From the NCBI RefSeq assembly GCF_901538265.1, contig NZ_LR593886.1, positions 6,841,738 through 6,905,737 of the forward strand: DNA of 64,000 nt, in the 5' to 3' direction. Below the pieces are notes generated by a model. That model worked only from the letters and a program-made list of their open reading frames with translations, searched no databases and was not told the DNA's origin. Positions within the stretch are counted from its first letter, which is position 1. Each line of letters begins with the position of its first letter. This DNA is from Gemmata massiliana. Lineage in GTDB: Bacteria > Planctomycetota > Planctomycetia > Gemmatales > Gemmataceae. Shown here piece by piece: positions 1 through 64,000 of the stretch. The position numbers and the translations under genes are program-made.

Positions 1-346
1 CAAACTTGGGGCGCAATCGCCACGCCAGGAGTGGCAGGTTCCAGTACCGCCACGGGCGCTTGCGGGCGCTCGCGGGATCGGTTTTCAGCTCCACGAGCTT
101 GCGCACGCCGTCGAGCGCGTCGCGGAAGAGGAACCGGGCGCGTTCAACTGTGCCAAACAGATTCGACACCATCGGGAACGGCGAACCCTTCGTGCGCGCG
201 AAGTAGATCGCCGGCCCTCCGGTCGCATAAACGCGCCGGTGGATCTCGGCTGCTTCCAGGTGCGGATCGATCTCCTGCTCGATGCGGACGAGGTGCCCGG
301 CGCGTTCCAAATCGGCAACGGCAGCAGAGAGGTTGCGGTGGCCCAT
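1..346 (-). CDS. UbiD family decarboxylase, N-terminal part (cut by window edge)
   Basis: An open frame on the minus strand starts with ATG at 346 and stays open to base 1, so only the first 115 residues are visible. It begins MGHRNLSAAVADLERAGHLV and continues with RIEQEID, then HRRVYATGGPAIYF and KGSPFPMVSNLFGT. This is the usual head of UbiD-type decarboxylases, which use prenylated FMN to remove carboxyl groups from aromatic or unsaturated acids. Family members are about 500-600 residues long, so roughly four fifths lies outside the window. The cofactor-binding core cannot be checked. It is divergent from the histidine kinase that follows. The assignment rests on family recognition of the N-terminus. 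Confidence 0.8.
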   Translation of the reverse strand, partial: MGHRNLSAAVADLERAGHLVRIEQEIDPHLEAAEIHRRVYATGGPAIYFARTKGSPFPMVSNLFGTVERARFLFRDALDGVRKLVELKTDPASARKRPWRYWNLPLLAWRLRPKF

Positions 347-640
347 CGATACTCGACTCGTAGAGCCCGGCGCGGGCGGGAACAGATAACAAACCGCTTC
401 GGGATAACCCCAGGCAACACCGTGAATTCGCGCCCGGCGCGGACATTTCGTCCCGGTTGCTTAACGATTCCGGTCCATTTCAGAAGATTCCTGAACGGAC
501 CCGAACAGGGGCCGTATGTTTCCCACCCCGAACGTTTGGAACCGGCCCAGTTCGGACTTATGGTAGCGTATGAACCCGACCCCGGGTTTCGCCCAACTTG
601 GTCGCGTACCCCGCGAACCGAACTCCGCCTGGACTGTCGA
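347..640. other. Divergent intergenic region between ubiD-like gene and histidine kinase
   Basis: These 294 bases separate two divergent genes and must hold both promoters. The kinase frame stays open upstream to 239, but the added residues are rich in Arg and Pro and look non-coding. I see no convincing -35/-10 pair or operator here. Confidence 0.4.
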
Positions 641-3625
641 GTGACATTTTCACCGCCCAATAAACCATTTCCGTGGCTCCCCGCTGCCCTTGTGGTAGTG
701 GTGGCTGGCGGGGCCGCGGTGTGTGCGACCGCCGTCCCTCAACCGATCAGCGGCCCGCTCGTCGGGGTGCTCGTGATCGGAGCCGCCGCTCTGGGGTGGT
801 GGGCTAATCGCTCCGCCCCTGCAACTCGCTCGGTAATCAACACCGGACCGCACGATACGCTTTCGGAATCCGAAACGCGTCTCCGACTGCTCGAATCGGC
901 CGTGGTCCACGCGCACGACGCGGTGGCCATCGTCGAGGCGCGTCCCGGGGAAGGGCCGGGGCGGTCCGTGATGTATGTGAACGAAGCCTTCTGCCGGCTC
1001 ACCGGGTACGCGCGCGCGGATGTGATCGGGCGCTCGCTCTACATGCTCCGCGGCGCCGGGTCCGACCCCGACACGCTCGCGCGCCTCGGGGCGGCCATGA
1101 ACTCGGGCACGCCCCTGCGTGTGGAACTGCGCAACTACCGCAAAGACGGCACGCCCTTCTGGGTGGACCTGAGCGCGGTCCCGGTCCCGGACCCGGAAGG
1201 CAAATTGTCCCACTGGGTGATGATCCAGCGCGACATCGACCGGCGGAAGTCGGCCGAGCGCCGGGCGCGACAGACGGGTCAACTGCTCCGCGCCATTATC
1301 GATGCGTTCCCCGGACCGATCAGCGCCAAGGACCGGGACAGCCGGTACCTGGTAATGAACCAGTTCCAGGCCGAGCTTCTGGGCGTGACGCCCGAAGACG
1401 CCGTCGGCCGAACCGCGGCCGAACTGGTCGACGCGACCTACGGAGCGATGACGGTCGAGCGGGACCGCGAGGTGATGTCCACCTGTCGCCCGGTCCAGTT
1501 CGAGGCGCGTTATCCGGCCCCGATCGGCGACGGGCGCCCGTGGTTGACGAGCAAAGCCCCGCTGTGGATGCCCGACGGCGTCGACAGCGAACCGGCCGGT
1601 GCCCGCGGCGTGGTTACCGTGGCGCTCGATATTTCCGCACTCAAGGCCGCGGAAGATGCGCTGCGCCGGAGCGAGGAACGGTACCGACAGTTGTTCCGTG
1701 CGGTGCCGCACCCGGTGTTCGTGTACGACACCCAAACACTCCGCATTCTCGCGGTCAACGAGGCCGCGATCCGCAAATACGGGTACACGCGCGACGAGTT
1801 CCTGACCCTCACGGTGCCCGACATCCGCCTGGCGGACGAAGTGAGCTACTCCCTCGCGTCGGCCGGTGACAGCAGCCTGCCCGACGGCCCGCCCGCGATC
1901 CGGCGCCACCGGACCCGGACCGGCGCGCTCATCCACGTCGAGGTGTCCTCGTTCGCCCTCAGTTTGGAGGGGCGCGGGGTCAAACTGGCCCTCGTAAACG
2001 ATGTGACCGAACGGCGCAAGGCAGAAGAAGAACTGCGCCGCAGCGAGGAACTGTTCCGCGGGATCTTCGAGAGCACCTCCGCGGGCGTGTCGCTCACCAA
2101 CGCCGAGGGGCTGTTCGTTTCGTGCAACCCGGCGTTCGCGGCCATGCTCGGGCGCACCGTTCCCGAGGTACTCCAGCTCACCCCCGCGAGCCTCACGCAC
2201 CCGGATGACCTCGCCGAGCAACAAATTCTGCTGGAAGAGGTACGAACCGGGGCACGGGACCGGTTCAGCTACTCGAAACGGTACATCCGCCCCGACGGGC
2301 AAATCATTTGGGCCGAACTGTCGTTCGCCGCGGTCCGCAACGCCGCGGGCGAGTACGAGTACGGCCTGGGCGTCTCCGTTAACGTGACCGAGCGCCGGCT
2401 GCTGGAAGATCAGTTGCGTCAGGCCCAGAAGATGGAAGCCATCGGCCAGATGGCCGGGGGCGTGGCGCACGACTTCAACAACCTGCTCACGGCCGTGTTG
2501 GGGAACCTGTCCCTGGTGCGCCTACCGGACCACGACCCGAACCGACCCCTGCTAACAGCCGTGGAACAGGCCGCGGCACGCGCGGCCGACCTGACCCGCA
2601 AGCTCCTGGGGTACGCCCGCCGCAACCAGCTCGTGTTCGCGCCGGTCGAGCCGCGTGACGCGCTGGGCGAGGTAATGGCCCTGTTGCGGCACACGGTGGA
2701 CCCACGTATCCACTTGGCGCTCGAGATCGACCCCGATTGCCCCCCGGTCCACGCCGACCCGACGTTGCTCGTTCAGGCCGTCATGAACCTGGGTCTGAAC
2801 GCACGCGACGCGATGCCCGACGGTGGCACGCTCACGTTCACGGCCGAACCGGTCAACCTCCACGAAAACGACCCGCGCCCGGCCGGTTGGGACGACGTGC
2901 GCCCAGGGCGCTACGTCCGGCTCGCCGTGTCCGATACCGGCACCGGGATGACGCCCGAGGTTCAGGCACGCCTGTTTGAACCGTTCTTCACGACCAAAGC
3001 GATCGGTAAGGGGACCGGGTTGGGGCTGCCGATGGTCCACGGCATCGTGAAACAGCACCACGGCTGGATCGAGATCTACTCCAACCCCGGCATCGGAACC
3101 CGGATCGAACTGAATTTGCCCATGTCCGAACTGATGGCCACCCCGTCGCGCGCACACGCGCGCACCCCGCTACCGATTCCGATCCCGGCTCCGTTCCCGG
3201 TACTCGCCCCGAGCGCACCGACTCCCGCACGGGCGCTGAACGCGCCCACCCCGGCAACGATTCTCCTGGTGGACGACGAGCAGATGATCCGCGACCTGGG
3301 CACGGCGGTTCTCACGCGGGCCGGGTACCGGGTTATTACCGCCGAGGACGGCCAGGAAGCGGTCGAAACCTTCCAGCGCGAGTTCGCGGACATCGCACTG
3401 GTGATTCTGGACGTGACCATGCCGCGCATGTCGGGCAGCGACGCCTCGCGGCACATGATCCGCATCGACCCTAACGTGCGCGTGCTGTTCTCGACCGGGT
3501 ACTCGGCCGATGATCTGGCCGAACTCGACGGGTCGCAAGGGTTACTCAGTAAACCGTACCGGCCGCAGGAGTTGGTTGCCGCCGTGCGTGCCGCGCTCAC
3601 GATCACGCCCCAACCCGTCGGTTAG
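641..3625 (+). CDS. Hybrid sensor histidine kinase with four PAS domains and C-terminal receiver
   Basis: Signal-transduction kinase of about 994 residues. I chose the GTG at 641 because the frame upstream of it reads as non-coding, while it is followed directly by a hydrophobic stretch (about residues 10-52) that should anchor the protein. Four PAS sensor modules follow, about 80-200, 215-335, 347-460 and 471-585, three of them ending in D(I/V)(D/T)(R/E)R-type linkers. The HisKA region carries GVAHDFNNLL with the phospho-acceptor His at about 610. The ATPase domain shows an N box (LNARDAMPDGG), DTGTGM and GKGTGLGLPMV. A Pro/Ala-rich linker leads to a receiver domain (VDDE near 877, phospho-Asp near 924 in LDVTMPRMSG, Lys in SKPY). 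No response regulator gene is adjacent, so the internal receiver is probably the first phosphate target. The signal is unknown. Confidence 0.92.
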   Translation: MTFSPPNKPFPWLPAALVVVVAGGAAVCATAVPQPISGPLVGVLVIGAAALGWWANRSAPATRSVINTGPHDTLSESETRLRLLESAVVHAHDAVAIVEARPGEGPGRSVMYVNEAFCRLTGYARADVIGRSLYMLRGAGSDPDTLARLGAAMNSGTPLRVELRNYRKDGTPFWVDLSAVPVPDPEGKLSHWVMIQRDIDRRKSAERRARQTGQLLRAIIDAFPGPISAKDRDSRYLVMNQFQAELLGVTPEDAVGRTAAELVDATYGAMTVERDREVMSTCRPVQFEARYPAPIGDGRPWLTSKAPLWMPDGVDSEPAGARGVVTVALDISALKAAEDALRRSEERYRQLFRAVPHPVFVYDTQTLRILAVNEAAIRKYGYTRDEFLTLTVPDIRLADEVSYSLASAGDSSLPDGPPAIRRHRTRTGALIHVEVSSFALSLEGRGVKLALVNDVTERRKAEEELRRSEELFRGIFESTSAGVSLTNAEGLFVSCNPAFAAMLGRTVPEVLQLTPASLTHPDDLAEQQILLEEVRTGARDRFSYSKRYIRPDGQIIWAELSFAAVRNAAGEYEYGLGVSVNVTERRLLEDQLRQAQKMEAIGQMAGGVAHDFNNLLTAVLGNLSLVRLPDHDPNRPLLTAVEQAAARAADLTRKLLGYARRNQLVFAPVEPRDALGEVMALLRHTVDPRIHLALEIDPDCPPVHADPTLLVQAVMNLGLNARDAMPDGGTLTFTAEPVNLHENDPRPAGWDDVRPGRYVRLAVSDTGTGMTPEVQARLFEPFFTTKAIGKGTGLGLPMVHGIVKQHHGWIEIYSNPGIGTRIELNLPMSELMATPSRAHARTPLPIPIPAPFPVLAPSAPTPARALNAPTPATILLVDDEQMIRDLGTAVLTRAGYRVITAEDGQEAVETFQREFADIALVILDVTMPRMSGSDASRHMIRIDPNVRVLFSTGYSADDLAELDGSQGLLSKPYRPQELVAAVRAALTITPQPVG

Positions 3626-3654
3626 TAAAATCCCACCGAAATTGTGCTAAGAAA

Positions 3655-3734
3655 TGGTCTTCTGTAGCCGGCCTCTGCGAGGCCGGGCAGCCATTGACAG
3701 CGGAACTTCCGGCCTCACAGACTACAGAAGACCA
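3655..3734. repeat. Inverted repeat with 13-bp perfect arms
   Basis: The arms 3655-3667 (TGGTCTTCTGTAG) and 3722-3734 (CTACAGAAGACCA) are exact reverse complements separated by 54 bases. The spacer holds a smaller GC-rich hairpin around GGCCTCTGCGAGGCC. It lies just after the kinase stop codon and before the terminator shared with fabF. It could be a small non-autonomous repeat or an RNA structure at the kinase 3' end; the sequence alone does not decide. Confidence 0.6.
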
Positions 3735-3769
3735 GCCATCGGCGTGTGAAGCAACCCAAACAAATAGGG

Positions 3770-3796
3770 AAGGCGGCACCACGTTGGTGCCGCCTT
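3770..3796. terminator. Bidirectional hairpin terminator between kinase and fabF
   Basis: AAGGCGGCACC (3770-3780) pairs perfectly with GGTGCCGCCTT (3786-3796) around a 5-base loop. It sits between two convergent genes, 25 bases past the fabF stop. The run of T after it is weak in both directions. Confidence 0.6.
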
Positions 3797-3821
3797 CTCG
3801 TATCTGTCCTGTGCGAAGTCG

Positions 3822-5114
3822 TTACACCGCGGCCATCACCAGCGCGCCGTTCTGCCCGCCGAAGCCGAAGCTCGTGGACAAACCGTACTTCACCTTCGCC
3901 TCGCGCGCGGTGTTCGGGATGTAGTCCAGGTCGCACGCCGGGTCCGGGTTCGTCAGGTTGATCGTCGGCGGGTACACCTGCGTCTTCAGGCTCATCGCGA
4001 GCGCCGCTGCTTCGATCGCGCCACTCGCACCGATCGAGTGTCCGATCATCGACTTGATCGACGAGAGCTGCACGTTCTTGGAGTGCTCACCGAACACGCG
4101 CTTCACGGCCGCCGTTTCCATCAGGTCGTTCAGCTTCGTGCTGGTGCCGTGTGCGTTGATGTACCCGACGTCGCGGAAGTCCACTTCCGCTTCGGTGAGC
4201 GCCGACTGAATTGCCCGTGCTCCGCCCCGCCCTTCCGGATCGGGCTTCGTCACCGAGTAAGCGTCGAACGTGCTCCCCCAACCCTTCACTTCCGCGTAGA
4301 TCGGTGCGTTGCGAGCCTTCGCGCGCTCGTACTCTTCGAGCACCAGAACTGCGGCCCCCTCGCTAATCACGAACCCGTCGCGGAGGCGGTCGAAGGGACG
4401 CGATCGCTCCCCGGGGGCCCGCCCGTTGGACTTGCTGAGCGTACCTAGGGCGGTGTACGCGAGCAACATGAGGGGGTCAATCCGGCTGTCGGCCCCGCCG
4501 CACAGCATCACGTCCGCGTCACCCCGGGCCACAAGCCGGTACCCCTCGCCCACGGCCTGGGTGCCGGCCACGCACGCGGTCACCACTGTGTTGTTCGGCC
4601 CCTGGCAGTTAAACGCCATCGAAATGTGCGCGGCCGCCATGTTCGGCAGGTACTTCAGCAGCCACAGCGGGAACAGCGGTGAGTCCGTCCGGTTCGGGTC
4701 CGGGAGCTTCGTTTCGTCGAATTCCCCGTCTTCCTGACAAGCGCGAGCCAGTAGCGGTGCGAGTTCCCCTAAATCCATCGGCACGAGGCCCGTACCCATG
4801 ACTACACCGAACCGCTCCGGGTCCATGCTCGCCACGTCGAGCCCGCTGTCGGTCACGGCTAGGCCCGCGGCGCCGATGCCGAATTTAGCGGCCCGGCCCA
4901 TAACCTTGACTGACTTGCGGAACTTGTCGGGAATGAACGGCTCTGGGTCGAAGTCGATGACCTCGCCCGCCACCCGGATCGGGTGGTTCGATGCGTCAAA
5001 CGAGCGGATCGGGCCGACCCCACTGTGGCCGTCCACGCACGCTTGCCAGAAAGCGTCTTTACCGACCCCGTTGGGCGCAACGACGCCCAAGCCGGAAATT
5101 ACCACCCTGCGCAT
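3822..5114 (-). CDS. fabF: 3-oxoacyl-ACP synthase II (FabF-type ketosynthase)
   Basis: Condensing enzyme of fatty acid elongation, acting on malonyl-ACP and acyl-ACP in the cytosol. The 430-residue chain begins MRRVVISGLGVVAPNGVG at 5114; the frame is open 16 codons further upstream, but this start fits the family and has a GGGG element before it. The catalytic triad is present: Cys181 in TACVAGTQ, His322 in NAHGTSTK and His359 in MIGHSIGASG, with Lys354 in SIKSM. The C-terminal glycine-rich FGFGGQN is also intact. The insertion around residues 120-165 (PLLARACQEDGEFD to LPNMAAAH) is longer than in E. coli FabF, so a specialised or secondary-metabolite ketosynthase of the same fold cannot be excluded. 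No other fab gene or acyl carrier gene is next to it. Confidence 0.93.
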   Translation of the reverse strand: MRRVVISGLGVVAPNGVGKDAFWQACVDGHSGVGPIRSFDASNHPIRVAGEVIDFDPEPFIPDKFRKSVKVMGRAAKFGIGAAGLAVTDSGLDVASMDPERFGVVMGTGLVPMDLGELAPLLARACQEDGEFDETKLPDPNRTDSPLFPLWLLKYLPNMAAAHISMAFNCQGPNNTVVTACVAGTQAVGEGYRLVARGDADVMLCGGADSRIDPLMLLAYTALGTLSKSNGRAPGERSRPFDRLRDGFVISEGAAVLVLEEYERAKARNAPIYAEVKGWGSTFDAYSVTKPDPEGRGGARAIQSALTEAEVDFRDVGYINAHGTSTKLNDLMETAAVKRVFGEHSKNVQLSSIKSMIGHSIGASGAIEAAALAMSLKTQVYPPTINLTNPDPACDLDYIPNTAREAKVKYGLSTSFGFGGQNGALVMAAV

Positions 5115-5552
5115 GACGTTACCCCGAGCGGCCGTCCCACTCATCCCTAAGCGGTGCGGCACGTCACGTCACCCCCGGGCCGACTCATCAGCACTTCCGC
5201 CGTCCCCGCCGACCCCTTAAAACCCCCATCTGCACCATCTTCCATAAAGTTAATCCGGTCTGCCGCTTCCTTCAATCCCCTCGACGATGGGGAATCGCAC
5301 TATCTCTCTCAAACCGCGCAGATTAACTCGTTACACTCGGCACAACCGGCCCTGAAAAGTCAGTTCCGACCCGATTGGTGGTGTGCGATATGTGCATCAG
5401 GCTGTGAGAATGCGAAGCGTGTGCCGGCTTGCGAGCCGCGCAACCGAGTCCCCGGAACGTTCTTTGGTCCCGGCCCCCCGCGGCGTTATAATCTGAACAA
5501 GTGGGCGGGGGTGGAGAACCATCCGAGCGCACTCTGCAAGGAACGACAACCA
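5115..5552. other. Divergent intergenic region fabF / NfeD operon
   Basis: These 438 bases lie between fabF, read leftward, and the NfeD-flotillin operon, read rightward. Apart from the promoter described at 5464-5492 I see no gene, tRNA or repeat. Confidence 0.5.
5464..5492 (+). promoter_or_regulatory. Sigma-70-type promoter of the NfeD-FloA operon
   Basis: TTGGTC at 5464-5469 and a perfect TATAAT at 5487-5492 are spaced by 17 bases. This predicts transcription from about 5499 and a leader of about 54 bases before the NfeD start at 5553, where AAGGAACG gives a ribosome site. Confidence 0.6.
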
Positions 5553-7742
5553 ATGCTCTTCTCTCTGCGCTGCTGGACGGGGGGCCTCGTCCCCGCCATC
5601 GTGTGGGTGCTGCTGTTCGGGTCCGTGGCGGTTGCGCAAGAAGCGAACAGCGCGCTGTTCGTGACCGTTCAAAACCCGATCACCAGCGACGTCGCCACGC
5701 GGATCGAGAACCAGATCAGCGCCCGCGCGAACGAAAAGAACGAAGAGCGCCGGGCGTGGGTCGTGGTGCTCGACTTCAACCCCGACGGCAAGCCCGCGTC
5801 GACCACCAACTTCGGCCCGTGCTCCGACCTCGCCAAGTTCCTGAGCAGCCCAAAAATGGCGGGCGTGAAGACCATCGCCTTCGTTCACGCGCCGGCCACC
5901 GGACACACGGTGCTCCCGGTGCTCGCGTGCAAGGAAGTGGTGATGAGCAAGGGGGCGGCGATCGGCCCCGTCGTAGTCGAGGGCGTACCGCCACTTGAGG
6001 TGTCCGAGCAGGTCGCGTACAAGACCCGGTTCAACCGTGACGACCGCTGGCCCATCGTGCAGAAGATGTTCGACCCGAACGTGGCGCTCGTGAAGGGTGT
6101 GGCGAAATCCAACGGCGCTCCGCGCTACGCGGACGCGAACAACCCGGAGTCGATGTCAGCGATCGCCGGGACCGCTCCCGTGAACGGCGTACAGGACCGG
6201 CAGCCCGCGAGCTACCCGACCCCGGTCGCGCGGGCGGTCGAACTGGCCAGCGGGGTCGCTGAGAACCAGCGCGAGGTCGCCGAACTGTTCGGCCTCCCGC
6301 CGCTCCGCTCCGACCCGCTCGCCGGGCGCACGCCCGATGCGTACCAGTGGGCGCTCCGGGGGGACGTGGACGGCGCGATGAAGGAATCCGTGAACCGTGT
6401 TATCCGCGACGTGCGTAAGAGGAAGGGGAACGTTCTCATCCTGATTCTGAACTGCGGCGGAACCGATCTCGAAGCGGCACGCGCGCTGGCCGACGACCTC
6501 GCGGGCGCACAAACGGGCGACGACGCCCTGCTCATCATCGGGTTCGTGCCCGAGTCCGCGCCCGACGCGGCCGCGGTCGTTGCACTGGGGTGTTCCGAGA
6601 TCGTGATGACCAAACCGAAGGGCGCGGAGGGGGAAGTAAAAGAGGCCGATTTGGGGAACTTCGAGCGCTACCTGAAGACCGCGAAACCGTCCGCAGTAGC
6701 CGCCCAGCGCCAGAGCTTGCGCGACTTCGCCGAACAGCGCGGCTACCCCGGGGTACTGTTTGAAGGGATGCTCAACCGCGACGTGGAAGTCGTTCGGGCC
6801 GAGGGCGAGGGGAACAACCGCAACAAGCGGAAGTTAATGACCCGTTCCGAATTCGAGACCGAACAGAAGGCCAATCCGGGATTGTGGAAGCAGGGGCGGG
6901 TCGTCAAACAACCGGGCAAACGGCTCGAACTGAACGCGACTCTCGCGGCCGAACTCGGCGTAGCCCGCCTCACCGTGCCGACAACGAACGTGGACGAGGT
7001 GTGCAGCGCTTACGGTTTGGGGAAAGCGAAAAGCCCGGACCCGGGCTGGCTCGACAAGTTCGCCGAGTTCCTGCGCATCCCCGCGGTGACCGTCATCCTC
7101 GTAATGGTCGGGTTCATCGGGCTGATCCTCGAACTGAAGGTGCCGGGGCTGACCGTGCCCGGGATCGTCGCGGCCGTATGCTTCATCCTCGTGTTCTGGT
7201 CACAGTCGCGGTTCAGCGGCGAAATGTTCGTGCTCGCGCTCCTGCTGTTCGTCCTGGGGTTGATACTGGTCGGTTTGGAACTCTTCGTGCTCCCCGGGTT
7301 CGGCGTGTGCGGCATCAGCGGCGTGTTGTTTATGCTGGCCGGGTTGGGGCTGGTGACGCTGGAGCGCTTCCCGCAGACCTGGGAAGAAGCGGTCCCGCTC
7401 GGGGTGCGGATCTCGACGTACCTGTTCGCGATGATGGGCGCGATGGTGGCAGCGTTCGTGATCGCGCGGTTCCTGCCGCAAGTGCCCTACGCGAACCGGA
7501 TGATGCTGACCCCGCCCAGCGACCAGTCGAGCGCGAACGAGGTACAGTTGCCCGGCGCGAGCGAGGCGGCGGAGTTGCTGGGGGCGATCGGCGCGAGCAC
7601 GACCGCGCTACGACCGGCCGGCGTGGTGCGGTTCGGGGAAAAGTTCGTGGACGTGGTTTCAGACGGCGGGTTCATCCCGTCCGGGAGCCGCGTTCAGGTG
7701 ATCGCGGTCGAGGGCACGCGGATCGTTGTCAAAGAGATTTGA
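5553..7742 (+). CDS. NfeD-type membrane protein, long form with duplicated ClpP/crotonase-like region
   Basis: Long NfeD protein of 729 residues that probably works with flotillin FloA in membrane microdomains. ATG 5553 was chosen for the AAGGAACG site 8-15 bases upstream and the signal peptide it exposes (to about residue 29, AVAQ). Two tandem regions look like the ClpP/S49 fold: about 35-190 (WVVVLDFNPDG) and about 290-420 (VLILILNCGGTDLEAARALA). A block of membrane helices follows (about 510-640), then a C-terminal OB-fold NfeD domain ending RVQVIAVEGTRIVVKEI. The serine-nucleophile region of known NfeD proteases (ASAAG-like) reads ATGHTVL and SAPDAAA here, so both protease-like halves may be inactive. 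The gene opens a cluster with short NfeD and FloA, the usual arrangement for this system. Confidence 0.85.
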   Translation: MLFSLRCWTGGLVPAIVWVLLFGSVAVAQEANSALFVTVQNPITSDVATRIENQISARANEKNEERRAWVVVLDFNPDGKPASTTNFGPCSDLAKFLSSPKMAGVKTIAFVHAPATGHTVLPVLACKEVVMSKGAAIGPVVVEGVPPLEVSEQVAYKTRFNRDDRWPIVQKMFDPNVALVKGVAKSNGAPRYADANNPESMSAIAGTAPVNGVQDRQPASYPTPVARAVELASGVAENQREVAELFGLPPLRSDPLAGRTPDAYQWALRGDVDGAMKESVNRVIRDVRKRKGNVLILILNCGGTDLEAARALADDLAGAQTGDDALLIIGFVPESAPDAAAVVALGCSEIVMTKPKGAEGEVKEADLGNFERYLKTAKPSAVAAQRQSLRDFAEQRGYPGVLFEGMLNRDVEVVRAEGEGNNRNKRKLMTRSEFETEQKANPGLWKQGRVVKQPGKRLELNATLAAELGVARLTVPTTNVDEVCSAYGLGKAKSPDPGWLDKFAEFLRIPAVTVILVMVGFIGLILELKVPGLTVPGIVAAVCFILVFWSQSRFSGEMFVLALLLFVLGLILVGLELFVLPGFGVCGISGVLFMLAGLGLVTLERFPQTWEEAVPLGVRISTYLFAMMGAMVAAFVIARFLPQVPYANRMMLTPPSDQSSANEVQLPGASEAAELLGAIGASTTALRPAGVVRFGEKFVDVVSDGGFIPSGSRVQVIAVEGTRIVVKEI

Positions 7743-7968
7743 AGACCGTTTCGCGCGAAAAACGAAAGCGTATGGCGCGTGAGTCGTGAATCGTGTAAGT
7801 TCGGCTCCCGGGTTGGGAGTTGGCGCCACGAAGCGGGGCCGGTGGCGCGCAAGGAAATGCCGAACTAAAAGGGCGCAATTGGATCGCTCCGGCGCCCGAG
7901 TGTTCGTACTCTTGCCCATAATACCGGGCGAAATGTGTCGGCCCATCACACTCACACGCGCGCTCCGC

Positions 7969-8616
7969 ATGGACGACTATCTGATCATTGCGATTGTTCT
8001 GATGGCCCTCGGCGCGGGGCTACTCGGGGCCGAGATCCTGGTGCCGACCGGCGGGTTCTTGGTGGTGGGCGCGCTGGTGTTCTTCGCGCTGGCCGTCGGC
8101 ATCATCCTGTACCAGGGCACGACCATTGAGGCCGTGGTCGCGATCGGGGGACTGGCGGTCGGGTTGCCCGCGGCCGGCTTTGTGGCGGTGGCGGCGTGGC
8201 GCCGGATGTCGCTCGATAACGTGCTCAACGAAGTCCCCACCGATTCCCCGATCGGGGTCGTACCCGAAGCGAACGCGCTCAAAGGGCGAGCGGGCAAGAC
8301 GGTCTCCCCCCTGCGCCCCTCGGGTTCGGTCGAATTCGACGGTAAGCGCGTGGACGCCATGACAGAGGGCATGATGCTCGACGCGGGCGTGTGGGTGCGG
8401 TGCGTGGACGTAAAGCGCGGGCAGGTGATTGTTCGCGCGATGGAATCGCAGCCGGACGTTTCCGAGGTCGAGCGCGCCGATGCCGCCCTTCCCGCGCAAT
8501 CAAAAGCCAGCGCACCGGCCAACGAAGAACCACACAAAGACGAAACCCAAAAAGAAGAGCCGAAGCGCCCGCGCGACGATTTCGACGACTTCGACATCGG
8601 CCTCGATAAGATCTGA
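7969..8616 (+). CDS. Short NfeD-like membrane protein
   Basis: 215-residue NfeD homologue without the protease part. The frame is open upstream to 7786, but ATG 7969 starts directly into the first membrane helix (MDDYLIIAIVLMALGAGLLG), as expected. Three hydrophobic segments lie at about 4-24, 29-50 and 54-75. A soluble beta-rich domain follows with LKGRAGKTVSPLRPSGSVEF, the signature of the NfeD C-terminal OB domain, and then an acidic/lysine tail ending FDDFDIGLDKI. In other bacteria such proteins pair with flotillins, and floA lies two genes downstream. The 226-base gap after the long NfeD gene has no gene in it. Confidence 0.85.
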   Translation: MDDYLIIAIVLMALGAGLLGAEILVPTGGFLVVGALVFFALAVGIILYQGTTIEAVVAIGGLAVGLPAAGFVAVAAWRRMSLDNVLNEVPTDSPIGVVPEANALKGRAGKTVSPLRPSGSVEFDGKRVDAMTEGMMLDAGVWVRCVDVKRGQVIVRAMESQPDVSEVERADAALPAQSKASAPANEEPHKDETQKEEPKRPRDDFDDFDIGLDKI

Positions 8617-8665
8617 CACAAACAGGTGTTCGGGCGAAATACGGCTCCGCAATTTGGGACCACAC

Positions 8666-8818
8666 ATGTTCGGTGTATTTGGGCTCGGTGGTCCGGAAAT
8701 ATTGCTCCTCGCCTGCTGTGCCACAGTACCCGCGGTGGCGGCCGGGATTACGTTCGCGGTGATCCGACTATCCGCCCCAAAAGCGAAGCGCGGCGCCAAC
8801 GAAACTGATGACCAGTAA
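8666..8818 (+). CDS. Small membrane peptide in the NfeD-FloA operon
   Basis: A 50-residue open frame starts at ATG 8666 (MFGVFGLGGPEILLLACCAT). It has one hydrophobic helix (about 11-33) and a basic then acidic C-terminus. It sits 49 bases after the short NfeD gene and 63 before floA on the same strand. Similar 40-60 residue peptides beginning with MFG and GxxE are common in planctomycetes. Function unknown; the position suggests a microdomain partner. Confidence 0.55.
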   Translation: MFGVFGLGGPEILLLACCATVPAVAAGITFAVIRLSAPKAKRGANETDDQ

Positions 8819-8881
8819 CAAACGATAATCGTAATCGCCGGGTCGGTGTGACCGACCCGGAACCCGAAAGGACCGACACCC

Positions 8882-9994
8882 GTGACGCTCTCGACGACGC
8901 TCTCGACCGCGCTCGCTCTGTTCGCCCAAGGCAAAGATGCGGCGAAGGACGGGGGCGGCCCGAACCCGGTGAGTACCGCCAGCATCATCATCATCGTGGT
9001 GGCGCTGGTCGCGGTTCTCATTTTCGTGGTGTTCCTCTTCCTGTTCTTCAGCTTCATCCGGCTCTGGATTCAGGCCCTTTTGACGAAGGCCGATATCGGG
9101 ATCGGGAGCCTGATCGGGATGAAGTTGAGGAACGTCGACTACGCGATGATCGTGCGCCAGAAGATCGCGCTCGTGCAGGCCGGTGTGCGCGTCACCACCG
9201 GTGAGTTGGAGAGTCACTTCCTCGCACGCGGTAACGTGCCGAAAACGGCCACCGCGGTCATCGCGGCGCACAAGGCCGGCCTCGATTTGCCGTGGCGCAC
9301 GGCCGCCGCAATCGACCTCGCCGGGCGCGACGTGCTCGAAGCCGTCCGCACGAGTGTGAACCCGAAGGTCATCGACTGCCCGGACCCGGCCAAGGGCAAG
9401 CAGTTCCTCGACGCGGTGTGCCGCAACGGTATCCAGTTGCTCGCGAAGGCCCGCGTGACCGTGCGCACCAAGCTCGAACGACTGGTCGGCGGGGCGACCG
9501 AAGAAACGATCATCGCCCGCGTCGGCGAGGGCATCGTGAAGGCTATCGGCTCGGCCCACGATCACAAGGAAGTGCTCGCGAATCCCGGTATGATCTCACA
9601 GACCGTGCTACACAACGCGCTCGACGCCCAGACCGCGTTCGAGATCGTGTCCATCGACATCGCGCACATCGAAGTCGGCGAGAACATCGGTGCGAAGCTC
9701 CAGGCGGACCAGGCCGCAGCGGACCTCCGCGTGGCTCAAGCCGAAGCCGAAAAGCGCCGCGCCGCGGCCGTGGCACGCGAGCAGGAAATGCGCGCGCTCG
9801 TCGAAGAGAACCGGGCAAAGGTCGTCGAGGCCGAGGCCCAAGTTCCGCAGGCCATCGCGGACGCCTTCCAAAAGGGTAACCTGGGCGTGATGGACTTTTA
9901 CAACATGAAGAACGTGCAGTCCGACACCCTCATGCGGAACAACATCGCGACCATGACGGGGGGCGCGGAGGGACAGAGCGGGTCCGGTCGGTAG
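8882..9994 (+). CDS. floA: Flotillin-like protein FloA
   Basis: Scaffold protein of functional membrane microdomains, 370 residues, starting at GTG 8882 after an AAAGGA element. The N-terminal hydrophobic segment (about 36-66) is long enough for a hairpin insertion. It is followed by the family-specific core: [50 protein letters not shown] and [24 protein letters not shown] (quoted in parts). A long Ala/Glu-rich coiled coil runs from about 275 to 330. Length and order match the FloA (former UPF0365/YqfA) family closely. Its neighbours are NfeD proteins, the classic genomic partner. Confidence 0.95.
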
Positions 9995-10067
9995 TTACCG
10001 CCGACGCGCGAGTGCTCACAGATTAGTAACGGGTTCGGTTCCTCGTTTTCGCTGAGCGGGGTTTGTC

Positions 10068-10793
10068 ATGGGCGCGCTCCTGGTCGTGGTCATCCTCGTC
10101 CTCATCTCCACCGCGGTGGGGGCGCTGGCGAAGATCCTGAACAACATGCAGGAGGCGAGCAATAATCGCCGACTGGAGCGCGAGCGGTACGATCGCGCCA
10201 ACCGAGCCGAGCGCGCCCGAAACGAGCGCGAGAACGAGCGAGCGGAGCGCCCGTCGCCTCGCGCCTCTCGGTCCACGAATACGGAAAGCACCAGCAGCGG
10301 TTCGGTGCGAACGGCGAACTCGGACATGGACCGGTTCCTCGCCGAGATCGATCGCTTACGGCGCAAAGCCGGTACAAATCCTAGCCCACCGTCCCAACCC
10401 GGTTCGTCGGCCCCGGTCGCACCGGTGGTTCAGCCGATTAAGCCGCCCGCGGAGTCGCGCCAGCGCACCCGCGTGGTCGCGGAACTGGCGGATTCGGCCG
10501 CCGCGTCGAGTGCCGCGGCCGGGTTCAGTGTCTCGCCTCAAGCGCCGACGCGGGCCGCACCGATCGCCGCGCAAATCGAGGAACTGCCGGTCGCACAGGT
10601 GCTGCGCCCGACGTCCTCGACCGGCGCCCCCGCGACGAAGGTGACGAAGCTCGTGGGCCGCGCCCGACCGGCCTCGAAGACGAACTTCGGCAAGAACCTG
10701 ACCTCGCTACTCGGCTCCGGCCAGGGCGTCGCGATGGCGGTCGTACTGCAAGAAATCCTCGGCCCGCCCAAATCGAAGAAGGGTAAAGCGTAG
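10068..10793 (+). CDS. Hypothetical membrane-anchored protein with coiled coil
   Basis: 241 residues. Residues 1-23 form a membrane anchor (MGALLVVVILVLISTAVGAL). A strongly charged Arg/Glu helix (about 30-65) and a low-complexity Ser/Pro/Ala linker follow. The C-terminal part contains IAAQIEELPVAQVLRP and ends PPKSKKGKA, with a short conserved-looking KNLTSLLGSGQGVAMAVVLQEIL near 215-235. I recognise no family. It is the last gene of the FloA operon, 73 bases after floA and before a strong terminator, so it may be a coiled-coil client of the microdomain. Confidence 0.7.
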   Translation: MGALLVVVILVLISTAVGALAKILNNMQEASNNRRLERERYDRANRAERARNERENERAERPSPRASRSTNTESTSSGSVRTANSDMDRFLAEIDRLRRKAGTNPSPPSQPGSSAPVAPVVQPIKPPAESRQRTRVVAELADSAAASSAAAGFSVSPQAPTRAAPIAAQIEELPVAQVLRPTSSTGAPATKVTKLVGRARPASKTNFGKNLTSLLGSGQGVAMAVVLQEILGPPKSKKGKA

Positions 10794-10808
10794 CACGTAC
10801 AGAGAAAG

Positions 10809-10855
10809 CACCAAACGAGCGCGGCCGGGAACATCCCGACCGCGCTCGTTTGGTG
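10809..10855. terminator. Strong bidirectional terminator hairpin
   Basis: CACCAAACGAGCGCGG (10809-10824) pairs perfectly with CCGCGCTCGTTTGGTG (10840-10855), and the stem extends inward with one mismatch. It separates the rightward FloA operon from the leftward glycosyltransferase genes. Confidence 0.8.
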
Positions 10856-10881
10856 ACCTCGACCAAACAATTCGATCTTCA

Positions 10882-11853
10882 CTACCCCAGCACGGCCCGG
10901 CAACGTCCCACCAACCACGGCAGTAATCCCCCCTCCTGCCACCGGCGGAGGGCTTTACCCGTGAGCACCGCGGCGTGACGCGGAAGGTATTTCACCAATC
11001 GGCGCCCGCGCACGTTCCGCCAGAAAACGCGTTCCTCGTTACACGACTGCCGCTCCTGTGTGCGGCGCGACGGGTTCCGACCGTAGCTGCTCGATACGCG
11101 GTGCCACACCACCGCGCCCGGATCGTACACGATCTCGAAACCGAGGCGCCGGAGCCGGAACGACAGGTCCACGTCCTCGAAATACGCGCCGAAGTGTTCG
11201 GGGAACCCGCCCGCGGCCAGTACCGCATCGCGCCGGTAGAACGCGGCACACGCGCTGGCCCCGAATACGTTTTCGGGCGAACGGCCGGTGTGAGCCGGCC
11301 GGTGGGAACAAGATCCGCCTCGCGATTCTCCGACCTGCTCGCCCCACACCGAACCGTGCCCGCGCTTGGAGGCGAACCCGCCGAAGTCGTACTCGTCGCC
11401 GGCGGTGTCGATGAGCGGCGGGAGACCACGCGCCCTGCGTTCCGGGTCATTCTGCAACACGAGTGGGGCAACGGCTGCGACGCGCGGGTCGGCGAACCGC
11501 GCGAGTGCGGAATCGGCCCACCCTTCAGTTACTTCCGCGTCGTCGTTGAGCAGTTCCACTACCGGGGCCGAAGCCACCGCGATACCCGCGTTAGCTGCGA
11601 CACAAAACCCGCCCGCCCGTGGGCGGCGCACGACTCGGACGCCGACAAATTCGGCCGCCGCGTGCGAAACCGTCGCGACGCATGAGCCGTCGTCCACGAC
11701 GATCACTTCCGTGTTCGCAGGGGCGAACCGAGCGACGCTCGCGAGGCACAGCCGGAGTAAATCGGGACGCGAGTGGGAAGGGATGACAATCGAGAGTGGA
11801 GGACGGAAGGTGGAGAGAGAGGCTCCCGGCGCTAGCACGTCTTGGGTCCGCAT
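10882..11853 (-). CDS. Glycosyltransferase family 2 with in-frame repeat insertion
   Basis: Inverting GT-A fold sugar transferase, 323 residues, using a nucleotide sugar to extend a glycan. Visible motifs are SIVIPSHSRPDLL at the N-terminus, VVDDGS (52-57), LLNDDAEV (101-108) for nucleotide and metal binding, and FEDVDLSFRLRRLGF (225-239), typical of the rhamnosyltransferase-like branch. The start at 11853 lies 13 bases after the stop of the upstream glycosyltransferase, so the two form an operon. Residues about 175-193 (GESRGGSCSHRPAHTGRSP) are encoded by a palindromic repeat that also occurs near 21.7 kb. They sit between the acceptor region and FGAS, and the reading frame survives. Confidence 0.88.
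   Translation of the reverse strand: MRTQDVLAPGASLSTFRPPLSIVIPSHSRPDLLRLCLASVARFAPANTEVIVVDDGSCVATVSHAAAEFVGVRVVRRPRAGGFCVAANAGIAVASAPVVELLNDDAEVTEGWADSALARFADPRVAAVAPLVLQNDPERRARGLPPLIDTAGDEYDFGGFASKRGHGSVWGEQVGESRGGSCSHRPAHTGRSPENVFGASACAAFYRRDAVLAAGGFPEHFGAYFEDVDLSFRLRRLGFEIVYDPGAVVWHRVSSSYGRNPSRRTQERQSCNEERVFWRNVRGRRLVKYLPRHAAVLTGKALRRWQEGGLLPWLVGRCRAVLG
11277..11312 (-). repeat. GGCCGG palindromic repeat inside glycosyltransferase gene
   Basis: The core GAACGGCCGGTGTGAGCCGG and following CCGGTGGGAACAAG match the repeat at 21666-21701 with few changes. It is a short palindrome of REP type located within coding sequence. Confidence 0.7.
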
Positions 11854-11866
11854 CGGGCGCTCCGCG

Positions 11867-12961
11867 TTACTCCGTCCGACCGTCCTGTTCGGCGGCGATC
11901 GGGTGGAGGAACGACGCGGCGAACCGGATGCGCTCGGCGGCCTCCTGTTGGCGCCCGGCGGCCACGTCCGAGACCAGTCGGCGCATTTGATCGAAGCAGC
12001 GGGCCGCGTCCGACTCGCCGCGCACCTTCGCCCATAATTGCCTTACACCGGCTTCCAGCCACACCGCGCTGGACAGGAGCCGCGCCTGCCACCCGGACCA
12101 GTGCCGGCGCGTGTACGTCAGGAGCGCGTGCCGGGTAACGAGGCGGAGCGGCGGCGGCACCCGGCGCGCGTGTAGCGGCCAGTGGTGGGTGACCTGCAGC
12201 GCCGGGTCGAACCACACCTGCCACCCGTTCGCGGCGGCGCGCCGGCAGAAGTCCACGTCCTCGTAGTAGAGGAAGAACGATTCGTCCAAACCGTTGAGCT
12301 GCTCGAAGCACTCGCGGCGCACGAGCAGGCACCCGCCCGTGGCCCATTCGACCGGGCTTTCGACCGTGCGCCGGTTCACGTGGCACTTGCGCCGGGCGCG
12401 CGGGAGGCAGAGCCCCGCGAGCGTGCGCCCGAGCGAGGGGAACGGCCCGGTCGAGGGTTGTGGGGAGCCGTCGCGGTTGAGGAGCCGGAAGCCGATCACG
12501 CCCACATCAGCAGGGAGGTCCCCGCGGGCCGCGCGCCCGAGCACATCGTCGAGGAACCCGTCGGGTACGGTGATGTCGGGGTTCAGCAGGAGCACCCACG
12601 GACCGGTACTTTGTCGGCACCCGCGGTTCACGGCGGCCGCGAACCCGAGGTTGGCGTCGTACCGGCGCACCGAAACGCCCCGGAGCCGCGCGACGCGCGA
12701 CGCGAGCGGGTGCGCGGGCGAGCCGTTATCGATGATTTGAATCTGTGCCGTGCCCGTGCGAACCACGGCCGAGCGCCGGAGCTGGCGCACGAGGCGGGCC
12801 GTGTTTTGCCACTGGCAGAAATTGACGACGACGGCCGCAAGCTCAGTGGCCGGCGGCGCGGGAGCGCGGCGCGGGGCGGTGAGCGCGAGTTCGTGTCCGT
12901 GACCGGGTGCGGCCACGGGCGCGTGCGGCGAAGTGCCGTCTGGCGAGTGTGCCAGGGCCAT
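11867..12961 (-). CDS. Glycosyltransferase family 2
   Basis: 364 residues. The frame is open back to 13033, but ATG 12961 has a GGAAGGA ribosome site 7 bases upstream. Motifs are AVVVNFCQWQNT (start of the GT-A fold), IDNGSP (77-82), NLGFAAAVNRG (104-114), LLLNPDITVPDG (124-135) and YYEDVDFCRRA (232-242). These are typical of GT2 enzymes that add rhamnose or similar sugars to surface polysaccharide. A Pro/Ala/His-rich head of about 35 residues precedes the domain. The C-terminal helical tail (from about 265) may contact the membrane. It is the first gene of a two-gene operon with the glycosyltransferase at 10882-11853; acceptor and donor are unknown. Confidence 0.9.
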   Translation of the reverse strand: MALAHSPDGTSPHAPVAAPGHGHELALTAPRRAPAPPATELAAVVVNFCQWQNTARLVRQLRRSAVVRTGTAQIQIIDNGSPAHPLASRVARLRGVSVRRYDANLGFAAAVNRGCRQSTGPWVLLLNPDITVPDGFLDDVLGRAARGDLPADVGVIGFRLLNRDGSPQPSTGPFPSLGRTLAGLCLPRARRKCHVNRRTVESPVEWATGGCLLVRRECFEQLNGLDESFFLYYEDVDFCRRAAANGWQVWFDPALQVTHHWPLHARRVPPPLRLVTRHALLTYTRRHWSGWQARLLSSAVWLEAGVRQLWAKVRGESDAARCFDQMRRLVSDVAAGRQQEAAERIRFAASFLHPIAAEQDGRTE

Positions 12962-13151
12962 GCGGGTTCCTTCCCTGTGCCGGCCGCGGGTCCACCCGCG
13001 GTCGCACGATGATACGCACAGGACGAAACCCAATGCAAGCGGAACCTGCGCGCGGCGCGGTTAGGGTACGCATGGCGGCAGTTGGTGTGAAATGTGTTCA
13101 CTTCGGTATAGTTCGGAATAACGGGCGACATTCACCCCGCAGGAGGCCATC

Positions 13152-13374
13152 ATGTCCGAACCGCTGCGCCCCGAACTCGAACAGAAGGCCCAAGAGTTGG
13201 CCGCACGCATCAAGGCGCGTTCCGCGGGCGCCATCCTGGAATATGGCACGGCGGTTCGTCGTCACCAACGACGAACCGCTCTTCGGCGACACGGCGTTTC
13301 AACTCCGCGATCGGGTTCTGGGCATCGTCGCCAATGCGTACACCGCCCCAAAAAACCTGGGGCGGCAACCGTGA
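13152..13374 (+). pseudogene. Frameshifted transposase N-terminus (ISKra4-like, tentative)
   Basis: ATG 13152 follows a good GCAGGAGGCC site and codes MSEPLRPELEQKAQELAARI followed by KARSAGAILE. The frame is then lost. The adjacent frame continues with MARRFVVTNDEPLFG and QLRDRVLGIVANAYTA. One extra T in CTGGAATATGGC (about 13240) explains the break: deleting it joins both halves into a continuous 74-residue head that ends at TGA near 13374. The fused peptide resembles the start of ISKra4-type transposases. The catalytic part is absent. Confidence 0.5.
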
Positions 13375-13399
13375 CTGAAAGAGCACGTTTTCGAGGGTT

Positions 13400-14150
13400 T
13401 TCAGGTAGCCCTAGGGACCGCGTCGGAACCGGTCGCACGTGGCGCCCGTCCCGCAACGGGCGCCACGCGCGACTGGTTCCGCTCCGGCCAGATCGGTCGT
13501 GACCTCCGTGGCCACCCGCTCGGCCGCGCCCCACAGTACCAACGCCGGACTTGCGACCGGTCGAGCGGTGTTCGTAATACCGTGACTCCCGAACACGCGC
13601 GCCAAGCCGCTGTTGGTGCGCGGCGCCCCGATCGTGTCCTAGCGCCCGAACCGCCCGGGCCAATAACGCGCGACGCGCGTCCACGAACAGGGCACCGCCG
13701 CGCCCAAGGCCCCGACTGTCTCTCGGTGCCGGGCCGTCGCGCCCAGCCCCCTCTCAACGCAACCCGAACGGTGGCACCACCAAGCCCGACTGAGCCGAGG
13801 ATGTGTGCCGCTCGGCGCCCCACCCCGAGCGCCAGGTACCGCGGCGCGAACGCACCGGCTCGGCACATCGCAGGCGCCCGATCAGGGCGACGACGTCGAA
13901 CCCGAACGCGCACCGGGGCAGGGCGCCCTCGGCCTCGGGTCGGCACGGCTTTTTGTGGGCGCGGCACACCGGATAATGGCACCGGCGGATCGTGAGGTTG
14001 AGCCGAGTAACGCCGGACAGGGTGGGGACGTGAGCGGCGGTTGGTGCAGTCGGCCCGTCGGTCGCAATGCGGGCGCTCGATCCGCTCGGGCGTCAGGTCG
14101 TGGGTGATCGCCGGCCCGGCCGCTTCATGGGCCAGCCTCCTGGGTGAACC
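13400..14150 (-). pseudogene. Decayed transposase with zinc-ribbon-like head
   Basis: The minus strand keeps recognisable protein fragments scattered over different frames. From about 14130 downward one reads LTPERIERPHCDRRADCTNR, then in a second frame TLSGVTRLNLTIRRCHYPVC followed by RAHKKP and FDVVALIGRLR. The paired Cys pattern looks like a zinc ribbon; the first Cys of CPHC has become Arg. Further down, fragments such as VLWGAAERVATEVTTDLAG appear. No single frame carries the protein, so the gene is dead. I believe it derives from a transposase family common in Gemmata genomes, but cannot name the IS family. Confidence 0.5.
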
Positions 14151-14181
14151 CATGCGCGCGGAATCAGCTACTTGCAAGCTA

Positions 14182-14204
14182 AGTAGGTCGGCAGAAATTT
14201 TCAC
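14182..14204 (+). repeat. Left terminal inverted repeat of IS630 element
   Basis: 23 bases that match the right end (15294-15316) in inverse orientation with three mismatches. TA at 14180-14181 is the presumed target duplication. Confidence 0.85.
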
Positions 14205-14215
14205 AGGAATGCCCG

Positions 14216-14782
14216 GTGGTGTTACGCTGGGCTCATGAGAACCCTCGAACTCCCGCCGCCTTTGGTTTCGACCGGCACGACCAACGGCGCTTGGCACGAG
14301 CGATGGAGTCGCGCCCGGTCGCCCGGACCTTCCGGGGGCTTCAAGCCGTCCTGTTGGTTGCTCGCGGGCGAAGTGTCTCGGAGGTGGCCCGGGTTACCGA
14401 CCTCAAGCCCTGGGCCATCTACGCCTGGGTCCGGCGGTACCTGAGCGAGCACCGACCCGAAGCCCTCGCGGACCGACCCCGATCGGGGCGCCCGCGGGTG
14501 GTACCGGGCATCACCGATGCCCGGATCGTGCGCCAGTTCCGGCGCGACCCGTTGCGCCTCGGGTACAACACGACCGGTTGGACCGTGGCCTTATTAGCGG
14601 CGCACCTGAGCCGGACCCATAACGGCCGGATCACCCCGGACACGCTCCGCCGACGGATGCGCGCGTTGGGGCTGCGGTGGAAGCGCCCCCGGTACGTATA
14701 TGCGGACAAGGACACACCGGGCCCAGAAAAAAGGGGCTCATCCGCCGGCTCAAGCGGTTACCGCGCGACGCCGTCGTGCTAA
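14216..14782 (+). CDS. IS630 transposase ORF A (helix-turn-helix part)
   Basis: DNA-binding half of the transposase. The frame opens at GTG 14216; ATG 14309 (MESRPVART) is an alternative. It carries an HTH (VSEVARVTDLKPWAIYAWVRR, in parts), a linker with RPRSGRPRVV and a winged-helix-like segment (TGWTVALLAAHL, DTLRRRMRALGLRWKRPRYVY). From 14735 on, the frame reads GSSAGSSGYRATPSC and ends, out of register with the catalytic half. The productive protein therefore needs a -1 shift in the A6G4 run at 14727-14736, giving a product of about 360 residues, the normal IS630 length. Confidence 0.85.
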   Translation: MVLRWAHENPRTPAAFGFDRHDQRRLARAMESRPVARTFRGLQAVLLVARGRSVSEVARVTDLKPWAIYAWVRRYLSEHRPEALADRPRSGRPRVVPGITDARIVRQFRRDPLRLGYNTTGWTVALLAAHLSRTHNGRITPDTLRRRMRALGLRWKRPRYVYADKDTPGPEKRGSSAGSSGYRATPSC

Positions 14783-15297
14783 TCCTCGACGCGACCATCC
14801 TGCGCCTGTTCCCGCCGTTGCGGTGCGCCTGGGCACTTCGGGGCCAGCAGGCCGAGGTTCGGATCACCGGGCGCAACGCCAAGCGCGTACTGCTCGGGGC
14901 CATCAACCCGCGCACCGGGCACCGACGGATAATCCGTTGCCTGTCGATGCGACAAGAGGACTTCCAGGCGTTCTTGCGGCACTTGCGGAGCCGCTACCGG
15001 GACCGGCCACTGTGGCTGATATTGGATCGTGCCCCATGCCACGAGGCGCACCCGAGCCAGGTACTGGCCGGGCGGTTGGGCATCGGGCTGATGTGGCTCC
15101 CGACCCAGTGCCCGGAACTGAATCCGGTGGACCACCTGTGGCGGGAACTCAAGCGACTCGTCGCGGCCAATCGACAGTTCCGGACCATCGACGAGGAGCC
15201 GAGGTACGCCGAGCGCTGGTTCCTCGGGTTGACCGCACGAGAAGCACTCCGGAAGGCCGGAATGTTAGCCGAGGGCTGTTGGCTCAGCTTAATGTGA
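14677..15297 (+). CDS. IS630 transposase ORF B (DDE/DDD catalytic part)
   Basis: Catalytic half of the transposase, in frame -1 relative to ORF A. Useful coding begins at about 14728 (KKGLIRRLKRLP). Acidic residues of the catalytic site are in VLILDATIL, LWLILDRAPCHEA and CPELNPVDHLWRELKR. The third position is Asp where many IS630 members have Glu (LNPIE), as in the DDD branch of Tc1/mariner. The frame stops at 15297, inside the right terminal repeat. No independent ribosome site is evident, supporting expression as a fusion with ORF A. Confidence 0.85.
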   Translation: MEAPPVRICGQGHTGPRKKGLIRRLKRLPRDAVVLILDATILRLFPPLRCAWALRGQQAEVRITGRNAKRVLLGAINPRTGHRRIIRCLSMRQEDFQAFLRHLRSRYRDRPLWLILDRAPCHEAHPSQVLAGRLGIGLMWLPTQCPELNPVDHLWRELKRLVAANRQFRTIDEEPRYAERWFLGLTAREALRKAGMLAEGCWLSLM

Positions 15298-15316
15298 AGA
15301 CTTCTGCTGACCTACT
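15294..15316 (-). repeat. Right terminal inverted repeat of IS630 element
   Basis: GTGAAGACTTCTGCTGACCT followed by ACT; inverse of the left end, then TA at 15317-15318. Confidence 0.85.
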
Positions 15317-15333
15317 TAGTCACGTTTGCCGAC

Positions 15334-15771
15334 CTAAAGGGCGCGCCCGAGTTTCCGGAGCCAGCGCCACCCGGTCTCCGGGCGCACCACCACGTTCCAC
15401 TGGTCGCGCACGAACCGGACCACCTTCGTGGCCGTCCACACCCCGCCGTCGGGCGGGAGCCCCCGGAGCGCGGTGCTCAGTTCGTCCCGGTGACGGGCGG
15501 TCAACTTGGGCAAAGCCCCGTTGCCCTTGCGCCGGTCGCTCACTCCGGCCGGGCCGTGGACGTTCCAGCGGTTGAGCACGTCCCGGACGGTGACCGCCGA
15601 CAGCCCCACCATTTCGGCTACTTGGGCCGGGGTACGGGGCTCGTCGGTGCGGGCCAACAGCCACAGGGCGTGCCACCGCATCTTCTCTACCGGGTGGCGG
15701 CACGCCTGGTACAGGGAGTGGAGCTCTTGCACAGTACAGTGACGGACGAACGGTAGCGGAGGTCGGGGCAT
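15334..15771 (-). CDS. Truncated IS630-like transposase head (winged HTH)
   Basis: 145 residues from ATG 15771 (MPRPPLPFVRHCTVQELHSL). It holds an HTH (PAQVAEMVGLSAVTVRDVLNRW) and a winged-helix domain (DGGVWTATKVVRFVRDQWNV, WRWLRKLGRAL). This corresponds to the first half of an IS630-family transposase of a type different from the neighbouring element. A TAG stop follows directly and no DDE domain is present downstream, where the complete IS630 copy starts 16 bases further. It is either a remnant or a domesticated DNA-binding protein; I favour a remnant. Confidence 0.65.
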   Translation of the reverse strand: MPRPPLPFVRHCTVQELHSLYQACRHPVEKMRWHALWLLARTDEPRTPAQVAEMVGLSAVTVRDVLNRWNVHGPAGVSDRRKGNGALPKLTARHRDELSTALRGLPPDGGVWTATKVVRFVRDQWNVVVRPETGWRWLRKLGRAL

Positions 15772-15800
15772 CGGATTCGCTCTCGCAGGGGGCTGCGAAA

Positions 15801-16103
15801 CTAGCACAGGGATTCAACAACGGTTGGTACGAGGACGGTTTCGAGCGGACTCGCGCAGACAGTTTGGTTGCACCCTTCGTCCGAACGGTCTTCCGGCTCG
15901 CTGTTCGGGAGTGCGTGCAGTAACTCGCAGGCCAATCGGTGCAACACAGACTCGCTGGGGCCGGTACCGGGGAGGTTCCAGTTCGTGAGCTGGTACCGCA
16001 CCCACGACACCAGCCCGGGCGGTCCTTGTCCGAGGTCGATGACCCGGGCGAGGACCGGGAGGAGCGCTCGCTCGTTGATGAATGGCGCGTTTCTTTGGTA
16101 CAC
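15801..16103 (-). CDS. Hypothetical protein, 100 aa
   Basis: Open frame starting at GTG 16103 (MYQRNAPFINERALLPVLAR). The composition is normal for a soluble protein (WVRYQLTNWNLPGTG, LHRLACELLHALPN) and unlike the Arg-rich shadow frames around it. No family is recognised, no clear ribosome site is seen, and the gene may be the tail of a larger, damaged one, given the mobile-element neighbourhood. Confidence 0.4.
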   Translation of the reverse strand: MYQRNAPFINERALLPVLARVIDLGQGPPGLVSWVRYQLTNWNLPGTGPSESVLHRLACELLHALPNSEPEDRSDEGCNQTVCASPLETVLVPTVVESLC

Positions 16104-16153
16104 GAGATCCGTTCCGGGGTGAGGGGATCATGCGGGCCGTGCGCGGGGTGGTG

Positions 16154-16576
16154 TCACGCGGTCGGGTCGACGTACACTTGCGCGGTTTGAGACGACAAAC
16201 TGTGGTCGTCGACCGCGATGGCCGTGAGGAACCCGGCATCGGTCCCGTCGACGCGAAACTGGATCGTGCAGCTGAATGTGCCGTTTGTGGCCGTCGTGAC
16301 GGTCAGCCCGTTCGCCGAGGCGATGCCCCCGAACGTGATCATCAACCCGCTCGGGTGCTCGTCCGCGACCGAACCCGAGATCTGGAACAATCCGTTTGCG
16401 ACCGCTTCGGCCGCGAAATTCACGATTATCGGTGCCGTGTTGGGGACGGTCGGGGGACTGGTCGGGTCGCCCGGGGCGCCGTCCGGCACGTCGCGCCACT
16501 CGAGGGGTTCCAGCCGCAGAACAGCGCGATTCTGGGGAATTGTTTGCGTGCGGGTTCGTTGAAAAAGACCGAACAT
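16154..16576 (-). CDS. Small planctomycete surface-type protein with LEPLE..DVP head
   Basis: 140 residues. The N-terminus reads MFGLFQRTRTQTIPQNRAVL then RLEPLEWRDVPDG. This LEPLE-x-RxVP head is typical of the start of very large secreted planctomycete proteins (often 1000 residues or more with calx-beta, cadherin or FG-GAP repeats). Here it is joined to a single Ig/cadherin-like beta module (about 50-140, SGSVADEHPSGLMITFGG, FRVDGTDAGFLTAIAVDDHS) and then ends. It may be a truncated relic of a giant adhesin or a genuine small one. Confidence 0.6.
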   Translation of the reverse strand: MFGLFQRTRTQTIPQNRAVLRLEPLEWRDVPDGAPGDPTSPPTVPNTAPIIVNFAAEAVANGLFQISGSVADEHPSGLMITFGGIASANGLTVTTATNGTFSCTIQFRVDGTDAGFLTAIAVDDHSLSSQTAQVYVDPTA

Positions 16577-17048
16577 GGTTTCGCCCCGATTGAGTGAGTG
16601 GGTTGAGTCGCGAACAGGTCGCGATCCCCGGGCTTCATTGGGGATTCGGGCGACCGGCGTGCGGCAACAATCGAGGACCCGAACTAAAAGATGTCAGCAA
16701 TTTCGGAAAAAGTGACCGCTCTCCGGACACCGGTGCGTTCGAGGAGCGAAGTGGTGTCGAACTCTTTGTCGCGAGGATTGGGAACATGAGCCTCGGTGTG
16801 ATGGTGAGGCTGGCCCGAGGGTTTGCTTCAATTCGGCCCCAGATCACGATCAAGGGGCCGAATTGAAGCGCGAGGTGATGACGGCCCAAAAACCGCGCGG
16901 ACGTGAAGGGCTCCCCAGATCATGATCTGGGGCCGAATTGAAGCCGAGCCTCCGTGAATTGGCAGCACAAGCGCTCTAGGAAGTCGCAGAAAGAGCAGGA
17001 TTATCCGAAAGACCTCGAAAATAGGCTCATCCAGTCTCGCTCTGCTTA
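16577..17048. other. Intergenic region with hairpin repeats
   Basis: These 472 bases between the small surface-type gene and pilT contain no convincing gene. The notable content is the cluster of related inverted repeats at 16825-16944. Confidence 0.5.
16825..16944. repeat. Cluster of three related palindrome arms
   Basis: GCTTCAATTCGGCCCC (16825-16840) pairs perfectly with GGGGCCGAATTGAAGC (16854-16869). The latter 16-mer recurs exactly at 16929-16944, where it overlaps a separate 20-bp palindrome CCCCAGATCATGATCTGGGG (16913-16932). Parts of the spacer (CCAGATCA.GATC) are shared. The arrangement looks like one complete and one partial copy of a short intergenic repeat family. Confidence 0.75.
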
Positions 17049-18128
17049 TCAATGGTTCAGGAACTTCACGTCGCGGACGTTCTGTTCCGCGACGGCTCGC
17101 GTGATCTTTCCGGCACGCAGCAGTAACCGCACCGATTCGTCGCACGTGTACATCCCCTCTTCGCGCCCGGTGAGGATGTAGTTGTCGATACTCTCAATCT
17201 TGCCCGTGCGGATCGCGCTCGCGATCGGGTGCGTGTTCCACATCACTTCGAGCGCCAGGTGCCGCTTCTCCGTCTTATTGATGCTCGGAAGTAACCGCTG
17301 ACTCACGATCGCGCGCAGACTCATCGCGAGCTGCGACCGCACTGCCGGCTGCGCGTCCGACGGGAACAAGTCCGGGAACCGTGTAATCGCGCCCTTCGCG
17401 TCGCGCGTGTGGAGCGTGCTAAACACGAGGTGCCCTGTCTCCGCGGCGCTCAGAGCCATTTGCGCCGTTTCGCGGTCGCGAATCTCGCCGACCAGAATCA
17501 CGTCCGGGTCTTGCCGAAGACCGTATTTCAGCCCGTCCGCGAACGACAGCACATCCGCTCCGACCTCGCGCTGCGTGACTACAGAGTTTGGTTCGCGTGG
17601 GAATTGGTATTCGACCGGTTCTTCCACCGTGATGATGCGGTAACCGCCGGTTTTGTTCAGCCGGTTCACGACCATCGCGAGCGTGGTCGATTTGCCGGAA
17701 CCGGTCGCCCCGGTGACGATCACCAGTCCGTCGCGAAGGGCGACGAGTTTGGCCGCGAGATCGGCCGGGAACCCGGCCCACGCGAGGTCGGGAATCGTGT
17801 CGGGAATGACCCGAAAACACCCGCCCGTGTCGCCCCCCGCGAGGAAGAGCGTTGCACGAAATCGCGATACCTTACCCGCAACCGGGCACTCGAAGGAGAA
17901 GTCCGCGTTCTTGTTCGCCTGCAATCGCTTGAGGGCATCTTCCGGACACGCCGAAAGGAGAAGCGTTTCGATCTCGTCCGAAGCGATCGGGGCTTCCGGG
18001 AGTTCGGTGAGATCACCGTGTAACCGCATGACGGGCGCGTGCCCGGCGACGACGTGTAAGTCGGAGGCGCCCGCCTGCACGGTCCATTCGAGCCACCGAT
18101 GAAGCTTCTCGGCAATGGCGTCCGGCAT
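17049..18128 (-). CDS. pilT: PilT-type ATPase (type IV pilus retraction / secretion ATPase)
   Basis: 359-residue hexameric ATPase of the PilT/GspE superfamily, which would drive pilus retraction from the cytosolic face. The head contains ASDLHVVAGHAPVMRLHG. The Walker A motif GATGSGKST is at 140-148, the Asp box TVEEPVEYQF at 167-176, Walker B DPDVILVGEIRD at 207-218, and the His box ETGHLVFSTLHT at 230-241. The length is close to PilT. No pilus assembly gene sits next to it in this window apart from the unrelated pilin-like protein at 59.2 kb. The PilU paralogue is an alternative name. Confidence 0.9.
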   Translation of the reverse strand: MPDAIAEKLHRWLEWTVQAGASDLHVVAGHAPVMRLHGDLTELPEAPIASDEIETLLLSACPEDALKRLQANKNADFSFECPVAGKVSRFRATLFLAGGDTGGCFRVIPDTIPDLAWAGFPADLAAKLVALRDGLVIVTGATGSGKSTTLAMVVNRLNKTGGYRIITVEEPVEYQFPREPNSVVTQREVGADVLSFADGLKYGLRQDPDVILVGEIRDRETAQMALSAAETGHLVFSTLHTRDAKGAITRFPDLFPSDAQPAVRSQLAMSLRAIVSQRLLPSINKTEKRHLALEVMWNTHPIASAIRTGKIESIDNYILTGREEGMYTCDESVRLLLRAGKITRAVAEQNVRDVKFLNH

Positions 18129-18233
18129 GGCAACTCCTCCGCAAACGGCTCAGTTCATTTCCTTCTTAGGCGTTCACCGGTGCGGCGCGGCAAAGTCTCA
18201 TTTGGGTGTCATTTGAGGGAGAAAACCGCACCT

Positions 18234-19352
18234 CTACTTCACACCGAAACGGGCCAGAGCATCCCGGTTCAACTCGATACCCAACCCCGGAGTATCCGGT
18301 ATCGTCAGCAGCCCATCCGCATCGGGTTTGAACGGCACAGAAATCAACTCGTCCATGTACGGCGACGGCGATAGGAACTCGACGTACTTCGCGACCGGCA
18401 TCGCGGCGGAAAGCTGAAGATCAGCGGCTAGCCCGATGGCGGTGTTCCAGCCGTGCGGCACCCACTGCACGTTGTGCTCGTAGGCCGTCCACGCGATGCG
18501 CCACGCCTCGGTGAGTCCGCCGCACTTGGTGCAGTCCGGTTGCACGATGTCCGCGCCCTGTTGCTCGAACAGTGGCCGGAAACTCTGCCGGCGTGTGAAA
18601 ACTTCGCCCGTTGCGATGGGTACTGGCGAGTGGCGCCGCAATTCGGCGAAACCCGCGATGTCGTCCGGTGGAAGTGCTTCCTCAAACCACACGATGTCGT
18701 AGTTCGCGAGCATTTGTGCCGTGCGCAGCGCCCACTTGTAACCGTGCGGCCAGAACGCATCGCTCCCGCCCGCGTCGACCATCAGTTCCACGCCCGGCCC
18801 GACCGCTTCCCGCGCGGTGCGAACGAGTAGCTCGTCCGTCTTCGCGTCGCGCCGACCAAACGGTTTCCAACCGAGCTTGATCGCCTTGAATCCGCGTGCA
18901 ACCGCCGCCTTGAGTTTCTCACGCAACGGTTCCACTTCGGCGAATAGGAGCGACCCATACGGCTTGATCTTGTTACGGTAGTTACCACCCAGCAACCGCG
19001 AAACGGGCTGTTTCGTGATCTTGCCGAAGAGATCCCACAATGCGATATCGATGCCGCTGATCGCGTGCTCGACGCTCCCGCCGCGCCCCTGCCAGAACGT
19101 GTTTTGCCGCAACTTCTCACTCACGCGCGCCGGCTCATCGGCCCGTTCGCCGATGAGGAACGGACGGAGCAATTTCACCGCGGCGCCGACGAGGTGGCTA
19201 CTCGTGAACGTGCTCCCGACGCCGACCAGCCCCTCGTCCGTCAGAACCTCCACGATGGTATGAACGTTGTCTTCGGGCGCGAGTTCCTCGGCCCACCCGC
19301 CTTCGACCGTGCCGCCGGTAAGACCGGTGAGCCGAACGTCCGCGATCTTCAT
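18234..19352 (-). CDS. Enolase-superfamily enzyme (mandelate racemase/muconate lactonizing type)
   Basis: 372-residue acid-sugar dehydratase or racemase candidate. ATG 19352 (MKIADVRLTG) was chosen over an upstream Met because the family starts here. The KxK-type active site is Lys157/Lys159 region in FKAIKLGWK. The metal ligands are Asp193 (MVDAGG), Glu224/225 (WFEEALPP) and Glu250 (ATGEVF), and the C-terminal base is His300 (WVPHGWN). This retains all parts of the superfamily machinery for abstracting the proton alpha to a carboxylate. The substrate is unknown. It shares a cluster with a second enolase-superfamily gene, a creatininase-type and a desuccinylase-type gene. Confidence 0.9.
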   Translation of the reverse strand: MKIADVRLTGLTGGTVEGGWAEELAPEDNVHTIVEVLTDEGLVGVGSTFTSSHLVGAAVKLLRPFLIGERADEPARVSEKLRQNTFWQGRGGSVEHAISGIDIALWDLFGKITKQPVSRLLGGNYRNKIKPYGSLLFAEVEPLREKLKAAVARGFKAIKLGWKPFGRRDAKTDELLVRTAREAVGPGVELMVDAGGSDAFWPHGYKWALRTAQMLANYDIVWFEEALPPDDIAGFAELRRHSPVPIATGEVFTRRQSFRPLFEQQGADIVQPDCTKCGGLTEAWRIAWTAYEHNVQWVPHGWNTAIGLAADLQLSAAMPVAKYVEFLSPSPYMDELISVPFKPDADGLLTIPDTPGLGIELNRDALARFGVK

Positions 19353-19375
19353 CTCAACATGCTCCCCACAAAGAT

Positions 19376-19529
19376 GTTTCACCGCAGAGGGCACGAGGGG
19401 GCGCAGAGAAGAACAGAGAATCGAGTGAACTCATTGTTCGTTCTTCTGCGCCCTCTCGTGCCCTCTGCGGTGAATATTGCTTTACTCTTCTCCGCGCCCT
19501 CTCGTGCCCTCTGCGGTGAAATTCATCTA
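19376..19529. repeat. CCGCAGAGGGC intergenic repeats (one inverted, two direct)
   Basis: The junction between the racemase-type and creatininase-type genes holds ACCGCAGAGGGCACGAGGGG (about 19381-19400) and two inverse copies CCCTCTCGTGCCCTCTGCGG (about 19450 and 19497). Together they form a long imperfect stem. I recognise this unit as a dispersed intergenic repeat seen in several phyla. There are only three units with unequal spacing, so it is not a CRISPR array. Confidence 0.75.
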
Positions 19530-20402
19530 TCACTCTAACGGGCGCTGCCCCCACGGGATCGGCATGGTCGGCGGTTTACGGTGGCGGTCCTTGCGGACGT
19601 CCTTCGGCCGGTCCTTCCACCACGTTACGTACCGGCCGAGTTGCTTCACGGCCTCTTCGTAGGCCTGTCGGCCCTTCTCCGGGGTCGCCAGTTCCGCGTC
19701 ACCCAGAACGCCGGTGTCCGAATAACTGCTGGTCCACGAAACGGTCGTTGCCGGCCCCGCGCCGAACAGATCGACCCAGTTGAACGGGCTGTCGTCGTTG
19801 TTGAAACTGATCGTGCCGCTCTTGATGAGGTCTTTGCGGACGTTGTCGCCGTCGAGGTAGAGGTACAGGCTCGTTTCGAGTTCACAGGCGTGCGAGCACC
19901 CGCCCGGGAACTTGCTCTCGCGCCACTTCGGCAAAAACGTCTTGTCCACGGTGAGCAGGTTCCACCACGCGACCACGCAGCACTCGGCATCCGTCTCGAC
20001 GTTGGTGCGGCGCGCGACGAGGTCGAGGTTCGGCATGTTTGAGCCGTGACCGTTCAAGAGGATGATCTTCTTGAACCCGTGGTACGCGAGCGATTTGGTG
20101 ATATCGAGCACCTGGTGCATGAAGTGCTCGAAGTCCGTATTGATCGTGCCGGGGAAGTCCATCACGTGCCCGGTGTAGCCGTAGGCCACGACCGGCAGCA
20201 CGAGCAGCTTGCTGGGGATCTCGCGCCCGGTCCCAGTTGCGATCCCACACGGGCACACAAGGTCCACGTCGAGCGGCAAGTGCGGCCCGTGCTGCTCCAC
20301 CGCGCCGCACGGCACAATGCACACCTTGCCCAAATCAACCGCGTCGTTGATCTCGGGCCACGTGAGTTTCTCGTACCGGTATTCCGTCCGCGCGCGACTC
20401 AT
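19530..20402 (-). CDS. Creatininase-family amidohydrolase
   Basis: 290 residues. Members hydrolyse cyclic or linear amides using two metal ions (creatininase, formamide hydrolases of pyrroloquinoline or mycofactocin pathways). The metal ligands are visible: CGAVEQHGPHLPLDVD gives Glu36, His38 and Asp47; NGHGSN at 117-122 supplies the next His; and GGCSHACELETS at 167-178 supplies His171 and Glu174. The chain starts at ATG 20402 (MSRARTEYRYEKLTWPEIND). The segment after about 195 carries a family-typical insertion. It lies between the two enolase-superfamily genes, suggesting a shared catabolic route with an amide- or lactam-containing intermediate; this is inference from position. Confidence 0.88.
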   Translation of the reverse strand: MSRARTEYRYEKLTWPEINDAVDLGKVCIVPCGAVEQHGPHLPLDVDLVCPCGIATGTGREIPSKLLVLPVVAYGYTGHVMDFPGTINTDFEHFMHQVLDITKSLAYHGFKKIILLNGHGSNMPNLDLVARRTNVETDAECCVVAWWNLLTVDKTFLPKWRESKFPGGCSHACELETSLYLYLDGDNVRKDLIKSGTISFNNDDSPFNWVDLFGAGPATTVSWTSSYSDTGVLGDAELATPEKGRQAYEEAVKQLGRYVTWWKDRPKDVRKDRHRKPPTMPIPWGQRPLE

Positions 20403-20411
20403 TGCGGGCTC

Positions 20412-20523
20412 CAGAATAAAATGGAACGCGCCGCAGATAACGCGGATAAGCGCAGATCAAGACACATTTCATTTCGCCTTCTGTCTTAATCCTGTCTTCA
20501 TCTGCGTTATCTGCGGTTCTTTA
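20412..20523. repeat. Imperfect long palindrome, CTGCGTTATCTGCGG type
   Basis: CCGCAGATAACGCGGATAAG (about 20434) pairs with CATCTGCGTTATCTGCGG (about 20498). The stem flanks a loop with TCTTAATCCTGTCTTC. It fills the junction between the creatininase-type gene and the second racemase-type gene. Confidence 0.75.
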
Positions 20524-20535
20524 TTCTCCACACTT

Positions 20536-21654
20536 TCAGCTCGATTCCGCGACCAGATATTTCTGCACGAACTTCTCGTCGAGCGTCACACCGAGGCCAG
20601 GGCGATCGGGTACTTCCATCCACCCATTCACGGACTGGACCTTCTCGTGCGTCAGTTCGTGGCGCAGCGGCGAGTCCTCGACGCAGTCCTCGAACACGAA
20701 CGCATCGCGGCACGTCGAGAGCCAGTGAATGCTCGCAGCCACGGTGAGCGGGCTGGTGTAACAGTGGTTACAGAGGCGGGCGCCGATCTCCTCGACGCGC
20801 GCCCGAATGTACGCGGCGTCCGTGAACCCGCAGCGGGAGATGTCCACCTGGTACACGTCGAGCGCGCGGCGATCGATGAGTTGCCGGAACGACTCGCGCC
20901 CGCACTCCCCCTCCCCCGCGGCGATCGGGATCGGCGACCGGTCGCGGAGCCACACGTACCCCTCGACATCATCCTCGCGCAGCGGTTCCTCGAACCACTC
21001 GGGGCTATACTCCGCGAAGGCATGCGCCCGACGCAGCGCGGTCCGCGCGTCGTACACACACCCCGCATCGATCAGCAGCGTGGCTTTACCTAGCCCCTCC
21101 CGCGCGCCTCGAACGAGGTCGATGTCGACCGCTTCAGAGGTACCCATCGGCTCCCAACCGAACTTCACCGCAGAATACCCCGCGTCGACCCACCTGCGGG
21201 CGATGTCGGCGGTTTCCTTACCGTCGCGCCCGAACAGAATGGAGGCGTACCCGCGGACCTTGTCGTGCTGCTTGCCGCCGAGCAGTCGGTGAATCGGTTG
21301 GCCGAACGCTTTTCCCTTCAAGTCCCACAGCGCCATATCGACCGCGGCCATTGCGGTGATGCCGACCGCGGTGCGCCCGAAGTACATCGTTTTGCGGTAC
21401 ATCTTCTGCCACAATCGCTCGTGTTCGAGCGGGTTCTCTCCGACCAGAATCTTGCGCAACCCGCACGCGATGTTGTGACTGAACGGCGCGTCGATGATCG
21501 CCTTCACCACTTCCGGTGACGAGTCCGCTTCGCCGACACCCTCCAGCCCGTCGTCGGTGCGCACGCGCACCAGCACCGAGTCCTGGCTGCTCGCGGTCTT
21601 CGCGGTGATGTTCGGGATGCGGAGGATCTGACAGACAACTTGCGTGATCTTCAT
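20536..21654 (-). CDS. Enolase-superfamily enzyme (second mandelate racemase/MLE type)
   Basis: 372 residues from ATG 21654 (MKITQVVCQI); the frame runs further up only through the palindromic repeat. The catalytic pattern is complete: Lys164 in SAVKFGW, Asp196 in LIDAGC, Glu222/223 in WFEEPL, Glu248 in AAGEGE and His297 in LCNHCY. It is the same length as the enzyme at 18234-19352 but clearly diverged, so the two probably act on different sugar acids or at different steps. The C-terminal end (DRPGLGVTLDEKFVQKYLV) is typical of the family. The substrate cannot be deduced. Confidence 0.9.
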   Translation of the reverse strand: MKITQVVCQILRIPNITAKTASSQDSVLVRVRTDDGLEGVGEADSSPEVVKAIIDAPFSHNIACGLRKILVGENPLEHERLWQKMYRKTMYFGRTAVGITAMAAVDMALWDLKGKAFGQPIHRLLGGKQHDKVRGYASILFGRDGKETADIARRWVDAGYSAVKFGWEPMGTSEAVDIDLVRGAREGLGKATLLIDAGCVYDARTALRRAHAFAEYSPEWFEEPLREDDVEGYVWLRDRSPIPIAAGEGECGRESFRQLIDRRALDVYQVDISRCGFTDAAYIRARVEEIGARLCNHCYTSPLTVAASIHWLSTCRDAFVFEDCVEDSPLRHELTHEKVQSVNGWMEVPDRPGLGVTLDEKFVQKYLVAESS

Positions 21655-21659
21655 GACAC

Positions 21660-21756
21660 TCTCTTGGCGAACGGCCGGTGTCAGCCGGCCGGTAAGAACA
21701 AGCTCGTACGTGGTACGAAATCTCACCGGCCGGCTGACACCGGCCGTTCGCCTATA
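21660..21756. repeat. GGCCGG palindromic repeat pair (head-to-head)
   Basis: GCGAACGGCCGGTGTCAGCC (about 21666) followed by GGCCGGTAAGAACAAG, and the inverse copy CACCGGCCGGCTGACACCGG then CCGTTCGCC (about 21725-21753), fill the junction between the second racemase-type and the desuccinylase-type gene. The left copy equals the repeat embedded in the glycosyltransferase gene at 11277-11312. Confidence 0.8.
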
Positions 21757-22774
21757 GCTTCCGTGGGTCCACGTCGTGAGCGACGCACGCGACGCAGTCG
21801 CCCTGAGCGACGATCGACGGGGCGCGCGTGGCGATCAGCACGCCGTCAGTATTCGCGAGCACGTAGACCGGTTCGCGGTCGGGGCGTTCGAGGAAGTGGA
21901 TCGCACCGACCGGCTGCCCCGCGCTCACGTCTTCGCCCAGCGGAACGAGGTTCTCGTACACTCCCGATTCCGGCGCGAAGCGGTAGTCGTCCCAGTTCAG
22001 CGCCTGCACCCAGCGCGTGGGGGCTAGCCCGAGCGACTCGCGCGTGACCACCTTGCCCGGCAGCAAACCGAAGTGCATGAGCACGTTCCGTAACCCCATC
22101 TGCGTTTCCGCGTGGACGAGGGCCGTAACGTTCTCGCTGCCGCCCATCTCGGTGGTAACGACCACCTTCCCCTGGTTCTCCGCTTCGACCGGAAGCAATC
22201 CGGTCCCGGCTACGTCCGCGTACAGGAAGCAGAAGTCCGTGTTCCACGCCTCGGTCGCGGCGAGCATCTGGTCGCGTTGCGGGCCTTTGGGAACGAGGTG
22301 CATGTGGGCACACGGCTCGAAGTCCAGGCTCCGGCCGCCGGTGTGAATGTCGATCACGATGTCCGCACGCGGGAACAATTCCGTGGTGAGGTAGTGCGCG
22401 ACGACTTCGCTCGGCGTGCCGGTCGGGTTCCCGGGAAAGCAGCGGTTGAAGTTCTTGCCGTCGAGCGGGGAGAGCCGGGTCGCAGCCTTCGCGCCGGGCA
22501 TCGTGAGCGTGGGGACCAGGATCAATCGACCAGTGACGTGTTCCGGCGAAAGCTCTCGCAGCAGCCGCATAATCGCGATCTGCCCCGGGTACTCGTCGCC
22601 GTGGTTCCCCGCGAGCACGAGCGCGGTCGGACCGGTTCCGCGGCTAATAACCGCCACGGGCAGCATCAGGTTCGCCCATCCGCCCAGGTTGTACGAGTAC
22701 GGCACGTACAAATGGCCGTACTGCTTGCCCGGCTTGTCGAAATCGACCGTGGAGCGAATGGGAGAAACGGACAC
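21752..22774 (-). CDS. Succinylglutamate desuccinylase / aspartoacylase-type zinc hydrolase
   Basis: About 340 residues. GTG 22774 (VSVSPIRSTVDF) is preferred because AAGGAG lies 5 bases before it; ATG 22807 is the longer alternative but starts in the repeat. The zinc site appears as AGNHGDEYPG (His and Glu) and VIDIHTGGRSLDF (His). RCFPGNPTGTPSE and EMGGSENV fit the M14-like deacylase fold of this family, which releases carboxylic acids from N-acyl amino acids or similar amides. The C-terminal beta domain (GAIHFLERPDREPVYV) resembles a lipoyl-like lid. With the neighbouring creatininase- and racemase-type genes it suggests breakdown of an amide-linked acid. Confidence 0.88.
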   Translation of the reverse strand: MSVSPIRSTVDFDKPGKQYGHLYVPYSYNLGGWANLMLPVAVISRGTGPTALVLAGNHGDEYPGQIAIMRLLRELSPEHVTGRLILVPTLTMPGAKAATRLSPLDGKNFNRCFPGNPTGTPSEVVAHYLTTELFPRADIVIDIHTGGRSLDFEPCAHMHLVPKGPQRDQMLAATEAWNTDFCFLYADVAGTGLLPVEAENQGKVVVTTEMGGSENVTALVHAETQMGLRNVLMHFGLLPGKVVTRESLGLAPTRWVQALNWDDYRFAPESGVYENLVPLGEDVSAGQPVGAIHFLERPDREPVYVLANTDGVLIATRAPSIVAQGDCVACVAHDVDPRKL

Positions 22775-22796
22775 GCGAACTCCTTGAGGAGAAGCA

Positions 22797-22897
22797 AAAA
22801 GCGCCACGGATGAACACAGATAACACAGATCAGAACAGAAGCCGATTCAATGCGATTCTTAATCGTGTCTTGATCCGTGTTTATCCGTGGCTGATTT

Positions 22898-22904
<7 letters not shown>
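22797..22904. repeat. Imperfect long palindrome, CCACGGATGAACACAGAT type
   Basis: GCCACGGATGAACACAGATA (about 22803) pairs imperfectly with GATCCGTGTTTATCCGTGGC (about 22872). It fills the junction between the desuccinylase-type gene and the DUF1501 gene and belongs to the same family as 33549-33705. Confidence 0.75.
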
Positions 22905-24292
<1,388 letters not shown>

Positions 24293-24294
24293 GG

Positions 24295-24954
24295 TCATTC
24301 CTTCCCCAAAATCAGATCCACGACCCAACACCCTCGCACGTGCGGTCCCGAACCGCGGCAGTGATCGAGGATGTCAATGTTGTCGCACCCGGCGTCCTGG
24401 AGCGCGTCGGCCAGAATCGGCATCGCACTAAAGTCGCGGCTCTCGTACACCTGCTGCGCGAGTGTCAACACGGTGTTCGTGCACCACTCGGGAGGAATCG
24501 CACCCCTTCGATGCGGGTTACCGAATATTTCCCGTATGAGAGCCGTCTGAGCCTGAAGTTCGTTCGTCACCGCCTGCGGATCGTTTACTATCTCCAGCAC
24601 TTTGGCCCATACTTCTCCGAATCGCTTCTCAGTCTGGGCAACAACATCCACAAACGGATCCGCAAAGAACTCATTTTGGAAGAAGCTGTCATCCGCTCGC
24701 CAGTACGCATCGTTACGTTCCTTCTCAGTCGCCGCACCATCGGCAAACCTCTCCGCTACAACAATGGCGCGCCGATAATCTTCTTGTCGTCCGGGCATCT
24801 GCACCCCTAGCGGATGCACGTCAATCAGCCCTTCTACACGCCGACAGCAAGCCACTCCGAAAAGACGTAGTTTGCGATTGCTCATACTGCTGACTAAACA
24901 CTTCAGCATCGATCCCGGATTATCGCAACTTTCCCATTCCCCTTCGCTCATCAC
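24295..24954 (-). CDS. Gemmata-type 220-aa family protein, copy 1
   Basis: 219 residues without signal peptide or membrane segment. The head is MMSEGEWESCDNPGSMLKCL then NRKLRLFGVACCRR. The centre has the Trp/Phe-rich FGEVWAKVLEIV and the tail YESRDFSAMPILADALQDAG then CDNIDILDHCRGSGPHVRGC and LGKE. Copy 2 of the family lies at 43390-44064. Family members are numerous in Gemmata-type genomes; I know no described function. Its stop codon overlaps ATG 24298 of the DUF1501 gene (ATGA), and its start is 12 bases after the DUF1553 stop, so it is translated within that operon. Confidence 0.8.
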   Translation of the reverse strand: MMSEGEWESCDNPGSMLKCLVSSMSNRKLRLFGVACCRRVEGLIDVHPLGVQMPGRQEDYRRAIVVAERFADGAATEKERNDAYWRADDSFFQNEFFADPFVDVVAQTEKRFGEVWAKVLEIVNDPQAVTNELQAQTALIREIFGNPHRRGAIPPEWCTNTVLTLAQQVYESRDFSAMPILADALQDAGCDNIDILDHCRGSGPHVRGCWVVDLILGKE

Positions 24955-24966
24955 CGTACCCTCCGA

Positions 24967-27729
24967 TCAATCCACGAACGCGAACTCGTTGGTCATCAAT
25001 AGCCCGTGGGCGAGGTCGATCCAGCGGTCCGCGCCCTTCGCGACGAACGCGAGGGCCAGTTTGCGCTCGTCTGCGTCCGGTCGCCGGCCGTAGAGCGTCA
25101 GGTAGATCCAATCGAGCCGTTCGCCCGAATCCGCAAGTTTCTGGAACGCGGGAAGAGCTACGAGCTTCTTTGCCGCGTCGCGTGCGAACGAGCCGTTCAT
25201 CAAAAAGAGCGCCTGCGGAGATACGGTCGTGTTCGTGCGCTCGGGAGCGAAGCCCGCCGGGTTGGGCACATCGAACGTCGTGAGCAGTGAAGGAAACTCC
25301 AGCCGGTCGATGTAACCGTACACCGCGCGCCGCTTGTTACCGCCAAAGAGCCGCGCACTCGGGCCACCCAATTTCAGGTCGAGCTGCCCGGACGCGGCCA
25401 GAACTGCGTCGTGCAGCGGCTCGAATTCCAGTCGGCGCCGGTTCTGCTTCCACATCAGCCGGTTGTCGGGATCAGCGGTAACCGCATCCGCGCGGTCGAG
25501 GCTGTCCTGCGTGTAGGTCGCGGATGTCATGATGAGTTTGTGGAGGCGCTTGATGCTCCAGGGGGTACGAGGTGCGTTCTGCTCTGCGCGAGCCTCCGAA
25601 GAATTTGCGGAAGGGTTCATCCACTCGCTCGCGAGCCAGTCGAGCAGTTCCGGATGCGTGGGGGCGTCGCCTCGCAGTCCGAAGTCGCCCGGGGTACCGA
25701 CAAGTGCCTTCCCGAAGTGCTGCATCCACACGCGGTTCACGAAGACCCGCGCCGTCAGAGGATTATCCTTCGACACGATCTCGCGCGCCAAATCGAGCCG
25801 CCCGCTCCCGGTTGAAGCAAAAGGCTTGCGCGCCGGGTTCACGACGCGAATGAACTGTCGGGGAACCGGATCGCTCGGGCGCCCGGGATTGCCGCGCTCG
25901 AAGATTCGCGGGTCGTAGGGGCGCGAGGTATCGTTCAGCACCATCGCACGCGGCGGCCCCTTCCCGAGCCACTCTTCGAGTGCGTTGAGGTGCTTCTGAT
26001 ATTCGCCCTGCGTCGTGCGATCGGGGAACAGCGAGAGGAACCCCCAATCGAGCGCGAGCGGTGCGTCTGCCGGCGAATCCGCGCCGTACAGCACGTGGCG
26101 TAGTTCTTCTTGGTCGGGATCGTCAAACTTGGTTGCGCCCTTTGCGGCGTCCTTCCACTGCCTGTCCACGTCCGTCAGCAGTTTGCCGTACCGCGTGGCC
26201 ACGTCCTTCATCGATTTCGGCGGCTCGCTAAACGCTGCGGCCACGAGCTTATTGCCCCCAACTACGGCCTTGAGCAAGCCCGGGGCTTTCTCTGCGAGCT
26301 CGGCGTCCGGCAGTTCACTGACCGCGTGCCAGTGCAAGAACGCGGGGTGTTTGCGCTTCTTGGTGTCCGTGAGGAACTGCTTCCATCGCGTAATCATGCT
26401 GGGGTTCAGGTCGCCGGGATCGGCGATCAGCATGAAGTCGTCGGCCGGCGGCTGGTTCCGGGCTTCGTGTGCCGCCAGGAGGTACTCACCCGCACGACTC
26501 CGGGCACCAGAAACGAGCGTGGCGTGCTTTGCGGTCACGAAATCGACAAGGCGCTTTTCACGCGCGGTGAGTTCGGTGCTGTACGCCTTGTCCGGCTCCT
26601 TCGGGGTCGGCCCCACGAGCGGCGGGACGGTGGGTTCGACGGAACTCCGCAACACGCCGTAAAGTGAGTAATAATCGGCCGCGGGGACGGGATCGAACTT
26701 GTGATCGTGGCACCGCGCGCACGTCACGGTGATTGCCATCAACCCGCGCGTAATGACGTCCATGCGGTCGTCGATGATGTCGTGCGTGTTGTTCATGAAG
26801 TGCCCGCCGACCGTCAGGAACCCGAGTGCGGCTTGGGCCGAGGTGTCTTGCGGCGCGAGGAGATCGGCCGCGAGTTGTTCAGTCACAAACTGGTCGAACG
26901 GCTTGTCCTCGTTCAGCGCGCGAATGACGTAATCGCGGTACGTCCACGCCCACGGGTACTCCTTCCCCTCGAAGAACACGTAGCCCTTGTTGTCCGCATA
27001 CCGGGCCACATCGAGCCAGTGCCGGCCCCAGCGCTCACCGTAACGCGGATTGGCCAGCAATCGATCGATCAGTTTTTCGTAGGCGTTCGGTGAATCGTCC
27101 TTCAGGAACGCTTCCACCTCTTCCGGCGTCGGCGGCAACCCGTGAAGGTCGAACGTCGCGCGCCGGATCAGCGTGCGCTTGTCGGCCCGAGGAGAAAGTG
27201 ACAGTCCCTTCTCAGCAAGTTTCGCCAGCACGAACTTGTCGATCTCGTTGCGAATCTCGGCTTTAGGGTTTCGGATCTCGGGCACTGCGGGGCGCTGAAC
27301 GGGCCGAAAGGCCCAGTGTTTCGCCGCGGCCTTCGCGATCGCGTCCGGGGCGGCCAATGTGACTTTCTCCGGCCACGGCGCGCCGAGTTCCACCCATTTC
27401 GTGAGTGCCGCGATTTCGTTTGCCGGAAGCTTTCCCCCCGGCGGCATCTTCAGATCGTTGTCGGTGTGGAGAAGCGCAGTAATGAGCAACCCGTCTTTGG
27501 GTTTACCCGGCACGATGGCCGCGCCACTGTGCCCACCCCTAATGAAGCCCTCGCGCGAATCGAGTCGGAGCCCCCCCTTCGGCTTCTCCGCGGCGTGACA
27601 CGACAGGCACTTCTCAACCAGTACCGGCCGCACCTGCTTCTCGAAGAACTCCAGCGCAGCGGGATCCGCGGCCCGCGCGTCTGCGCACCAACACACAACG
27701 ATCAGTGAAACGAGCGCAACACGAATCAT
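24967..27729 (-). CDS. DUF1549/DUF1553 protein with N-terminal planctomycete cytochrome c domain (PSD1 type)
   Basis: 920-residue exported protein. A signal peptide (to about residue 21, ARAAD) is followed by a heme c site CLSCH at 41-45 within a planctomycete cytochrome C domain (about 30-110). Then come the DUF1549 domain (about 170-370, with RKATFD-like RRATFDLHGLPPTPEEVEAF and GERWGRHWLDVARYAD) and, after a variable spacer, DUF1553 (about 650-890, with NPLTARVFVNRVWMQHFGK and GDFGLRGDAPTHPELLDWL). Such proteins are periplasmic and always paired with DUF1501 partners. The pair is linked here by the 220-aa family gene. The substrate is unknown. Confidence 0.92.
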   Translation of the reverse strand: MIRVALVSLIVVCWCADARAADPAALEFFEKQVRPVLVEKCLSCHAAEKPKGGLRLDSREGFIRGGHSGAAIVPGKPKDGLLITALLHTDNDLKMPPGGKLPANEIAALTKWVELGAPWPEKVTLAAPDAIAKAAAKHWAFRPVQRPAVPEIRNPKAEIRNEIDKFVLAKLAEKGLSLSPRADKRTLIRRATFDLHGLPPTPEEVEAFLKDDSPNAYEKLIDRLLANPRYGERWGRHWLDVARYADNKGYVFFEGKEYPWAWTYRDYVIRALNEDKPFDQFVTEQLAADLLAPQDTSAQAALGFLTVGGHFMNNTHDIIDDRMDVITRGLMAITVTCARCHDHKFDPVPAADYYSLYGVLRSSVEPTVPPLVGPTPKEPDKAYSTELTAREKRLVDFVTAKHATLVSGARSRAGEYLLAAHEARNQPPADDFMLIADPGDLNPSMITRWKQFLTDTKKRKHPAFLHWHAVSELPDAELAEKAPGLLKAVVGGNKLVAAAFSEPPKSMKDVATRYGKLLTDVDRQWKDAAKGATKFDDPDQEELRHVLYGADSPADAPLALDWGFLSLFPDRTTQGEYQKHLNALEEWLGKGPPRAMVLNDTSRPYDPRIFERGNPGRPSDPVPRQFIRVVNPARKPFASTGSGRLDLAREIVSKDNPLTARVFVNRVWMQHFGKALVGTPGDFGLRGDAPTHPELLDWLASEWMNPSANSSEARAEQNAPRTPWSIKRLHKLIMTSATYTQDSLDRADAVTADPDNRLMWKQNRRRLEFEPLHDAVLAASGQLDLKLGGPSARLFGGNKRRAVYGYIDRLEFPSLLTTFDVPNPAGFAPERTNTTVSPQALFLMNGSFARDAAKKLVALPAFQKLADSGERLDWIYLTLYGRRPDADERKLALAFVAKGADRWIDLAHGLLMTNEFAFVD

Positions 27730-27805
27730 GCGAATGCCCTGGGAGCGGCAATTGAGGCGGGAGCGTTCTCGTACCAGGCGGTACAGCAGCTTCTGGCGGG
27801 AACAA

Positions 27806-28390
27806 TCAAGGCAGGCGGGTGATCTTCTTGATCGTAATCGGAGGTTCGAGTGCCTGAACTTTGGCGGGCGCGGACTGAATCTTCTTTACGACGTCCATGC
27901 CCTTCGTCACGCGACCGAACACCGCGAATCCCTCTCCGTCGGGGTTGCGCTTCCCGCCGTGGTCGAGTTCCGGCTGGTTGCCGATGCAAATGAAGAAATC
28001 GGAAGTTGCGGAGTCGGGGCCGTCGCGTGCCATCGAGATCGTGCCGTCCTTGTGCGCGAGCGTCGTGTCCTTCGTGCGCTCCAATTTGATCGGCTTGAAC
28101 CCGTCCTTCGTCTTCTCCGGGTTGATCCCGGCCTGCACCACTTCGATCTTCACCTTGTTGTTGGGTTGGTTGTCCGGCGTCACGGTCCGGTGGAACCGCC
28201 CGCCCTCGTAGAACTTGCCGTCCACGTACTTCAGGAAGTTCGCGACCGTGTTCGGGGCTTTCGCGGCGTCCAGCTCAACCTCGATGTCTCCTTTATCGGT
28301 CTGAATCAGCACGCGAACCGGCTTCGGTTCCTCCGCGAACGTGTTCGTAACAGCGAACGTCACCAAGACAGCGCCCAATACGCACTTCAT
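27806..28390 (-). CDS. Secreted cyclophilin-type peptidyl-prolyl isomerase
   Basis: 194 residues from ATG 28390 (MKCVLGAVLVTFAVTNTFAE), with a signal peptide to about residue 20. The cyclophilin core follows: QTDKGDIEVELDAAKAPNTV, NFLKYVDGKFYEGGRFHR (Arg65 as catalytic residue), ISMARDG and SDFFICIGNQPELD, and FAVFGRVTKGMDVVKKI. The order and length fit periplasmic PpiA/cyclophilin proteins that isomerise Xaa-Pro bonds in exported proteins. It is divergent from the SDR genes, and the palindromes at 28535-28609 lie between them. Confidence 0.9.
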   Translation of the reverse strand: MKCVLGAVLVTFAVTNTFAEEPKPVRVLIQTDKGDIEVELDAAKAPNTVANFLKYVDGKFYEGGRFHRTVTPDNQPNNKVKIEVVQAGINPEKTKDGFKPIKLERTKDTTLAHKDGTISMARDGPDSATSDFFICIGNQPELDHGGKRNPDGEGFAVFGRVTKGMDVVKKIQSAPAKVQALEPPITIKKITRLP

Positions 28391-28534
28391 GTCGAGCCTC
28401 CGATCCACATCAGAACCGACCGAACCGCGCGGGTCAAGGACCAGAACCGGCAGAATGGTTTCGATCGCGTCCAGAACCGCGTTCCGGGAATTGCAACACG
28501 CCAACCCGCCAGCTCTTCCGAGAATTTGGAATTC

Positions 28535-28609
28535 GGTTGCAAGGTGCAACCAAGCTGCGAGTATTCCCAGGTAAGTTGCAAAACGCAACCAAGCGTGAGT
28601 CGGCTCACG
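28535..28609. promoter_or_regulatory. Operator-like palindrome cluster before the SDR genes
   Basis: Three dyads follow one another. GGTTGCA-AGG-TGCAACC (28535-28551) is a perfect 7-3-7 palindrome. GTTGC-AAAAC-GCAAC (28575-28589) repeats its arms with a different spacer, centre to centre 39 bases (close to four helical turns). CGTGAG-TCGG-CTCACG (28594-28609) is a third, unrelated palindrome. Two equal arm sequences in the upstream region of an oxidoreductase pair are what a dimeric repressor would bind. No regulator gene is adjacent. Confidence 0.6.
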
Positions 28610-28614
28610 GCACC

Positions 28615-28620
28615 TATAAT
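28615..28620 (+). promoter_or_regulatory. Possible -10 element TATAAT of the SDR pair
   Basis: A perfect TATAAT lies 12 bases before ATG 28632. It would give a leader of only about 5 bases and has no clear -35 box; the GGAG ribosome site (28622-28625) lies right behind it. It is either an activator-dependent or repressed promoter under the nearby palindromes, or chance. Confidence 0.35.
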
Positions 28621-28631
28621 CGGAGCACATC

Positions 28632-29384
28632 ATGTCGAAGAAACTCGAAGGCAAGGTTGCGGTCGTTACGGGTGCGTCGAAGGGCATCGGGGCCGAGATC
28701 GCCCTTCAGTTGGCGCGGGAAGGCGCCGCGGTCGTGGTGAACTACGCATCGAGCAAGGCGGGAGCAGACAAAGTGGTTTCCGAGATCACGGGCAAGGGCG
28801 GAAAGGCCGTCGCTGTCCAAGCGGATGTCGCTAAAGAAGAGGACATCCGGCGCCTGTTCGCGGAAACGAAGAAAGCGTTCGGGCGAGTGGATGTTCTGGT
28901 CAACAACGCCGGTATCTACGAATTCACCCCTCTGGACAACGTTACCCCCGAACACTTCCACAAGCAGTTCAATCTGAACGTCCTCGGGCTGATCCTCTCC
29001 AGCCAGGAAGCCGTGCGGCACTTCGGCGACAACGGCGGGAACATTATCAACATCAGCTCCGTGGCAGCGACCAGTGCTCCGGCGACCGCTTCCGTGTACA
29101 GCGCGACGAAGGCGGCCGTGGACGCGGTCACGAAATCGCTGGCCAAGGAACTGGGGCCGAAGAAAGTTCGGGTGAACTCGGTGAACCCCGGGATGGTCGA
29201 AACCGAGGGTACGCACGCCCAGGGTATCCCGGACAGTGATTGGCGCAAACAGATCGAGGCGCAAACTCCGCTCGGGCGCATCGGCCAACCGCAAGACGTG
29301 GCCCCGATCGTCGCGTTCCTGGCGTCGAACGACGCCGCGTGGATCACGGGCGAAACGTTCTTCATCTCGGGCGGCAATCGCTAA
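28632..29384 (+). CDS. SDR-family oxidoreductase (first of tandem pair)
   Basis: 250-residue classical short-chain dehydrogenase/reductase. The cofactor loop GASKGIG is at 14-20, NNAG at 91-94, the catalytic Ser at 142/143 (NISSV), Tyr156 and Lys160 in YSATK, and the C-terminal NPGMVETEG. The basic residue Lys17 in the glycine loop suggests NADP(H). The start MSKKLEGKVAVVTG has GGAG 6 bases upstream. The product is close to FabG-like glucose or 3-oxoacyl reductases, but the substrate cannot be assigned. A diverged duplicate follows 50 bases later with an identical first eight residues. Confidence 0.92.
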   Translation: MSKKLEGKVAVVTGASKGIGAEIALQLAREGAAVVVNYASSKAGADKVVSEITGKGGKAVAVQADVAKEEDIRRLFAETKKAFGRVDVLVNNAGIYEFTPLDNVTPEHFHKQFNLNVLGLILSSQEAVRHFGDNGGNIINISSVAATSAPATASVYSATKAAVDAVTKSLAKELGPKKVRVNSVNPGMVETEGTHAQGIPDSDWRKQIEAQTPLGRIGQPQDVAPIVAFLASNDAAWITGETFFISGGNR

Positions 29385-29434
29385 CATAGTTCAACCTCCA
29401 CTCTACTCAATAAGCCCTCAAACTGGTGTCTATC

Positions 29435-30184
29435 ATGTCGAAGAAACTCGAAGGTAAAGTCGCGCTGGTTACTGGTGGGTCGCGCGGGATCGGCGCAGCG
29501 ACCGCGGAAGCCCTGGCCCGTGACGGGGCGACGGTGGCGATCAGTTACAGTGCCTCGCCCGACAAAGCGGCGGCCGTGGTCAAGAAACTCGAAACCCTGG
29601 GCGCGAAAGCAGCGGCGTTCGCGGCCGACCAAGCCGATCCGAAGGCGGTCGAAGCCTTGATTGAATCCGTGGTGAAGAAGTTCGGCCGGCTCGACATTCT
29701 GGTGAACAATGCCGGGGTGTTTGTGCAAGGGGCGGTCGGCGACCCGAACGCGGACCTCGCCGCGCTGGACCGCGAACAGGCGATCAACGTTGGCGGAGTG
29801 GTGACCGCAGTACGCGCGGCCGCCAAGTACCTGCCCGCGGGCGGGCGCATCATCACCATCGGTTCGGTCATCGCCAGCCGCGTCGCGTTCCCGGGACTCG
29901 CGGGCTACGCGGGGGCGAAAGCGGCGGTCGTGGGGTACACGAAGGGTTGGGCGCGCGACCTGGGATCGAAGGGAATCACCGTGAACGTGATTCAACCCGG
30001 CCCGATCAACACCGACATGAACCCGGACAGCGGCGACTTCGCCGAGATCCAGAAAGCGAGCACCGCGCTGGGCCGGTACGGGCGCCCCGAAGAACTCGCC
30101 GCGGCCGTGGCGTTCCTCGCTAGCCCGGAAGCGTCCTACATCACGGGCACGGTCCTTGATGTCGACGGCGGGTACGGCGCGTAG
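29435..30184 (+). CDS. SDR-family oxidoreductase (second of tandem pair)
   Basis: 249 residues from ATG 29435; a GTG at 29426 is in frame, but the ATG gives the same MSKKLEGK start as the upstream gene. The glycine loop GGSRGIG is at 14-20 (Arg17 suggesting NADP(H)), NNAG at 91-94, Ser144, Tyr158 and Lys162 (YAGAK). Outside the start and motifs the sequence differs clearly from the first SDR, so the pair is an old tandem duplication with specialisation. Both genes appear to be read from the promoter region at 28.5-28.6 kb. Confidence 0.92.
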   Translation: MSKKLEGKVALVTGGSRGIGAATAEALARDGATVAISYSASPDKAAAVVKKLETLGAKAAAFAADQADPKAVEALIESVVKKFGRLDILVNNAGVFVQGAVGDPNADLAALDREQAINVGGVVTAVRAAAKYLPAGGRIITIGSVIASRVAFPGLAGYAGAKAAVVGYTKGWARDLGSKGITVNVIQPGPINTDMNPDSGDFAEIQKASTALGRYGRPEELAAAVAFLASPEASYITGTVLDVDGGYGA

Positions 30185-30269
30185 TCGAGCGCGGAACCGG
30201 GGGCGGGGCGGACGGACTACAATGACGACTCGCAATGAGTCCGCTCCGCCCCTCTCGACAGGAACCGCA

Positions 30270-31283
30270 ATGAACTCACAAGGCCCGTCTCCCGTACTGT
30301 TTTTTGATACGATCAGCGCCTTCCAACGGTCCGAGGCACTTCGGGCCGCGATCGAACTCGACCTGTTTACTCACATTGCTGCCGGGCAGACCAGTGTCGA
30401 CCAACTCGCGCAATCCTGCCAGGCGGCTCCGCGTGGGGTTCGCATTCTGGCCGACTATCTCACCATCCTCGGATTTCTCCGCAAACAAAACGGCCGGTAC
30501 GAACTGACGCCCGATACGAACACGTTCCTCAACCGCCAGTCGCCCGCGTACCTCGGTGGTGTCACCGAGTTCCTGCTCACGCCCCAACTGAAGGAGTGCT
30601 TTGCACACCTGACGGCCGCGGTTCGACGCGGGGGAACGGCGGTTTCGGCCGAGGGGACCGTTTCGCACGACAACCCGATCTGGGTCGCGTTCGCTCGCGC
30701 GATGGGGCCGATCATGCAACTTCCGGCCAAATTGCTGGCCGGGTTGGTGGGTGGGAACCAACAACAACCGCTGCGCGTGCTCGACGTGGCCGCGGGTCAC
30801 GGACTGTTCGGCCTCGCGGTTGCGGAGAGTTACCCACGTGCCCACATTACTGCACTGGACTGGGCGAACGTGCTCGCGGTGGCGAACGAGAACGCGAAGC
30901 GGGCCGGATTCGCCGATCGTTATGCGTTGCTCCCTGGAAGCGCGTTCGACACCGATTGGGGCGGTCCTTACGATGTCGTGCTTCTGACGAATTTCCTCCA
31001 CCACTTCGACGCCGACACGTGTACGAAACTGGCAGCGAAAGTACACGCAGCGCTGGCCCCGAACGGGCGCGCGATCACGCTGGAATTCATCCCCGACGCC
31101 GATCGAGTCAACCCACCCGGTACGGCCACGTTCGCGCTCACGATGCTCGCGACCACAGCCCGCGGGGACGCCTACACGTTCGCGGAATACGAGCGGATCT
31201 TCGCTCAAGCGGGGTTCGCGCGAAACGAGTTCCACGCACTCCCACCGACAACGCAACAGGCCGTCGTGTCGTACAAGCAGTGA
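30270..31283 (+). CDS. SAM-dependent methyltransferase (O-methyltransferase family 2 type)
   Basis: 337 residues from ATG 30270, preceded by ACAGGAAC. An N-terminal dimerisation/winged-helix domain (about 10-95, FDTISAFQRSEALRAAIELD, with LADYLTILGFLRK) is typical of plant-type or hydroxyneurosporene O-methyltransferases. The SAM-binding motif I LDVAAGHGLFG is at 171-181, followed by ITALDWANV and YDVVLLTNFLHHF. These fit transfer of a methyl group to a hydroxyl of a small aromatic or carotenoid-like acceptor. The acceptor is unknown. It lies 85 bases behind the SDR pair on the same strand and may be cotranscribed. Confidence 0.88.
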   Translation: MNSQGPSPVLFFDTISAFQRSEALRAAIELDLFTHIAAGQTSVDQLAQSCQAAPRGVRILADYLTILGFLRKQNGRYELTPDTNTFLNRQSPAYLGGVTEFLLTPQLKECFAHLTAAVRRGGTAVSAEGTVSHDNPIWVAFARAMGPIMQLPAKLLAGLVGGNQQQPLRVLDVAAGHGLFGLAVAESYPRAHITALDWANVLAVANENAKRAGFADRYALLPGSAFDTDWGGPYDVVLLTNFLHHFDADTCTKLAAKVHAALAPNGRAITLEFIPDADRVNPPGTATFALTMLATTARGDAYTFAEYERIFAQAGFARNEFHALPPTTQQAVVSYKQ

Positions 31284-31324
31284 GCCTTCGTGAAACCGGT
31301 TCGTGTGTCCTGCCTGGGGAACCC

Positions 31325-32620
31325 ATGAAAGCGATATGGGCGCTCGCGGTGCTCGGCGTAACCTTCTGTCCGAGCGCAGTCAAAGCCGATATGAGCGTCC
31401 CCGGATTCAAGTCGCGCAAGTTGCACGTGGTCGTCGATAACCTCGGTGATTTCCCAGACCACGATTTTTTTCTGATTCCGAACTGGGATCCAAAATCGAA
31501 GAATCCGTGGCCCTCGGATCCCCCGCAACGATTAGTTCCAGGCGAACCATTCAAGCCAGGCTACTGGGTTCGGATGATACATGACTGGGTGTTGGTCGCG
31601 CTCCCCCGCACGCAGGTCGAAAGAAGTGGATCGGTGACCTGGGAAATGCTCGTTCCAGGTGCCCCGGGCGTGCAACGTTCCAATCAACTGGAACTTTCAG
31701 AACCTGACATTGCGATCGTCCTGTCGCCAAGCGATTTCGAGATCAGGCACTTCCACCTCACCCTGACGAACACAGACTTCATCGTCACCCCCGGAGCGGT
31801 CCGACAGGGTTCTGACGGCATCAGTTCCTGGGTGCCCGGGTTAATGGCGGCGTTGGGCGTCTTCGGGGCCGGGTTGTTCATAGTGCGGCGCAAACGCCGT
31901 CGCAGATCCCCCCAAAACGAAGACACAAAACGACGAACACTACCGGGAGTGGGCGGCCCCGTCCGCGTGGGAGATCGCGGAACTACGGAATCCGCGCTGT
32001 ACCTGACCGGCGCCGTCCGCGTTGGTGGGGCGCGTCGGGCCGCGCGCTCGGATCGCGGACCGGTCGAAATGGCGACCGAAGTTGTGGTTGTGGGGGACGA
32101 CCCGATCGGACTGATCGTTCGGCCCCTCGAACCGGGGCGCGAAGGGGAACGATTGCCGAATCACGGCCAGATCGTGTACGCGACGCAGCAGGAACGCGAG
32201 GACGCGGTCGAAAAGAGCGACCAGATCGCGTCGCAGCAGGACTGGGCCGCCCGGCGCCGCGGGGGAAGTTTGATGAGCGCGGCGTTCGGAGCCATAGCCG
32301 CCGGACTGACGCTCTGCGCGGTGCGGACTCAACCGAACGGCGTACTTACAGCCTCCGCACTAACGATTGGGGCGCTGTGGGGCTTCAGTCTCTACCGGCT
32401 CGTCTACTGGGTGGTTGGAGTGTTTGGAACGGCCTACCGGAACCTCGCTACGATTTCCACGAATTTGGGACTCGTGGGTACCGCCGCGGGGTTCACGCTC
32501 GGAACATGGGTGTTTGACGTGTGGGACGGGGTAATTCTGGGTACCTTCCTGACATTTGTGCTCGCAAGTGCGGTCCCGGCGATTGTGATCCGGTCGTCTG
32601 GGGGCACTCCAGATGTGTGA
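31325..32620 (+). CDS. Hypothetical secreted/membrane protein
   Basis: 431 residues from ATG 31325 (MKAIWALAVLGVTFCPSAVK), with a signal peptide to about residue 22. The extracytoplasmic part (about 23-175) is beta-rich without known motif. A membrane segment at about 181-197 (LMAALGVFGAGLFIV) is followed by a very basic stop-transfer RRKRRRR, as in sortase- or CTERM-like anchors. An unusual Gly/Arg-rich stretch (210-260) leads to a second part with four hydrophobic segments (about 325-425). The two-part architecture suggests a fusion of a surface protein with a small polytopic protein, or an old frameshift near 31930. I do not recognise the family. Confidence 0.7.
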   Translation: MKAIWALAVLGVTFCPSAVKADMSVPGFKSRKLHVVVDNLGDFPDHDFFLIPNWDPKSKNPWPSDPPQRLVPGEPFKPGYWVRMIHDWVLVALPRTQVERSGSVTWEMLVPGAPGVQRSNQLELSEPDIAIVLSPSDFEIRHFHLTLTNTDFIVTPGAVRQGSDGISSWVPGLMAALGVFGAGLFIVRRKRRRRSPQNEDTKRRTLPGVGGPVRVGDRGTTESALYLTGAVRVGGARRAARSDRGPVEMATEVVVVGDDPIGLIVRPLEPGREGERLPNHGQIVYATQQEREDAVEKSDQIASQQDWAARRRGGSLMSAAFGAIAAGLTLCAVRTQPNGVLTASALTIGALWGFSLYRLVYWVVGVFGTAYRNLATISTNLGLVGTAAGFTLGTWVFDVWDGVILGTFLTFVLASAVPAIVIRSSGGTPDV

Positions 32621-32664
32621 CTTGGTGTGCGCAAGGACGACCAATACACCACGCAGCGCCCACA

Positions 32665-33204
32665 TCATCGCTTCTCATTGACCGCGAATCGCGGAACGAG
32701 CTTAAGCGCCGCGGAGTTCAGGCAGAAGCGGAGGCCGTGCGGCGGTGGGCCGTCGGGGAAGACGTGCCCCAGATGCGCGTCGCACCGGCTGCACAGCACT
32801 TCCGACCGCACCATGAAGTGACTGCGATCGGTCCGCGTGCTCACGTTGTCTTCTGCGACCGGTTCCTTGAAACTCGGCCAGCCGGTCCCGCTATCGAACT
32901 TCGTGAGCGAATCGAACAGTGGTTGGTCGCAGCCCACGCATACATACACGCCGTCGTCCTTCGTGTTCCAGAACGCACCAGTACACGAGCGTTCCGTCCC
33001 GTGCTCGCGGGTCACGCGGTACTGCTCCGGCGACAGTTGCGCCCGCCATTCGGCGTCGGTTTTCACGACCTTCGCGCCGCCAACGGGCTTGCCCTCACGC
33101 TCCGGGAGCGAGGCTGGCGCCATCACCCCACGCGACATGAAAGCCCAGAACACGAGGGCCGCGACGAAGCCGAGGAAGAGGAGAACGAGCAGTTGGCTTT
33201 TCAT
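32665..33204 (-). CDS. msrB: Peptide-methionine (R)-S-oxide reductase MsrB, membrane-anchored
   Basis: 179 residues; repairs oxidised methionine (R-sulfoxide) using a catalytic Cys. A hydrophobic N-terminal helix (about 4-23) places the enzyme outside the cytosol. The zinc Cys pairs are at 89/92 (CVGC) and 138/141 (CSRC). [17 protein letters not shown] and the catalytic Cys161 in RFCLNSAAL are all present. The resolving Cys is likely Cys74 (RSCTGAF). It lies 35 bases upstream of the FmdB-like gene's stop on the same strand, so the two may be cotranscribed. Confidence 0.95.
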
Positions 33205-33239
33205 ACGGGTTGGATGCGCGCCGGCGGAACGGGTTTCGG

Positions 33240-33533
33240 CTACTTGCGCTGAATCTTCTTCGGCCCGGTCCCGGCGGCCTTCTCGTAAGTGCCCTTATCG
33301 GTCTTCACGTACTTGGTGAAGCCCCGCGACGCGAGGTTCTTGTCGCTGACCGCGGCCTTGCCCTGCGTGTCGGTCCAAGCACGCGGCGCGTTGGCCTCGG
33401 TGAACACGCGGCGCACCGGTTCACTGGTTTCCGGGTGCGTCGCGAGCGGGGCGTCGGACATCTTCTGAAACACCTCGAACTGCTCGCCCCCGGTCCCGTC
33501 CGCGAGAACCACTTCGTACACGTACAACGGCAT
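33240..33533 (-). CDS. FmdB-like small protein without zinc ribbon
   Basis: 97 residues from ATG 33533 ([20 protein letters not shown]). The head matches the FmdB putative regulatory family (MPxYxYxC...FE), and the centre has [20 protein letters not shown] then [10 protein letters not shown]. The four Cys of the FmdB zinc ribbon are missing, so it is a degenerate or specialised member. The C-terminal half ([19 protein letters not shown]) is lysine-rich. Function unknown. Confidence 0.75.
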
Positions 33534-33548
33534 GGAATCGCTCCGAAA

Positions 33549-33705
33549 TCGAAACCGCCACGGATGAACACAGAAGACACGGATCAAGACAAAACACAGA
33601 AGAGTTTTGGACAGGATTAACGGGATCGACAGGATTCCGAATTTTAATCCTGTCGGAACGCTCTTCGGTTTTGATCCGCGTGATCTGCGTTCATCCGCGG
33701 CTGCC
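33549..33705. repeat. Imperfect long palindrome, CCACGGATGAACACAGA type
   Basis: GCCACGGATGAACACAGAAG (about 33557) pairs with the far arm TGATCTGCGTTCATCCGCGG (about 33682). In the middle lies a second dyad, GACAGGATT...AATCCTGTC. This is the largest of the four repeats of this style in the window and fills the junction before the sugar isomerase-like gene. Confidence 0.75.
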
Positions 33706-33711
33706 TTTATC

Positions 33712-34650
33712 TTACCCCTTCGCCAGCTCCGCGCGAACGGTTTCCAGGAGCTTCTTCGTGGCCTTGATGCCCTCTGGCTCGCCGATCTTGCCGCCCTCGT
33801 ACTCGATCCCGACGAACCCGTGGTACTTGTACTTCTTCACCACGAGTTCCATCATCTTGCGGTAGTCGGTGTGGGTTTCGTTCCCCTTGTCGTCGAAGTC
33901 GTGCGTCTTGGCCGAAACGCCCTTCGCGTAGGGCATCAGCTCGTCCACGCCCTTGTAGCGGTCGTAGGCGGTTTCCTTCACGCCCTCGATCTTGCCGATG
34001 TTGAAGTTGCCGAAGTCGGGCAGCGTCCCGCAGCGCTTGTGGTCGACCTGCTTCATCACACCGGCGAGCCACTCCCCGTGGCTCGACAGCCCGCCGTGGT
34101 TCTCCACGATGGTGTTGATCCCGAGCGTGTCGGTGAACTCCGCGAGCTTGCGCAGCCCGTCGGCGGCGAGCTTCTGCGTTTCTGCGAACCCCTTCTTCCA
34201 GTCGCTCGCTGCGTTCACGCGGATGCTGTGGCACCCGAGGAACTTCGCCCATTCCGTCCAGCGCTTGTGGTTCTCGACGGCCGCGGCGCGCTTCTTCTCG
34301 TCCGGGTCGCCGAGGTTCCCCTCGCCGTCGCACATAATGAGGACGCTCACCACCTTATTGTCGTCCGCGACCTTCTTCAGATCCTTGAGGTACCCGTCGT
34401 CCTTCTTTTTGTCCTTGTAGAACTGGTTGACGTACTCGACGCCGTTGATCCCGTACTCCTTCGCGGTGATCTCGGCGAACTTGAGCGCGTCGAGCTTCTT
34501 CGCGAAGAGAGCGCGGTGCAGCGACCATTGCGCGAGCGAAATTTTGAACAGTTCGGCCGGTTCAGCAGCGCGCCCCAGGCGCGGGAGGAGGGCGACCCCG
34601 CCGACGGCGGCGGAAGCAGCGAGGAAGTCGCGACGCGAGAGAGAACGCAT
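33712..34650 (-). CDS. Tat-exported sugar phosphate isomerase/epimerase-like TIM barrel
   Basis: 312 residues. The Tat signal [18 protein letters not shown] ends near residue 29 (GRAAEP). The mature part is a xylose-isomerase-like TIM barrel of the AP-endonuclease 2 superfamily. Metal-binding positions can be recognised as GVEYV (Glu71), TIVENHGG (Glu), LPDFGNFN (Asp) and GIEYEGG (Glu). These proteins are abundant in planctomycetes and are thought to isomerise or epimerise sugars or polyols in the periplasm. It is not clearly part of an operon; the palindrome at 33549-33705 separates it from the genes to the left. Confidence 0.88.
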
Positions 34651-34728
34651 AGGTAGGACTCCGGAATGGGTGGCCGGGAAGGGGCCGAGGATTGATTCTA
34701 TGGCGATCCGGCGGGGTAGTGCCGGAAC

Positions 34729-37386
34729 TCACTCGTAGCGCTTGCGAAGGGCTTCGATCTCGGCGGTCTTTTTCTGAGTGTCTAGTGCGGCGATGAGCAC
34801 GTCCCTGGCCTCGGTATTCAGTACGTCGATGTATAGCGCCCGGCGCGCGACGCTCTCGGCGAGTTGCGGCCGGTTCGCGTTCGCGTGCAGTTTGGCGAGC
34901 CGAATGTGCAGCGCGATGTCGTCCGGGTTCGCAACGATCCGTTCCGAAAGCACGCGGGCGAGCTCGTCGGGCTTCTTGGCGGTGTCGTAAACGCGCACGA
35001 GTTGTTCGAGCCAATCGGCTTCGCCCGGCGCAAACTTGAGTCCGTTCTCGAAAGTTGCAGCAGCTTTGTCGTAGTCCTTCAACTCAAACAGAAGCTTGCC
35101 GAATTCCAACAGCACGCGCCCGTCTTCGGGGTTCGCTGCCACCGCTTCTTCCAACGCAGCTTTTGCGCCGGCCTCGTCCTTCGCGCGCCGGAGCAACCGC
35201 GCGGCCACGATTGATGCGCCTGGGTGTCCCTTCTCCTTCGCGCGCACCGCTTCGGCGAGCTTCTTCGCGTCCTCGGATTTGTCGCGCCGGAGGTACTCCC
35301 CCGCGAGCCGCGCGGCCAAATCCAGGTCGTCAGGCTTCGCCTTGTGCGCCGCTTCGAGTTCGGCGAAGGTCATCGACTTGTCCGGGCGTCGCGGGGCCGC
35401 GGACTTCACCACGTCCGCGATGTACTTGCGGTACCCGGCTTCAAAATCCACCTTCTCGGCCCCGAGCGCGGCCTTCAGCGCAACTGCGGTGTCGCTGTCG
35501 GTCTTGTACGCATTAAGCAACTTCGCGATGCCCTCTTCGCCGTGCGCTTTTGCGATGTACTCGACGTAAAGGAGCCCCTGGTAGTACGCGAGCATCACGT
35601 CGGCCGGTTGGTTGAACCGCTTGTAGGCGCGAGAGATAGTGTCGAGATCGAACGCGGTCCCCGCGGCGAGCCGTTCGCGCAGAACCAGTGCGACCTGACC
35701 GAAGCGCTTGGTATTTTCCGCGCGAACGGCCAAACCTTCTGTTAACCAGACGGGCGCCCGGTGCCCCGTTTGGAGCAGATTGAATGCGTGCGTCAGTTCG
35801 TGCCGAACAACGACGGCCCAGTTGTACGCTCGCGCGCCGCCATCGGCTCGAGGTGAGGGCAGCGCGATAAGTGGGCCGGTACAGGCTCCCTGAACGGCCC
35901 CCGGGAGCCCCGGCAACATCGCGATGCGCCCGCTGAACATCTGGCGCCGCGCGAACACCTCCACGAGTATCTTGCCCGGCGGGGTGAAGCCGTATTGTTT
36001 CACGAGTTCCGCGAACGTCTCTTCCAGCACATCCGTGAGGAACGCGGCCAGCACTTTGTCGTTCTTTTTGTCGAAGCGGATCACGAAGTGCGTCGTCTCG
36101 GTGGTCGCGTACTCGGCGAGTTCGTCTAGTACAGTGAGCGCGTTGTCAGCCTTCACGTTGAACGGATCGGCTTTCATCGCGGCCTTGAGCGCCGTTCGCG
36201 CTTCCGGCTCGCGCCCCTGCATGTACAGCAGCAGCCCCAGCCCGGCCTTCGGGCCGGGTAGTGCCGGGCGCAGCACACTCGCTTTCTCAAAGCACTCCGC
36301 TGCGATCACGAACTGGCGCGTATCGGTGAAGATGGTGCCAAGTTCCAGGTAGAACGCGGCGGGCTTCGTATCGAATGCTTCGACATCCTTACCCAGCGCA
36401 TCGTAACCGGCCTTATCGCCGGTCAGGTACCGGATGGCCGCGAGGCGCGAGAGCGTCGATTCGTCGCGCGGGTTGATCGCTTTGGCCGCGAGCAGGAGCT
36501 TCTCCGCGCCCGGGTAGTCCGCTTCGGCGAAACGGACATCGGCCTTCAATCTCAACGCACCGGGGTGCTTGGGGTTCACTTTGAGTGCGCTGTCCGCCTG
36601 GCGCTCGGCGTCGGCGAAGTCCATTCGCTCCAACGCGATCAGCCCCTTCCCGACCAGAGCTTCCACTGCCTTCGGGTTGATCTTGAGTGCGGCATCGAAC
36701 GAATTGGCCGCGTCCGCGCGGTTGTGTTTGTCCAGAAATAACTGACCACTGAGGTACTCGGCCTGCCAGCAGTCCGCATCGGCCTTAAGCGCGTCGCGCA
36801 GGACTTCCGTGAGGATGAACTTGAACTGATCCGGTTTATTGTGAGTGGTCGCGTTCTCGATGCCCGCCTGCGCGACGATGAGCAACTTCTCGGGGTCGGT
36901 GATCTCCTTCTCGCCCGCCGCGGCATCGGAATACGCCTTCACAAACCAGCGCATTTCGGTGTCCGCGGCCGCCAGATCGCCCTTATCACGCAGTACACGA
37001 GCACGCACCCACCGCGCGAGGAAGTGTTTGGCGTCCTTCTTGATGGCGGCTTCGGCGTCTTTCGTCGCGTCATCCCATTTCCCGAGCGCGAGGAGCAGGT
37101 CCGCCCGGTGCCCGAGCAGGTCGGGGTTGTCGGGCGCGGCCTTCAGCCCGGCATCGAGCGCATCGAGTGCCTTCAAGTTCTCGCCTTGCGCCCGGTAACA
37201 CGCGGCCTGACCGATGAACGCCAACGGTAACTTCTCGTTCTTCACGAGTTCGTCGTACCCCGCCAGTGCTTCCGCGAAGTTCCCGCGCTGGAGCCGCTGC
37301 TTCAGTGCGGGGTACTCCGTTTTGGGTTGAGCGCGGACGGTTCCGACGAGTGACAGCGCGAAAAGTGTGACGAGCAGTGTGCACAT
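34729..37386 (-). CDS. Secreted TPR protein with peptidase-MA-like metallopeptidase domain
   Basis: 885 residues. I start it at ATG 37386 (MCTLLVTLFALSLVGTVRAQ), which opens a signal peptide; the frame continues 36 codons upstream. Residues about 25-440 are helical TPR repeats (ALDALDAGLKAAPDNPDLLG, AVEALVGKGLIALERMDFAD). In the middle, HELTH (529-533) with WLTEGLAV about 24 residues later forms the His-Glu-x-x-His...Glu zinc site of peptidase MA-like (gluzincin) domains, preceded by TTHFVIRFDKKNDK. TPR repeats resume after about 665 to the end. A protease nested inside a TPR superhelix outside the cytosol suggests processing of a bound partner; the partner is unknown. Confidence 0.88.
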   Translation of the reverse strand: MCTLLVTLFALSLVGTVRAQPKTEYPALKQRLQRGNFAEALAGYDELVKNEKLPLAFIGQAACYRAQGENLKALDALDAGLKAAPDNPDLLGHRADLLLALGKWDDATKDAEAAIKKDAKHFLARWVRARVLRDKGDLAAADTEMRWFVKAYSDAAAGEKEITDPEKLLIVAQAGIENATTHNKPDQFKFILTEVLRDALKADADCWQAEYLSGQLFLDKHNRADAANSFDAALKINPKAVEALVGKGLIALERMDFADAERQADSALKVNPKHPGALRLKADVRFAEADYPGAEKLLLAAKAINPRDESTLSRLAAIRYLTGDKAGYDALGKDVEAFDTKPAAFYLELGTIFTDTRQFVIAAECFEKASVLRPALPGPKAGLGLLLYMQGREPEARTALKAAMKADPFNVKADNALTVLDELAEYATTETTHFVIRFDKKNDKVLAAFLTDVLEETFAELVKQYGFTPPGKILVEVFARRQMFSGRIAMLPGLPGAVQGACTGPLIALPSPRADGGARAYNWAVVVRHELTHAFNLLQTGHRAPVWLTEGLAVRAENTKRFGQVALVLRERLAAGTAFDLDTISRAYKRFNQPADVMLAYYQGLLYVEYIAKAHGEEGIAKLLNAYKTDSDTAVALKAALGAEKVDFEAGYRKYIADVVKSAAPRRPDKSMTFAELEAAHKAKPDDLDLAARLAGEYLRRDKSEDAKKLAEAVRAKEKGHPGASIVAARLLRRAKDEAGAKAALEEAVAANPEDGRVLLEFGKLLFELKDYDKAAATFENGLKFAPGEADWLEQLVRVYDTAKKPDELARVLSERIVANPDDIALHIRLAKLHANANRPQLAESVARRALYIDVLNTEARDVLIAALDTQKKTAEIEALRKRYE

Positions 37387-37580
37387 AGTGAACCCACCGT
37401 ACCGCTGCAACACGGCAATCGCAAGCGGTGGGCGCGTAAGAAATGGAGTGCCGAGTGATGCGCCCAGTGCCGTTCGCCTACGGGTGCTCTTCAAATGTCG
37501 GCCGTTGAAACCGATCGAGTGCCACCGGTAGTCAGCGAGTAAGACCAGTCGAAGGATTTACACCTCATCAGAAATAAATT

Positions 37581-37621
37581 CGCTCCCGCAGTACCCGGTT
37601 GGTCCAGGTACTGCGGGAGCG
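37581..37621 (-). terminator. Terminator hairpin after BON-domain gene
   Basis: CGCTCCCGCAGTACC (37581-37595) pairs perfectly with GGTACTGCGGGAGCG (37607-37621). Read leftward from the BON gene stop at 37641, the stem is followed by AATTTATTTC, a moderate U-rich tail. Confidence 0.7.
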
Positions 37622-37640
37622 ATATTTGTTGTGCTCAGTA

Positions 37641-37868
37641 TTAGGCGGCTTCTGCGGTGCAAACTTCGATGCGGTTCAGGAGTCTCCGCACGCCCACAGC
37701 GTTCCGGACCGTTTCCTGCGCCATTTGTTTGAGGTAGTAGCTCGACACTTGGCCTGTAAGAACCACTTCACTCTCGTTTTCGGTCACGCGCACGCGGCGC
37801 AGTTGACCAAGTGGGCTGCTGGACAGGGCATCAATCAGTTCGGACGTCATGATCGGGCAGGTGTTCAT
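37641..37868 (-). CDS. BON-domain protein
   Basis: 75 residues. ATG 37868 (MNTCPIMTSELIDALSSSPL) has AAGGAG 8 bases upstream; the longer upstream frame has none. The chain is one BON domain: the helix around LIDALSSSPL, strands RRVRVTENESEVVLTGQVSS, and the helix YYLKQMAQETVRNAVGVRRL then NRIEV. BON domains bind phospholipid or polysaccharide surfaces. No signal peptide is seen, so it may act at the inner membrane or in the cytosol. It is divergent from the DUF4337 gene. Confidence 0.85.
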   Translation of the reverse strand: MNTCPIMTSELIDALSSSPLGQLRRVRVTENESEVVLTGQVSSYYLKQMAQETVRNAVGVRRLLNRIEVCTAEAA

Positions 37869-38180
37869 CGCGGCGCTCCTTCGGGGGTTGATCTCGGACG
37901 AGGCTTCCGAACCGAAAGTGCGGCTACCGGTCGTGGGCATACCGGCGGTCGCGGGAAAACAAGATCCGCTATTAACACCAGACAGAATTTACAAGACGGG
38001 GCCGCAAATCCTTCTGCGGGTGGTGCGAATCGAGAATCCGTTTTCAACAACGGATGCTATACGCCACCGGTATCGATTGCAACGACTTTCGGAATAATTC
38101 CGAGATTTTTCTCAACCTTGAACGCTGATCCGCATCGCCATAGACTTCCGCGGCTGCCGCAGCACGCCCCGGAGCCGTTC

Positions 38181-39032
38181 ATGGCGAACACGCACGAGCA
38201 TTTGGAACACGCCGAACACGCCGAGCACCACGCCTCCGACCCGTTCAACCAGCGGGTCGCCGTTTCAATGGCTATCGTCGCCGCGATCCTCGCTGCGATC
38301 AGCATGGTGGGCCACCGAACGCACAACAAAGTGTTACAGCTTCAGGGTGACTCCAATCGAGAACTCGGTAACGCGAACCGAGTGCTTAGTGACGCGAACC
38401 GGGTCGGCACGGAAGCGTCGCGGGCCGAGACGGAGAAGAGCAATTACTTCGCGTGGTACCAGTCCAAACGCCTCCGACAAACAGAATACGAGATCTCGGC
38501 CACGATGATCGAACTCGTGCCTTCTATTGAGCCGCCGCGGAAGGACGTGGACGAGGACACGAAGAAGAAATCGGCCGAACTCGGTCAGCGCCGCGCGAAA
38601 GCCGCCGACGACTGGAAGAAGCGAGCGGCCGAGTACAATAAGTCGAACGACCAGAAAGACAACCTGCCGGACCTCCTTGTACGGGGAGAAGAAGCGAGTA
38701 AACGGGCCGACAAGTTACGAACCGAAGCCGAGCACATCGGAGCCGAGGCCACCGAATACCGCAAACAGGCCGCCGAGAAGAGCGAAGAAGCTGAACACGT
38801 TCACCACCAGGCCGACCGCTTCGATATTGCTCACCTTTCGGCGGAAATCGGGCTCGTTCTCTGCTCGATTGCGCTCCTCACCAAGAAGCGCGTGTACTGG
38901 TTCCTCGGCCTCGCAGCCGCAGCAGTGGCGATCGCGTTAACCGCATCCGGGTATATGATTCCTCACCACCCGCACGCACCGCACAACGTGCCCGGCCACA
39001 CCGCTCCCAACGAACAGGGGAAACCCCACTGA
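38181..39032 (+). CDS. DUF4337 membrane protein
   Basis: 283 residues from ATG 38181 (MANTHEHLEHAEHAEHHASD). A His/Glu-rich head is followed by a membrane helix (about 28-45, AVSMAIVAAILAAISMVGH). A long charged coiled coil comes next (about 50-215, RELGNANRVLSDANRVGTEA, KRADKLRTEAEHIGAEATEY). Two further helices follow (about 222-262), and the tail is His/Pro-rich (HHPHAPHNVPGHTAP). This arrangement matches the DUF4337 family, in which a periplasmic coiled coil is held between membrane segments. Function unknown. The next gene starts 5 bases after its stop, so they are one operon. Confidence 0.85.
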   Translation: MANTHEHLEHAEHAEHHASDPFNQRVAVSMAIVAAILAAISMVGHRTHNKVLQLQGDSNRELGNANRVLSDANRVGTEASRAETEKSNYFAWYQSKRLRQTEYEISATMIELVPSIEPPRKDVDEDTKKKSAELGQRRAKAADDWKKRAAEYNKSNDQKDNLPDLLVRGEEASKRADKLRTEAEHIGAEATEYRKQAAEKSEEAEHVHHQADRFDIAHLSAEIGLVLCSIALLTKKRVYWFLGLAAAAVAIALTASGYMIPHHPHAPHNVPGHTAPNEQGKPH

Positions 39033-39037
39033 CCGCA

Positions 39038-41101
39038 ATGACCGAACCCGAACGCCCCGGCCTGTGGCGCCCCTGGCGCTCTGCGGCCCTCGGCTGGCTC
39101 GTGACAGCCGGCGCGCTCATCGGGGGCGTGCCGATTTTCCTGTCGATGCCACCGTGGTGCGACGTCACGCTCTACCAAATGGCGGCCCGCAACGTTCTCA
39201 ACGGGGGCGTCCACTACCGGGACATCTTCGACACCAATTTGCCCGGTTTCGTGTGGGCAATGGCGGCGGCGAAGCTGCTCTTCGGCGGCTGGAACTACGA
39301 GGCACTCCGCGCGGTCGACCTGCTCGTGATCGGCTCGTCGGTCGCGCTCCTGTGCGGGTGGGTGCGGCGCTGCGGCGCGACGAGCTGCACGGTCGCGTGG
39401 TTGGTCGCCGCAGCCGCGCTGTATTACCCGTTCACGCCCGAGTTCAGCCACATCCAGCGCGACCCCTGGATGCTCCTCCCAGCCGCACTTGCGGCCCGAT
39501 TGCGATTGAGGCGTGTGATGGGAGGGGTGGAAGTCAGACCTCCCCCCCCGTCCCCCTTCCCTTCAGGGAGGGGGGAGCTGACAGAACCTAACCCCCTAAC
39601 CCCCTTCCCTAAGAAGGAAGGGGGAACAGAACCAAATACAGCAGACACCAAGCAACCCGAGGTGGTTTTAAGCCCCTCTCCGTGCTCCGGCCCGCGCGAA
39701 GCTCCGCTGACAGGGCCGGAGAGCAAACAGGGAGGGGTTGGGGAGGGGTTGCTTCGCCGTTCTTCCATCCTAGAAGGGTTCCTCTGGGGCGCGGCCGTCT
39801 GGCTGAAGCCCCACGTGGTGGTGCCGGCGTTCCTCGTGTGGGTAGTGTCCGCGGTGCTACTGGCCCGGCGCGAGTCGCGTACCCGCGTGCTGGCCGATCT
39901 GGGCGCACTGATGGCAGGCGGGTTGCTCGCGGGGGCACCGGGCGTCGCGTGGCTGATCGGTACTGGCGCGTGGCCGTACTTCCTCGACATCTTCCTGAAC
40001 TGGAACCCCGCGTACTTCGCTGATTCCGGTTCACTCAACGACCGGGCGGGGGCACTCTTCACGTGCTTTCGTCCCTGGAGCATGCTGCACTACCCGGCAA
40101 TCGCGCTCGCAGTGCTCGCGTTGTGGGAGGGCCGGGTGTGGTCGCGTACCCCCGGTTGGCCCGCACGCCTGCCCCGCCCGCGGTGGTGGTACGCACCCGC
40201 CGAAAGTGAGCGCGCCGCGTCCGCTCGCCTGCTGTTAGCGGCGTTCTATCTGGGGTGGCTGGCGCAAGCCGTGTTCCTGCAACGGGGGTTCGAGTACGTT
40301 CACGCACCGCTCTTGTTACTCGCGTTCGCGGTCGTCGCGAGCCAGCGCTGGTGCTTCGGGTTCGTGTACCTGTTGTGGTTCGTCGCGGTCGGCGCGCTGT
40401 TGAACGTTGCGGACACGGACCCGCGTGCGGCACAAGTGGCGAGCACGCTTAACCCGGACGCGCCCTACATCAAGTTTGAAAAGCACCCGCTCGCGGACTG
40501 GTCGGTGATGAAACTGTGGCCGCGCACGTGGCGCGAGGGCGGGTCGCCGGAACTCCGCGATCGCCTCGGTCAGTACACCAACATCCACTGCGGCACGCAG
40601 TGGCGCGAACTCAACGACGTGGCGAACTACTTGAGGACGGTCGAACCGCCCATCGGACCGGGTGAACTCAACTGTTGGAACGACAGCACGCACCCACTTT
40701 ATCTAATGCTCGACGTGGACCCGGCCACGCGGTACATGCACTACGGCACCGCGTTCGCGATCAAGGAGAACATCGAACTTCGCCCGGGCGAGAGGTCCAA
40801 GCGCCAACAAATCGCGGACGCTGTTGCCAACTCGCGCCAGCGGTACGTGGTCAGCGACCTGGTCCGCATGTGCTGGGACCGGGTGTCACCCTACGATCCG
40901 AGCGCGTGGGCGCCCGGTGACCCACTCCCCGTGTGGCTGCCCGCGAACGAGCGCCAGAAATTCCCGTGGAACCAGCCCGTCGTGTATCGCTCGGGCCGTT
41001 ACGTCGTTCACAAGATCGACCCGAGCATCCCGCTCGGGACGATCCGGGTGCCCGACTGGAACTCGTTGGATCAGCTCCCTTTCTTCGGACCAGACGAATG
41101 A
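39038..41101 (+). CDS. Polytopic glycosyltransferase-like membrane protein with in-frame repeat insertion
   Basis: 687 residues. Many hydrophobic helices (about 18-36, 68-84, 93-108, 117-131, then 248-275, 285-315, 350-370, 400-450) and the first-loop pattern DVTLYQMAARNVLNGGVHYR then DIFDTNLPG resemble GT-C fold (ArnT/PMT-like) glycosyltransferases, which use a polyprenyl-linked sugar. The Asp pair typical of these enzymes may be Asp42/Asp62. A soluble C-terminal domain (about 490-687) follows. Residues about 161-244 are Pro/Gly/Ser-rich and encoded by a C/G-rich intergenic repeat that interrupts a cytosolic loop without breaking the frame. The function assignment is moderate. Confidence 0.75.
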   Translation: MTEPERPGLWRPWRSAALGWLVTAGALIGGVPIFLSMPPWCDVTLYQMAARNVLNGGVHYRDIFDTNLPGFVWAMAAAKLLFGGWNYEALRAVDLLVIGSSVALLCGWVRRCGATSCTVAWLVAAAALYYPFTPEFSHIQRDPWMLLPAALAARLRLRRVMGGVEVRPPPPSPFPSGRGELTEPNPLTPFPKKEGGTEPNTADTKQPEVVLSPSPCSGPREAPLTGPESKQGGVGEGLLRRSSILEGFLWGAAVWLKPHVVVPAFLVWVVSAVLLARRESRTRVLADLGALMAGGLLAGAPGVAWLIGTGAWPYFLDIFLNWNPAYFADSGSLNDRAGALFTCFRPWSMLHYPAIALAVLALWEGRVWSRTPGWPARLPRPRWWYAPAESERAASARLLLAAFYLGWLAQAVFLQRGFEYVHAPLLLLAFAVVASQRWCFGFVYLLWFVAVGALLNVADTDPRAAQVASTLNPDAPYIKFEKHPLADWSVMKLWPRTWREGGSPELRDRLGQYTNIHCGTQWRELNDVANYLRTVEPPIGPGELNCWNDSTHPLYLMLDVDPATRYMHYGTAFAIKENIELRPGERSKRQQIADAVANSRQRYVVSDLVRMCWDRVSPYDPSAWAPGDPLPVWLPANERQKFPWNQPVVYRSGRYVVHKIDPSIPLGTIRVPDWNSLDQLPFFGPDE
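39520..39770 (+). repeat. CCCCCTTCCCT repeat inside a coding sequence
   Basis: The segment contains CCCCCTTCCCTTCAGGGAGG, ACCCCCTTCCCTAAGAAGGAAGGGGG, a dyad around CTCCGTGCTCCGGCCCGCGC / CTGACAGGGCCGGAGAG, and GGGAGGGGTTGGGGAGGGGT. Such C-run and G-run modules are usually intergenic in planctomycetes. Here they encode about 84 extra residues in the membrane protein. Confidence 0.75.
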
Positions 41102-41380
41102 CGGGACACTCGGTGCCCGTGGACTTGAACCGGATTCCACTTTTTCGTGCGCCAGTGCGGGAGATTTTCACGGCCGCATCGCCGCTCGAAACCGGTTGTC
41201 GCGGTTGCAGGGATTGAGCCGGCGCGGTTGTATCACCTGCACAGCGGGTGCCGCGCGGCGCACCATCACGAAGTACGATCAGCACTTGTGTCCGCTCGGA
41301 CGCGGTTTACAATCAATATCAATGCCTCCCGCATTCTGCGGGGCACCAAACTCCCATCCCACCGTCGCCACGAGTTTCCC
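41102..41380. other. Intergenic region before the acidic HTH protein
   Basis: These 279 bases hold a plausible promoter at 41286-41313 and a stretch (41115-41270) with tRNA-like antisense T-arm phrases (GGACTTGAACC, GGATTGAGCC) but no foldable tRNA. Confidence 0.4.
41286..41313 (+). promoter_or_regulatory. Candidate promoter of the acidic HTH protein gene
   Basis: TTGTGT (41286-41291) and TACAAT (41308-41313) are 16 bases apart, 67 bases before ATG 41381. Confidence 0.4.
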
Positions 41381-43027
41381 ATGGCGCAGCAGATGATTAC
41401 GCTCGAGGAAGCCGCGGAACGACTCGGCATCTCCCCCGAGGAGATGAAGAAGCGGCTCAAGACCGACCCCGAGTTCAAAAAACTCAGTCAGATCCGCGAC
41501 GGGTCCACCGTGCGGTTCAAGGTATCCGCCATCGACGAACTCGGGCGCCAGCTCGGTTTGGCCAGCGAGGACGGGCTCCCGCTCGCCATGCAGGAGTTGG
41601 ACCCGCCCGGCTCGGACGACTTCAAGGTGAAGGTACCCGACCGGTCACCGAAGAAGAGCGCCGACGACGATTTGCCGCTCGACCTCGGGAACGCGGACGA
41701 CGAGGTGTTCTCGCTCACCGAGGAACCGAAGCCGGCCCCGCCGAAGTCCGGCAAGATCGCGCCGAAGGCTCCCAAAAACATGTCCGACAGCTCACACGGC
41801 AGCTCGGACAGTGACGTGCGCCTTGACAGCGGGAAGATCAAGAAGGTCAAAGCGCCCGAACCCAAGAGCGACGAAGCCGCGATTCCGACCGAAGAAATTG
41901 CGCTCGATTTCGGTGGCCCCGGCAGTGCAGTCATCAAGGGCGGGAGTTCGGCCAAACTGTCCGCTCCCAAGAGCGGCAACTCGTCCGGAAAACTCGACCC
42001 GAGCAAGAGCAAGGCCGGCAAATCCGGTAAGCCACCGGTGGAAAACGACAGCAGCGAGTTCGAGCTGAGCCTCGACGCGGACAGCGACGACTTCGATCTC
42101 CAGATGAACCCGGACGCCGACGAGGTAGATCTGGGCAGTTTGCCCAAGGGCAAGAGCGGGAGCGACAAACGCAGCAGCGCCAGCGGGATCAACCTCAGCG
42201 ACCCGGCCGATAGTGGCATCTCGCTCGAGAAGAACAAGAAGAAGGTCGAAGAAGACAGCGACGAATCGGACGTCGACTTCGAGTTGTCGCTCGATTCGTC
42301 CGCGGTCTCGTCCAGCACCAAACTCGGCGCGCCGAAGTCGGGCAAGTTGGTGCTCGATTCCGACTCGGACAGCGAGTTCGAGTTGACGCTCGATGACTCC
42401 GGCGGTTCGCTCGAACAAGCCGCTCTGGAATCCGAGGCGCTGGCCGAAGAGGACAAGGGCGACATCTTCGAGACCGATTTCGAGATCCCCTCGATGCCGG
42501 ACGAGTCCGGGTCCGAGGCGGTCGCGCTGGAGTCGGATACGGACCTCGAAAAGTCCGACTTTGAACTCGAAATGGCCGACAGCGATGTGGCCGAAGTGAG
42601 CGGCGAAGAATCCGGCAGCGAGGTCGTACTGCTCGAAGACGAAGAAGAGGCCCGACCGAAAGCGAAGGGTAAGCCCCAAGCAAAGGGGAAAAAACGGCCC
42701 GTTGTCGAAGACGACGCCGATGTCGACTTGGCCGACGATTCAGCAACCGACGAATCCGATGCCTCGGTATCCAAGGCACTTCGGGGTGCAAAGTCCGGGC
42801 GTCGTGGGTCTTCGGACTCGGTCGACGAAGAGTTCGTGGCGACCAAACCGTGGGGTATTGTCCCGGTGCTGTTCCTCGCTCCCGCGCTCCTCTTCACCCT
42901 GGTCGGCGCATTAATGGGCTTCGAGTTGCTCCAGACCACGCTGGGCTACCAGCAGCCCCGTAAACCGGCGGCTCCGATCGTGCGTGGACTTGCCACACAA
43001 CTCGATATGGAACTGCGCGATCAGTAA
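41381..43027 (+). CDS. Acidic Ser/Asp-rich protein with N-terminal HTH and C-terminal membrane helix
   Basis: 548 residues from ATG 41381. Residues 1-60 form an excisionase/MerR-like helix-turn-helix (ITLEEAAERLGISPEEMKKR, then DGSTVRFKVSAIDELGRQLG). Residues about 75-490 are low complexity, very rich in Ser, Asp, Glu and Lys, with a recurring unit of the form (D/S)(S/D)xFELxLD (SSEFELSLD, DVDFELSLD, DSEFELTLD, KSDFELEMA). A single membrane helix lies near 500-525 (IVPVLFLAPALLFTLVGALM), leaving a short tail. I recognise this architecture as recurrent in Gemmata-type planctomycetes but know no function. It could tether DNA to the membrane or act as a membrane-bound regulator. Confidence 0.8.
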   Translation: MAQQMITLEEAAERLGISPEEMKKRLKTDPEFKKLSQIRDGSTVRFKVSAIDELGRQLGLASEDGLPLAMQELDPPGSDDFKVKVPDRSPKKSADDDLPLDLGNADDEVFSLTEEPKPAPPKSGKIAPKAPKNMSDSSHGSSDSDVRLDSGKIKKVKAPEPKSDEAAIPTEEIALDFGGPGSAVIKGGSSAKLSAPKSGNSSGKLDPSKSKAGKSGKPPVENDSSEFELSLDADSDDFDLQMNPDADEVDLGSLPKGKSGSDKRSSASGINLSDPADSGISLEKNKKKVEEDSDESDVDFELSLDSSAVSSSTKLGAPKSGKLVLDSDSDSEFELTLDDSGGSLEQAALESEALAEEDKGDIFETDFEIPSMPDESGSEAVALESDTDLEKSDFELEMADSDVAEVSGEESGSEVVLLEDEEEARPKAKGKPQAKGKKRPVVEDDADVDLADDSATDESDASVSKALRGAKSGRRGSSDSVDEEFVATKPWGIVPVLFLAPALLFTLVGALMGFELLQTTLGYQQPRKPAAPIVRGLATQLDMELRDQ

Positions 43028-43389
43028 ATGGCAAAACGGCCGCCAACCCCAAGTGGTCCGTTTATCGCTCGAAGTTGGGTGTGGATTTGGGTGATCTAAC
43101 GGTCGCCCAAATCGGGGTACGGATGCCGAGATTTAGTGATACAAAAAGGCCCAGAGAAGTAAGTTCTAGGAGCGTCTGCACAACTGGTGCTGGCCCAGGT
43201 CTTCAAAACCTGCAACAGGTTTGAACAACGCTCACTGCAGGTTCAATTCCGATGCGCTGCCCGCAGCCGAGCAGTTACATCTTCCGCCACTACACGATCT
43301 CACACACCGGGAACCACGACCCAGCTGCGAGCCACTAATTTTCGGTGACCAGTACGTTCTTCGGGCCTCGTTGCGATCGCGTTCTCAAC
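43028..43389. other. Intergenic region holding the selC-like tRNA
   Basis: 362 bases between the acidic HTH gene and the leftward 220-aa family gene. Besides the tRNA-like segment at 43169-43262 nothing is recognised. Confidence 0.4.
43169..43262 (+). tRNA. Degenerate selenocysteine-type tRNA (anticodon TCA), possibly a pseudogene
   Basis: The segment has the size (94 bases) and order of a bacterial tRNA-Sec. The anticodon arm CAGGT-CTTCAAA-ACCTG (43196-43212) is perfect, with TCA at 43203-43205. A D-arm GCAC/GTGC (43178-43190) precedes it. A long variable region (about 24 bases) and a T-loop GGTTCAATTCC (43240-43250) follow. The ends GGAGCGTC and GCGCTGCC pair imperfectly (about six of eight), and the T-stem is poor (GCAGG against CCGAT). 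It is therefore either an unusual tRNA-Sec or a decaying copy. No selA, selB or selD gene is in the window. Confidence 0.4.
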
Positions 43390-44064
43390 CTACTCCTTGC
43401 CGAGGACGAGATCCACGATCCAGCACCCGCGCACGTGCGGCCCGTCGTTGCGGCAGTGATCGAGCACGTCGGCGCTGTCGCACCCCACATCTTGGAGCGC
43501 GTCGGCCAGGATCGGCATCGCGCTAAAATCACGCGATTCGTACATCTGCGCCGCCAGTGCCACAACAGTGGACGTGCGCCACGAGGGGGAGAAGGGCACA
43601 GGACGGAACGGGTTCCCGAAGATGTCGCGGATTTGCACGGACGTTAGGGAGTTCTCTACTCGGAAAACTGCAGATTTTTCCTCCACCCACTCCTCAAATG
43701 TTTTCCCCTCGTGGTCTACCTTGCACGAGGCGATCCCGTCAGCGAGATCCTCAACGAGATAAGGAAGTTGCTCGCTGGCGCAGATATTGGGGTCGGCTGT
43801 ATCGTAGAAAGCAGCGCGATCGGGATAGCTGTCTAATCGGCAGTGCCTCGCCCAAACTGCCTCCAAGTCCTCGGCGGAGGCACGGCCTTCCGCGAATGCC
43901 TCAGCGATGTCTGCCAAGTCGTGATAGTCCGTCGGCACAATAAACTTCGCACGTTGGCAGCACGCCACAGCGATCAGGCGCAATTTACGGTCACTGGTTC
44001 GGTCACGAAAGAACTCAAGGATCGTCCCCGGATCTTCGCACGCCAGCCACTCCGCTTCGGTCAT
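43390..44064 (-). CDS. Gemmata-type 220-aa family protein, copy 2
   Basis: 224 residues starting MTEAEWLACEDPGTILEFFR then DRTSDRKLRLIAVACCQRA. The tail YESRDFSAMPILADALQDVG, CDSADVLDHCRNDGPHVRGC and LVLGKE is nearly identical to that of copy 1 at 24295-24954, whereas the middle (about 55-150) is very different. This pattern of conserved ends with a variable centre is typical of the family. It has no export signal. The downstream region on this strand is the selC-like segment; upstream is the anti-sigma gene, 77 bases away, on the same strand. Confidence 0.8.
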   Translation of the reverse strand: MTEAEWLACEDPGTILEFFRDRTSDRKLRLIAVACCQRAKFIVPTDYHDLADIAEAFAEGRASAEDLEAVWARHCRLDSYPDRAAFYDTADPNICASEQLPYLVEDLADGIASCKVDHEGKTFEEWVEEKSAVFRVENSLTSVQIRDIFGNPFRPVPFSPSWRTSTVVALAAQMYESRDFSAMPILADALQDVGCDSADVLDHCRNDGPHVRGCWIVDLVLGKE

Positions 44065-44141
44065 TGCTCACCCTCTCGGGAATGCTTCCAGCATGACCGA
44101 TTGGGCGCGGGGCAGCCAGCCGAGTTCGAGGCGCGCCCGAT

Positions 44142-44930
44142 TCATGGCATGGCGGGCGCTGTCGATTCGCGGAGCAGTTGCACGAACTCGTCGAGTTCCT
44201 GGGCGTTCAAGTCCGAAATCACCCAGTATACCATTCCGGCCCGCTCCCAGGTGCGCAGGTTGAAACCGTGCTGCTTCAGGGGCCGCACGGGGCGTTCGTC
44301 GCCGTTCGCGCCCGGCCACGTCCACACGTTGATGACGTGCTGGCGTCGGTGATACACGATCGCCGCGACCGGGCGGTCCGTCAAGTAGTCCAGCCGCCCA
44401 CCGGATAGCACGAACCCCGAAGTCGAAAAATCCGGTACCTGGGGTGAGAAGTCCAGTTTTCCACGGAACCAGGGTTTAACCGTGTGCTGGTCCGAAGAAA
44501 TCACGTCAGTCACGTGGTCGACTTGGAGCGAGCGAACGTGCCCGGCGACCACCAGTTCCGCGAACCGGTCCTCGGCCGAATTGTCCGGCCGTTTCCAAAC
44601 CACCACAGCGGTTAGCGTGGCCACCACCACGAGAACGATCCCGGCCACCGTCGCGACGAGGAGCGCGGGGGTCCGGCGCTGGCGCCGAACGAGGGGTGCG
44701 GGTACGGACTCAGGTACCGGCGTGAACCCCAAGCGGGCGCGGAGCGAATCGGGCGCGCGGTGGTACAACGCGGCCCCCGCGAGCGTTTCGCGGAGCGCGC
44801 GCACGCTCTGTTCGCGGTCCGCACACTCTGGACACTCGGCCAAATGCTCCTCGATTCGCAAGAGGTGGACCAAGTCCAGTTCGCCGTCGGCGTAGGAGTG
44901 CAGCAGGCGTTGAACGTCTCGGCAGTCCAT
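44142..44930 (-). CDS. Anti-sigma factor (zinc-finger, membrane-anchored)
   Basis: 262 residues from ATG 44930 (MDCRDVQRLLHSYADGELDL). The zf-HC2 anti-sigma domain is seen as EEHLAECPECAD (His-x3-Cys-x2-Cys). A membrane helix follows at about 91-113 (ALLVATVAGIVLVVVATLTA). The extracytoplasmic part (about 115-262) contains SGGRLDYLTDRPVAAIVYHR, as in RsxA/PrtR-like sensory tails. It should hold the sigma factor encoded immediately upstream in an inactive state at the membrane. The start is 2 bases behind the sigma stop codon, giving tight translational coupling. Confidence 0.9.
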   Translation of the reverse strand: MDCRDVQRLLHSYADGELDLVHLLRIEEHLAECPECADREQSVRALRETLAGAALYHRAPDSLRARLGFTPVPESVPAPLVRRQRRTPALLVATVAGIVLVVVATLTAVVVWKRPDNSAEDRFAELVVAGHVRSLQVDHVTDVISSDQHTVKPWFRGKLDFSPQVPDFSTSGFVLSGGRLDYLTDRPVAAIVYHRRQHVINVWTWPGANGDERPVRPLKQHGFNLRTWERAGMVYWVISDLNAQELDEFVQLLRESTAPAMP

Positions 44931-44932
44931 TT

Positions 44933-45454
44933 TCACCCCTCCGCCTCGGGACTCGGGACCAGCAACGACTGGAGCTGTTTCCGCGCACGCGACAACCGGG
45001 ACATGACCGTCCCCACCGGCGCCCCGATCACGACCGCGATCTCCTGGTAACTGAGTCCCTCCAGTTCGCGCAGCACGATCACCTCGCGGAACTCCGGGAG
45101 CAGGTCCTCCAGCGCCCGGCGCAGGAGCTGCTGGTCCGCCCGGCGGATGACCTGGTGCTCGGGGTTCAGGGACTCGTCCGCGCGGTCGTGGGCGCCCTCG
45201 TCGAAGGGCACCGCGGCCCACGCGCGCTGCTTCCGGAGCCAGTCGTAAGCGGCCCGGCGCACCACGGTGAGGAGCCACGGGCGTCCGTCCCCGCCGCGGA
45301 ACGACGCGAAGAACTTCGCCGCGCGCAGGAACGCTTCCTGTACCACGTCCTCCGCGGCTCCGGCGTCCCGGGTGAGCCACCGGGCGAGGTTGTAAGCAGC
45401 GTCGAGGTGCGGGAGCGTCACCTGCTCGAAGCGCCGCCGGTCGTCGGCATCCAA
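44933..45454 (-). CDS. ECF RNA polymerase sigma factor
   Basis: 173 residues. Region 2 is seen as HLDAAYNLARWLTRDAGAAE then DVVQEAFLRAAKFF with RPWLLTVVRRAAYDWLRK. Region 4 is ALEDLLPEFREVIVLRELEG then LSYQEIAVVIGAPVGTVMSR LSRARKQL. The spacing and length match a standard ECF sigma factor controlled by a cognate anti-sigma protein, the next gene (GAGGGGTGAAAATG junction). The likely targets include its own operon, but I see no clear promoter repeat upstream of 45454. Confidence 0.95.
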   Translation of the reverse strand: MDADDRRRFEQVTLPHLDAAYNLARWLTRDAGAAEDVVQEAFLRAAKFFASFRGGDGRPWLLTVVRRAAYDWLRKQRAWAAVPFDEGAHDRADESLNPEHQVIRRADQQLLRRALEDLLPEFREVIVLRELEGLSYQEIAVVIGAPVGTVMSRLSRARKQLQSLLVPSPEAEG

Positions 45455-45637
45455 TCGCGTGTCCTCTCGTCGCGTGCCCCGGGTACCTACCCGTACTCTA
45501 CCGGGCGCGCGGCCGGTTTATTCCCCGGATTCCGATTCGTTCCGGGAAGGGAATTTTTCGGCGCGGGCCCCGGTCTGGAACCCGCGAGGCCCGCCGACGT
45601 GTCGGTGGCCGTTCCGCTCCCCAGACGAGGAAGTCCG

Positions 45638-46597
45638 ATGACACATTCCCAGAATTCACCGATTGACACCGACGGGATCGACCGCCGGGGCATGCTCGAG
45701 TGCATGGCGTGGGTCGGCACCGGGCTCGTCTGGTCCGTGACCGGCGGCATCGCATCGTCGCGTGCGTTCGGGCGCCCGGCCGCACTGGACAAGAAGGCAA
45801 CGTTCACGTTCGTTCAAATCAGCGACAGCCACCTCGGGTTCGGCAAGGAGCCGTACAAGGACGTGGCCGCGACCCTCAAGGCGACCGTCGCCAAGATCAA
45901 CGCACTGCCCGAACCGCCCGCGTTCGTGCTCCACACCGGCGATCTCACGCACCTCGCCAAGCCCGAAGAGTTCGACGCGGTGGCCGAGATCCTCAAGGGC
46001 GTAAAGGCCGGTGCGGTGGGCTACGTGCCCGGCGAACACGACTTCGATGGCGACGGGAACAAGGAGTACCTGAAGCGCTACGGCAAGAACACGCAGGGGC
46101 TCGGGTGGTACAGCTTCGACAACAAGGGCGTCCACTTCATCGGTCTGGTGAACGTGGCCGACGCTAAATCGGGCAGCGGGGCCGGCGGGCTTGGGGTGAT
46201 CGGCAAGGAGCAACTCGAGTGGCTGAAGAAGGATCTGGCCGGGCTGAAGGACAGTACACCGATTGTGGTGTTCGCCCACGTGCCACTCTGGACCGTTCAC
46301 GAGAAGTGGGGTTGGGGGACGCGCGACTCGGAACAGGCCCTCGACATGCTCAAGCGGTTCGGGTCGGTCACGGTGCTCAACGGGCACATCCACCAAGTGC
46401 TGCAAAAGGTGGAGGGGAAGGTGACGTTCCACACGGCCCGATCGACGGCGTTCCCGCAATCGGAACCCGGTAAGGGCACCCCCGGGCCGGTTCGGGATCT
46501 GCCCGCCGGAAAGCTGAAAAGCGTTCTCGGGCTGACCACCGTGTCCTACGTCGAGAACCCCGGCTCGCTCGCGATCGTCGACTCCACTCTCGAATGA
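45638..46597 (+). CDS. Tat-exported metallophosphoesterase
   Basis: 319 residues from ATG 45638 (MTHSQNSPIDTDGIDRRGML). The twin Arg in DRRGMLECMAWVGTG marks a Tat signal ending near 50. The calcineurin-like phosphoesterase motifs are in order: QISDSHLGF, LHTGDLTH, VPGEHDFDG, VVFAHVPLW and LNGHIHQVL. They bind two metals and hydrolyse phosphoesters. The combination with a Tat signal is common in planctomycetes. Its stop codon (46595-46597) overlaps an upstream ATG of the next frame as ATGA, and the cytochrome/DUF2231 gene follows, so a two-gene operon is likely. Confidence 0.9.
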   Translation: MTHSQNSPIDTDGIDRRGMLECMAWVGTGLVWSVTGGIASSRAFGRPAALDKKATFTFVQISDSHLGFGKEPYKDVAATLKATVAKINALPEPPAFVLHTGDLTHLAKPEEFDAVAEILKGVKAGAVGYVPGEHDFDGDGNKEYLKRYGKNTQGLGWYSFDNKGVHFIGLVNVADAKSGSGAGGLGVIGKEQLEWLKKDLAGLKDSTPIVVFAHVPLWTVHEKWGWGTRDSEQALDMLKRFGSVTVLNGHIHQVLQKVEGKVTFHTARSTAFPQSEPGKGTPGPVRDLPAGKLKSVLGLTTVSYVENPGSLAIVDSTLE

Positions 46598-46662
46598 TTC
46601 CAGAAGCGCCGGGCGAAAGCCCCGCCCAGTGCTTAGCTCTCACTACAAACGAGGACGTACCG

Positions 46663-47535
46663 ATGAGGTGGATCACCGCACCCGTAGTCCTGGCCGCTTC
46701 CTTCGTGCCAACGGCTATGGCCCAATCACCGATACCGGAACCCGACCTCGGCGCGGACGTTCGCGGGATCTTTGCTGCCCGATGTGCGGCCTGCCACGGC
46801 CCCGACCTCGTCAAGCCCAAGGGCCGGTTCGGGTACGTCCTCGATCTCCATAAAGTGGCGAACAATCCGGAAATGGTGGTTCCGTCGCGCCCGGACGAGT
46901 CCGAACTGTGGACACTCATCAGCCGAAACGAGATGCCCCCATCGGATTCGCCCCAGGGACCGTTAACCGCATCGGAGAAGGAGCGCGTCCGCGCTTGGAT
47001 CGCTGCCGGCGCGCCGGATGCCCGCCCTGCCACAACGAGTGCCCCACGCGCGGGTGCGTCAGACACGAGTGCGAACCACGTTCCCGCGGCCCCACTTCCC
47101 ACCACTGAACGAGTGCTCCGCTGGTTGGGGAAGCTCCACCTGCTGGCGCTGCACTTTCCGATCGCGCTCATGCTCGCCGCAGGTGCGGGTGAGCTCATAT
47201 CGATCGCGAAGCGATCACGGGTACCGGCACCGGGCGTCCAGTTTTGCGTGACGCTGGCGGCGCTCGCGGTCGTGCCGACCGTCATCTTCGGGTGGCTCTT
47301 TGCGGCTTCGGGTAACGGGATCGGGTCGTCCCAACTACTCTTCGCACACCGCTGGTTAGGAACAGCGACCGGTGTGTGGGTACTCATAACGGCTTTGGGT
47401 GCCGAGCGCGACGCATACCGCGGGTTACGCGGATGGGACGTCCGCGTGGGGCTGGCGATCGGCGCCGTACTCGTCGGTCTTACCGCACACATCGGCGGGT
47501 TAATGGAACACGGTTCAGACTTCTTTGCCTGGTAA
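46663..47535 (+). CDS. Membrane cytochrome c with C-terminal DUF2231
   Basis: 290 residues. ATG 46663 (MRWITAPVVLAASFVPTAMA) starts a clear signal peptide; an overlapping ATG at 46594 would give a 23-residue longer head. The heme c site is CAACH at 41-45, in a planctomycete cytochrome C domain that includes the distal MPPSDSPQ (Met ligand). Residues about 160-285 hold four membrane helices starting KLHLLALHFPIALMLAAGAG, the DUF2231 signature. An identical head-to-tail combination is frequent in planctomycetes and is thought to move electrons to or from the membrane. Confidence 0.9.
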   Translation: MRWITAPVVLAASFVPTAMAQSPIPEPDLGADVRGIFAARCAACHGPDLVKPKGRFGYVLDLHKVANNPEMVVPSRPDESELWTLISRNEMPPSDSPQGPLTASEKERVRAWIAAGAPDARPATTSAPRAGASDTSANHVPAAPLPTTERVLRWLGKLHLLALHFPIALMLAAGAGELISIAKRSRVPAPGVQFCVTLAALAVVPTVIFGWLFAASGNGIGSSQLLFAHRWLGTATGVWVLITALGAERDAYRGLRGWDVRVGLAIGAVLVGLTAHIGGLMEHGSDFFAW

Positions 47536-47747
47536 TTCACTCCTGCAACTCATCGAAAATTGTGGCAGGGACACGGACGTCCCTGTCGCGAAATGGCGCC
47601 CGCGTGCGCAACGGTATCACTTCCACGACCGACCGGCTCATTCTCCCGATCGGGTGCTGTCATTTCTGTATGTGAAAAGAGGCTCGCACCACCCGTTGCG
47701 TCGGTTAGAATCGCCGCTCTCGCTCCTCATCAACTCGGGTACTCCCC

Positions 47748-49100
47748 ATGCCTGCCCGCTCATTCCTGCTCATTCTCCTCGCGCTCGCCGGCCCTTCAGT
47801 CTGTGCCGCCGATCAACCACCTCCGCCTACGTCCGTGCGGGTCGGCGCCGCAGCCGTCGAACTCGAAGCCGATGACGACATGGTCATTGGCGGGAGCATC
47901 CTCCCTTACAAGATTAAGGGCCAAGAGGGGAAGCTGCGTGCGGTCGCGACCGTCGTCGAGAAGCCCGGCGCGGGCAAGGTGTGTGTCGTCGCGTGCGACG
48001 TGCTCATGCTCAACCGCGACCTGCTCGATCCCGTAACAGAGGAGATCGCCAAGGCACTCGGAATTCCCGAAGCAAACGTCCTCATCAACTGCACGCACAC
48101 GCACCACGCACCGAGCACCGTTACCATCCACGGGTACGCACGCGACGAGGTCTTCTGTCGCCGGGTGCAAAAAGCAATCGTGAAGAGCGCTCGCGACGCC
48201 GACGCGAAGCTCAAGACCGGCGCTGCGACGGCCCATTTCCGGCTCGGCGAGGAATCATCCGTCGGGCAGAACAGCCGACTGCTCCTGAAAGACAACAGCA
48301 TCTTCTGGATCGGCCCACGCGACGACACGGTGCGCCCGACCGGGCCGTTCGACCCGGAACTTCCAGTGCTCGCGTTCCGCGGCGCGAACGACAAGCCGCT
48401 CGCGGTGCTGTTCAACCACTCGACGCACACAATCGGGGGGCGCACGCCCGGGCGCTCGCCGGCCTTCTACGGACTCGCGGCCCAGGAACTCGAAACCGAA
48501 CTCGGCGGCACGTTCCTGTTCCTGGAAGGCGCGTCCGGCTCCACGCACAACCTGAGTTCCACGGCCGCCGAAAACACTATTCGCATCAAGCAGGCCGTAA
48601 AAGACGCGCTGGTGAAAACCGCCCCGCTCCCGGTGGCCCGCGTGACCGCGGTGAAGAAGCCGTTTAAGTTCAAGGTGCGCACGTTCGACGAGGCCAAGGA
48701 AGAGGCCGCGGTGTCGGCATACTGCAAGACGCGCGCGGGGAAACAGGCGGAGGCTTACACCGACGTGTTCCGCGCACAGCGCAAGGTGCTGGCCCCGAAA
48801 CAGGGCGAGGAGCGGACAACGTGGGTGCAGGTGATGCTGATCGGTGACGTGGCCTTCGTGGGCGTACCGGCGGAGTTCTTCACGGTGCTGGGCCAGGACA
48901 TCAAGCGCCGGTCCCCGTTCCGGTACACGTACATCGCGGAACTGGCGAACGACTACATCGGTTACCTCCCGGACAAGAAGGCGTTCGAGTTGGGCGGTTA
49001 CCAAACGTGGACCGGGCTCCACAGCTTCGCCGAACGCGACACGGGCGAACGCATGGTCGATGCAGTGGTGACGATGCTGGAGGAACTGGCGAAGAAGTAA
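47748..49100 (+). CDS. Neutral/alkaline ceramidase-like secreted hydrolase
   Basis: 450 residues with a signal peptide (MPARSFLLILLALAGPSVCA). The N-terminal domain shows CTHTHHAPS (zinc site of neutral ceramidase), VRVGAAAVELEADDD and VACDVLMLNRDLLDPV. NHSTHTIGGR, FLEGASGSTHN and the C-terminal GVPAEFFTVLGQDI complete the pattern. Neutral ceramidases cleave the amide of ceramides; many bacterial homologues in planctomycetes are called neutral/alkaline non-lysosomal ceramidase domain proteins and their true substrates are open. The gene is convergent with the sigma-WD40 gene, only 23 bases away. Confidence 0.87.
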   Translation: MPARSFLLILLALAGPSVCAADQPPPPTSVRVGAAAVELEADDDMVIGGSILPYKIKGQEGKLRAVATVVEKPGAGKVCVVACDVLMLNRDLLDPVTEEIAKALGIPEANVLINCTHTHHAPSTVTIHGYARDEVFCRRVQKAIVKSARDADAKLKTGAATAHFRLGEESSVGQNSRLLLKDNSIFWIGPRDDTVRPTGPFDPELPVLAFRGANDKPLAVLFNHSTHTIGGRTPGRSPAFYGLAAQELETELGGTFLFLEGASGSTHNLSSTAAENTIRIKQAVKDALVKTAPLPVARVTAVKKPFKFKVRTFDEAKEEAAVSAYCKTRAGKQAEAYTDVFRAQRKVLAPKQGEERTTWVQVMLIGDVAFVGVPAEFFTVLGQDIKRRSPFRYTYIAELANDYIGYLPDKKAFELGGYQTWTGLHSFAERDTGERMVDAVVTMLEELAKK

Positions 49101-49123
49101 GAGGGTCGTGTCCCTCGACCGCA

Positions 49124-52100
49124 CTATTTCTTCGCCTTCAGGCGACTCAGCGCGCCCGCCGCGTCGCGCGTGAGCACGAAATCGGGGTCGCCCGTGGCCA
49201 GGCGCGTCAACACCTTCTGTGCCTCGGGGGTGCCGATGCGCTCCAACACTTCCGCGGCCCGAAGCGCGCGCAAGTGCTCTCCCGAGAGTCTCGTTTCCTT
49301 GAGGATCGCGTTGAGGCGCGTGCGCACTTCGGGCACGTCCGACTTCCCGGCCGCCTCGCAGAGTTGAGTGGCCGCGATCGGGGCCAGCACGGTTAGCTCT
49401 TTCGAGGCGCGCTCTCGTTCTGTGAAGTCGGAACTCCCCAACTTCGCGATCAGACCGGCGACGATTTTGGGGTCCACGGGCGCCGATGGTTTGACTCGGT
49501 CCGCTATGAACTTGAGAGCCGCGGCCGGGTGCGCGGTCAAGTACCGGATCGCCGCGAACCCCTTCCTGGCGTCCAAAACCGCCAGGTCCGTCCACGCCGC
49601 GTCCACGCAGTTGGGCGGGGGCGCCGGCGCAAGTCGCTCCGAGGTCACGTCCCAGATCAAGAGCGTGCGATCGAGCGCGAACGTACACAGGCGCGTTCCG
49701 TCCGGAGAGAACCGCACCCCTTCAATCTGTGTACCGTGTCCCAAGCAGCGGAGCCGCTCCAACCCGGTCGCCACCTCGTACACGCGCACCCCACCGTTTC
49801 GGTAAGTCGCCAGTGTTCGCCCGTCCGGAGAAAATTCCAGCGTCGGCGAGCGTTCACCGATGTCACTGGAAAGCGATTCCACCAAAACGCGCAGTTCGCG
49901 CCCGGTACCCGCATCGGCAAGCCCCACGGCCCCGTCCTTACTCGACAGCGCCAAATAGCGCTCATCGGGCGAGACGGCCACCGTGCCCGGCCACCTCTGG
50001 GCCAGACGGAATTCCTCTTTTCCGGTTGCAAAATCAAGCACGCGCGCCGCGACCTCGTTATCGCGCACCAGTACCCGTTTCCCGTGCTGTAGGAACGTGA
50101 GCTGAACCGGACGCCCCCCACGGTTGGGAATCGTGCGCGCCTCGTTCCGCCCCGCCACGTCCCACACATGCAGCGATGTCTGCCCTCCGCTCACCAGGAA
50201 CCGCCCGTCCGGAGTGAAGGCGAGCGCGTACACCATACCGTCCTTGGCCGCGAACGAGTGCAACTCTTTACCCGTTCCGGGTTCCCACAGTCGGACCGTT
50301 CCGTCCTGGCCCCCGGTCGCGAGCACCGCTCCGTCCGGGCTGTACGCGGTCCGCAAGACCCCGGACTTGTGTCCGGCGAGATCGAGCACCTTCCGACCGG
50401 TTGCGGAATCCCATACCCGAGCGACGTTGTCCGTGTACATCCCCCCGGACACGACTCGCGCCCCGTCCGGGGACCATGTCGCGTCGCTGATCTCGTACAG
50501 GTGCCCGCTGGTCTCTGAAAGCCGTTCACCCGTTGCAGGGTTCCAGACACTTACCCGCGTTCCCTCTGCAACGAACAACCGTTCACCGTTACCCGCGAAC
50601 GCGAGATCCTGGACGCGGTATTCACGGACTTGTATGTCCCTGAGTTTCTTCCGCGTGGTTACATCCCACAAGCGAATGGTGGCTAATCGATCGAGCCCCG
50701 CTAGTGTCTTGCTGTCCGGGGAGAAAGCCAGTACTCCCCCGGTACCGTTCAACCTCGGTTGATCGAATAAACCGGGAAGTTCTTTGCCGGTACTCAAATC
50801 CCAAACTCGCACCCCCCGCGCGGCGCGGTCTTCGCACGCGAGGAGTTTCCCGTCTGGGGACAGGGCAACGGCTTCGCCGAGCGGACGGTCGTTCGCGGGG
50901 CGTTCGAGAAGAAGTTTCGCACCCGCTACGTTCCACACCCGGATCGATCCGTCGCTACCGTAGAGTGCAAATACCTTCGCATCGGCAGAGAAGTGGAACT
51001 GCCGGTGGGAAATTACGCCGGGTTGTTCCCCGAAATCGGTCCAACGGTCCGTGGCGGCGCTCCAGACACCGAGAACAAGTGGCCCACGCCCGTCTGCTTG
51101 ATCGCGCCGGAACGCGGCCAGCGACTTGCCGTCCGGAGCGATAGGGCTCGGCCCCACGCCGATCGGTGGCAAAGAGCGAATTTCTTCACCCGTAACCGGG
51201 TTGAGAAGTCGGACCCGCTCCTTGTCAAATTCCCACACAATGGCCGCGAGCGAGCTACCACAGATCGTGAGTTCGCACAGAACGTTTTTGGGATCGCGCT
51301 TGGCCAACCCGGTCCAGAGCGGAACCGGACTTCCCGTTTGACCGTCCCACAGTTTGTACCCATCACGGCCCCGGGACGCGACCAACTTCCCGTCCGGACT
51401 CACGACTAACCGATCGATCGTTGCGCCGTGATGAAAGCGAATCGAGCCGAGTCGCGCAACCGCGCCCGGTGGGAGCGGGTCGCCGAACGCATCGGTTGTT
51501 GGCGCGGGGGCCGCTTTCGCAACGGGTTGCGCCGCGCTCGCGGCCGGCGCGGGAGCGAAAGCAGGCGGGCCTTCGACCGGTTGGCCGGCCGCAGCAAGCA
51601 CGAACGCCAGCGTGGTTACGACCGGGGTGAGCAGCACCGTGCGCCACCGGATGCTTTGCCCGATGAGCGCGGCGAACACTGGCGGTGCCCCCACACTGGT
51701 ACTCACTGTTACGACCCGGACCGCGCTCGCCACGAGCGCCGCGGGCACGGGCTGTGGCGCGCCAACAACGAGCGCCGGAACTGTCAGCGGTAAGCCGTAT
51801 CGCGCGAGGCGCCGACGGAGCCGCTCGCGGCCTCGGTCGAGGCGCCCACGCAATACACCGGGTTCGCACCCGATCCGCTGCGCGGCTTCTTCGTGCGTCA
51901 GTTCCAGGAGGTAGCACAGCACCAGCTGAAGTCTGTAATTCTCCGGAAGGGCCGCGATCTCGGTGTCGAGTACCTCTCGCACTTCCTTCCACGTGAGGTC
52001 CTCGGGCGCGGGAGGCGGAACTCGTCGAGCCGCTTCGCGTTTGCGGCGCCGGTCCTCCCCGCGCCGCGCACGCTGAGCGATCCGGACCGCTGCTGCGTGC

Positions 52101-52375
52101 AACCAGCCGGCCAGTGATCCGGGCCGTGTCAGGCGGTGAGCCGATCGTACCAGGAGCAAGAACACCGCTTGAAACGCATCGTCTGCCGCGGATTCACCCA
52201 GGACGTGCCGACACGTGCGGAGAACGAGTGGGCCATTGCGCCGAACCAGCTCCGTGAACGCGGCCTCGTTTCGGTCCGCGGCGAATCGCTGGAGCAACTC
52301 GGTATCGCTCGGAGCGCCTTCGTTGTGTAAAGCGATGTCGCGGGCGAGATGGATCAGGCGGGCGGCGCCGGACAT
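49124..52375 (-). CDS. ECF-type sigma factor fused to WD40 propeller and HEAT-like tail (copy 1)
   Basis: 1083 residues. Residues about 25-195 form a sigma-70 region 2/4 unit (DTELLQRFAADRNEAAFTEL, then DDAFQAVFLLLVRSAHRL and ALPENYRLQLVLCYLLELTH). A hydrophobic segment near 235-265 (VLLTPVVTTLAFVLAAAGQP) may be a membrane anchor. From about 300 to 950 runs a series of WD40 repeats (SPDGKLVASRGRDGYKLWDG; GHKSGVLRTAYSPDGAVLAT). A HEAT-like domain at about 985-1075 (KLGSSDFTERERASKELTVL) closes the chain. This is the planctomycete design of a sigma factor with its own large sensory propeller. A paralogue is encoded at 55694-59044. Confidence 0.92.
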   Translation of the reverse strand: MSGAARLIHLARDIALHNEGAPSDTELLQRFAADRNEAAFTELVRRNGPLVLRTCRHVLGESAADDAFQAVFLLLVRSAHRLTRPGSLAGWLHAAAVRIAQRARRGEDRRRKREAARRVPPPAPEDLTWKEVREVLDTEIAALPENYRLQLVLCYLLELTHEEAAQRIGCEPGVLRGRLDRGRERLRRRLARYGLPLTVPALVVGAPQPVPAALVASAVRVVTVSTSVGAPPVFAALIGQSIRWRTVLLTPVVTTLAFVLAAAGQPVEGPPAFAPAPAASAAQPVAKAAPAPTTDAFGDPLPPGAVARLGSIRFHHGATIDRLVVSPDGKLVASRGRDGYKLWDGQTGSPVPLWTGLAKRDPKNVLCELTICGSSLAAIVWEFDKERVRLLNPVTGEEIRSLPPIGVGPSPIAPDGKSLAAFRRDQADGRGPLVLGVWSAATDRWTDFGEQPGVISHRQFHFSADAKVFALYGSDGSIRVWNVAGAKLLLERPANDRPLGEAVALSPDGKLLACEDRAARGVRVWDLSTGKELPGLFDQPRLNGTGGVLAFSPDSKTLAGLDRLATIRLWDVTTRKKLRDIQVREYRVQDLAFAGNGERLFVAEGTRVSVWNPATGERLSETSGHLYEISDATWSPDGARVVSGGMYTDNVARVWDSATGRKVLDLAGHKSGVLRTAYSPDGAVLATGGQDGTVRLWEPGTGKELHSFAAKDGMVYALAFTPDGRFLVSGGQTSLHVWDVAGRNEARTIPNRGGRPVQLTFLQHGKRVLVRDNEVAARVLDFATGKEEFRLAQRWPGTVAVSPDERYLALSSKDGAVGLADAGTGRELRVLVESLSSDIGERSPTLEFSPDGRTLATYRNGGVRVYEVATGLERLRCLGHGTQIEGVRFSPDGTRLCTFALDRTLLIWDVTSERLAPAPPPNCVDAAWTDLAVLDARKGFAAIRYLTAHPAAALKFIADRVKPSAPVDPKIVAGLIAKLGSSDFTERERASKELTVLAPIAATQLCEAAGKSDVPEVRTRLNAILKETRLSGEHLRALRAAEVLERIGTPEAQKVLTRLATGDPDFVLTRDAAGALSRLKAKK

Positions 52376-52479
52376 GAAAGAACCTCCGAGGGGTGTTCTA
52401 CCCGAGAACTCCCCGCCGGAGGTCGACCCAACATGCGCGATTTCAAAAAAGTTCCCGGCTCACGAAAAGCCGGCCCGGT

Positions 52480-53055
52480 TTACACAACGAGCCGCGGCCG
52501 GAACCGGCGCACGAGCGCCAGGCACCCGATGCCACTTACCGCGAGCACCACACCGGCCGGCGCCGGCGTCGGGGTCACCGTTGACGGCCCGATGTCCCAG
52601 TGCCCCGTGCCACCGTCGGCCGTAGCCCCGTCACTCGATTGCGAAACCGCGGCCCAGCCCGACGCCCCCGGAGTGAGTGCGTCGGAGGTCAGGAACGCCT
52701 GAACCAGCCCCGAATCACCAACTTGGCTTCCCAGAACCGAACCGCCGGTCCCGGTCGGGATGCCGGTGAGTGTGTCGACCGCGATATCGGGAAACACGCC
52801 TTCCAGCGCGTAGATCGTCGTCACTCCGCTACTGTCCTTAAACGTGAATTGGTAGTTCTTGATGTCGGACGTCGAGAGCATGCCATCGACCAGGTCCGCT
52901 TGGTCGACCTGAAAACTACCGGTTACGGACCCGCCGTTAACTGACGAGTCCGTCGTGAAACTGTAAGTAATGAACCCGGCCTGAGCGGGCGACGCGGCCG
53001 CGAGGAGTACGACAACGGCAGCGGCTGTAATCCAAAGGTGAACGGCACGTAGCAT
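52480..53055 (-). CDS. PEP-CTERM-like exported protein
   Basis: 191 residues from ATG 53055 (MLRAVHLWITAAAVVVLLAA), with a signal peptide to about residue 27. The mature part is beta-rich (SVTGSFQVDQADLVDGMLST, TGIPTGTGGSVLGSQVGDSG). The tail TPTPAPAGVVLAVSGIGCLA ends RRFRPR. This is the short Pro/Ala motif, membrane helix and Arg cluster of the PEP-CTERM sorting signal, in a PAP variant, so the protein is likely processed by an exosortase and placed on the surface. The function is unknown. It lies between two large sigma-WD40 and propeller genes, all on the same strand. Confidence 0.8.
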   Translation of the reverse strand: MLRAVHLWITAAAVVVLLAAASPAQAGFITYSFTTDSSVNGGSVTGSFQVDQADLVDGMLSTSDIKNYQFTFKDSSGVTTIYALEGVFPDIAVDTLTGIPTGTGGSVLGSQVGDSGLVQAFLTSDALTPGASGWAAVSQSSDGATADGGTGHWDIGPSTVTPTPAPAGVVLAVSGIGCLALVRRFRPRLVV

Positions 53056-53214
53056 GGGGATTCTCCAAACGAGCGACGAGCGGCCCGTCGTCCGACGGAC
53101 CGGGGCACGGTGGGAATCCGCAACGCAGCGAGAATCGGCCAAAAAATTCGGTACGGAGCGCACAGACGGCACAGATCAAGAGTTCACGGGGTTTTGTGAA
53201 CTCTTTGGGTGGAT

Positions 53215-55347
53215 TCACTTTCGAGCGACGGCGACGAGCGCGTCTTTTGTGCGAATGAACAGCGCGCCGCCACAAATGGCGGGCGTGGCCATGCACACGT
53301 CGCCCATTTTGTTGACTGCCAGCAGTTCAAATTCCAAACCGGCCTTCACCACTCGCACCTCGCCCTGCTCCGAGGTGAAGTACAGGCGCCCGTCGGCCGC
53401 AACCGGCGAGGCCGTGTAGCTCGTCCCTCCGACCCGCTCCTTGTACAGCTCCTTGCCGGTTGCGGCCTCATAACACGTGACCATCCCGGCATTCCCGATC
53501 GTGTAAAGGTGCTTCTGGTACACGATCGGCGTCGGCATGTACGGCCCGCCGCGCAGTTTGCCCCACGCGACGTGTGTGTTCGTCGATTCGTCGGCCTTTA
53601 GAGAGATGTCGCCGGTCGCGCCGGGCTTGATCGCGAACACCGGTTGAATCGGTCGGTTCCCGCTCACCACGAACGCCAGTTCGGGCGTAAGCACAGGCGT
53701 CGGGACGGTCGCTTCCGATTTCTTGTCGAGGCGCCACAGTTCCTTTCCGGTCGCTGGGTCGTACCCGCGTGCGTATTGCGAGGCATTGGTCACGATTTCA
53801 ACGCGCTTCGCGTTCCGCCACACCGCCGGGCTGCTCCACGACGGGATCTCGTCGCGTGTCGTCGACCAGAGGCGCGAACCGTCCGCGAGACTGTACGCGG
53901 CAATGAACGAGTCCCGGCTCAAGTCGCACTGCAAAATCACGCGGTCCTCGTGGATGATCGGCGACGCGGCGAAGCCCCACTCGTACTGCTGCTCCAGCGC
54001 GAAACTGGAATCGAGGGTGCCGAGGTCGCGCTTCCACAGCAGTTTGCCGTCGAAATCGTAGCAGTACAACCCTTCCGAGCCGAAGCACGCCACGACGCGC
54101 CGGCCGTCGGTCGCCGCGGTGCAGTTCGCATGGCTCCCCTTCAGGTGCCGCTTGATCTTCGGCATGCCCTCGAACGCGGTCTTCGTCCACAGGATCTTCC
54201 CCGTGAGTCGGTCGAGACACACAACCTGGAACGCGAGTTTGCTGTCGTCCTTCACCGAGTTCGGATCGCCGTAGTTCCCGGTCTTCAGCTCGGTGTTCCC
54301 GCCGACCGCGCTGGTGAGGAACACGCGGTCGCCCCAGATCACCGGGCACGAGTGCCCCAATCCGGGAATCGGCGTCTTCCACAGAATGTTCGTTCCCGCC
54401 TTGGCGTCCCACGTCAACGGTGGGTCTTGCCCATCGGCCACACCGGTCGAGTCCAAGCCACGAAACTGCGGCCAGTTCGCCGGCGTTACGGCTTTTCCTC
54501 CGGCAATCTCTTTGGGCGCGACCGGCTCCTTGGGAACGGGCTTCGATCCCTGTGGGAAATACACCGCTTCTGCCGTGAACCGCTTGGAAACGACTCGCGT
54601 AACCTTGTCCCCCTTCCGCTCGAACACGAGTGAACTCTCTTCGACACCAAGAGGAACGAACGCTCCCGGTCCCGTCGGTTTGTACGCGACCCGACTGAAG
54701 CCCGAAACGGTCACCAACCCGGTGTCCTTGATTTCGACCTTCATCACCCCGCCGTATTCGCTCTCGTAACTACCTGCAAACTGTTGCCAGGCGTCGCGAT
54801 CCTTCTGTTCGGCCACTGGCAGCGCCTTCGCACCGGCTTTGGCGAGTGCGTCGCGGACATCCTTCTGCGATTCACCAGTCGAAAAGAGTGCCGCATCGAG
54901 CGCATCCTGGCTCACCTTGGTGCCGTCGAGCAGCGCCCGAAGTACGGGAAGGTTCCCGCGCCCCGCAGCGGAAATCACGGCCGCGTCGACATCCTTGGCG
55001 CCGGCCTTGAGAAGCGCCTTCACGTTCTCCGGCTTGGTGAGTGACTGGCTGAGCGGTGTTTGGTACCAGATGCCGTCGCGGGCACTGGGATCCGCACCGC
55101 GTGCGAGGAGCAGCTCGATGATCTCGGTCTTACCTTTGCTCGTAGCGATCCACAAAGCCGTGATGCCGTACTCGTTCTTGGAGTTGACATCCGCCCCCTT
55201 CTCAATGGCCGCGACGATCGCTTTTTCGTCTCCCGCCCGAACCGCCGCCCAGAGCGCTTCGCGAGCCTCAACTTTAGGGTCAGCCGCCGGCGCGGTAGAC
55301 GTGAGTATCAACGCAAAGACAAACGACAGGAAATAGCACCAGCGCAT
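53215..55347 (-). CDS. Secreted PQQ-type beta-propeller protein with N-terminal ankyrin repeats
   Basis: 710 residues from ATG 55347 (MRWCYFLSFVFALILTSTAP), with a signal peptide to about 22. Ankyrin-type repeats fill about 30-190 (AIVAAIEKGADVNSKNEYGI, ITALWIATSKGKTEIIELLL). A bridging domain (about 200-300, QQFAGSYESEYGGVMKVEIK) leads to a PQQ-like propeller (about 325-710, NWPQFRGLDSTGVADGQDPP; VVCLDRLTGKILWTK; TGKELYKERVGGTSYTASPV). The propeller blades show the W-docking motif ILW. Fusions of ankyrin with PQQ propellers outside the cytosol are unusual; the combination suggests a surface binding role rather than a known dehydrogenase. Confidence 0.85.
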   Translation of the reverse strand: MRWCYFLSFVFALILTSTAPAADPKVEAREALWAAVRAGDEKAIVAAIEKGADVNSKNEYGITALWIATSKGKTEIIELLLARGADPSARDGIWYQTPLSQSLTKPENVKALLKAGAKDVDAAVISAAGRGNLPVLRALLDGTKVSQDALDAALFSTGESQKDVRDALAKAGAKALPVAEQKDRDAWQQFAGSYESEYGGVMKVEIKDTGLVTVSGFSRVAYKPTGPGAFVPLGVEESSLVFERKGDKVTRVVSKRFTAEAVYFPQGSKPVPKEPVAPKEIAGGKAVTPANWPQFRGLDSTGVADGQDPPLTWDAKAGTNILWKTPIPGLGHSCPVIWGDRVFLTSAVGGNTELKTGNYGDPNSVKDDSKLAFQVVCLDRLTGKILWTKTAFEGMPKIKRHLKGSHANCTAATDGRRVVACFGSEGLYCYDFDGKLLWKRDLGTLDSSFALEQQYEWGFAASPIIHEDRVILQCDLSRDSFIAAYSLADGSRLWSTTRDEIPSWSSPAVWRNAKRVEIVTNASQYARGYDPATGKELWRLDKKSEATVPTPVLTPELAFVVSGNRPIQPVFAIKPGATGDISLKADESTNTHVAWGKLRGGPYMPTPIVYQKHLYTIGNAGMVTCYEAATGKELYKERVGGTSYTASPVAADGRLYFTSEQGEVRVVKAGLEFELLAVNKMGDVCMATPAICGGALFIRTKDALVAVARK

Positions 55348-55693
55348 GGAACCGCCCTCGAATCGAGACGGGATCAGATCTCGCAAGTACCGCGGTATTC
55401 TAACTCCCCGCCCATCCCGGAGAAACGGTCCATTCTGGCCCTTGCACAAACACCAACTCGACAACACTTCAGAAACGTGGAACGCGCACTAAAATGACCG
55501 TCTGCCTACCCGTAACGCGGTACATTGTTCGGTCAAAAAATCCTCTCCCCATTCGGCCCGCTTTGTGTGTGCCGCCGATCCAGATTCCGCGTGTTTTGCT
55601 GGAAGATTTGCGGTTCCGAAAAAATCACGAAATCGACTCATTTGGATCGCGTCGAGCGGAATGATGTCTGTGAAGTCACCGATTGAGGATCGT
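55348..55693. other. Divergent intergenic region between propeller gene and sigma-WD40 gene
   Basis: 346 bases. The frame of the sigma gene stays open to 55565 but without a ribosome site until GAGGAT at 55685. I see no gene, hairpin or repeated operator here. Confidence 0.4.
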
Positions 55694-58600
55694 ATGTCGG
55701 TCACCGCCACCCCCGCCTTCGCCGAGGTCATGCGCCAGCTCACGGACGGGCTGCGCCCGGACCGGGTTCGGGACGCGGACCTGCTCGCGGACTTCGTGAC
55801 CGACCAGAACACCGGGTTCGCCGACCTCGTTGCCCGGCACGGCCCGCTGGTGTGGGGCGTGTGTCGGCGCGGGCTGACCGACCCGAACGACGCCGAGGAT
55901 GCGTTCCAGGCCACGTTCCTCGCACTGGCTCGTCAGGCCCGGAGCCTCGCCGATCGCGTGAGCGGGCACGAAACTCTGGCCGGATGGCTGCACCTGACGG
56001 CCCGACGAATCACTCACAACGTGCGCAGAGCGAGGACGAGGCGGTGTGAGCACGAGCGCCGGGCCGCAGCCGAGCGCGAGACACAAGCCGACCTCGTTGT
56101 GGAACCGGGCGCCCTGGGTTCGGTGCTGGACGAAGAACTGGCCCGCCTGCCCGCTCGGTTCCGCGAAACGATCGTTCTGTGCTACTTCCAGGGGAAGACG
56201 CACGCGGACGCGGCCCGGCAACTGGGCTGCCCGGTCGGGTCCGTATCGAGCCGCTTGGCCCGCGGGTGCGAGTTACTGCGTGACGCGCTGGCTCGCCGAG
56301 GTGTCACCCTCAGCATCGGCCTCGTGACAGTGGCCGTTGCGGTAGCGGGCGCGGGCGGACACGCGGGTGCGGCTCTTCCGCCCGGATTGATCCAGTCCAC
56401 GATCACCGCGGCCCGCGCGTTTGCGGTCGGCGGTCCTGCAACCACCGAACCCGGGCGCCTCGCGCTGGGGGTGGTGCAAGCCAAGAGCGGATTGCGGGGC
56501 AAAATCTCCGGCCTCGTGGTGGTCGTGGCTCTGGGAATGACGCTCGCCGCTGCGATGGTGAGTCAAAAGCCCGTTCACGCCGACGGGCCGACGGTAGCGA
56601 ACCCAACCACGGCACCCGAGACGCAACCGCGAACGGATTCGTCAGGCGACCCGCTCCCGGAAGGAGCTGTCGCCCGATTGGGGACGCTGCGTTTCCGCAC
56701 TGGTCAGATGGGGACCGCCGCGAGCGTCGCGTTCGGGCCGGACGGAAAACAACTGATCTCAGCACACGGCGCAGATGTGCTCTACGTCTGGGAGCCAGCG
56801 TCCGGGCGCGAGCTGCGGCGCCTGGACGCTCCGCAAATCTGTAGCGGAGTGAGCACTACTCCGAACGGCCGGCGGATGATCGCCGTCGGGCACGCCGAAG
56901 TGTGGGCGTGGGATCTGGCTGCGAACCAACCGCTCGTGTTGTGGAAGACCAAGATCGGTCGCCTCATTCGCGCGAATGCCGAAATCTCCCCGGACGGTCG
57001 GTGGGTCGCGGTCGGCGGTGAAACGAAAGGAAACGTGATCCTGCTCGACGCGGCCACGGGGGACGAGGTCCGAACGCTCTCCGTTGGCGGGTCCGGGTTC
57101 GCGTTCTCGTCCGATTCCAAACTCATTGCGGTGTGGGCCAAAGCACCGAGTTTGAATGCGGGCACAAAGACAGACGTGACCGTGTGGAACGTGACGGACG
57201 GTAAGCTCCGGTACACGGTGCCGTTCGCAAACACGACCGTGACGAGTGTCGCGTTCGCACCGGACGGGAAGGCGGTCGCCACGGTCGCGGAAGACCGGCG
57301 GCTCCAATTGTGGGACGCAGATAGCGGGAAGGCGCAGTCGAAATTGGCCGAAGACGCCGACCCGCACTCTTCGGTTGGCTTCCTCAAAGACGGCACGCTA
57401 GTCGAAGCAAGTGCGGGGCGGATTCGGTTCTGGAACCCCACAACGGGCAAGCAATCGAAGCCGGCCATCAAGACCACGGACACCGCGGACGTTTACCGCT
57501 TATCGGCGGACGGCACCCAACTGGCCGGAGCCGGGTTGTTCGGCGTCAGTCTGCATGAAGTGGCCTCCGGCCGCGAGATCGGGACCACAGCCGGAATGCC
57601 GGATGGCCTGGTTCACTCCGTCACGTTCACGCCCGATTCTTCGGCGATGGTGATGGCCGTTTACAGCGAATCAGCGGGTGCCGCATTGCACCTGTGGGAC
57701 GCAAAAGACGGCCGGCTCCGCCGGCGCACAGAAGTCGGACCGCGCCAGATCGTTTGGGGCGTCGATGTCGCCGCTGACGGCACCGTGTCGGCCGCGTGCG
57801 TGCCGCTGTATCAGATGCCGCAACCCCCAACCCGCATCGTGACCTGGGACGCGGACCTCGCCCGCGTGCGTGCGACTTTCAGTCTCCCAACCGGCGTTCG
57901 GTGCGGAGCGGCCTCGCCCGATAAGCGCCTGATCGCGATCTCGACGGGCGAACGGGTCATTCTCTGCGACCGAACCACCGGCAAAGAAGTGCGAACCCTG
58001 CCGGGAAAATGTGAAGCCACCAGCCTCGTGTTCTCGGCCGATGGGAGCTGCCTCGGCGCCCTCGACCCCACGGCCAAGCGCGTCACGGTTTGGTCGCTCG
58101 TAGATAAGCGCGACAAGCCGTGGGTGTGGTCACCCGCTCCGGTCATGGGCAAGGCCGCTGATATCCGCGCGCCTCTCGCACTGTCTCCGGACGGGCGGAT
58201 GTTCGCAGTGAACGCGACCGGGATGCACGGCAGTGTCAGCGTGATCGAAACCGCGACCGGCACCGAACTGTGGCACGCGGACGCGCACTTGAGTGGACTT
58301 CCGGCTCAGGAGTTCGCGTTCGCACCGGACGGTCGCACCCTGGCAGCGGCTGGAACAGATGGAACGGTGCGCGTGTGGGAGGTCGCCAGCGGTGGGGAGC
58401 GTTACCGCTTCGCGGGTCACCGGGCCGGAGTGTTCTCGGTCGCGTACAGCCCGGACAGTCGCCGATTGGCCTCTGCCAGTTACGACAGTACCGCCCTCGT
58501 GTGGGACGTGGTCACCCTGCCCCGCGCAACTTCAACTGGGAAAGCCCCGCTGGGAGATCCCTGGCTCGTATTGGCAGGTCGAGACACAACCGCTGCAACG

Positions 58601-59044
58601 CGAGCCATCGCAGCGCTAGCGGATGCTCCGGATACCGCGATCCCGCTGCTCCGGACCAAACTGACGCCGCCTCCCGCAGCGAAGCCCGAACAGGTCCGAC
58701 AGTGGCTCGCCGATCTGGGTGCAGACGATTTTAAGGCCCGTGAAACCGCGAGCCGCGAACTGTCTCTCCGAGGTGACCTGGTGCTCCCGGACCTACGCCG
58801 GGCACTCGCTAACGCGGAAGTTGCCGAAGTGCGATCACGGCTGGAACGATTAATCAACCGACTCGGGGCACAGTCGCCGGACCGCCGGGCGGTGATTCGA
58901 GGAATCGAAGCTCTGGAACGGATGGGAACGAACCCGGACTCGCAGCGATTGCTCCGAGAGTTAGCAGAAGCTCCCGCCGAGAGTGTGTTGGGCCGCGAGG
59001 CCAGGGCCGCGTACAGGCGGCTCACCGCTCCCTCGCCGCAGTAA
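55694..59044 (+). CDS. ECF-type sigma factor fused to WD40 propeller and HEAT-like tail (copy 2)
   Basis: 1116 residues from ATG 55694 (MSVTATPAFAEVMRQLTDGL), preceded by GAGGAT. Sigma region 2 (about 30-110, DAEDAFQATFLALARQARSL) and region 4 (about 140-200, LPARFRETIVLCYFQGKTHA then DAARQLGCPVGSVSSRLARG) are followed by two hydrophobic segments (about 205-225 and 270-295). WD40 repeats run from about 320 to 940 (SVAFGPDGKQLISAHGADVL; SVAYSPDSRRLASASYDSTA then LVWDV). A HEAT-like end covers about 990-1110 (LGADDFKARETASRELSLRG). It is the same architecture as the gene at 49124-52375 and mirrors it across the PEP-CTERM-like and propeller genes. Confidence 0.92.
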   Translation: MSVTATPAFAEVMRQLTDGLRPDRVRDADLLADFVTDQNTGFADLVARHGPLVWGVCRRGLTDPNDAEDAFQATFLALARQARSLADRVSGHETLAGWLHLTARRITHNVRRARTRRCEHERRAAAERETQADLVVEPGALGSVLDEELARLPARFRETIVLCYFQGKTHADAARQLGCPVGSVSSRLARGCELLRDALARRGVTLSIGLVTVAVAVAGAGGHAGAALPPGLIQSTITAARAFAVGGPATTEPGRLALGVVQAKSGLRGKISGLVVVVALGMTLAAAMVSQKPVHADGPTVANPTTAPETQPRTDSSGDPLPEGAVARLGTLRFRTGQMGTAASVAFGPDGKQLISAHGADVLYVWEPASGRELRRLDAPQICSGVSTTPNGRRMIAVGHAEVWAWDLAANQPLVLWKTKIGRLIRANAEISPDGRWVAVGGETKGNVILLDAATGDEVRTLSVGGSGFAFSSDSKLIAVWAKAPSLNAGTKTDVTVWNVTDGKLRYTVPFANTTVTSVAFAPDGKAVATVAEDRRLQLWDADSGKAQSKLAEDADPHSSVGFLKDGTLVEASAGRIRFWNPTTGKQSKPAIKTTDTADVYRLSADGTQLAGAGLFGVSLHEVASGREIGTTAGMPDGLVHSVTFTPDSSAMVMAVYSESAGAALHLWDAKDGRLRRRTEVGPRQIVWGVDVAADGTVSAACVPLYQMPQPPTRIVTWDADLARVRATFSLPTGVRCGAASPDKRLIAISTGERVILCDRTTGKEVRTLPGKCEATSLVFSADGSCLGALDPTAKRVTVWSLVDKRDKPWVWSPAPVMGKAADIRAPLALSPDGRMFAVNATGMHGSVSVIETATGTELWHADAHLSGLPAQEFAFAPDGRTLAAAGTDGTVRVWEVASGGERYRFAGHRAGVFSVAYSPDSRRLASASYDSTALVWDVVTLPRATSTGKAPLGDPWLVLAGRDTTAATRAIAALADAPDTAIPLLRTKLTPPPAAKPEQVRQWLADLGADDFKARETASRELSLRGDLVLPDLRRALANAEVAEVRSRLERLINRLGAQSPDRRAVIRGIEALERMGTNPDSQRLLRELAEAPAESVLGREARAAYRRLTAPSPQ

Positions 59045-59247
59045 TTGACCCGCAGAGCTTGTAGTTTTGTTCGCCGCGTGACGGGGGATTTTGGCTCCGT
59101 TACGTAGGTGCGTGGAATTCATCCCTCTCCGTTCACGCGACCGATACCGGGCCGACTCGCGCTCTCCCCGTGCCCCGGTCGAGTTTGTCGAAACGATTTC
59201 CGATCGTTTCCCTCTTCCCATTATTTTTTGTTAGGGAGGATCGATTC

Positions 59248-60213
59248 ATGATTCGTTCCGCGCGCCGATCCGCGTTCACGCTGATCGAGCTACTGGTCGT
59301 TATTGCGATCATTGCCATTCTTATCGGGCTGCTGCTGCCGGCCGTTCAAAAGGTCCGCGAAGCCGCGGCCCGGATGAAGTGCTCGAACCACCTCAAGCAA
59401 CTGGGCATTGCCGCCCACACGTACCACGACGCCCAACAGAAATTCCCGATGGTGAGCGCGGGCGGGACCACCACGGCCCCCGGCTACGCGACGTGCTTCG
59501 TCCCGCTGCTCCCCTATTTGGAACAATCCGCTCTGTACGACGCCTTCTACTCCAAAGCCATCGCACTGAAGCGGACGTCGATGGGCAACATCAGCGACGG
59601 CGGGACGGGTTCGCTCGACGCGGTGGCCCTCGCGGTCCTGGTCTGCCCGTCTTCCACGCTCCCCAGCGGCGGCGTGGGCCAGCAGCCCGGCACCAACATT
59701 TACAACGGCCTGACGAGCTACCACCCGAGCGCGACCGGCCTGGACCGTTCGGACAGCCGCTGGGGGAGCGACGGCGTGATCTCGAACGTGCGGAACACCA
59801 AGATCCTCGACATCACTGACGGCTCCTCGAACACGCTCATGTTCGGGGAGTGGTCGAACTTCGATCTCAACTTCACGAAGTGGGGCGCCGTGATCGGCAG
59901 CGACTCGTCCTACCAGCTCTGGATTCTCAGCGGGTGCTGGAGCGCGTCGGAAGGTACGTGTCTCGGTACGGGTGGGCTAACGCTCAACTACAATCTGCCC
60001 GCACTGTCGGCCGCAGCCGACCCGGTCACGGCACTCAACACCATCCAGCTCCGGGCACAGGCGTTCGGGAGCATGCACACGGGGGGTGCCAACTTCGGGC
60101 TGGCTGATGGCTCGGTCCGGTTCATCTCGAACAGCGTCAACAGCTCCCCGCTGGTCCTGCCCGCGCTCTGTTCGCGCGCTGGCGGCGAAGTCATCGATTC
60201 TTCCGCGTACTGA
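59248..60213 (+). CDS. DUF1559 pilin-like protein (type II secretion pseudopilin style)
   Basis: 321 residues from ATG 59248, with AGGGAGGA about 8 bases upstream. The N-terminus has the prepilin cleavage and methylation motif [20 protein letters not shown] followed by [20 protein letters not shown]. The body carries the DUF1559 (SBP_bac_10) pattern: [15 protein letters not shown]-like, [30 protein letters not shown], and the C-terminal [16 protein letters not shown]. These proteins are numerous in planctomycetes and probably build type II/IV-like filaments or act in surface uptake. A lipoprotein and hydrolase follow on the same strand within 30 bases. Confidence 0.92.
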
Positions 60214-60241
60214 CCCCGCCCCACCACCGGAGGAACAAACC

Positions 60242-60718
60242 GTGCCGCGCCGATACCTGATCACGTTGCCGTTCGTCGCCCTGATCGCCGGGTGCGGGGA
60301 GCGCCAGCCGGAGTTCGCTGTGGTCGAAGGGACGATCACCCGCAACGGGCGCCCGGCCGCCCACATCGAGGTCGCGTTCTACGCCGACGAGAACACGCAA
60401 GGTCCGCGCACCTCGGGAACAACCGACGCAAACGGTCGGTACCAATTGTTAACCGAAACCGGACAAGCCGGAGCCGTTGCGGGGCGTTATCGGGTGTGTC
60501 TGTACGATCGCGACCCGGCGCTGTTAGTGTCCGCCAACCGGCTCTCACTCACACCGGCCCAGGCGCAAAAGCTCCCGGCAGAAGTCGCCGCCAAGCTCCC
60601 GTCCACAAACGGTCGGTCGAGTTCCCGCGTCCCGGACCCGTATACTCGACCGTGGGAGACGCCGCTGCGGGCCGAGGTCCGGCCCGGAACTCAGGCGCTC
60701 GATTTTCAGATCCCCTGA
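60242..60718 (+). CDS. Putative lipoprotein with carboxypeptidase-regulatory-like (transthyretin-type) domain
   Basis: 158 residues starting at GTG 60242, with GGAGGA 8 bases upstream. The lipobox LIAGC places the modified Cys at 18. The mature part has an Ig-like fold of the carboxypeptidase regulatory-like type: VVEGTITRNGRPAAHIEVAF, TSGTTDANGRYQLLTETGQA then GRYRVCLYD. A small lipoprotein of this type commonly follows DUF1559 genes in planctomycetes. Function unknown; its position suggests joint surface expression with the pilin-like protein. Confidence 0.82.
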   Translation: MPRRYLITLPFVALIAGCGERQPEFAVVEGTITRNGRPAAHIEVAFYADENTQGPRTSGTTDANGRYQLLTETGQAGAVAGRYRVCLYDRDPALLVSANRLSLTPAQAQKLPAEVAAKLPSTNGRSSSRVPDPYTRPWETPLRAEVRPGTQALDFQIP

Positions 60719-60729
60719 CCGGAAGCGCC

Positions 60730-61599
60730 ATGACCCGACGGCGGCGGGTAGTTCTCATTGCGAGCGCTGTCGCTCTCGTGGCCCTCGTTGTGTGGTTGTT
60801 GCTCCCCTCCAACGAGGGGGGAATCGTCTTCGCGGCCCCGGGTGGCACGCCCCTCACACTGGACCTGGATTACCCGTCCGGTCCGGGACCGCACCCGGTC
60901 GTCCTGTTCGCACCACACCGGGGCGATTGGGGGCGCTCGTTCAAGCGCGACGACCGGTGCCGGATTCTGGTCGATAACCTCACGCGCAACGGGTTCGCCG
61001 TTGCCACCATGCACTACCGGCTCGTCGGGGAGTACCGGTTCCCGTCTCAGATCGAAGACGGCAAGGCCGCGGTTCGGTGGCTGCGTGCGAACGGCGCACA
61101 GCATGGTTTGAAGACCGACCGGATCGGCGCAGTCGGCGTGTCGGCCGGCGGGTACGGGGTCTGTATGCTCGGCACGACGGGGCCGAGCGATGGATTCGAT
61201 ACACCCGGCGAAGACCCGGCGGCGAGTCGGGTGCAGGCGGTTGTGGCGCTCGGTGCCCCGGTCGACTGGACGGCCCCGATCTGGTCGAAAATGGTCGAGC
61301 GACAGTACCTGCGCCCGTACCTCGGCAAGACCTACAGCGAAGACCCGGACCTCTACACGCGCGCGTCGCCGGGCACTTACGCCACCGCGGACGACCCGCC
61401 CTTCCTGCTGATTCACTCCGTTGACGACCAACTGATTCCCATCGCACAGGCCCATGCCTTCGCCGTGAAACTCCGCCGCGCGAATGTGCCCGTCGAGATC
61501 GTGGAGGAAACCGGCGCCGAACACGTGTGGGGCGGTGAGCGCCTGGAAAAGACGCTCACAACGGTGGTTCAGTTCCTCGACCGCACACTCCGCCGGTAA
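60730..61599 (+). CDS. Alpha/beta hydrolase, membrane-anchored or exported
   Basis: 289 residues from ATG 60730, 11 bases after the lipoprotein stop. An N-terminal hydrophobic helix (about 7-25) acts as anchor or signal. The serine hydrolase pattern is clear: VVLFAPHRGDWGR (oxyanion loop), GVSAGG (136-141, nucleophile Ser138), HSVDDQLIP (acid) and GAEHVWG (His). It belongs to the esterase/xylan-esterase-like BD-FAE group often found in planctomycetes. The substrate is unknown, possibly an acylated polysaccharide. Confidence 0.87.
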   Translation: MTRRRRVVLIASAVALVALVVWLLLPSNEGGIVFAAPGGTPLTLDLDYPSGPGPHPVVLFAPHRGDWGRSFKRDDRCRILVDNLTRNGFAVATMHYRLVGEYRFPSQIEDGKAAVRWLRANGAQHGLKTDRIGAVGVSAGGYGVCMLGTTGPSDGFDTPGEDPAASRVQAVVALGAPVDWTAPIWSKMVERQYLRPYLGKTYSEDPDLYTRASPGTYATADDPPFLLIHSVDDQLIPIAQAHAFAVKLRRANVPVEIVEETGAEHVWGGERLEKTLTTVVQFLDRTLRR

Positions 61600-61642
61600 C
61601 GCGATTCGGGCCGCTGTAGTTACCGAATGAAATGAGATGAGA

Positions 61643-61680
61643 GCCAGTTTCCTACAGATGCCGGTTCGTGAGAAACTGGC
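61643..61680. terminator. Possible terminator hairpin between convergent genes
   Basis: GCCAGTTTC (61643-61651) pairs with GAAACTGGC (61672-61680) around a 20-base loop. It lies between the alpha/beta hydrolase gene and the aminotransferase/radical SAM gene. There is no U-tract. Confidence 0.35.
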
Positions 61681-61702
61681 ACCTCGCGCGATTTGGTGTC
61701 AC

Positions 61703-63979
61703 TCACCGGATCGTTTCAAGTAGTGGAAGAGTGTGCGAAGTGCGGCCGATCTCGATACGACTACTCGTCGTCTCCAGGTTCGCGTAACACGTCCCGTCTG
61801 CCATGAGGTTCCAACTCCGGCAGACGCCGGTCGCGCGCTCCCAGAACACGCTCGGTTCGGTGTACGCGGCAACGGTTAGTTCCTTCCCGCGCCAGTGGAG
61901 CCGATAAACGGGCGAACCCCACGGCAGCTCGCTAACCTTCTCCGCGCCGTTGTTACGAAGGAACTCGGTCACCAAGCTCAGCGGCACCTGTTGGTCCGCG
62001 GACCACGAGTTGTAGGCACTGTCGTGATAAACGGATTCGTTGCTGGCCGCGACGTAGAGTTCCTTGAAGCAGATCTCGTCGCCGCCCGTTTCAACGACCC
62101 AAGTCAGGTAGTCTCGTAACGTACACTCGTCCGAAACGCCCGCTTTTTGCAGCACGCACACCCACCGGAGCGTCAACCCGGGCCACTCCCCGCGGTGCGC
62201 CTGCCACGCTTGCGCAACGCGCTCCGAGTGCGTTTCCAGGTGCATGATTTCGGCGTTGCGGTCGTGACTGTGGCGCGAAAGGGCGAGCACCGTTAGCCCG
62301 CTCTCGTAGTAGTCGCGAAGGGTGCACAACCGGTCGGCCGGGTCCGCGTGCCCGAGCTTGTAGCCGTTGGTAATCATCACGATCTTGCGGAAGTGTTTCG
62401 CGCCGACACGCATGATTTCCAGCAACTTGTGATGAGCAAGTAATGTCGGTTCGCCACCGCCGGTAATCACGAGGCGTTCCGCTCCCCGCGCGCGGCTCTC
62501 CGCGCACGCGGCTTCCAGGCGCGGTAGCACGAGCAGGCCCTGGTCCTGCTCATCGGAAATCGAGGAGTGTGAGAAGCAAAAGTCGCACTTCGCCTGGCAC
62601 GCACTGGCAATCGGCAGCACCGAGAGCGAGCGCGGATTCACGTCGCCCCAAGCGCGGAGGTTCCCGTTCAGTTCCAGCGACGCCGCGAGTGCGTCTTCGG
62701 TACGGAGTTCGGTCAGCGTGTCGTCCAGAAGCCGCTCAACGCGGACGTAATTCTGCTCGATGTACTCGCCCAAACCGGTGCGTTCATTGGCGCGGAGTTT
62801 GTGCCGCGCGACGCGCGTGTGGAGCACGATCGCGCGGTCGCGTGCGGGTATCTTTTGGAGCAAGCGCCCCACTTTGGCGAACCCAATGTCGAGTTGATCG
62901 TTCGGGAGCAGGTAGAACTGATCGGGGTACGTGGATTCTGGGATGTTCGCCTTGCTGTAGGTGCGCGAATACTTGTCGTACCCGCGGGCGAAATTCGACA
63001 GCGCGGTGACGTGGTACCGGTCCACGATTTCCGTTTCCGCGCCCGCGTTGGTCTCGTGCAGGCACGAAACGATGGAGAGCGTGTTACTCGTCCCGTACAC
63101 GTCGCCCGGCACAGCCAGCACGCCGCGCTCCAGCAGTTCCGTTTGCGGCACGTTGACAACAGACAAGTACCCCGATTCGGGCGGCATCCAGTTCGCGTCG
63201 AACGCGCGAATGCTCGCGGCGAGCCGGCCCCATCGCGAGCGAAAAATCGATCGCTGCGTTCGCGGGAAGTGCCGGTACCGCGTGAGCAGCACTTTCGCTT
63301 GGTCCGATTCGCGTGTATCCGCGGAAGGAAGTGCGAAGCGCTCGGGAGCGATCACGAATCCGGACACGAGCGGCGCCAGATGACTCTTCGACAGGGAGTG
63401 ACAGACGATGACTTGGTTCGTGTCGATGAGCGGCTGAAGGCGTGCGGAGTTGGCGTAGTCGTAAACGCGATCGATCACCAGCAGCCGGTTCGCGTCCGCG
63501 CTGAGCCACCGGAGCAGTACCGATATCTCGTGCTCGGTTAGGTCGCGTCCGAGTGGCGTGTGCGGGGCCGTGAGGAGCACGGTGTTCGTGCGAAGTGTAC
63601 GTTCGATGTCAAATTTGGGGAGCGTTGGGTACGTCTCGATTCGTGCCCCGGCTTTCTGCGCGATCATCAGATAGACCGGGTACACGTCCGCGGGCACCGA
63701 AATCACGCGATCGTTCAGCGGGCCGGCGAAAAGCTTGAAAAGAGAGTCGCGCACGCCGACCGAGCGGAAGCTGTGCGTGAATCGCACGTTGAGGTATTTG
63801 CGCCAGGCGTGTTCGAGGGTGATTTCCGGCGGAGATGTGAAATCGAAGCCGCGTGCGATGGCTTTGACGGGGCTCAAACAGTCCAGTCGTAGTAACCCCG
63901 GTTGCCGCGCAAGCGCCTCGGCAGCAAACGCCTTGAACGCCACGAACGCGGGGCTGACTTCGCGTGTGAGTTCGGACAC
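61703..63979 (-). CDS. Aminotransferase-radical SAM fusion protein
   Basis: 758 residues from ATG 63979. Residues about 35-310 form a PLP-dependent fold type I aminotransferase domain of the histidinol-phosphate aminotransferase style. The substrate-anchoring loop is TAPHTPLG (137-144, in place of NPHNPTG). Asp170 and Tyr173 in IDRVYDYA contact the pyridine ring. The Schiff-base Lys is probably Lys198 in SLSKSH. A helical linker (about 315-450) leads to a radical SAM domain with the iron-sulfur motif Cys461, Cys465 and Cys468 (CQAKCDFC), the GGGEP SAM-binding loop at 507-511, and further Cys at 720 and 731 near the C-terminus that may carry a second cluster. I do not know a described family with this order. 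No partner gene is visible before the window ends at 64000. Confidence 0.85.
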   Translation of the reverse strand: MSELTREVSPAFVAFKAFAAEALARQPGLLRLDCLSPVKAIARGFDFTSPPEITLEHAWRKYLNVRFTHSFRSVGVRDSLFKLFAGPLNDRVISVPADVYPVYLMIAQKAGARIETYPTLPKFDIERTLRTNTVLLTAPHTPLGRDLTEHEISVLLRWLSADANRLLVIDRVYDYANSARLQPLIDTNQVIVCHSLSKSHLAPLVSGFVIAPERFALPSADTRESDQAKVLLTRYRHFPRTQRSIFRSRWGRLAASIRAFDANWMPPESGYLSVVNVPQTELLERGVLAVPGDVYGTSNTLSIVSCLHETNAGAETEIVDRYHVTALSNFARGYDKYSRTYSKANIPESTYPDQFYLLPNDQLDIGFAKVGRLLQKIPARDRAIVLHTRVARHKLRANERTGLGEYIEQNYVRVERLLDDTLTELRTEDALAASLELNGNLRAWGDVNPRSLSVLPIASACQAKCDFCFSHSSISDEQDQGLLVLPRLEAACAESRARGAERLVITGGGEPTLLAHHKLLEIMRVGAKHFRKIVMITNGYKLGHADPADRLCTLRDYYESGLTVLALSRHSHDRNAEIMHLETHSERVAQAWQAHRGEWPGLTLRWVCVLQKAGVSDECTLRDYLTWVVETGGDEICFKELYVAASNESVYHDSAYNSWSADQQVPLSLVTEFLRNNGAEKVSELPWGSPVYRLHWRGKELTVAAYTEPSVFWERATGVCRSWNLMADGTCYANLETTSSRIEIGRTSHTLPLLETIR

Positions 63980-64000
63980 GGCTGACTCTTTCTGAAATGG

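Follow-up and report, generated by a model that had tools for sequence, protein, structure and literature searches.

A gene in Gemmata massiliana encodes an aminotransferase and a radical SAM enzyme on one chain, with split relatives in overlapping operons

A single gene within the 64,000-nucleotide stretch of the Gemmata massiliana genome analysed here (the window) was found to encode a pyridoxal phosphate (PLP)-dependent aminotransferase (AT) and a radical SAM (rSAM) enzyme on one chain. The fusion is real: it recurs in other genomes, its relatives elsewhere are encoded as a split pair in an overlapping operon, the motifs of both cofactor sites are conserved, and at some loci a methyltransferase (MT) gene forms an optional third member. 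We tentatively propose, without calling it probable, that the fusion protein is a tailoring enzyme whose two activities together yield an unusual amine, in which the rSAM half would generate a carbonyl, the AT half would aminate it, and the MT, where present, would methylate the product.

The fusion is conserved and under purifying selection

The gene is located on the minus strand, which the original prediction had left unstated, and forms a single open frame that runs from a GTG at 63979 to a stop at 61703 and encodes 758 amino acids (Table 1). Its G+C content at the three codon positions is 0.63, 0.46, and 0.78, and the genome of this planctomycete is assembled as one contig of 10,135,216 bases. 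Both domains that the original prediction had placed in the chain exceed their Pfam cut-offs: Aminotran_1_2 (PF00155) scored 36.3 bits against a cut-off of 19.7 over residues 90–301, and Radical_SAM (PF04055) scored 31.9 bits against 29.5 over residues 457–574. The residues and motifs it had named as hallmarks of the two cofactor systems (Lys198, Asp170, Tyr173, TAPHTPLG, Cys461/465/468, and GGGEP) were all found at the numbers given.

Table 1. Features of the fusion gene, with positions in the window
Feature	Position	Strand	Basis
Whole gene, N-terminal AT half and rSAM half	61703..63979	-	GTG start
AAAGAG, likely ribosome-binding site, 6 bases 5' of the GTG	63986..63991	-	Read from the sequence
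Fold-type-I (class I/II) AT domain, residues 1–312	63044..63979	-	PF00155; profile matches to solved ATs, best 2.7e-8; model Z about 19–21
PHTPLGR, residues 139–145, at the place of the NPTG loop	63545..63565	-	Alignment
Asp170 (63470–63472), Tyr173 (63461–63463)	63461..63472	-	14 of 14 sequences
Lys198, presumed Schiff-base lysine	63386..63388	-	14 of 14 sequences
Extra domain, residues 319–450	62630..63025	-	Many invariant polar residues; N-terminal part of the separate rSAM protein in split relatives
rSAM core, residues 451–745	61745..62629	-	PF04055; model close to MoaA, viperin, SuiB, and GDGT-MAS
CQAKCDFC (CxxxCxxC cluster motif), residues 461–468	62576..62599	-	Alignment
GGGEP, residues 507–511	62447..62461	-	14 of 14 in the main family and 4 of 4 distant relatives
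Cys720 (61820–61822), Cys731 (61787–61789)	61787..61822	-	Not conserved as a pair

When the same domain order was sought in relatives, the fusion was found to be encoded in 6 of the 95 genomes of the family, including that of G. massiliana itself (5 of 66 among the better genomes), with 56–100% identity over nearly the full chain. A locus 95% identical to the fusion gene is present in Gemmata sp. IIL30. The genes surrounding the fused loci vary. In four pairs drawn from four of the six fused genomes, dN/dS was 0.09–0.22 in each of the AT, middle, and rSAM segments, and both halves are under purifying selection. The presence of the same fused frame in six genomes of the family, together with these dN/dS values, rules out a chance frame or a mis-assembly. 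An in-frame TGA read as selenocysteine was also discarded, as the apparent single TGA falls outside the aligned proteins.

A tree of 18 rSAM rows placed the fused rows in one group (support 98/99), so that one fusion event is sufficient; the split rows had no supported grouping (47/0). Searches covered the genomes of the source phylum as well as plasmid, viral, and phage records. No relative was found in viral contigs or phage records, and a query with the whole chain matched four plasmid records, two of which (Pseudooceanicola and Ruegeria) align with the AT half only, at 26–29% identity.

Split relatives form an overlapping gene pair with an optional methyltransferase

The main family, as we use the term, comprises the 14 loci found: the six fused genes, six split loci in another planctomycete genus (g41), and two split loci on Embleya plasmids. 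Both halves are present at every one of these loci, and in 8 of the 14 they are separate proteins. At a threshold of 1e-40, 6 of 392 genomes of the phylum matched, namely G. massiliana and five genomes of genus g41. At 1e-30, 7 of the 170 genomes of the g41 family matched, namely all six g41 genomes and G528.

The arrangement of the split genes is constant. In all six g41 genomes, the rSAM gene (453–457 amino acids) comes first, and the AT gene (321–323 amino acids) overlaps it by 4 bp. Two Embleya megaplasmids carry the same pair with the same 4 bp overlap. The rSAM protein of a split relative scored 59.1 bits on PF04055. A gene for a class I MT comes next, with an overlap of 4 or 8 bp, in four of the six g41 genomes (G142, G275, G332, and G509), and no MT gene follows the pair in the remaining two, G483 and G393. 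On both Embleya plasmids, the MT is a broken remnant, with a match that persists over about 75 codons in NBC_00896 and just the first few codons left in NBC_00888. The rSAM/AT pair is thus what stays constant, and the MT, missing at most loci, is an optional addition.

Between two 42 kb stretches of the Embleya plasmids, blastn (1e-10) found nothing in common but the 2,468 bp of the rSAM/AT cassette, at 97% identity, and the three-gene set of G142 is found in different surroundings from those of the other five g41 loci. The unit is thus minimal and stands on its own, with one to three genes. It is fused in the relatives of Gemmata and split elsewhere, which makes the pair itself look like the functional core.

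The aminotransferase half retains key PLP residues and lacks the usual arginines

The nearest matches of the AT half, by sequence as well as by fold, are class I/II aminotransferases of the HisC and CobD-like type. Membership of the HisC family itself was rejected (TIGR01141, 37.3 bits against a cut-off of 276.55). The N-terminal part of the full-chain model likewise matches solved aminotransferases, such as 6f35_A (Z 20.7 over 300 residues, 3.7 Å).

Homologs without Lys198 or the cluster cysteines would have refuted the original prediction by its own terms; Lys198 is kept in all 14 main-family sequences and the cluster cysteines in 13 or 14 of them. Asp170, Tyr173, Ser195, Pro139, Pro142, Gly144, and Arg145 are likewise present without exception in the 14 AT halves. 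We take Lys198 to be the Schiff-base lysine, Asp170 to contact the ring nitrogen of PLP, and Tyr173 to contact its O3'. These PLP residues are invariant across two phyla, down to about 30% identity in the AT half.

Other typical residues of the class are missing. In aspartate aminotransferase, the hallmark residues of class I/II enzymes are Asn194 of the NPTG motif, Arg266, which binds the phosphate, and Arg386, which binds the alpha-carboxylate. In alignments with the solved structures 2o1b and 3euc, the equivalent positions are 141, 205, and 303, respectively. Position 141 is Thr, Met, Val, or Lys in the 14 sequences, position 205 is Val, Leu, Gln, His, or Thr, with Arg in only one of the 14, and position 303 is Ile, Leu, or Val in all of them. 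With all three of the usual residues missing, it is unlikely that the enzyme acts on a standard free alpha-amino acid. The original prediction had taken the unusual TAPHTPLG motif as a sign of a changed substrate. A changed substrate is indeed what these losses point to, but His140 cannot serve as the basis for it, as this residue occurs in just 2 of the 14 sequences, and Thr141 is variable too.

The radical SAM half carries an extra domain

A model of residues 315–758 (mean pLDDT 85.7, pTM 0.84) matched a range of rSAM enzymes, most of them over residues 127–434 of the model. These were GDGT-MAS (7tol; Z 22.2, 273 residues, 3.0 Å), SuiB (5v1s_A; Z 20.1, 253 residues, 3.4 Å), viperin (5vsm_A; Z 19.8, 234 residues, 3.1 Å), MoaA (2fb2_B; Z 19.8, 267 residues, 3.7 Å), BlsE (7vob; Z 17.3, 238 residues, 3.9 Å), and DesII (Z 16.1, 254 residues, 3.9 Å), while SkfB and EpeE were also among the fold matches. 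The substrates of viperin, MoaA, BlsE, DesII, and SuiB are nucleotides, sugars, and peptides. By sequence, the fusion could not be assigned to the prokaryotic viperins (NF038283 and PADLOC pVip; 35.2 bits against 180, with the PADLOC match limited to residues 457–544), to MoaA (TIGR02666; 27 bits against 284), or to BlsE (TIGR04466; 16.6 bits against 400), and no DesII model was present among the best 25 of the 36 families matched by sequence.

Cys465, Cys468, Cys608, Cys637, Cys731, and the GGGEP motif are present in all 14 main-family sequences. Cys461 is present in 13 and replaced by Tyr in G393, one of the split relatives that also lacks the MT. Judged by these retained motifs and by those of the AT half, both halves are probably active, one with PLP and the other as a radical SAM enzyme.

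The pair of cysteines near the C-terminus had been proposed to bind an auxiliary cluster, as in SPASM-type enzymes. This proposal did not hold up: Cys720 is kept in 12 of the 14 sequences and replaced by Ala in the other two, while in a 16-row alignment without the Embleya sequences, the four distant relatives described below retain Cys720 and have lost both Cys637 and Cys731 (Val or Ala at position 731). Enzymes with SPASM auxiliary clusters carry a seven-cysteine C-terminal motif. As the fusion protein has only two cysteines after residue 637, and these are not kept together, membership of this group was rejected. An additional cluster may be held by other cysteines that are invariant in the main family (Cys608, Cys637, and Cys731).

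Between the AT domain and the rSAM core lies the extra domain of residues 319–450. Searched alone, this domain matched 6 of the 392 phylum genomes, all of which were already known from the earlier searches, and it was found only together with this rSAM core. No credible solved structure was detected for it by sequence in the PDB (best E = 1).

In a distant branch, the partner has no catalytic lysine

An rSAM profile at 1e-20 recovered 16 of 397 genomes of the class, comprising 12 main-family members and four others (G528, G663, G681, and G689). The rSAM proteins of these four show 32–37% identity and have no recognisable 319–450 domain. At all four loci, the next gene encodes a protein with SFSR at the place of the SFSK of aminotransferases, such that Arg replaces the lysine. 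We refer to these proteins as AT-like because a profile built from the four weakly matches a Pyrococcus aminotransferase (E 0.0024), with the Arg aligned to the Lys. A profile comparison did not join them to the AT half of the fusion, and one of the four, when scanned against Pfam, gave no match.

Upstream of the pair, a gene for a vWA protein was recognised by eye in G663, G689, and G528, together with one for a MoxR-type AAA ATPase in G663. In G681, the 1.4 kb up to the contig end contained no vWA or MoxR gene by the same criterion, and one frame reads like a sigma factor. A 2020 study of MoxR–vWA conflict systems names an rSAM effector in the simpler FtsH systems (PMC7159879). The word "aminotransferase" does not occur in that study (PMC7159879). 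These lysine-less proteins may show how such a partner turns into a binding protein.

Genomic context

The neighbours scanned in the G. massiliana genome include a BD-FAE-type hydrolase, a DUF1559 protein, and the genes beyond the right edge of the window. The first 6.4 kb past this edge encode a polysaccharide deacetylase and an ADP-ribosylglycohydrolase, along with the ribosomal proteins S20 and S2, EF-Ts, and a HisA-like protein. The precursor peptide, transporter, or sugar genes that the original prediction had suggested looking for past the right edge were not found in this scanned region, and none of the scanned neighbours of the fusion gene pointed to a substrate gene, a sugar cluster, or a transporter. 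The two gaps that flank the gene hold just two frames, of 28 amino acids each. At the six g41 loci, frames of at least 25 amino acids that are conserved in at least three other genomes were inspected by eye, and none of the small ones outside the larger genes accompanies the cassette.

A possible relay and its alternatives

In the proposed relay, the rSAM half would cleave SAM to yield a 5'-deoxyadenosyl radical, which would turn the substrate into a ketone or aldehyde through oxidation, deamination, dehydration, or decarboxylation. The AT half would then aminate the new carbonyl by PLP-dependent transamination, and at loci with an MT gene, the product would be methylated, perhaps on the new amine. 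A sugar, a nucleoside, or a peptide-borne carbonyl would be a fitting substrate. We infer that both halves would be active and would work in series, in this order and on a substrate of this kind. A radical step, an amination by PLP, and an optional methylation would explain why the two halves are paired, why the carboxylate site is gone, and why a third gene occurs.

Several observations count against a relay. The fusion gene is patchy even within its own genus (4 of 19 genomes), and at least two further g41 genomes (G163 and G321) gave no match at 1e-40. Further points against it are the Tyr in place of Cys461 in G393, the missing MT gene in G483 and G393, the missing lysine in the AT-like partner of the distant branch, and the lack of any substrate gene, sugar cluster, or transporter among the scanned neighbours. 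Furthermore, no MT of the type found in the split relatives is encoded near any of the six fused genes; a scan of these six genomes with the MT of one split relative gave weak matches at best, all of them distant from the fused genes (best 1.1e-15, in G026). In the full-chain model (mean pLDDT 82.3, pTM 0.71), pLDDT falls below 50 at residues 199–203, beside Lys198, and in the cluster loop at residues 459–464 and 470–481, and the placement of the AT half relative to the rSAM half is unsure. Finally, the known relays considered here use other aminotransferase subfamilies.

The same chemistry could take place on a peptide or protein, with the rSAM half altering a residue and the AT half, with or without the MT, producing a (methylated) amine, much as in the formation of daptides at the peptide C-terminus. 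We consider such a maturation role unlikely. One copy of the MT, that of G332, was scanned, and its top match is the model for daptide methyltransferases (NF041820; 120 bits, 1.1e-34, nearly full length, with the next best match at 56.9), yet this score lies below the cut-off of 175. The likeness of the rSAM core to the peptide-modifying enzymes SuiB, SkfB, and EpeE agrees with a peptide substrate, as does the lost alpha-carboxylate Arg, which would suit an amine within a larger molecule. However, the gaps beside the fusion gene hold only the two 28-residue frames, and inspection of the six g41 loci by the criteria above gave no candidate precursor. In the daptide study, the pathway consists of oxidative decarboxylation, transamination, and dimethylation; PF00202 was used there to look for the aminotransferases, and the comparison made was with class III rather than class I/II enzymes (PMC10036551).

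It is more doubtful that the AT half is no longer an enzyme and serves only to bind the substrate, or PLP, or to bring it into position for the rSAM half. The loss of the phosphate Arg, the carboxylate Arg, and the NPTG Asn would fit such a role, and all four AT-like proteins of the distant branch carry Arg at the lysine position; in the main family, however, Lys198, Asp170, and Tyr173 have been maintained in all 14 sequences over two phyla. Least probable, and in our view very unlikely, is a single composite reaction, in which the substrate would be held as a PLP aldimine during radical attack, as in lysine 2,3-aminomutase. Both cofactor sites do occur on one chain, and the fusion has been kept under selection. 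In lysine 2,3-aminomutase, however, PLP sits in the rSAM chain itself rather than in a separate fold-type-I domain, and the active sites of fold-type-I PLP enzymes lie in a dimer cleft. Moreover, 8 of the 14 main-family loci encode each half as a protein of its own, and an aminomutase-like NCBIfam model scored only 20.5 against a cut-off of 396 on the fusion.

If the relay were to be true, a single expressed protein would allow coupled radical and PLP chemistry to be assayed directly, and would offer a route to an amine product. A bolder extension, which we regard as unlikely, is that the fusion represents a new enzyme family in which a single substrate is passed between two sites of one chain, for rSAM chemistry at one and PLP chemistry at the other, forming a C–N bond at a carbon beyond the reach of normal transaminases, while the 319–450 domain holds the substrate. 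In this scenario, the AT of a related branch would have become a partner without the lysine, encoded next to genes of the vWA/MoxR type.

Comparison with known systems

rSAM enzymes and PLP aminotransferases are known to act in succession in natural-product pathways such as that of desosamine, where they are separate proteins encoded in large clusters. In blasticidin S biosynthesis, the step of the rSAM enzyme BlsE is followed by that of the PLP aminotransferase BlsH. The order is the one proposed here, and BlsE is both a fold match and a weak NCBIfam match of the fusion; unlike the fusion, BlsE and BlsH are encoded by separate genes within a nucleoside-antibiotic cluster, and the score on the BlsE model lies far under its cut-off. 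In the desosamine pathway, the rSAM enzyme DesII yields a keto intermediate, the PLP aminotransferase DesV aminates it, and the MT DesVI carries out N,N-dimethylation, again in the order rSAM, AT, and MT. These are separate proteins of a sugar pathway, however, DesV belongs to another aminotransferase subfamily, and the likeness of DesII to the rSAM half is by fold alone. DesII, DesV, and DesVI are listed as enzymes of TDP-desosamine biosynthesis in PMC11760250.

The daptide enzymes MpaB, MpaC, MpaD, and MpaM are described as carrying out decarboxylation, transamination, and N,N-dimethylation at the peptide C-terminus (PMC10036551). The succession of carbonyl formation, transamination, and methylation is shared with the proposed relay, and the partner MT scanned from a split relative (G332) has its best match in the daptide family. 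As presented there, the core daptide pathway differs in that it has no rSAM enzyme, which is an extra in some clusters, and in using another aminotransferase class (PMC10036551), and it acts on a precursor, of which none was found at the cassette in the six g41 loci.

With regard to the individual halves, MoaA and viperin are among the nearest solved folds and the best sequence matches of the rSAM core, but the scores of the fusion are far under their cut-offs, and the 319–450 domain is an addition. The AT half differs from HisC and CobD-like aminotransferases in the absence of three of the usual PLP- and substrate-binding residues. Among the matches listed from the open-access literature (titles and abstract openings), there was no description of an rSAM/AT fusion or cassette, nor a characterised homolog. 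Both superfamilies were already known, as were precedents for the logic of a relay, whereas the joining of the halves on one chain, their occurrence as a self-contained cassette, and the additional domain at residues 319–450 appear to be new.

Genomic context of the fused gene and its relatives

In genome G011, the fused aminotransferase–radical SAM gene has as its direct neighbour a gene related to the ankyrin/PQQ-repeat gene of the window (names by eye), and therefore the genes that separate the two in the window were either gained here or lost in G011. The coordinates of all loci are listed in the table.

The two 42 kb plasmid stretches of Embleya have only the radical SAM/aminotransferase cassette in common (97% identity over 2,468 bp). 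As this sole shared part is sharply bounded at both ends, and as the methyltransferase gene is truncated at a different point in each plasmid, the cassette looks mobile.

In G393, one of the genomes with separate genes, the first cluster cysteine of the radical SAM enzyme is replaced by Tyr, and no methyltransferase gene follows the pair; the gene is perhaps beginning to decay. This cysteine is kept in G483, the nearest relative.

In the distant branch, the radical SAM enzyme is adjoined by an aminotransferase-like protein, whose PLP lysine is replaced by Arg in all four cases. A vWA/HExxH-type gene (vWA named by eye) lies upstream at 3 of the 4 loci, being partial in G528, with further uncharacterized genes in between. 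The G663 locus also encodes a MoxR-like ATPase (named by eye).

The radical SAM core weakly resembles a protein encoded on a Hymenobacter plasmid (24.9% over 47%, E 4e-4). The gene for this plasmid protein overlaps one for a 171 aa protein, nucleotidyltransferase-like by eye, forming another two-gene pair.

Coordinates of the window features and related loci (L, stretches from relatives)
Feature	Source	Position	Remark
Stretch compared	window	53215-61599	
Stretch compared	G011	L026:6423-11066	
Ankyrin/PQQ-repeat gene	window	53215-55467	
Long frame	window	55565-59044	ECF-type sigma factor fused to WD40-like repeats, read by eye
Radical SAM/aminotransferase cassette	Embleya megaplasmid	L011:19891-22358	
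Radical SAM/aminotransferase cassette	Embleya megaplasmid	L012:19891-22357	
Split radical SAM gene	G393	L023:8725-10095	
Distant radical SAM and aminotransferase-like locus	G689	L068:4708-9577	
Distant radical SAM and aminotransferase-like locus	G663	L070:5473-12814	
Distant radical SAM and aminotransferase-like locus	G528	L050:1-4060	
Distant radical SAM and aminotransferase-like locus	G681	L069:3330-5155	
Weak relative of radical SAM core	Hymenobacter swuensis plasmid pHsw1	L077:7581-9196	annotated hypothetical
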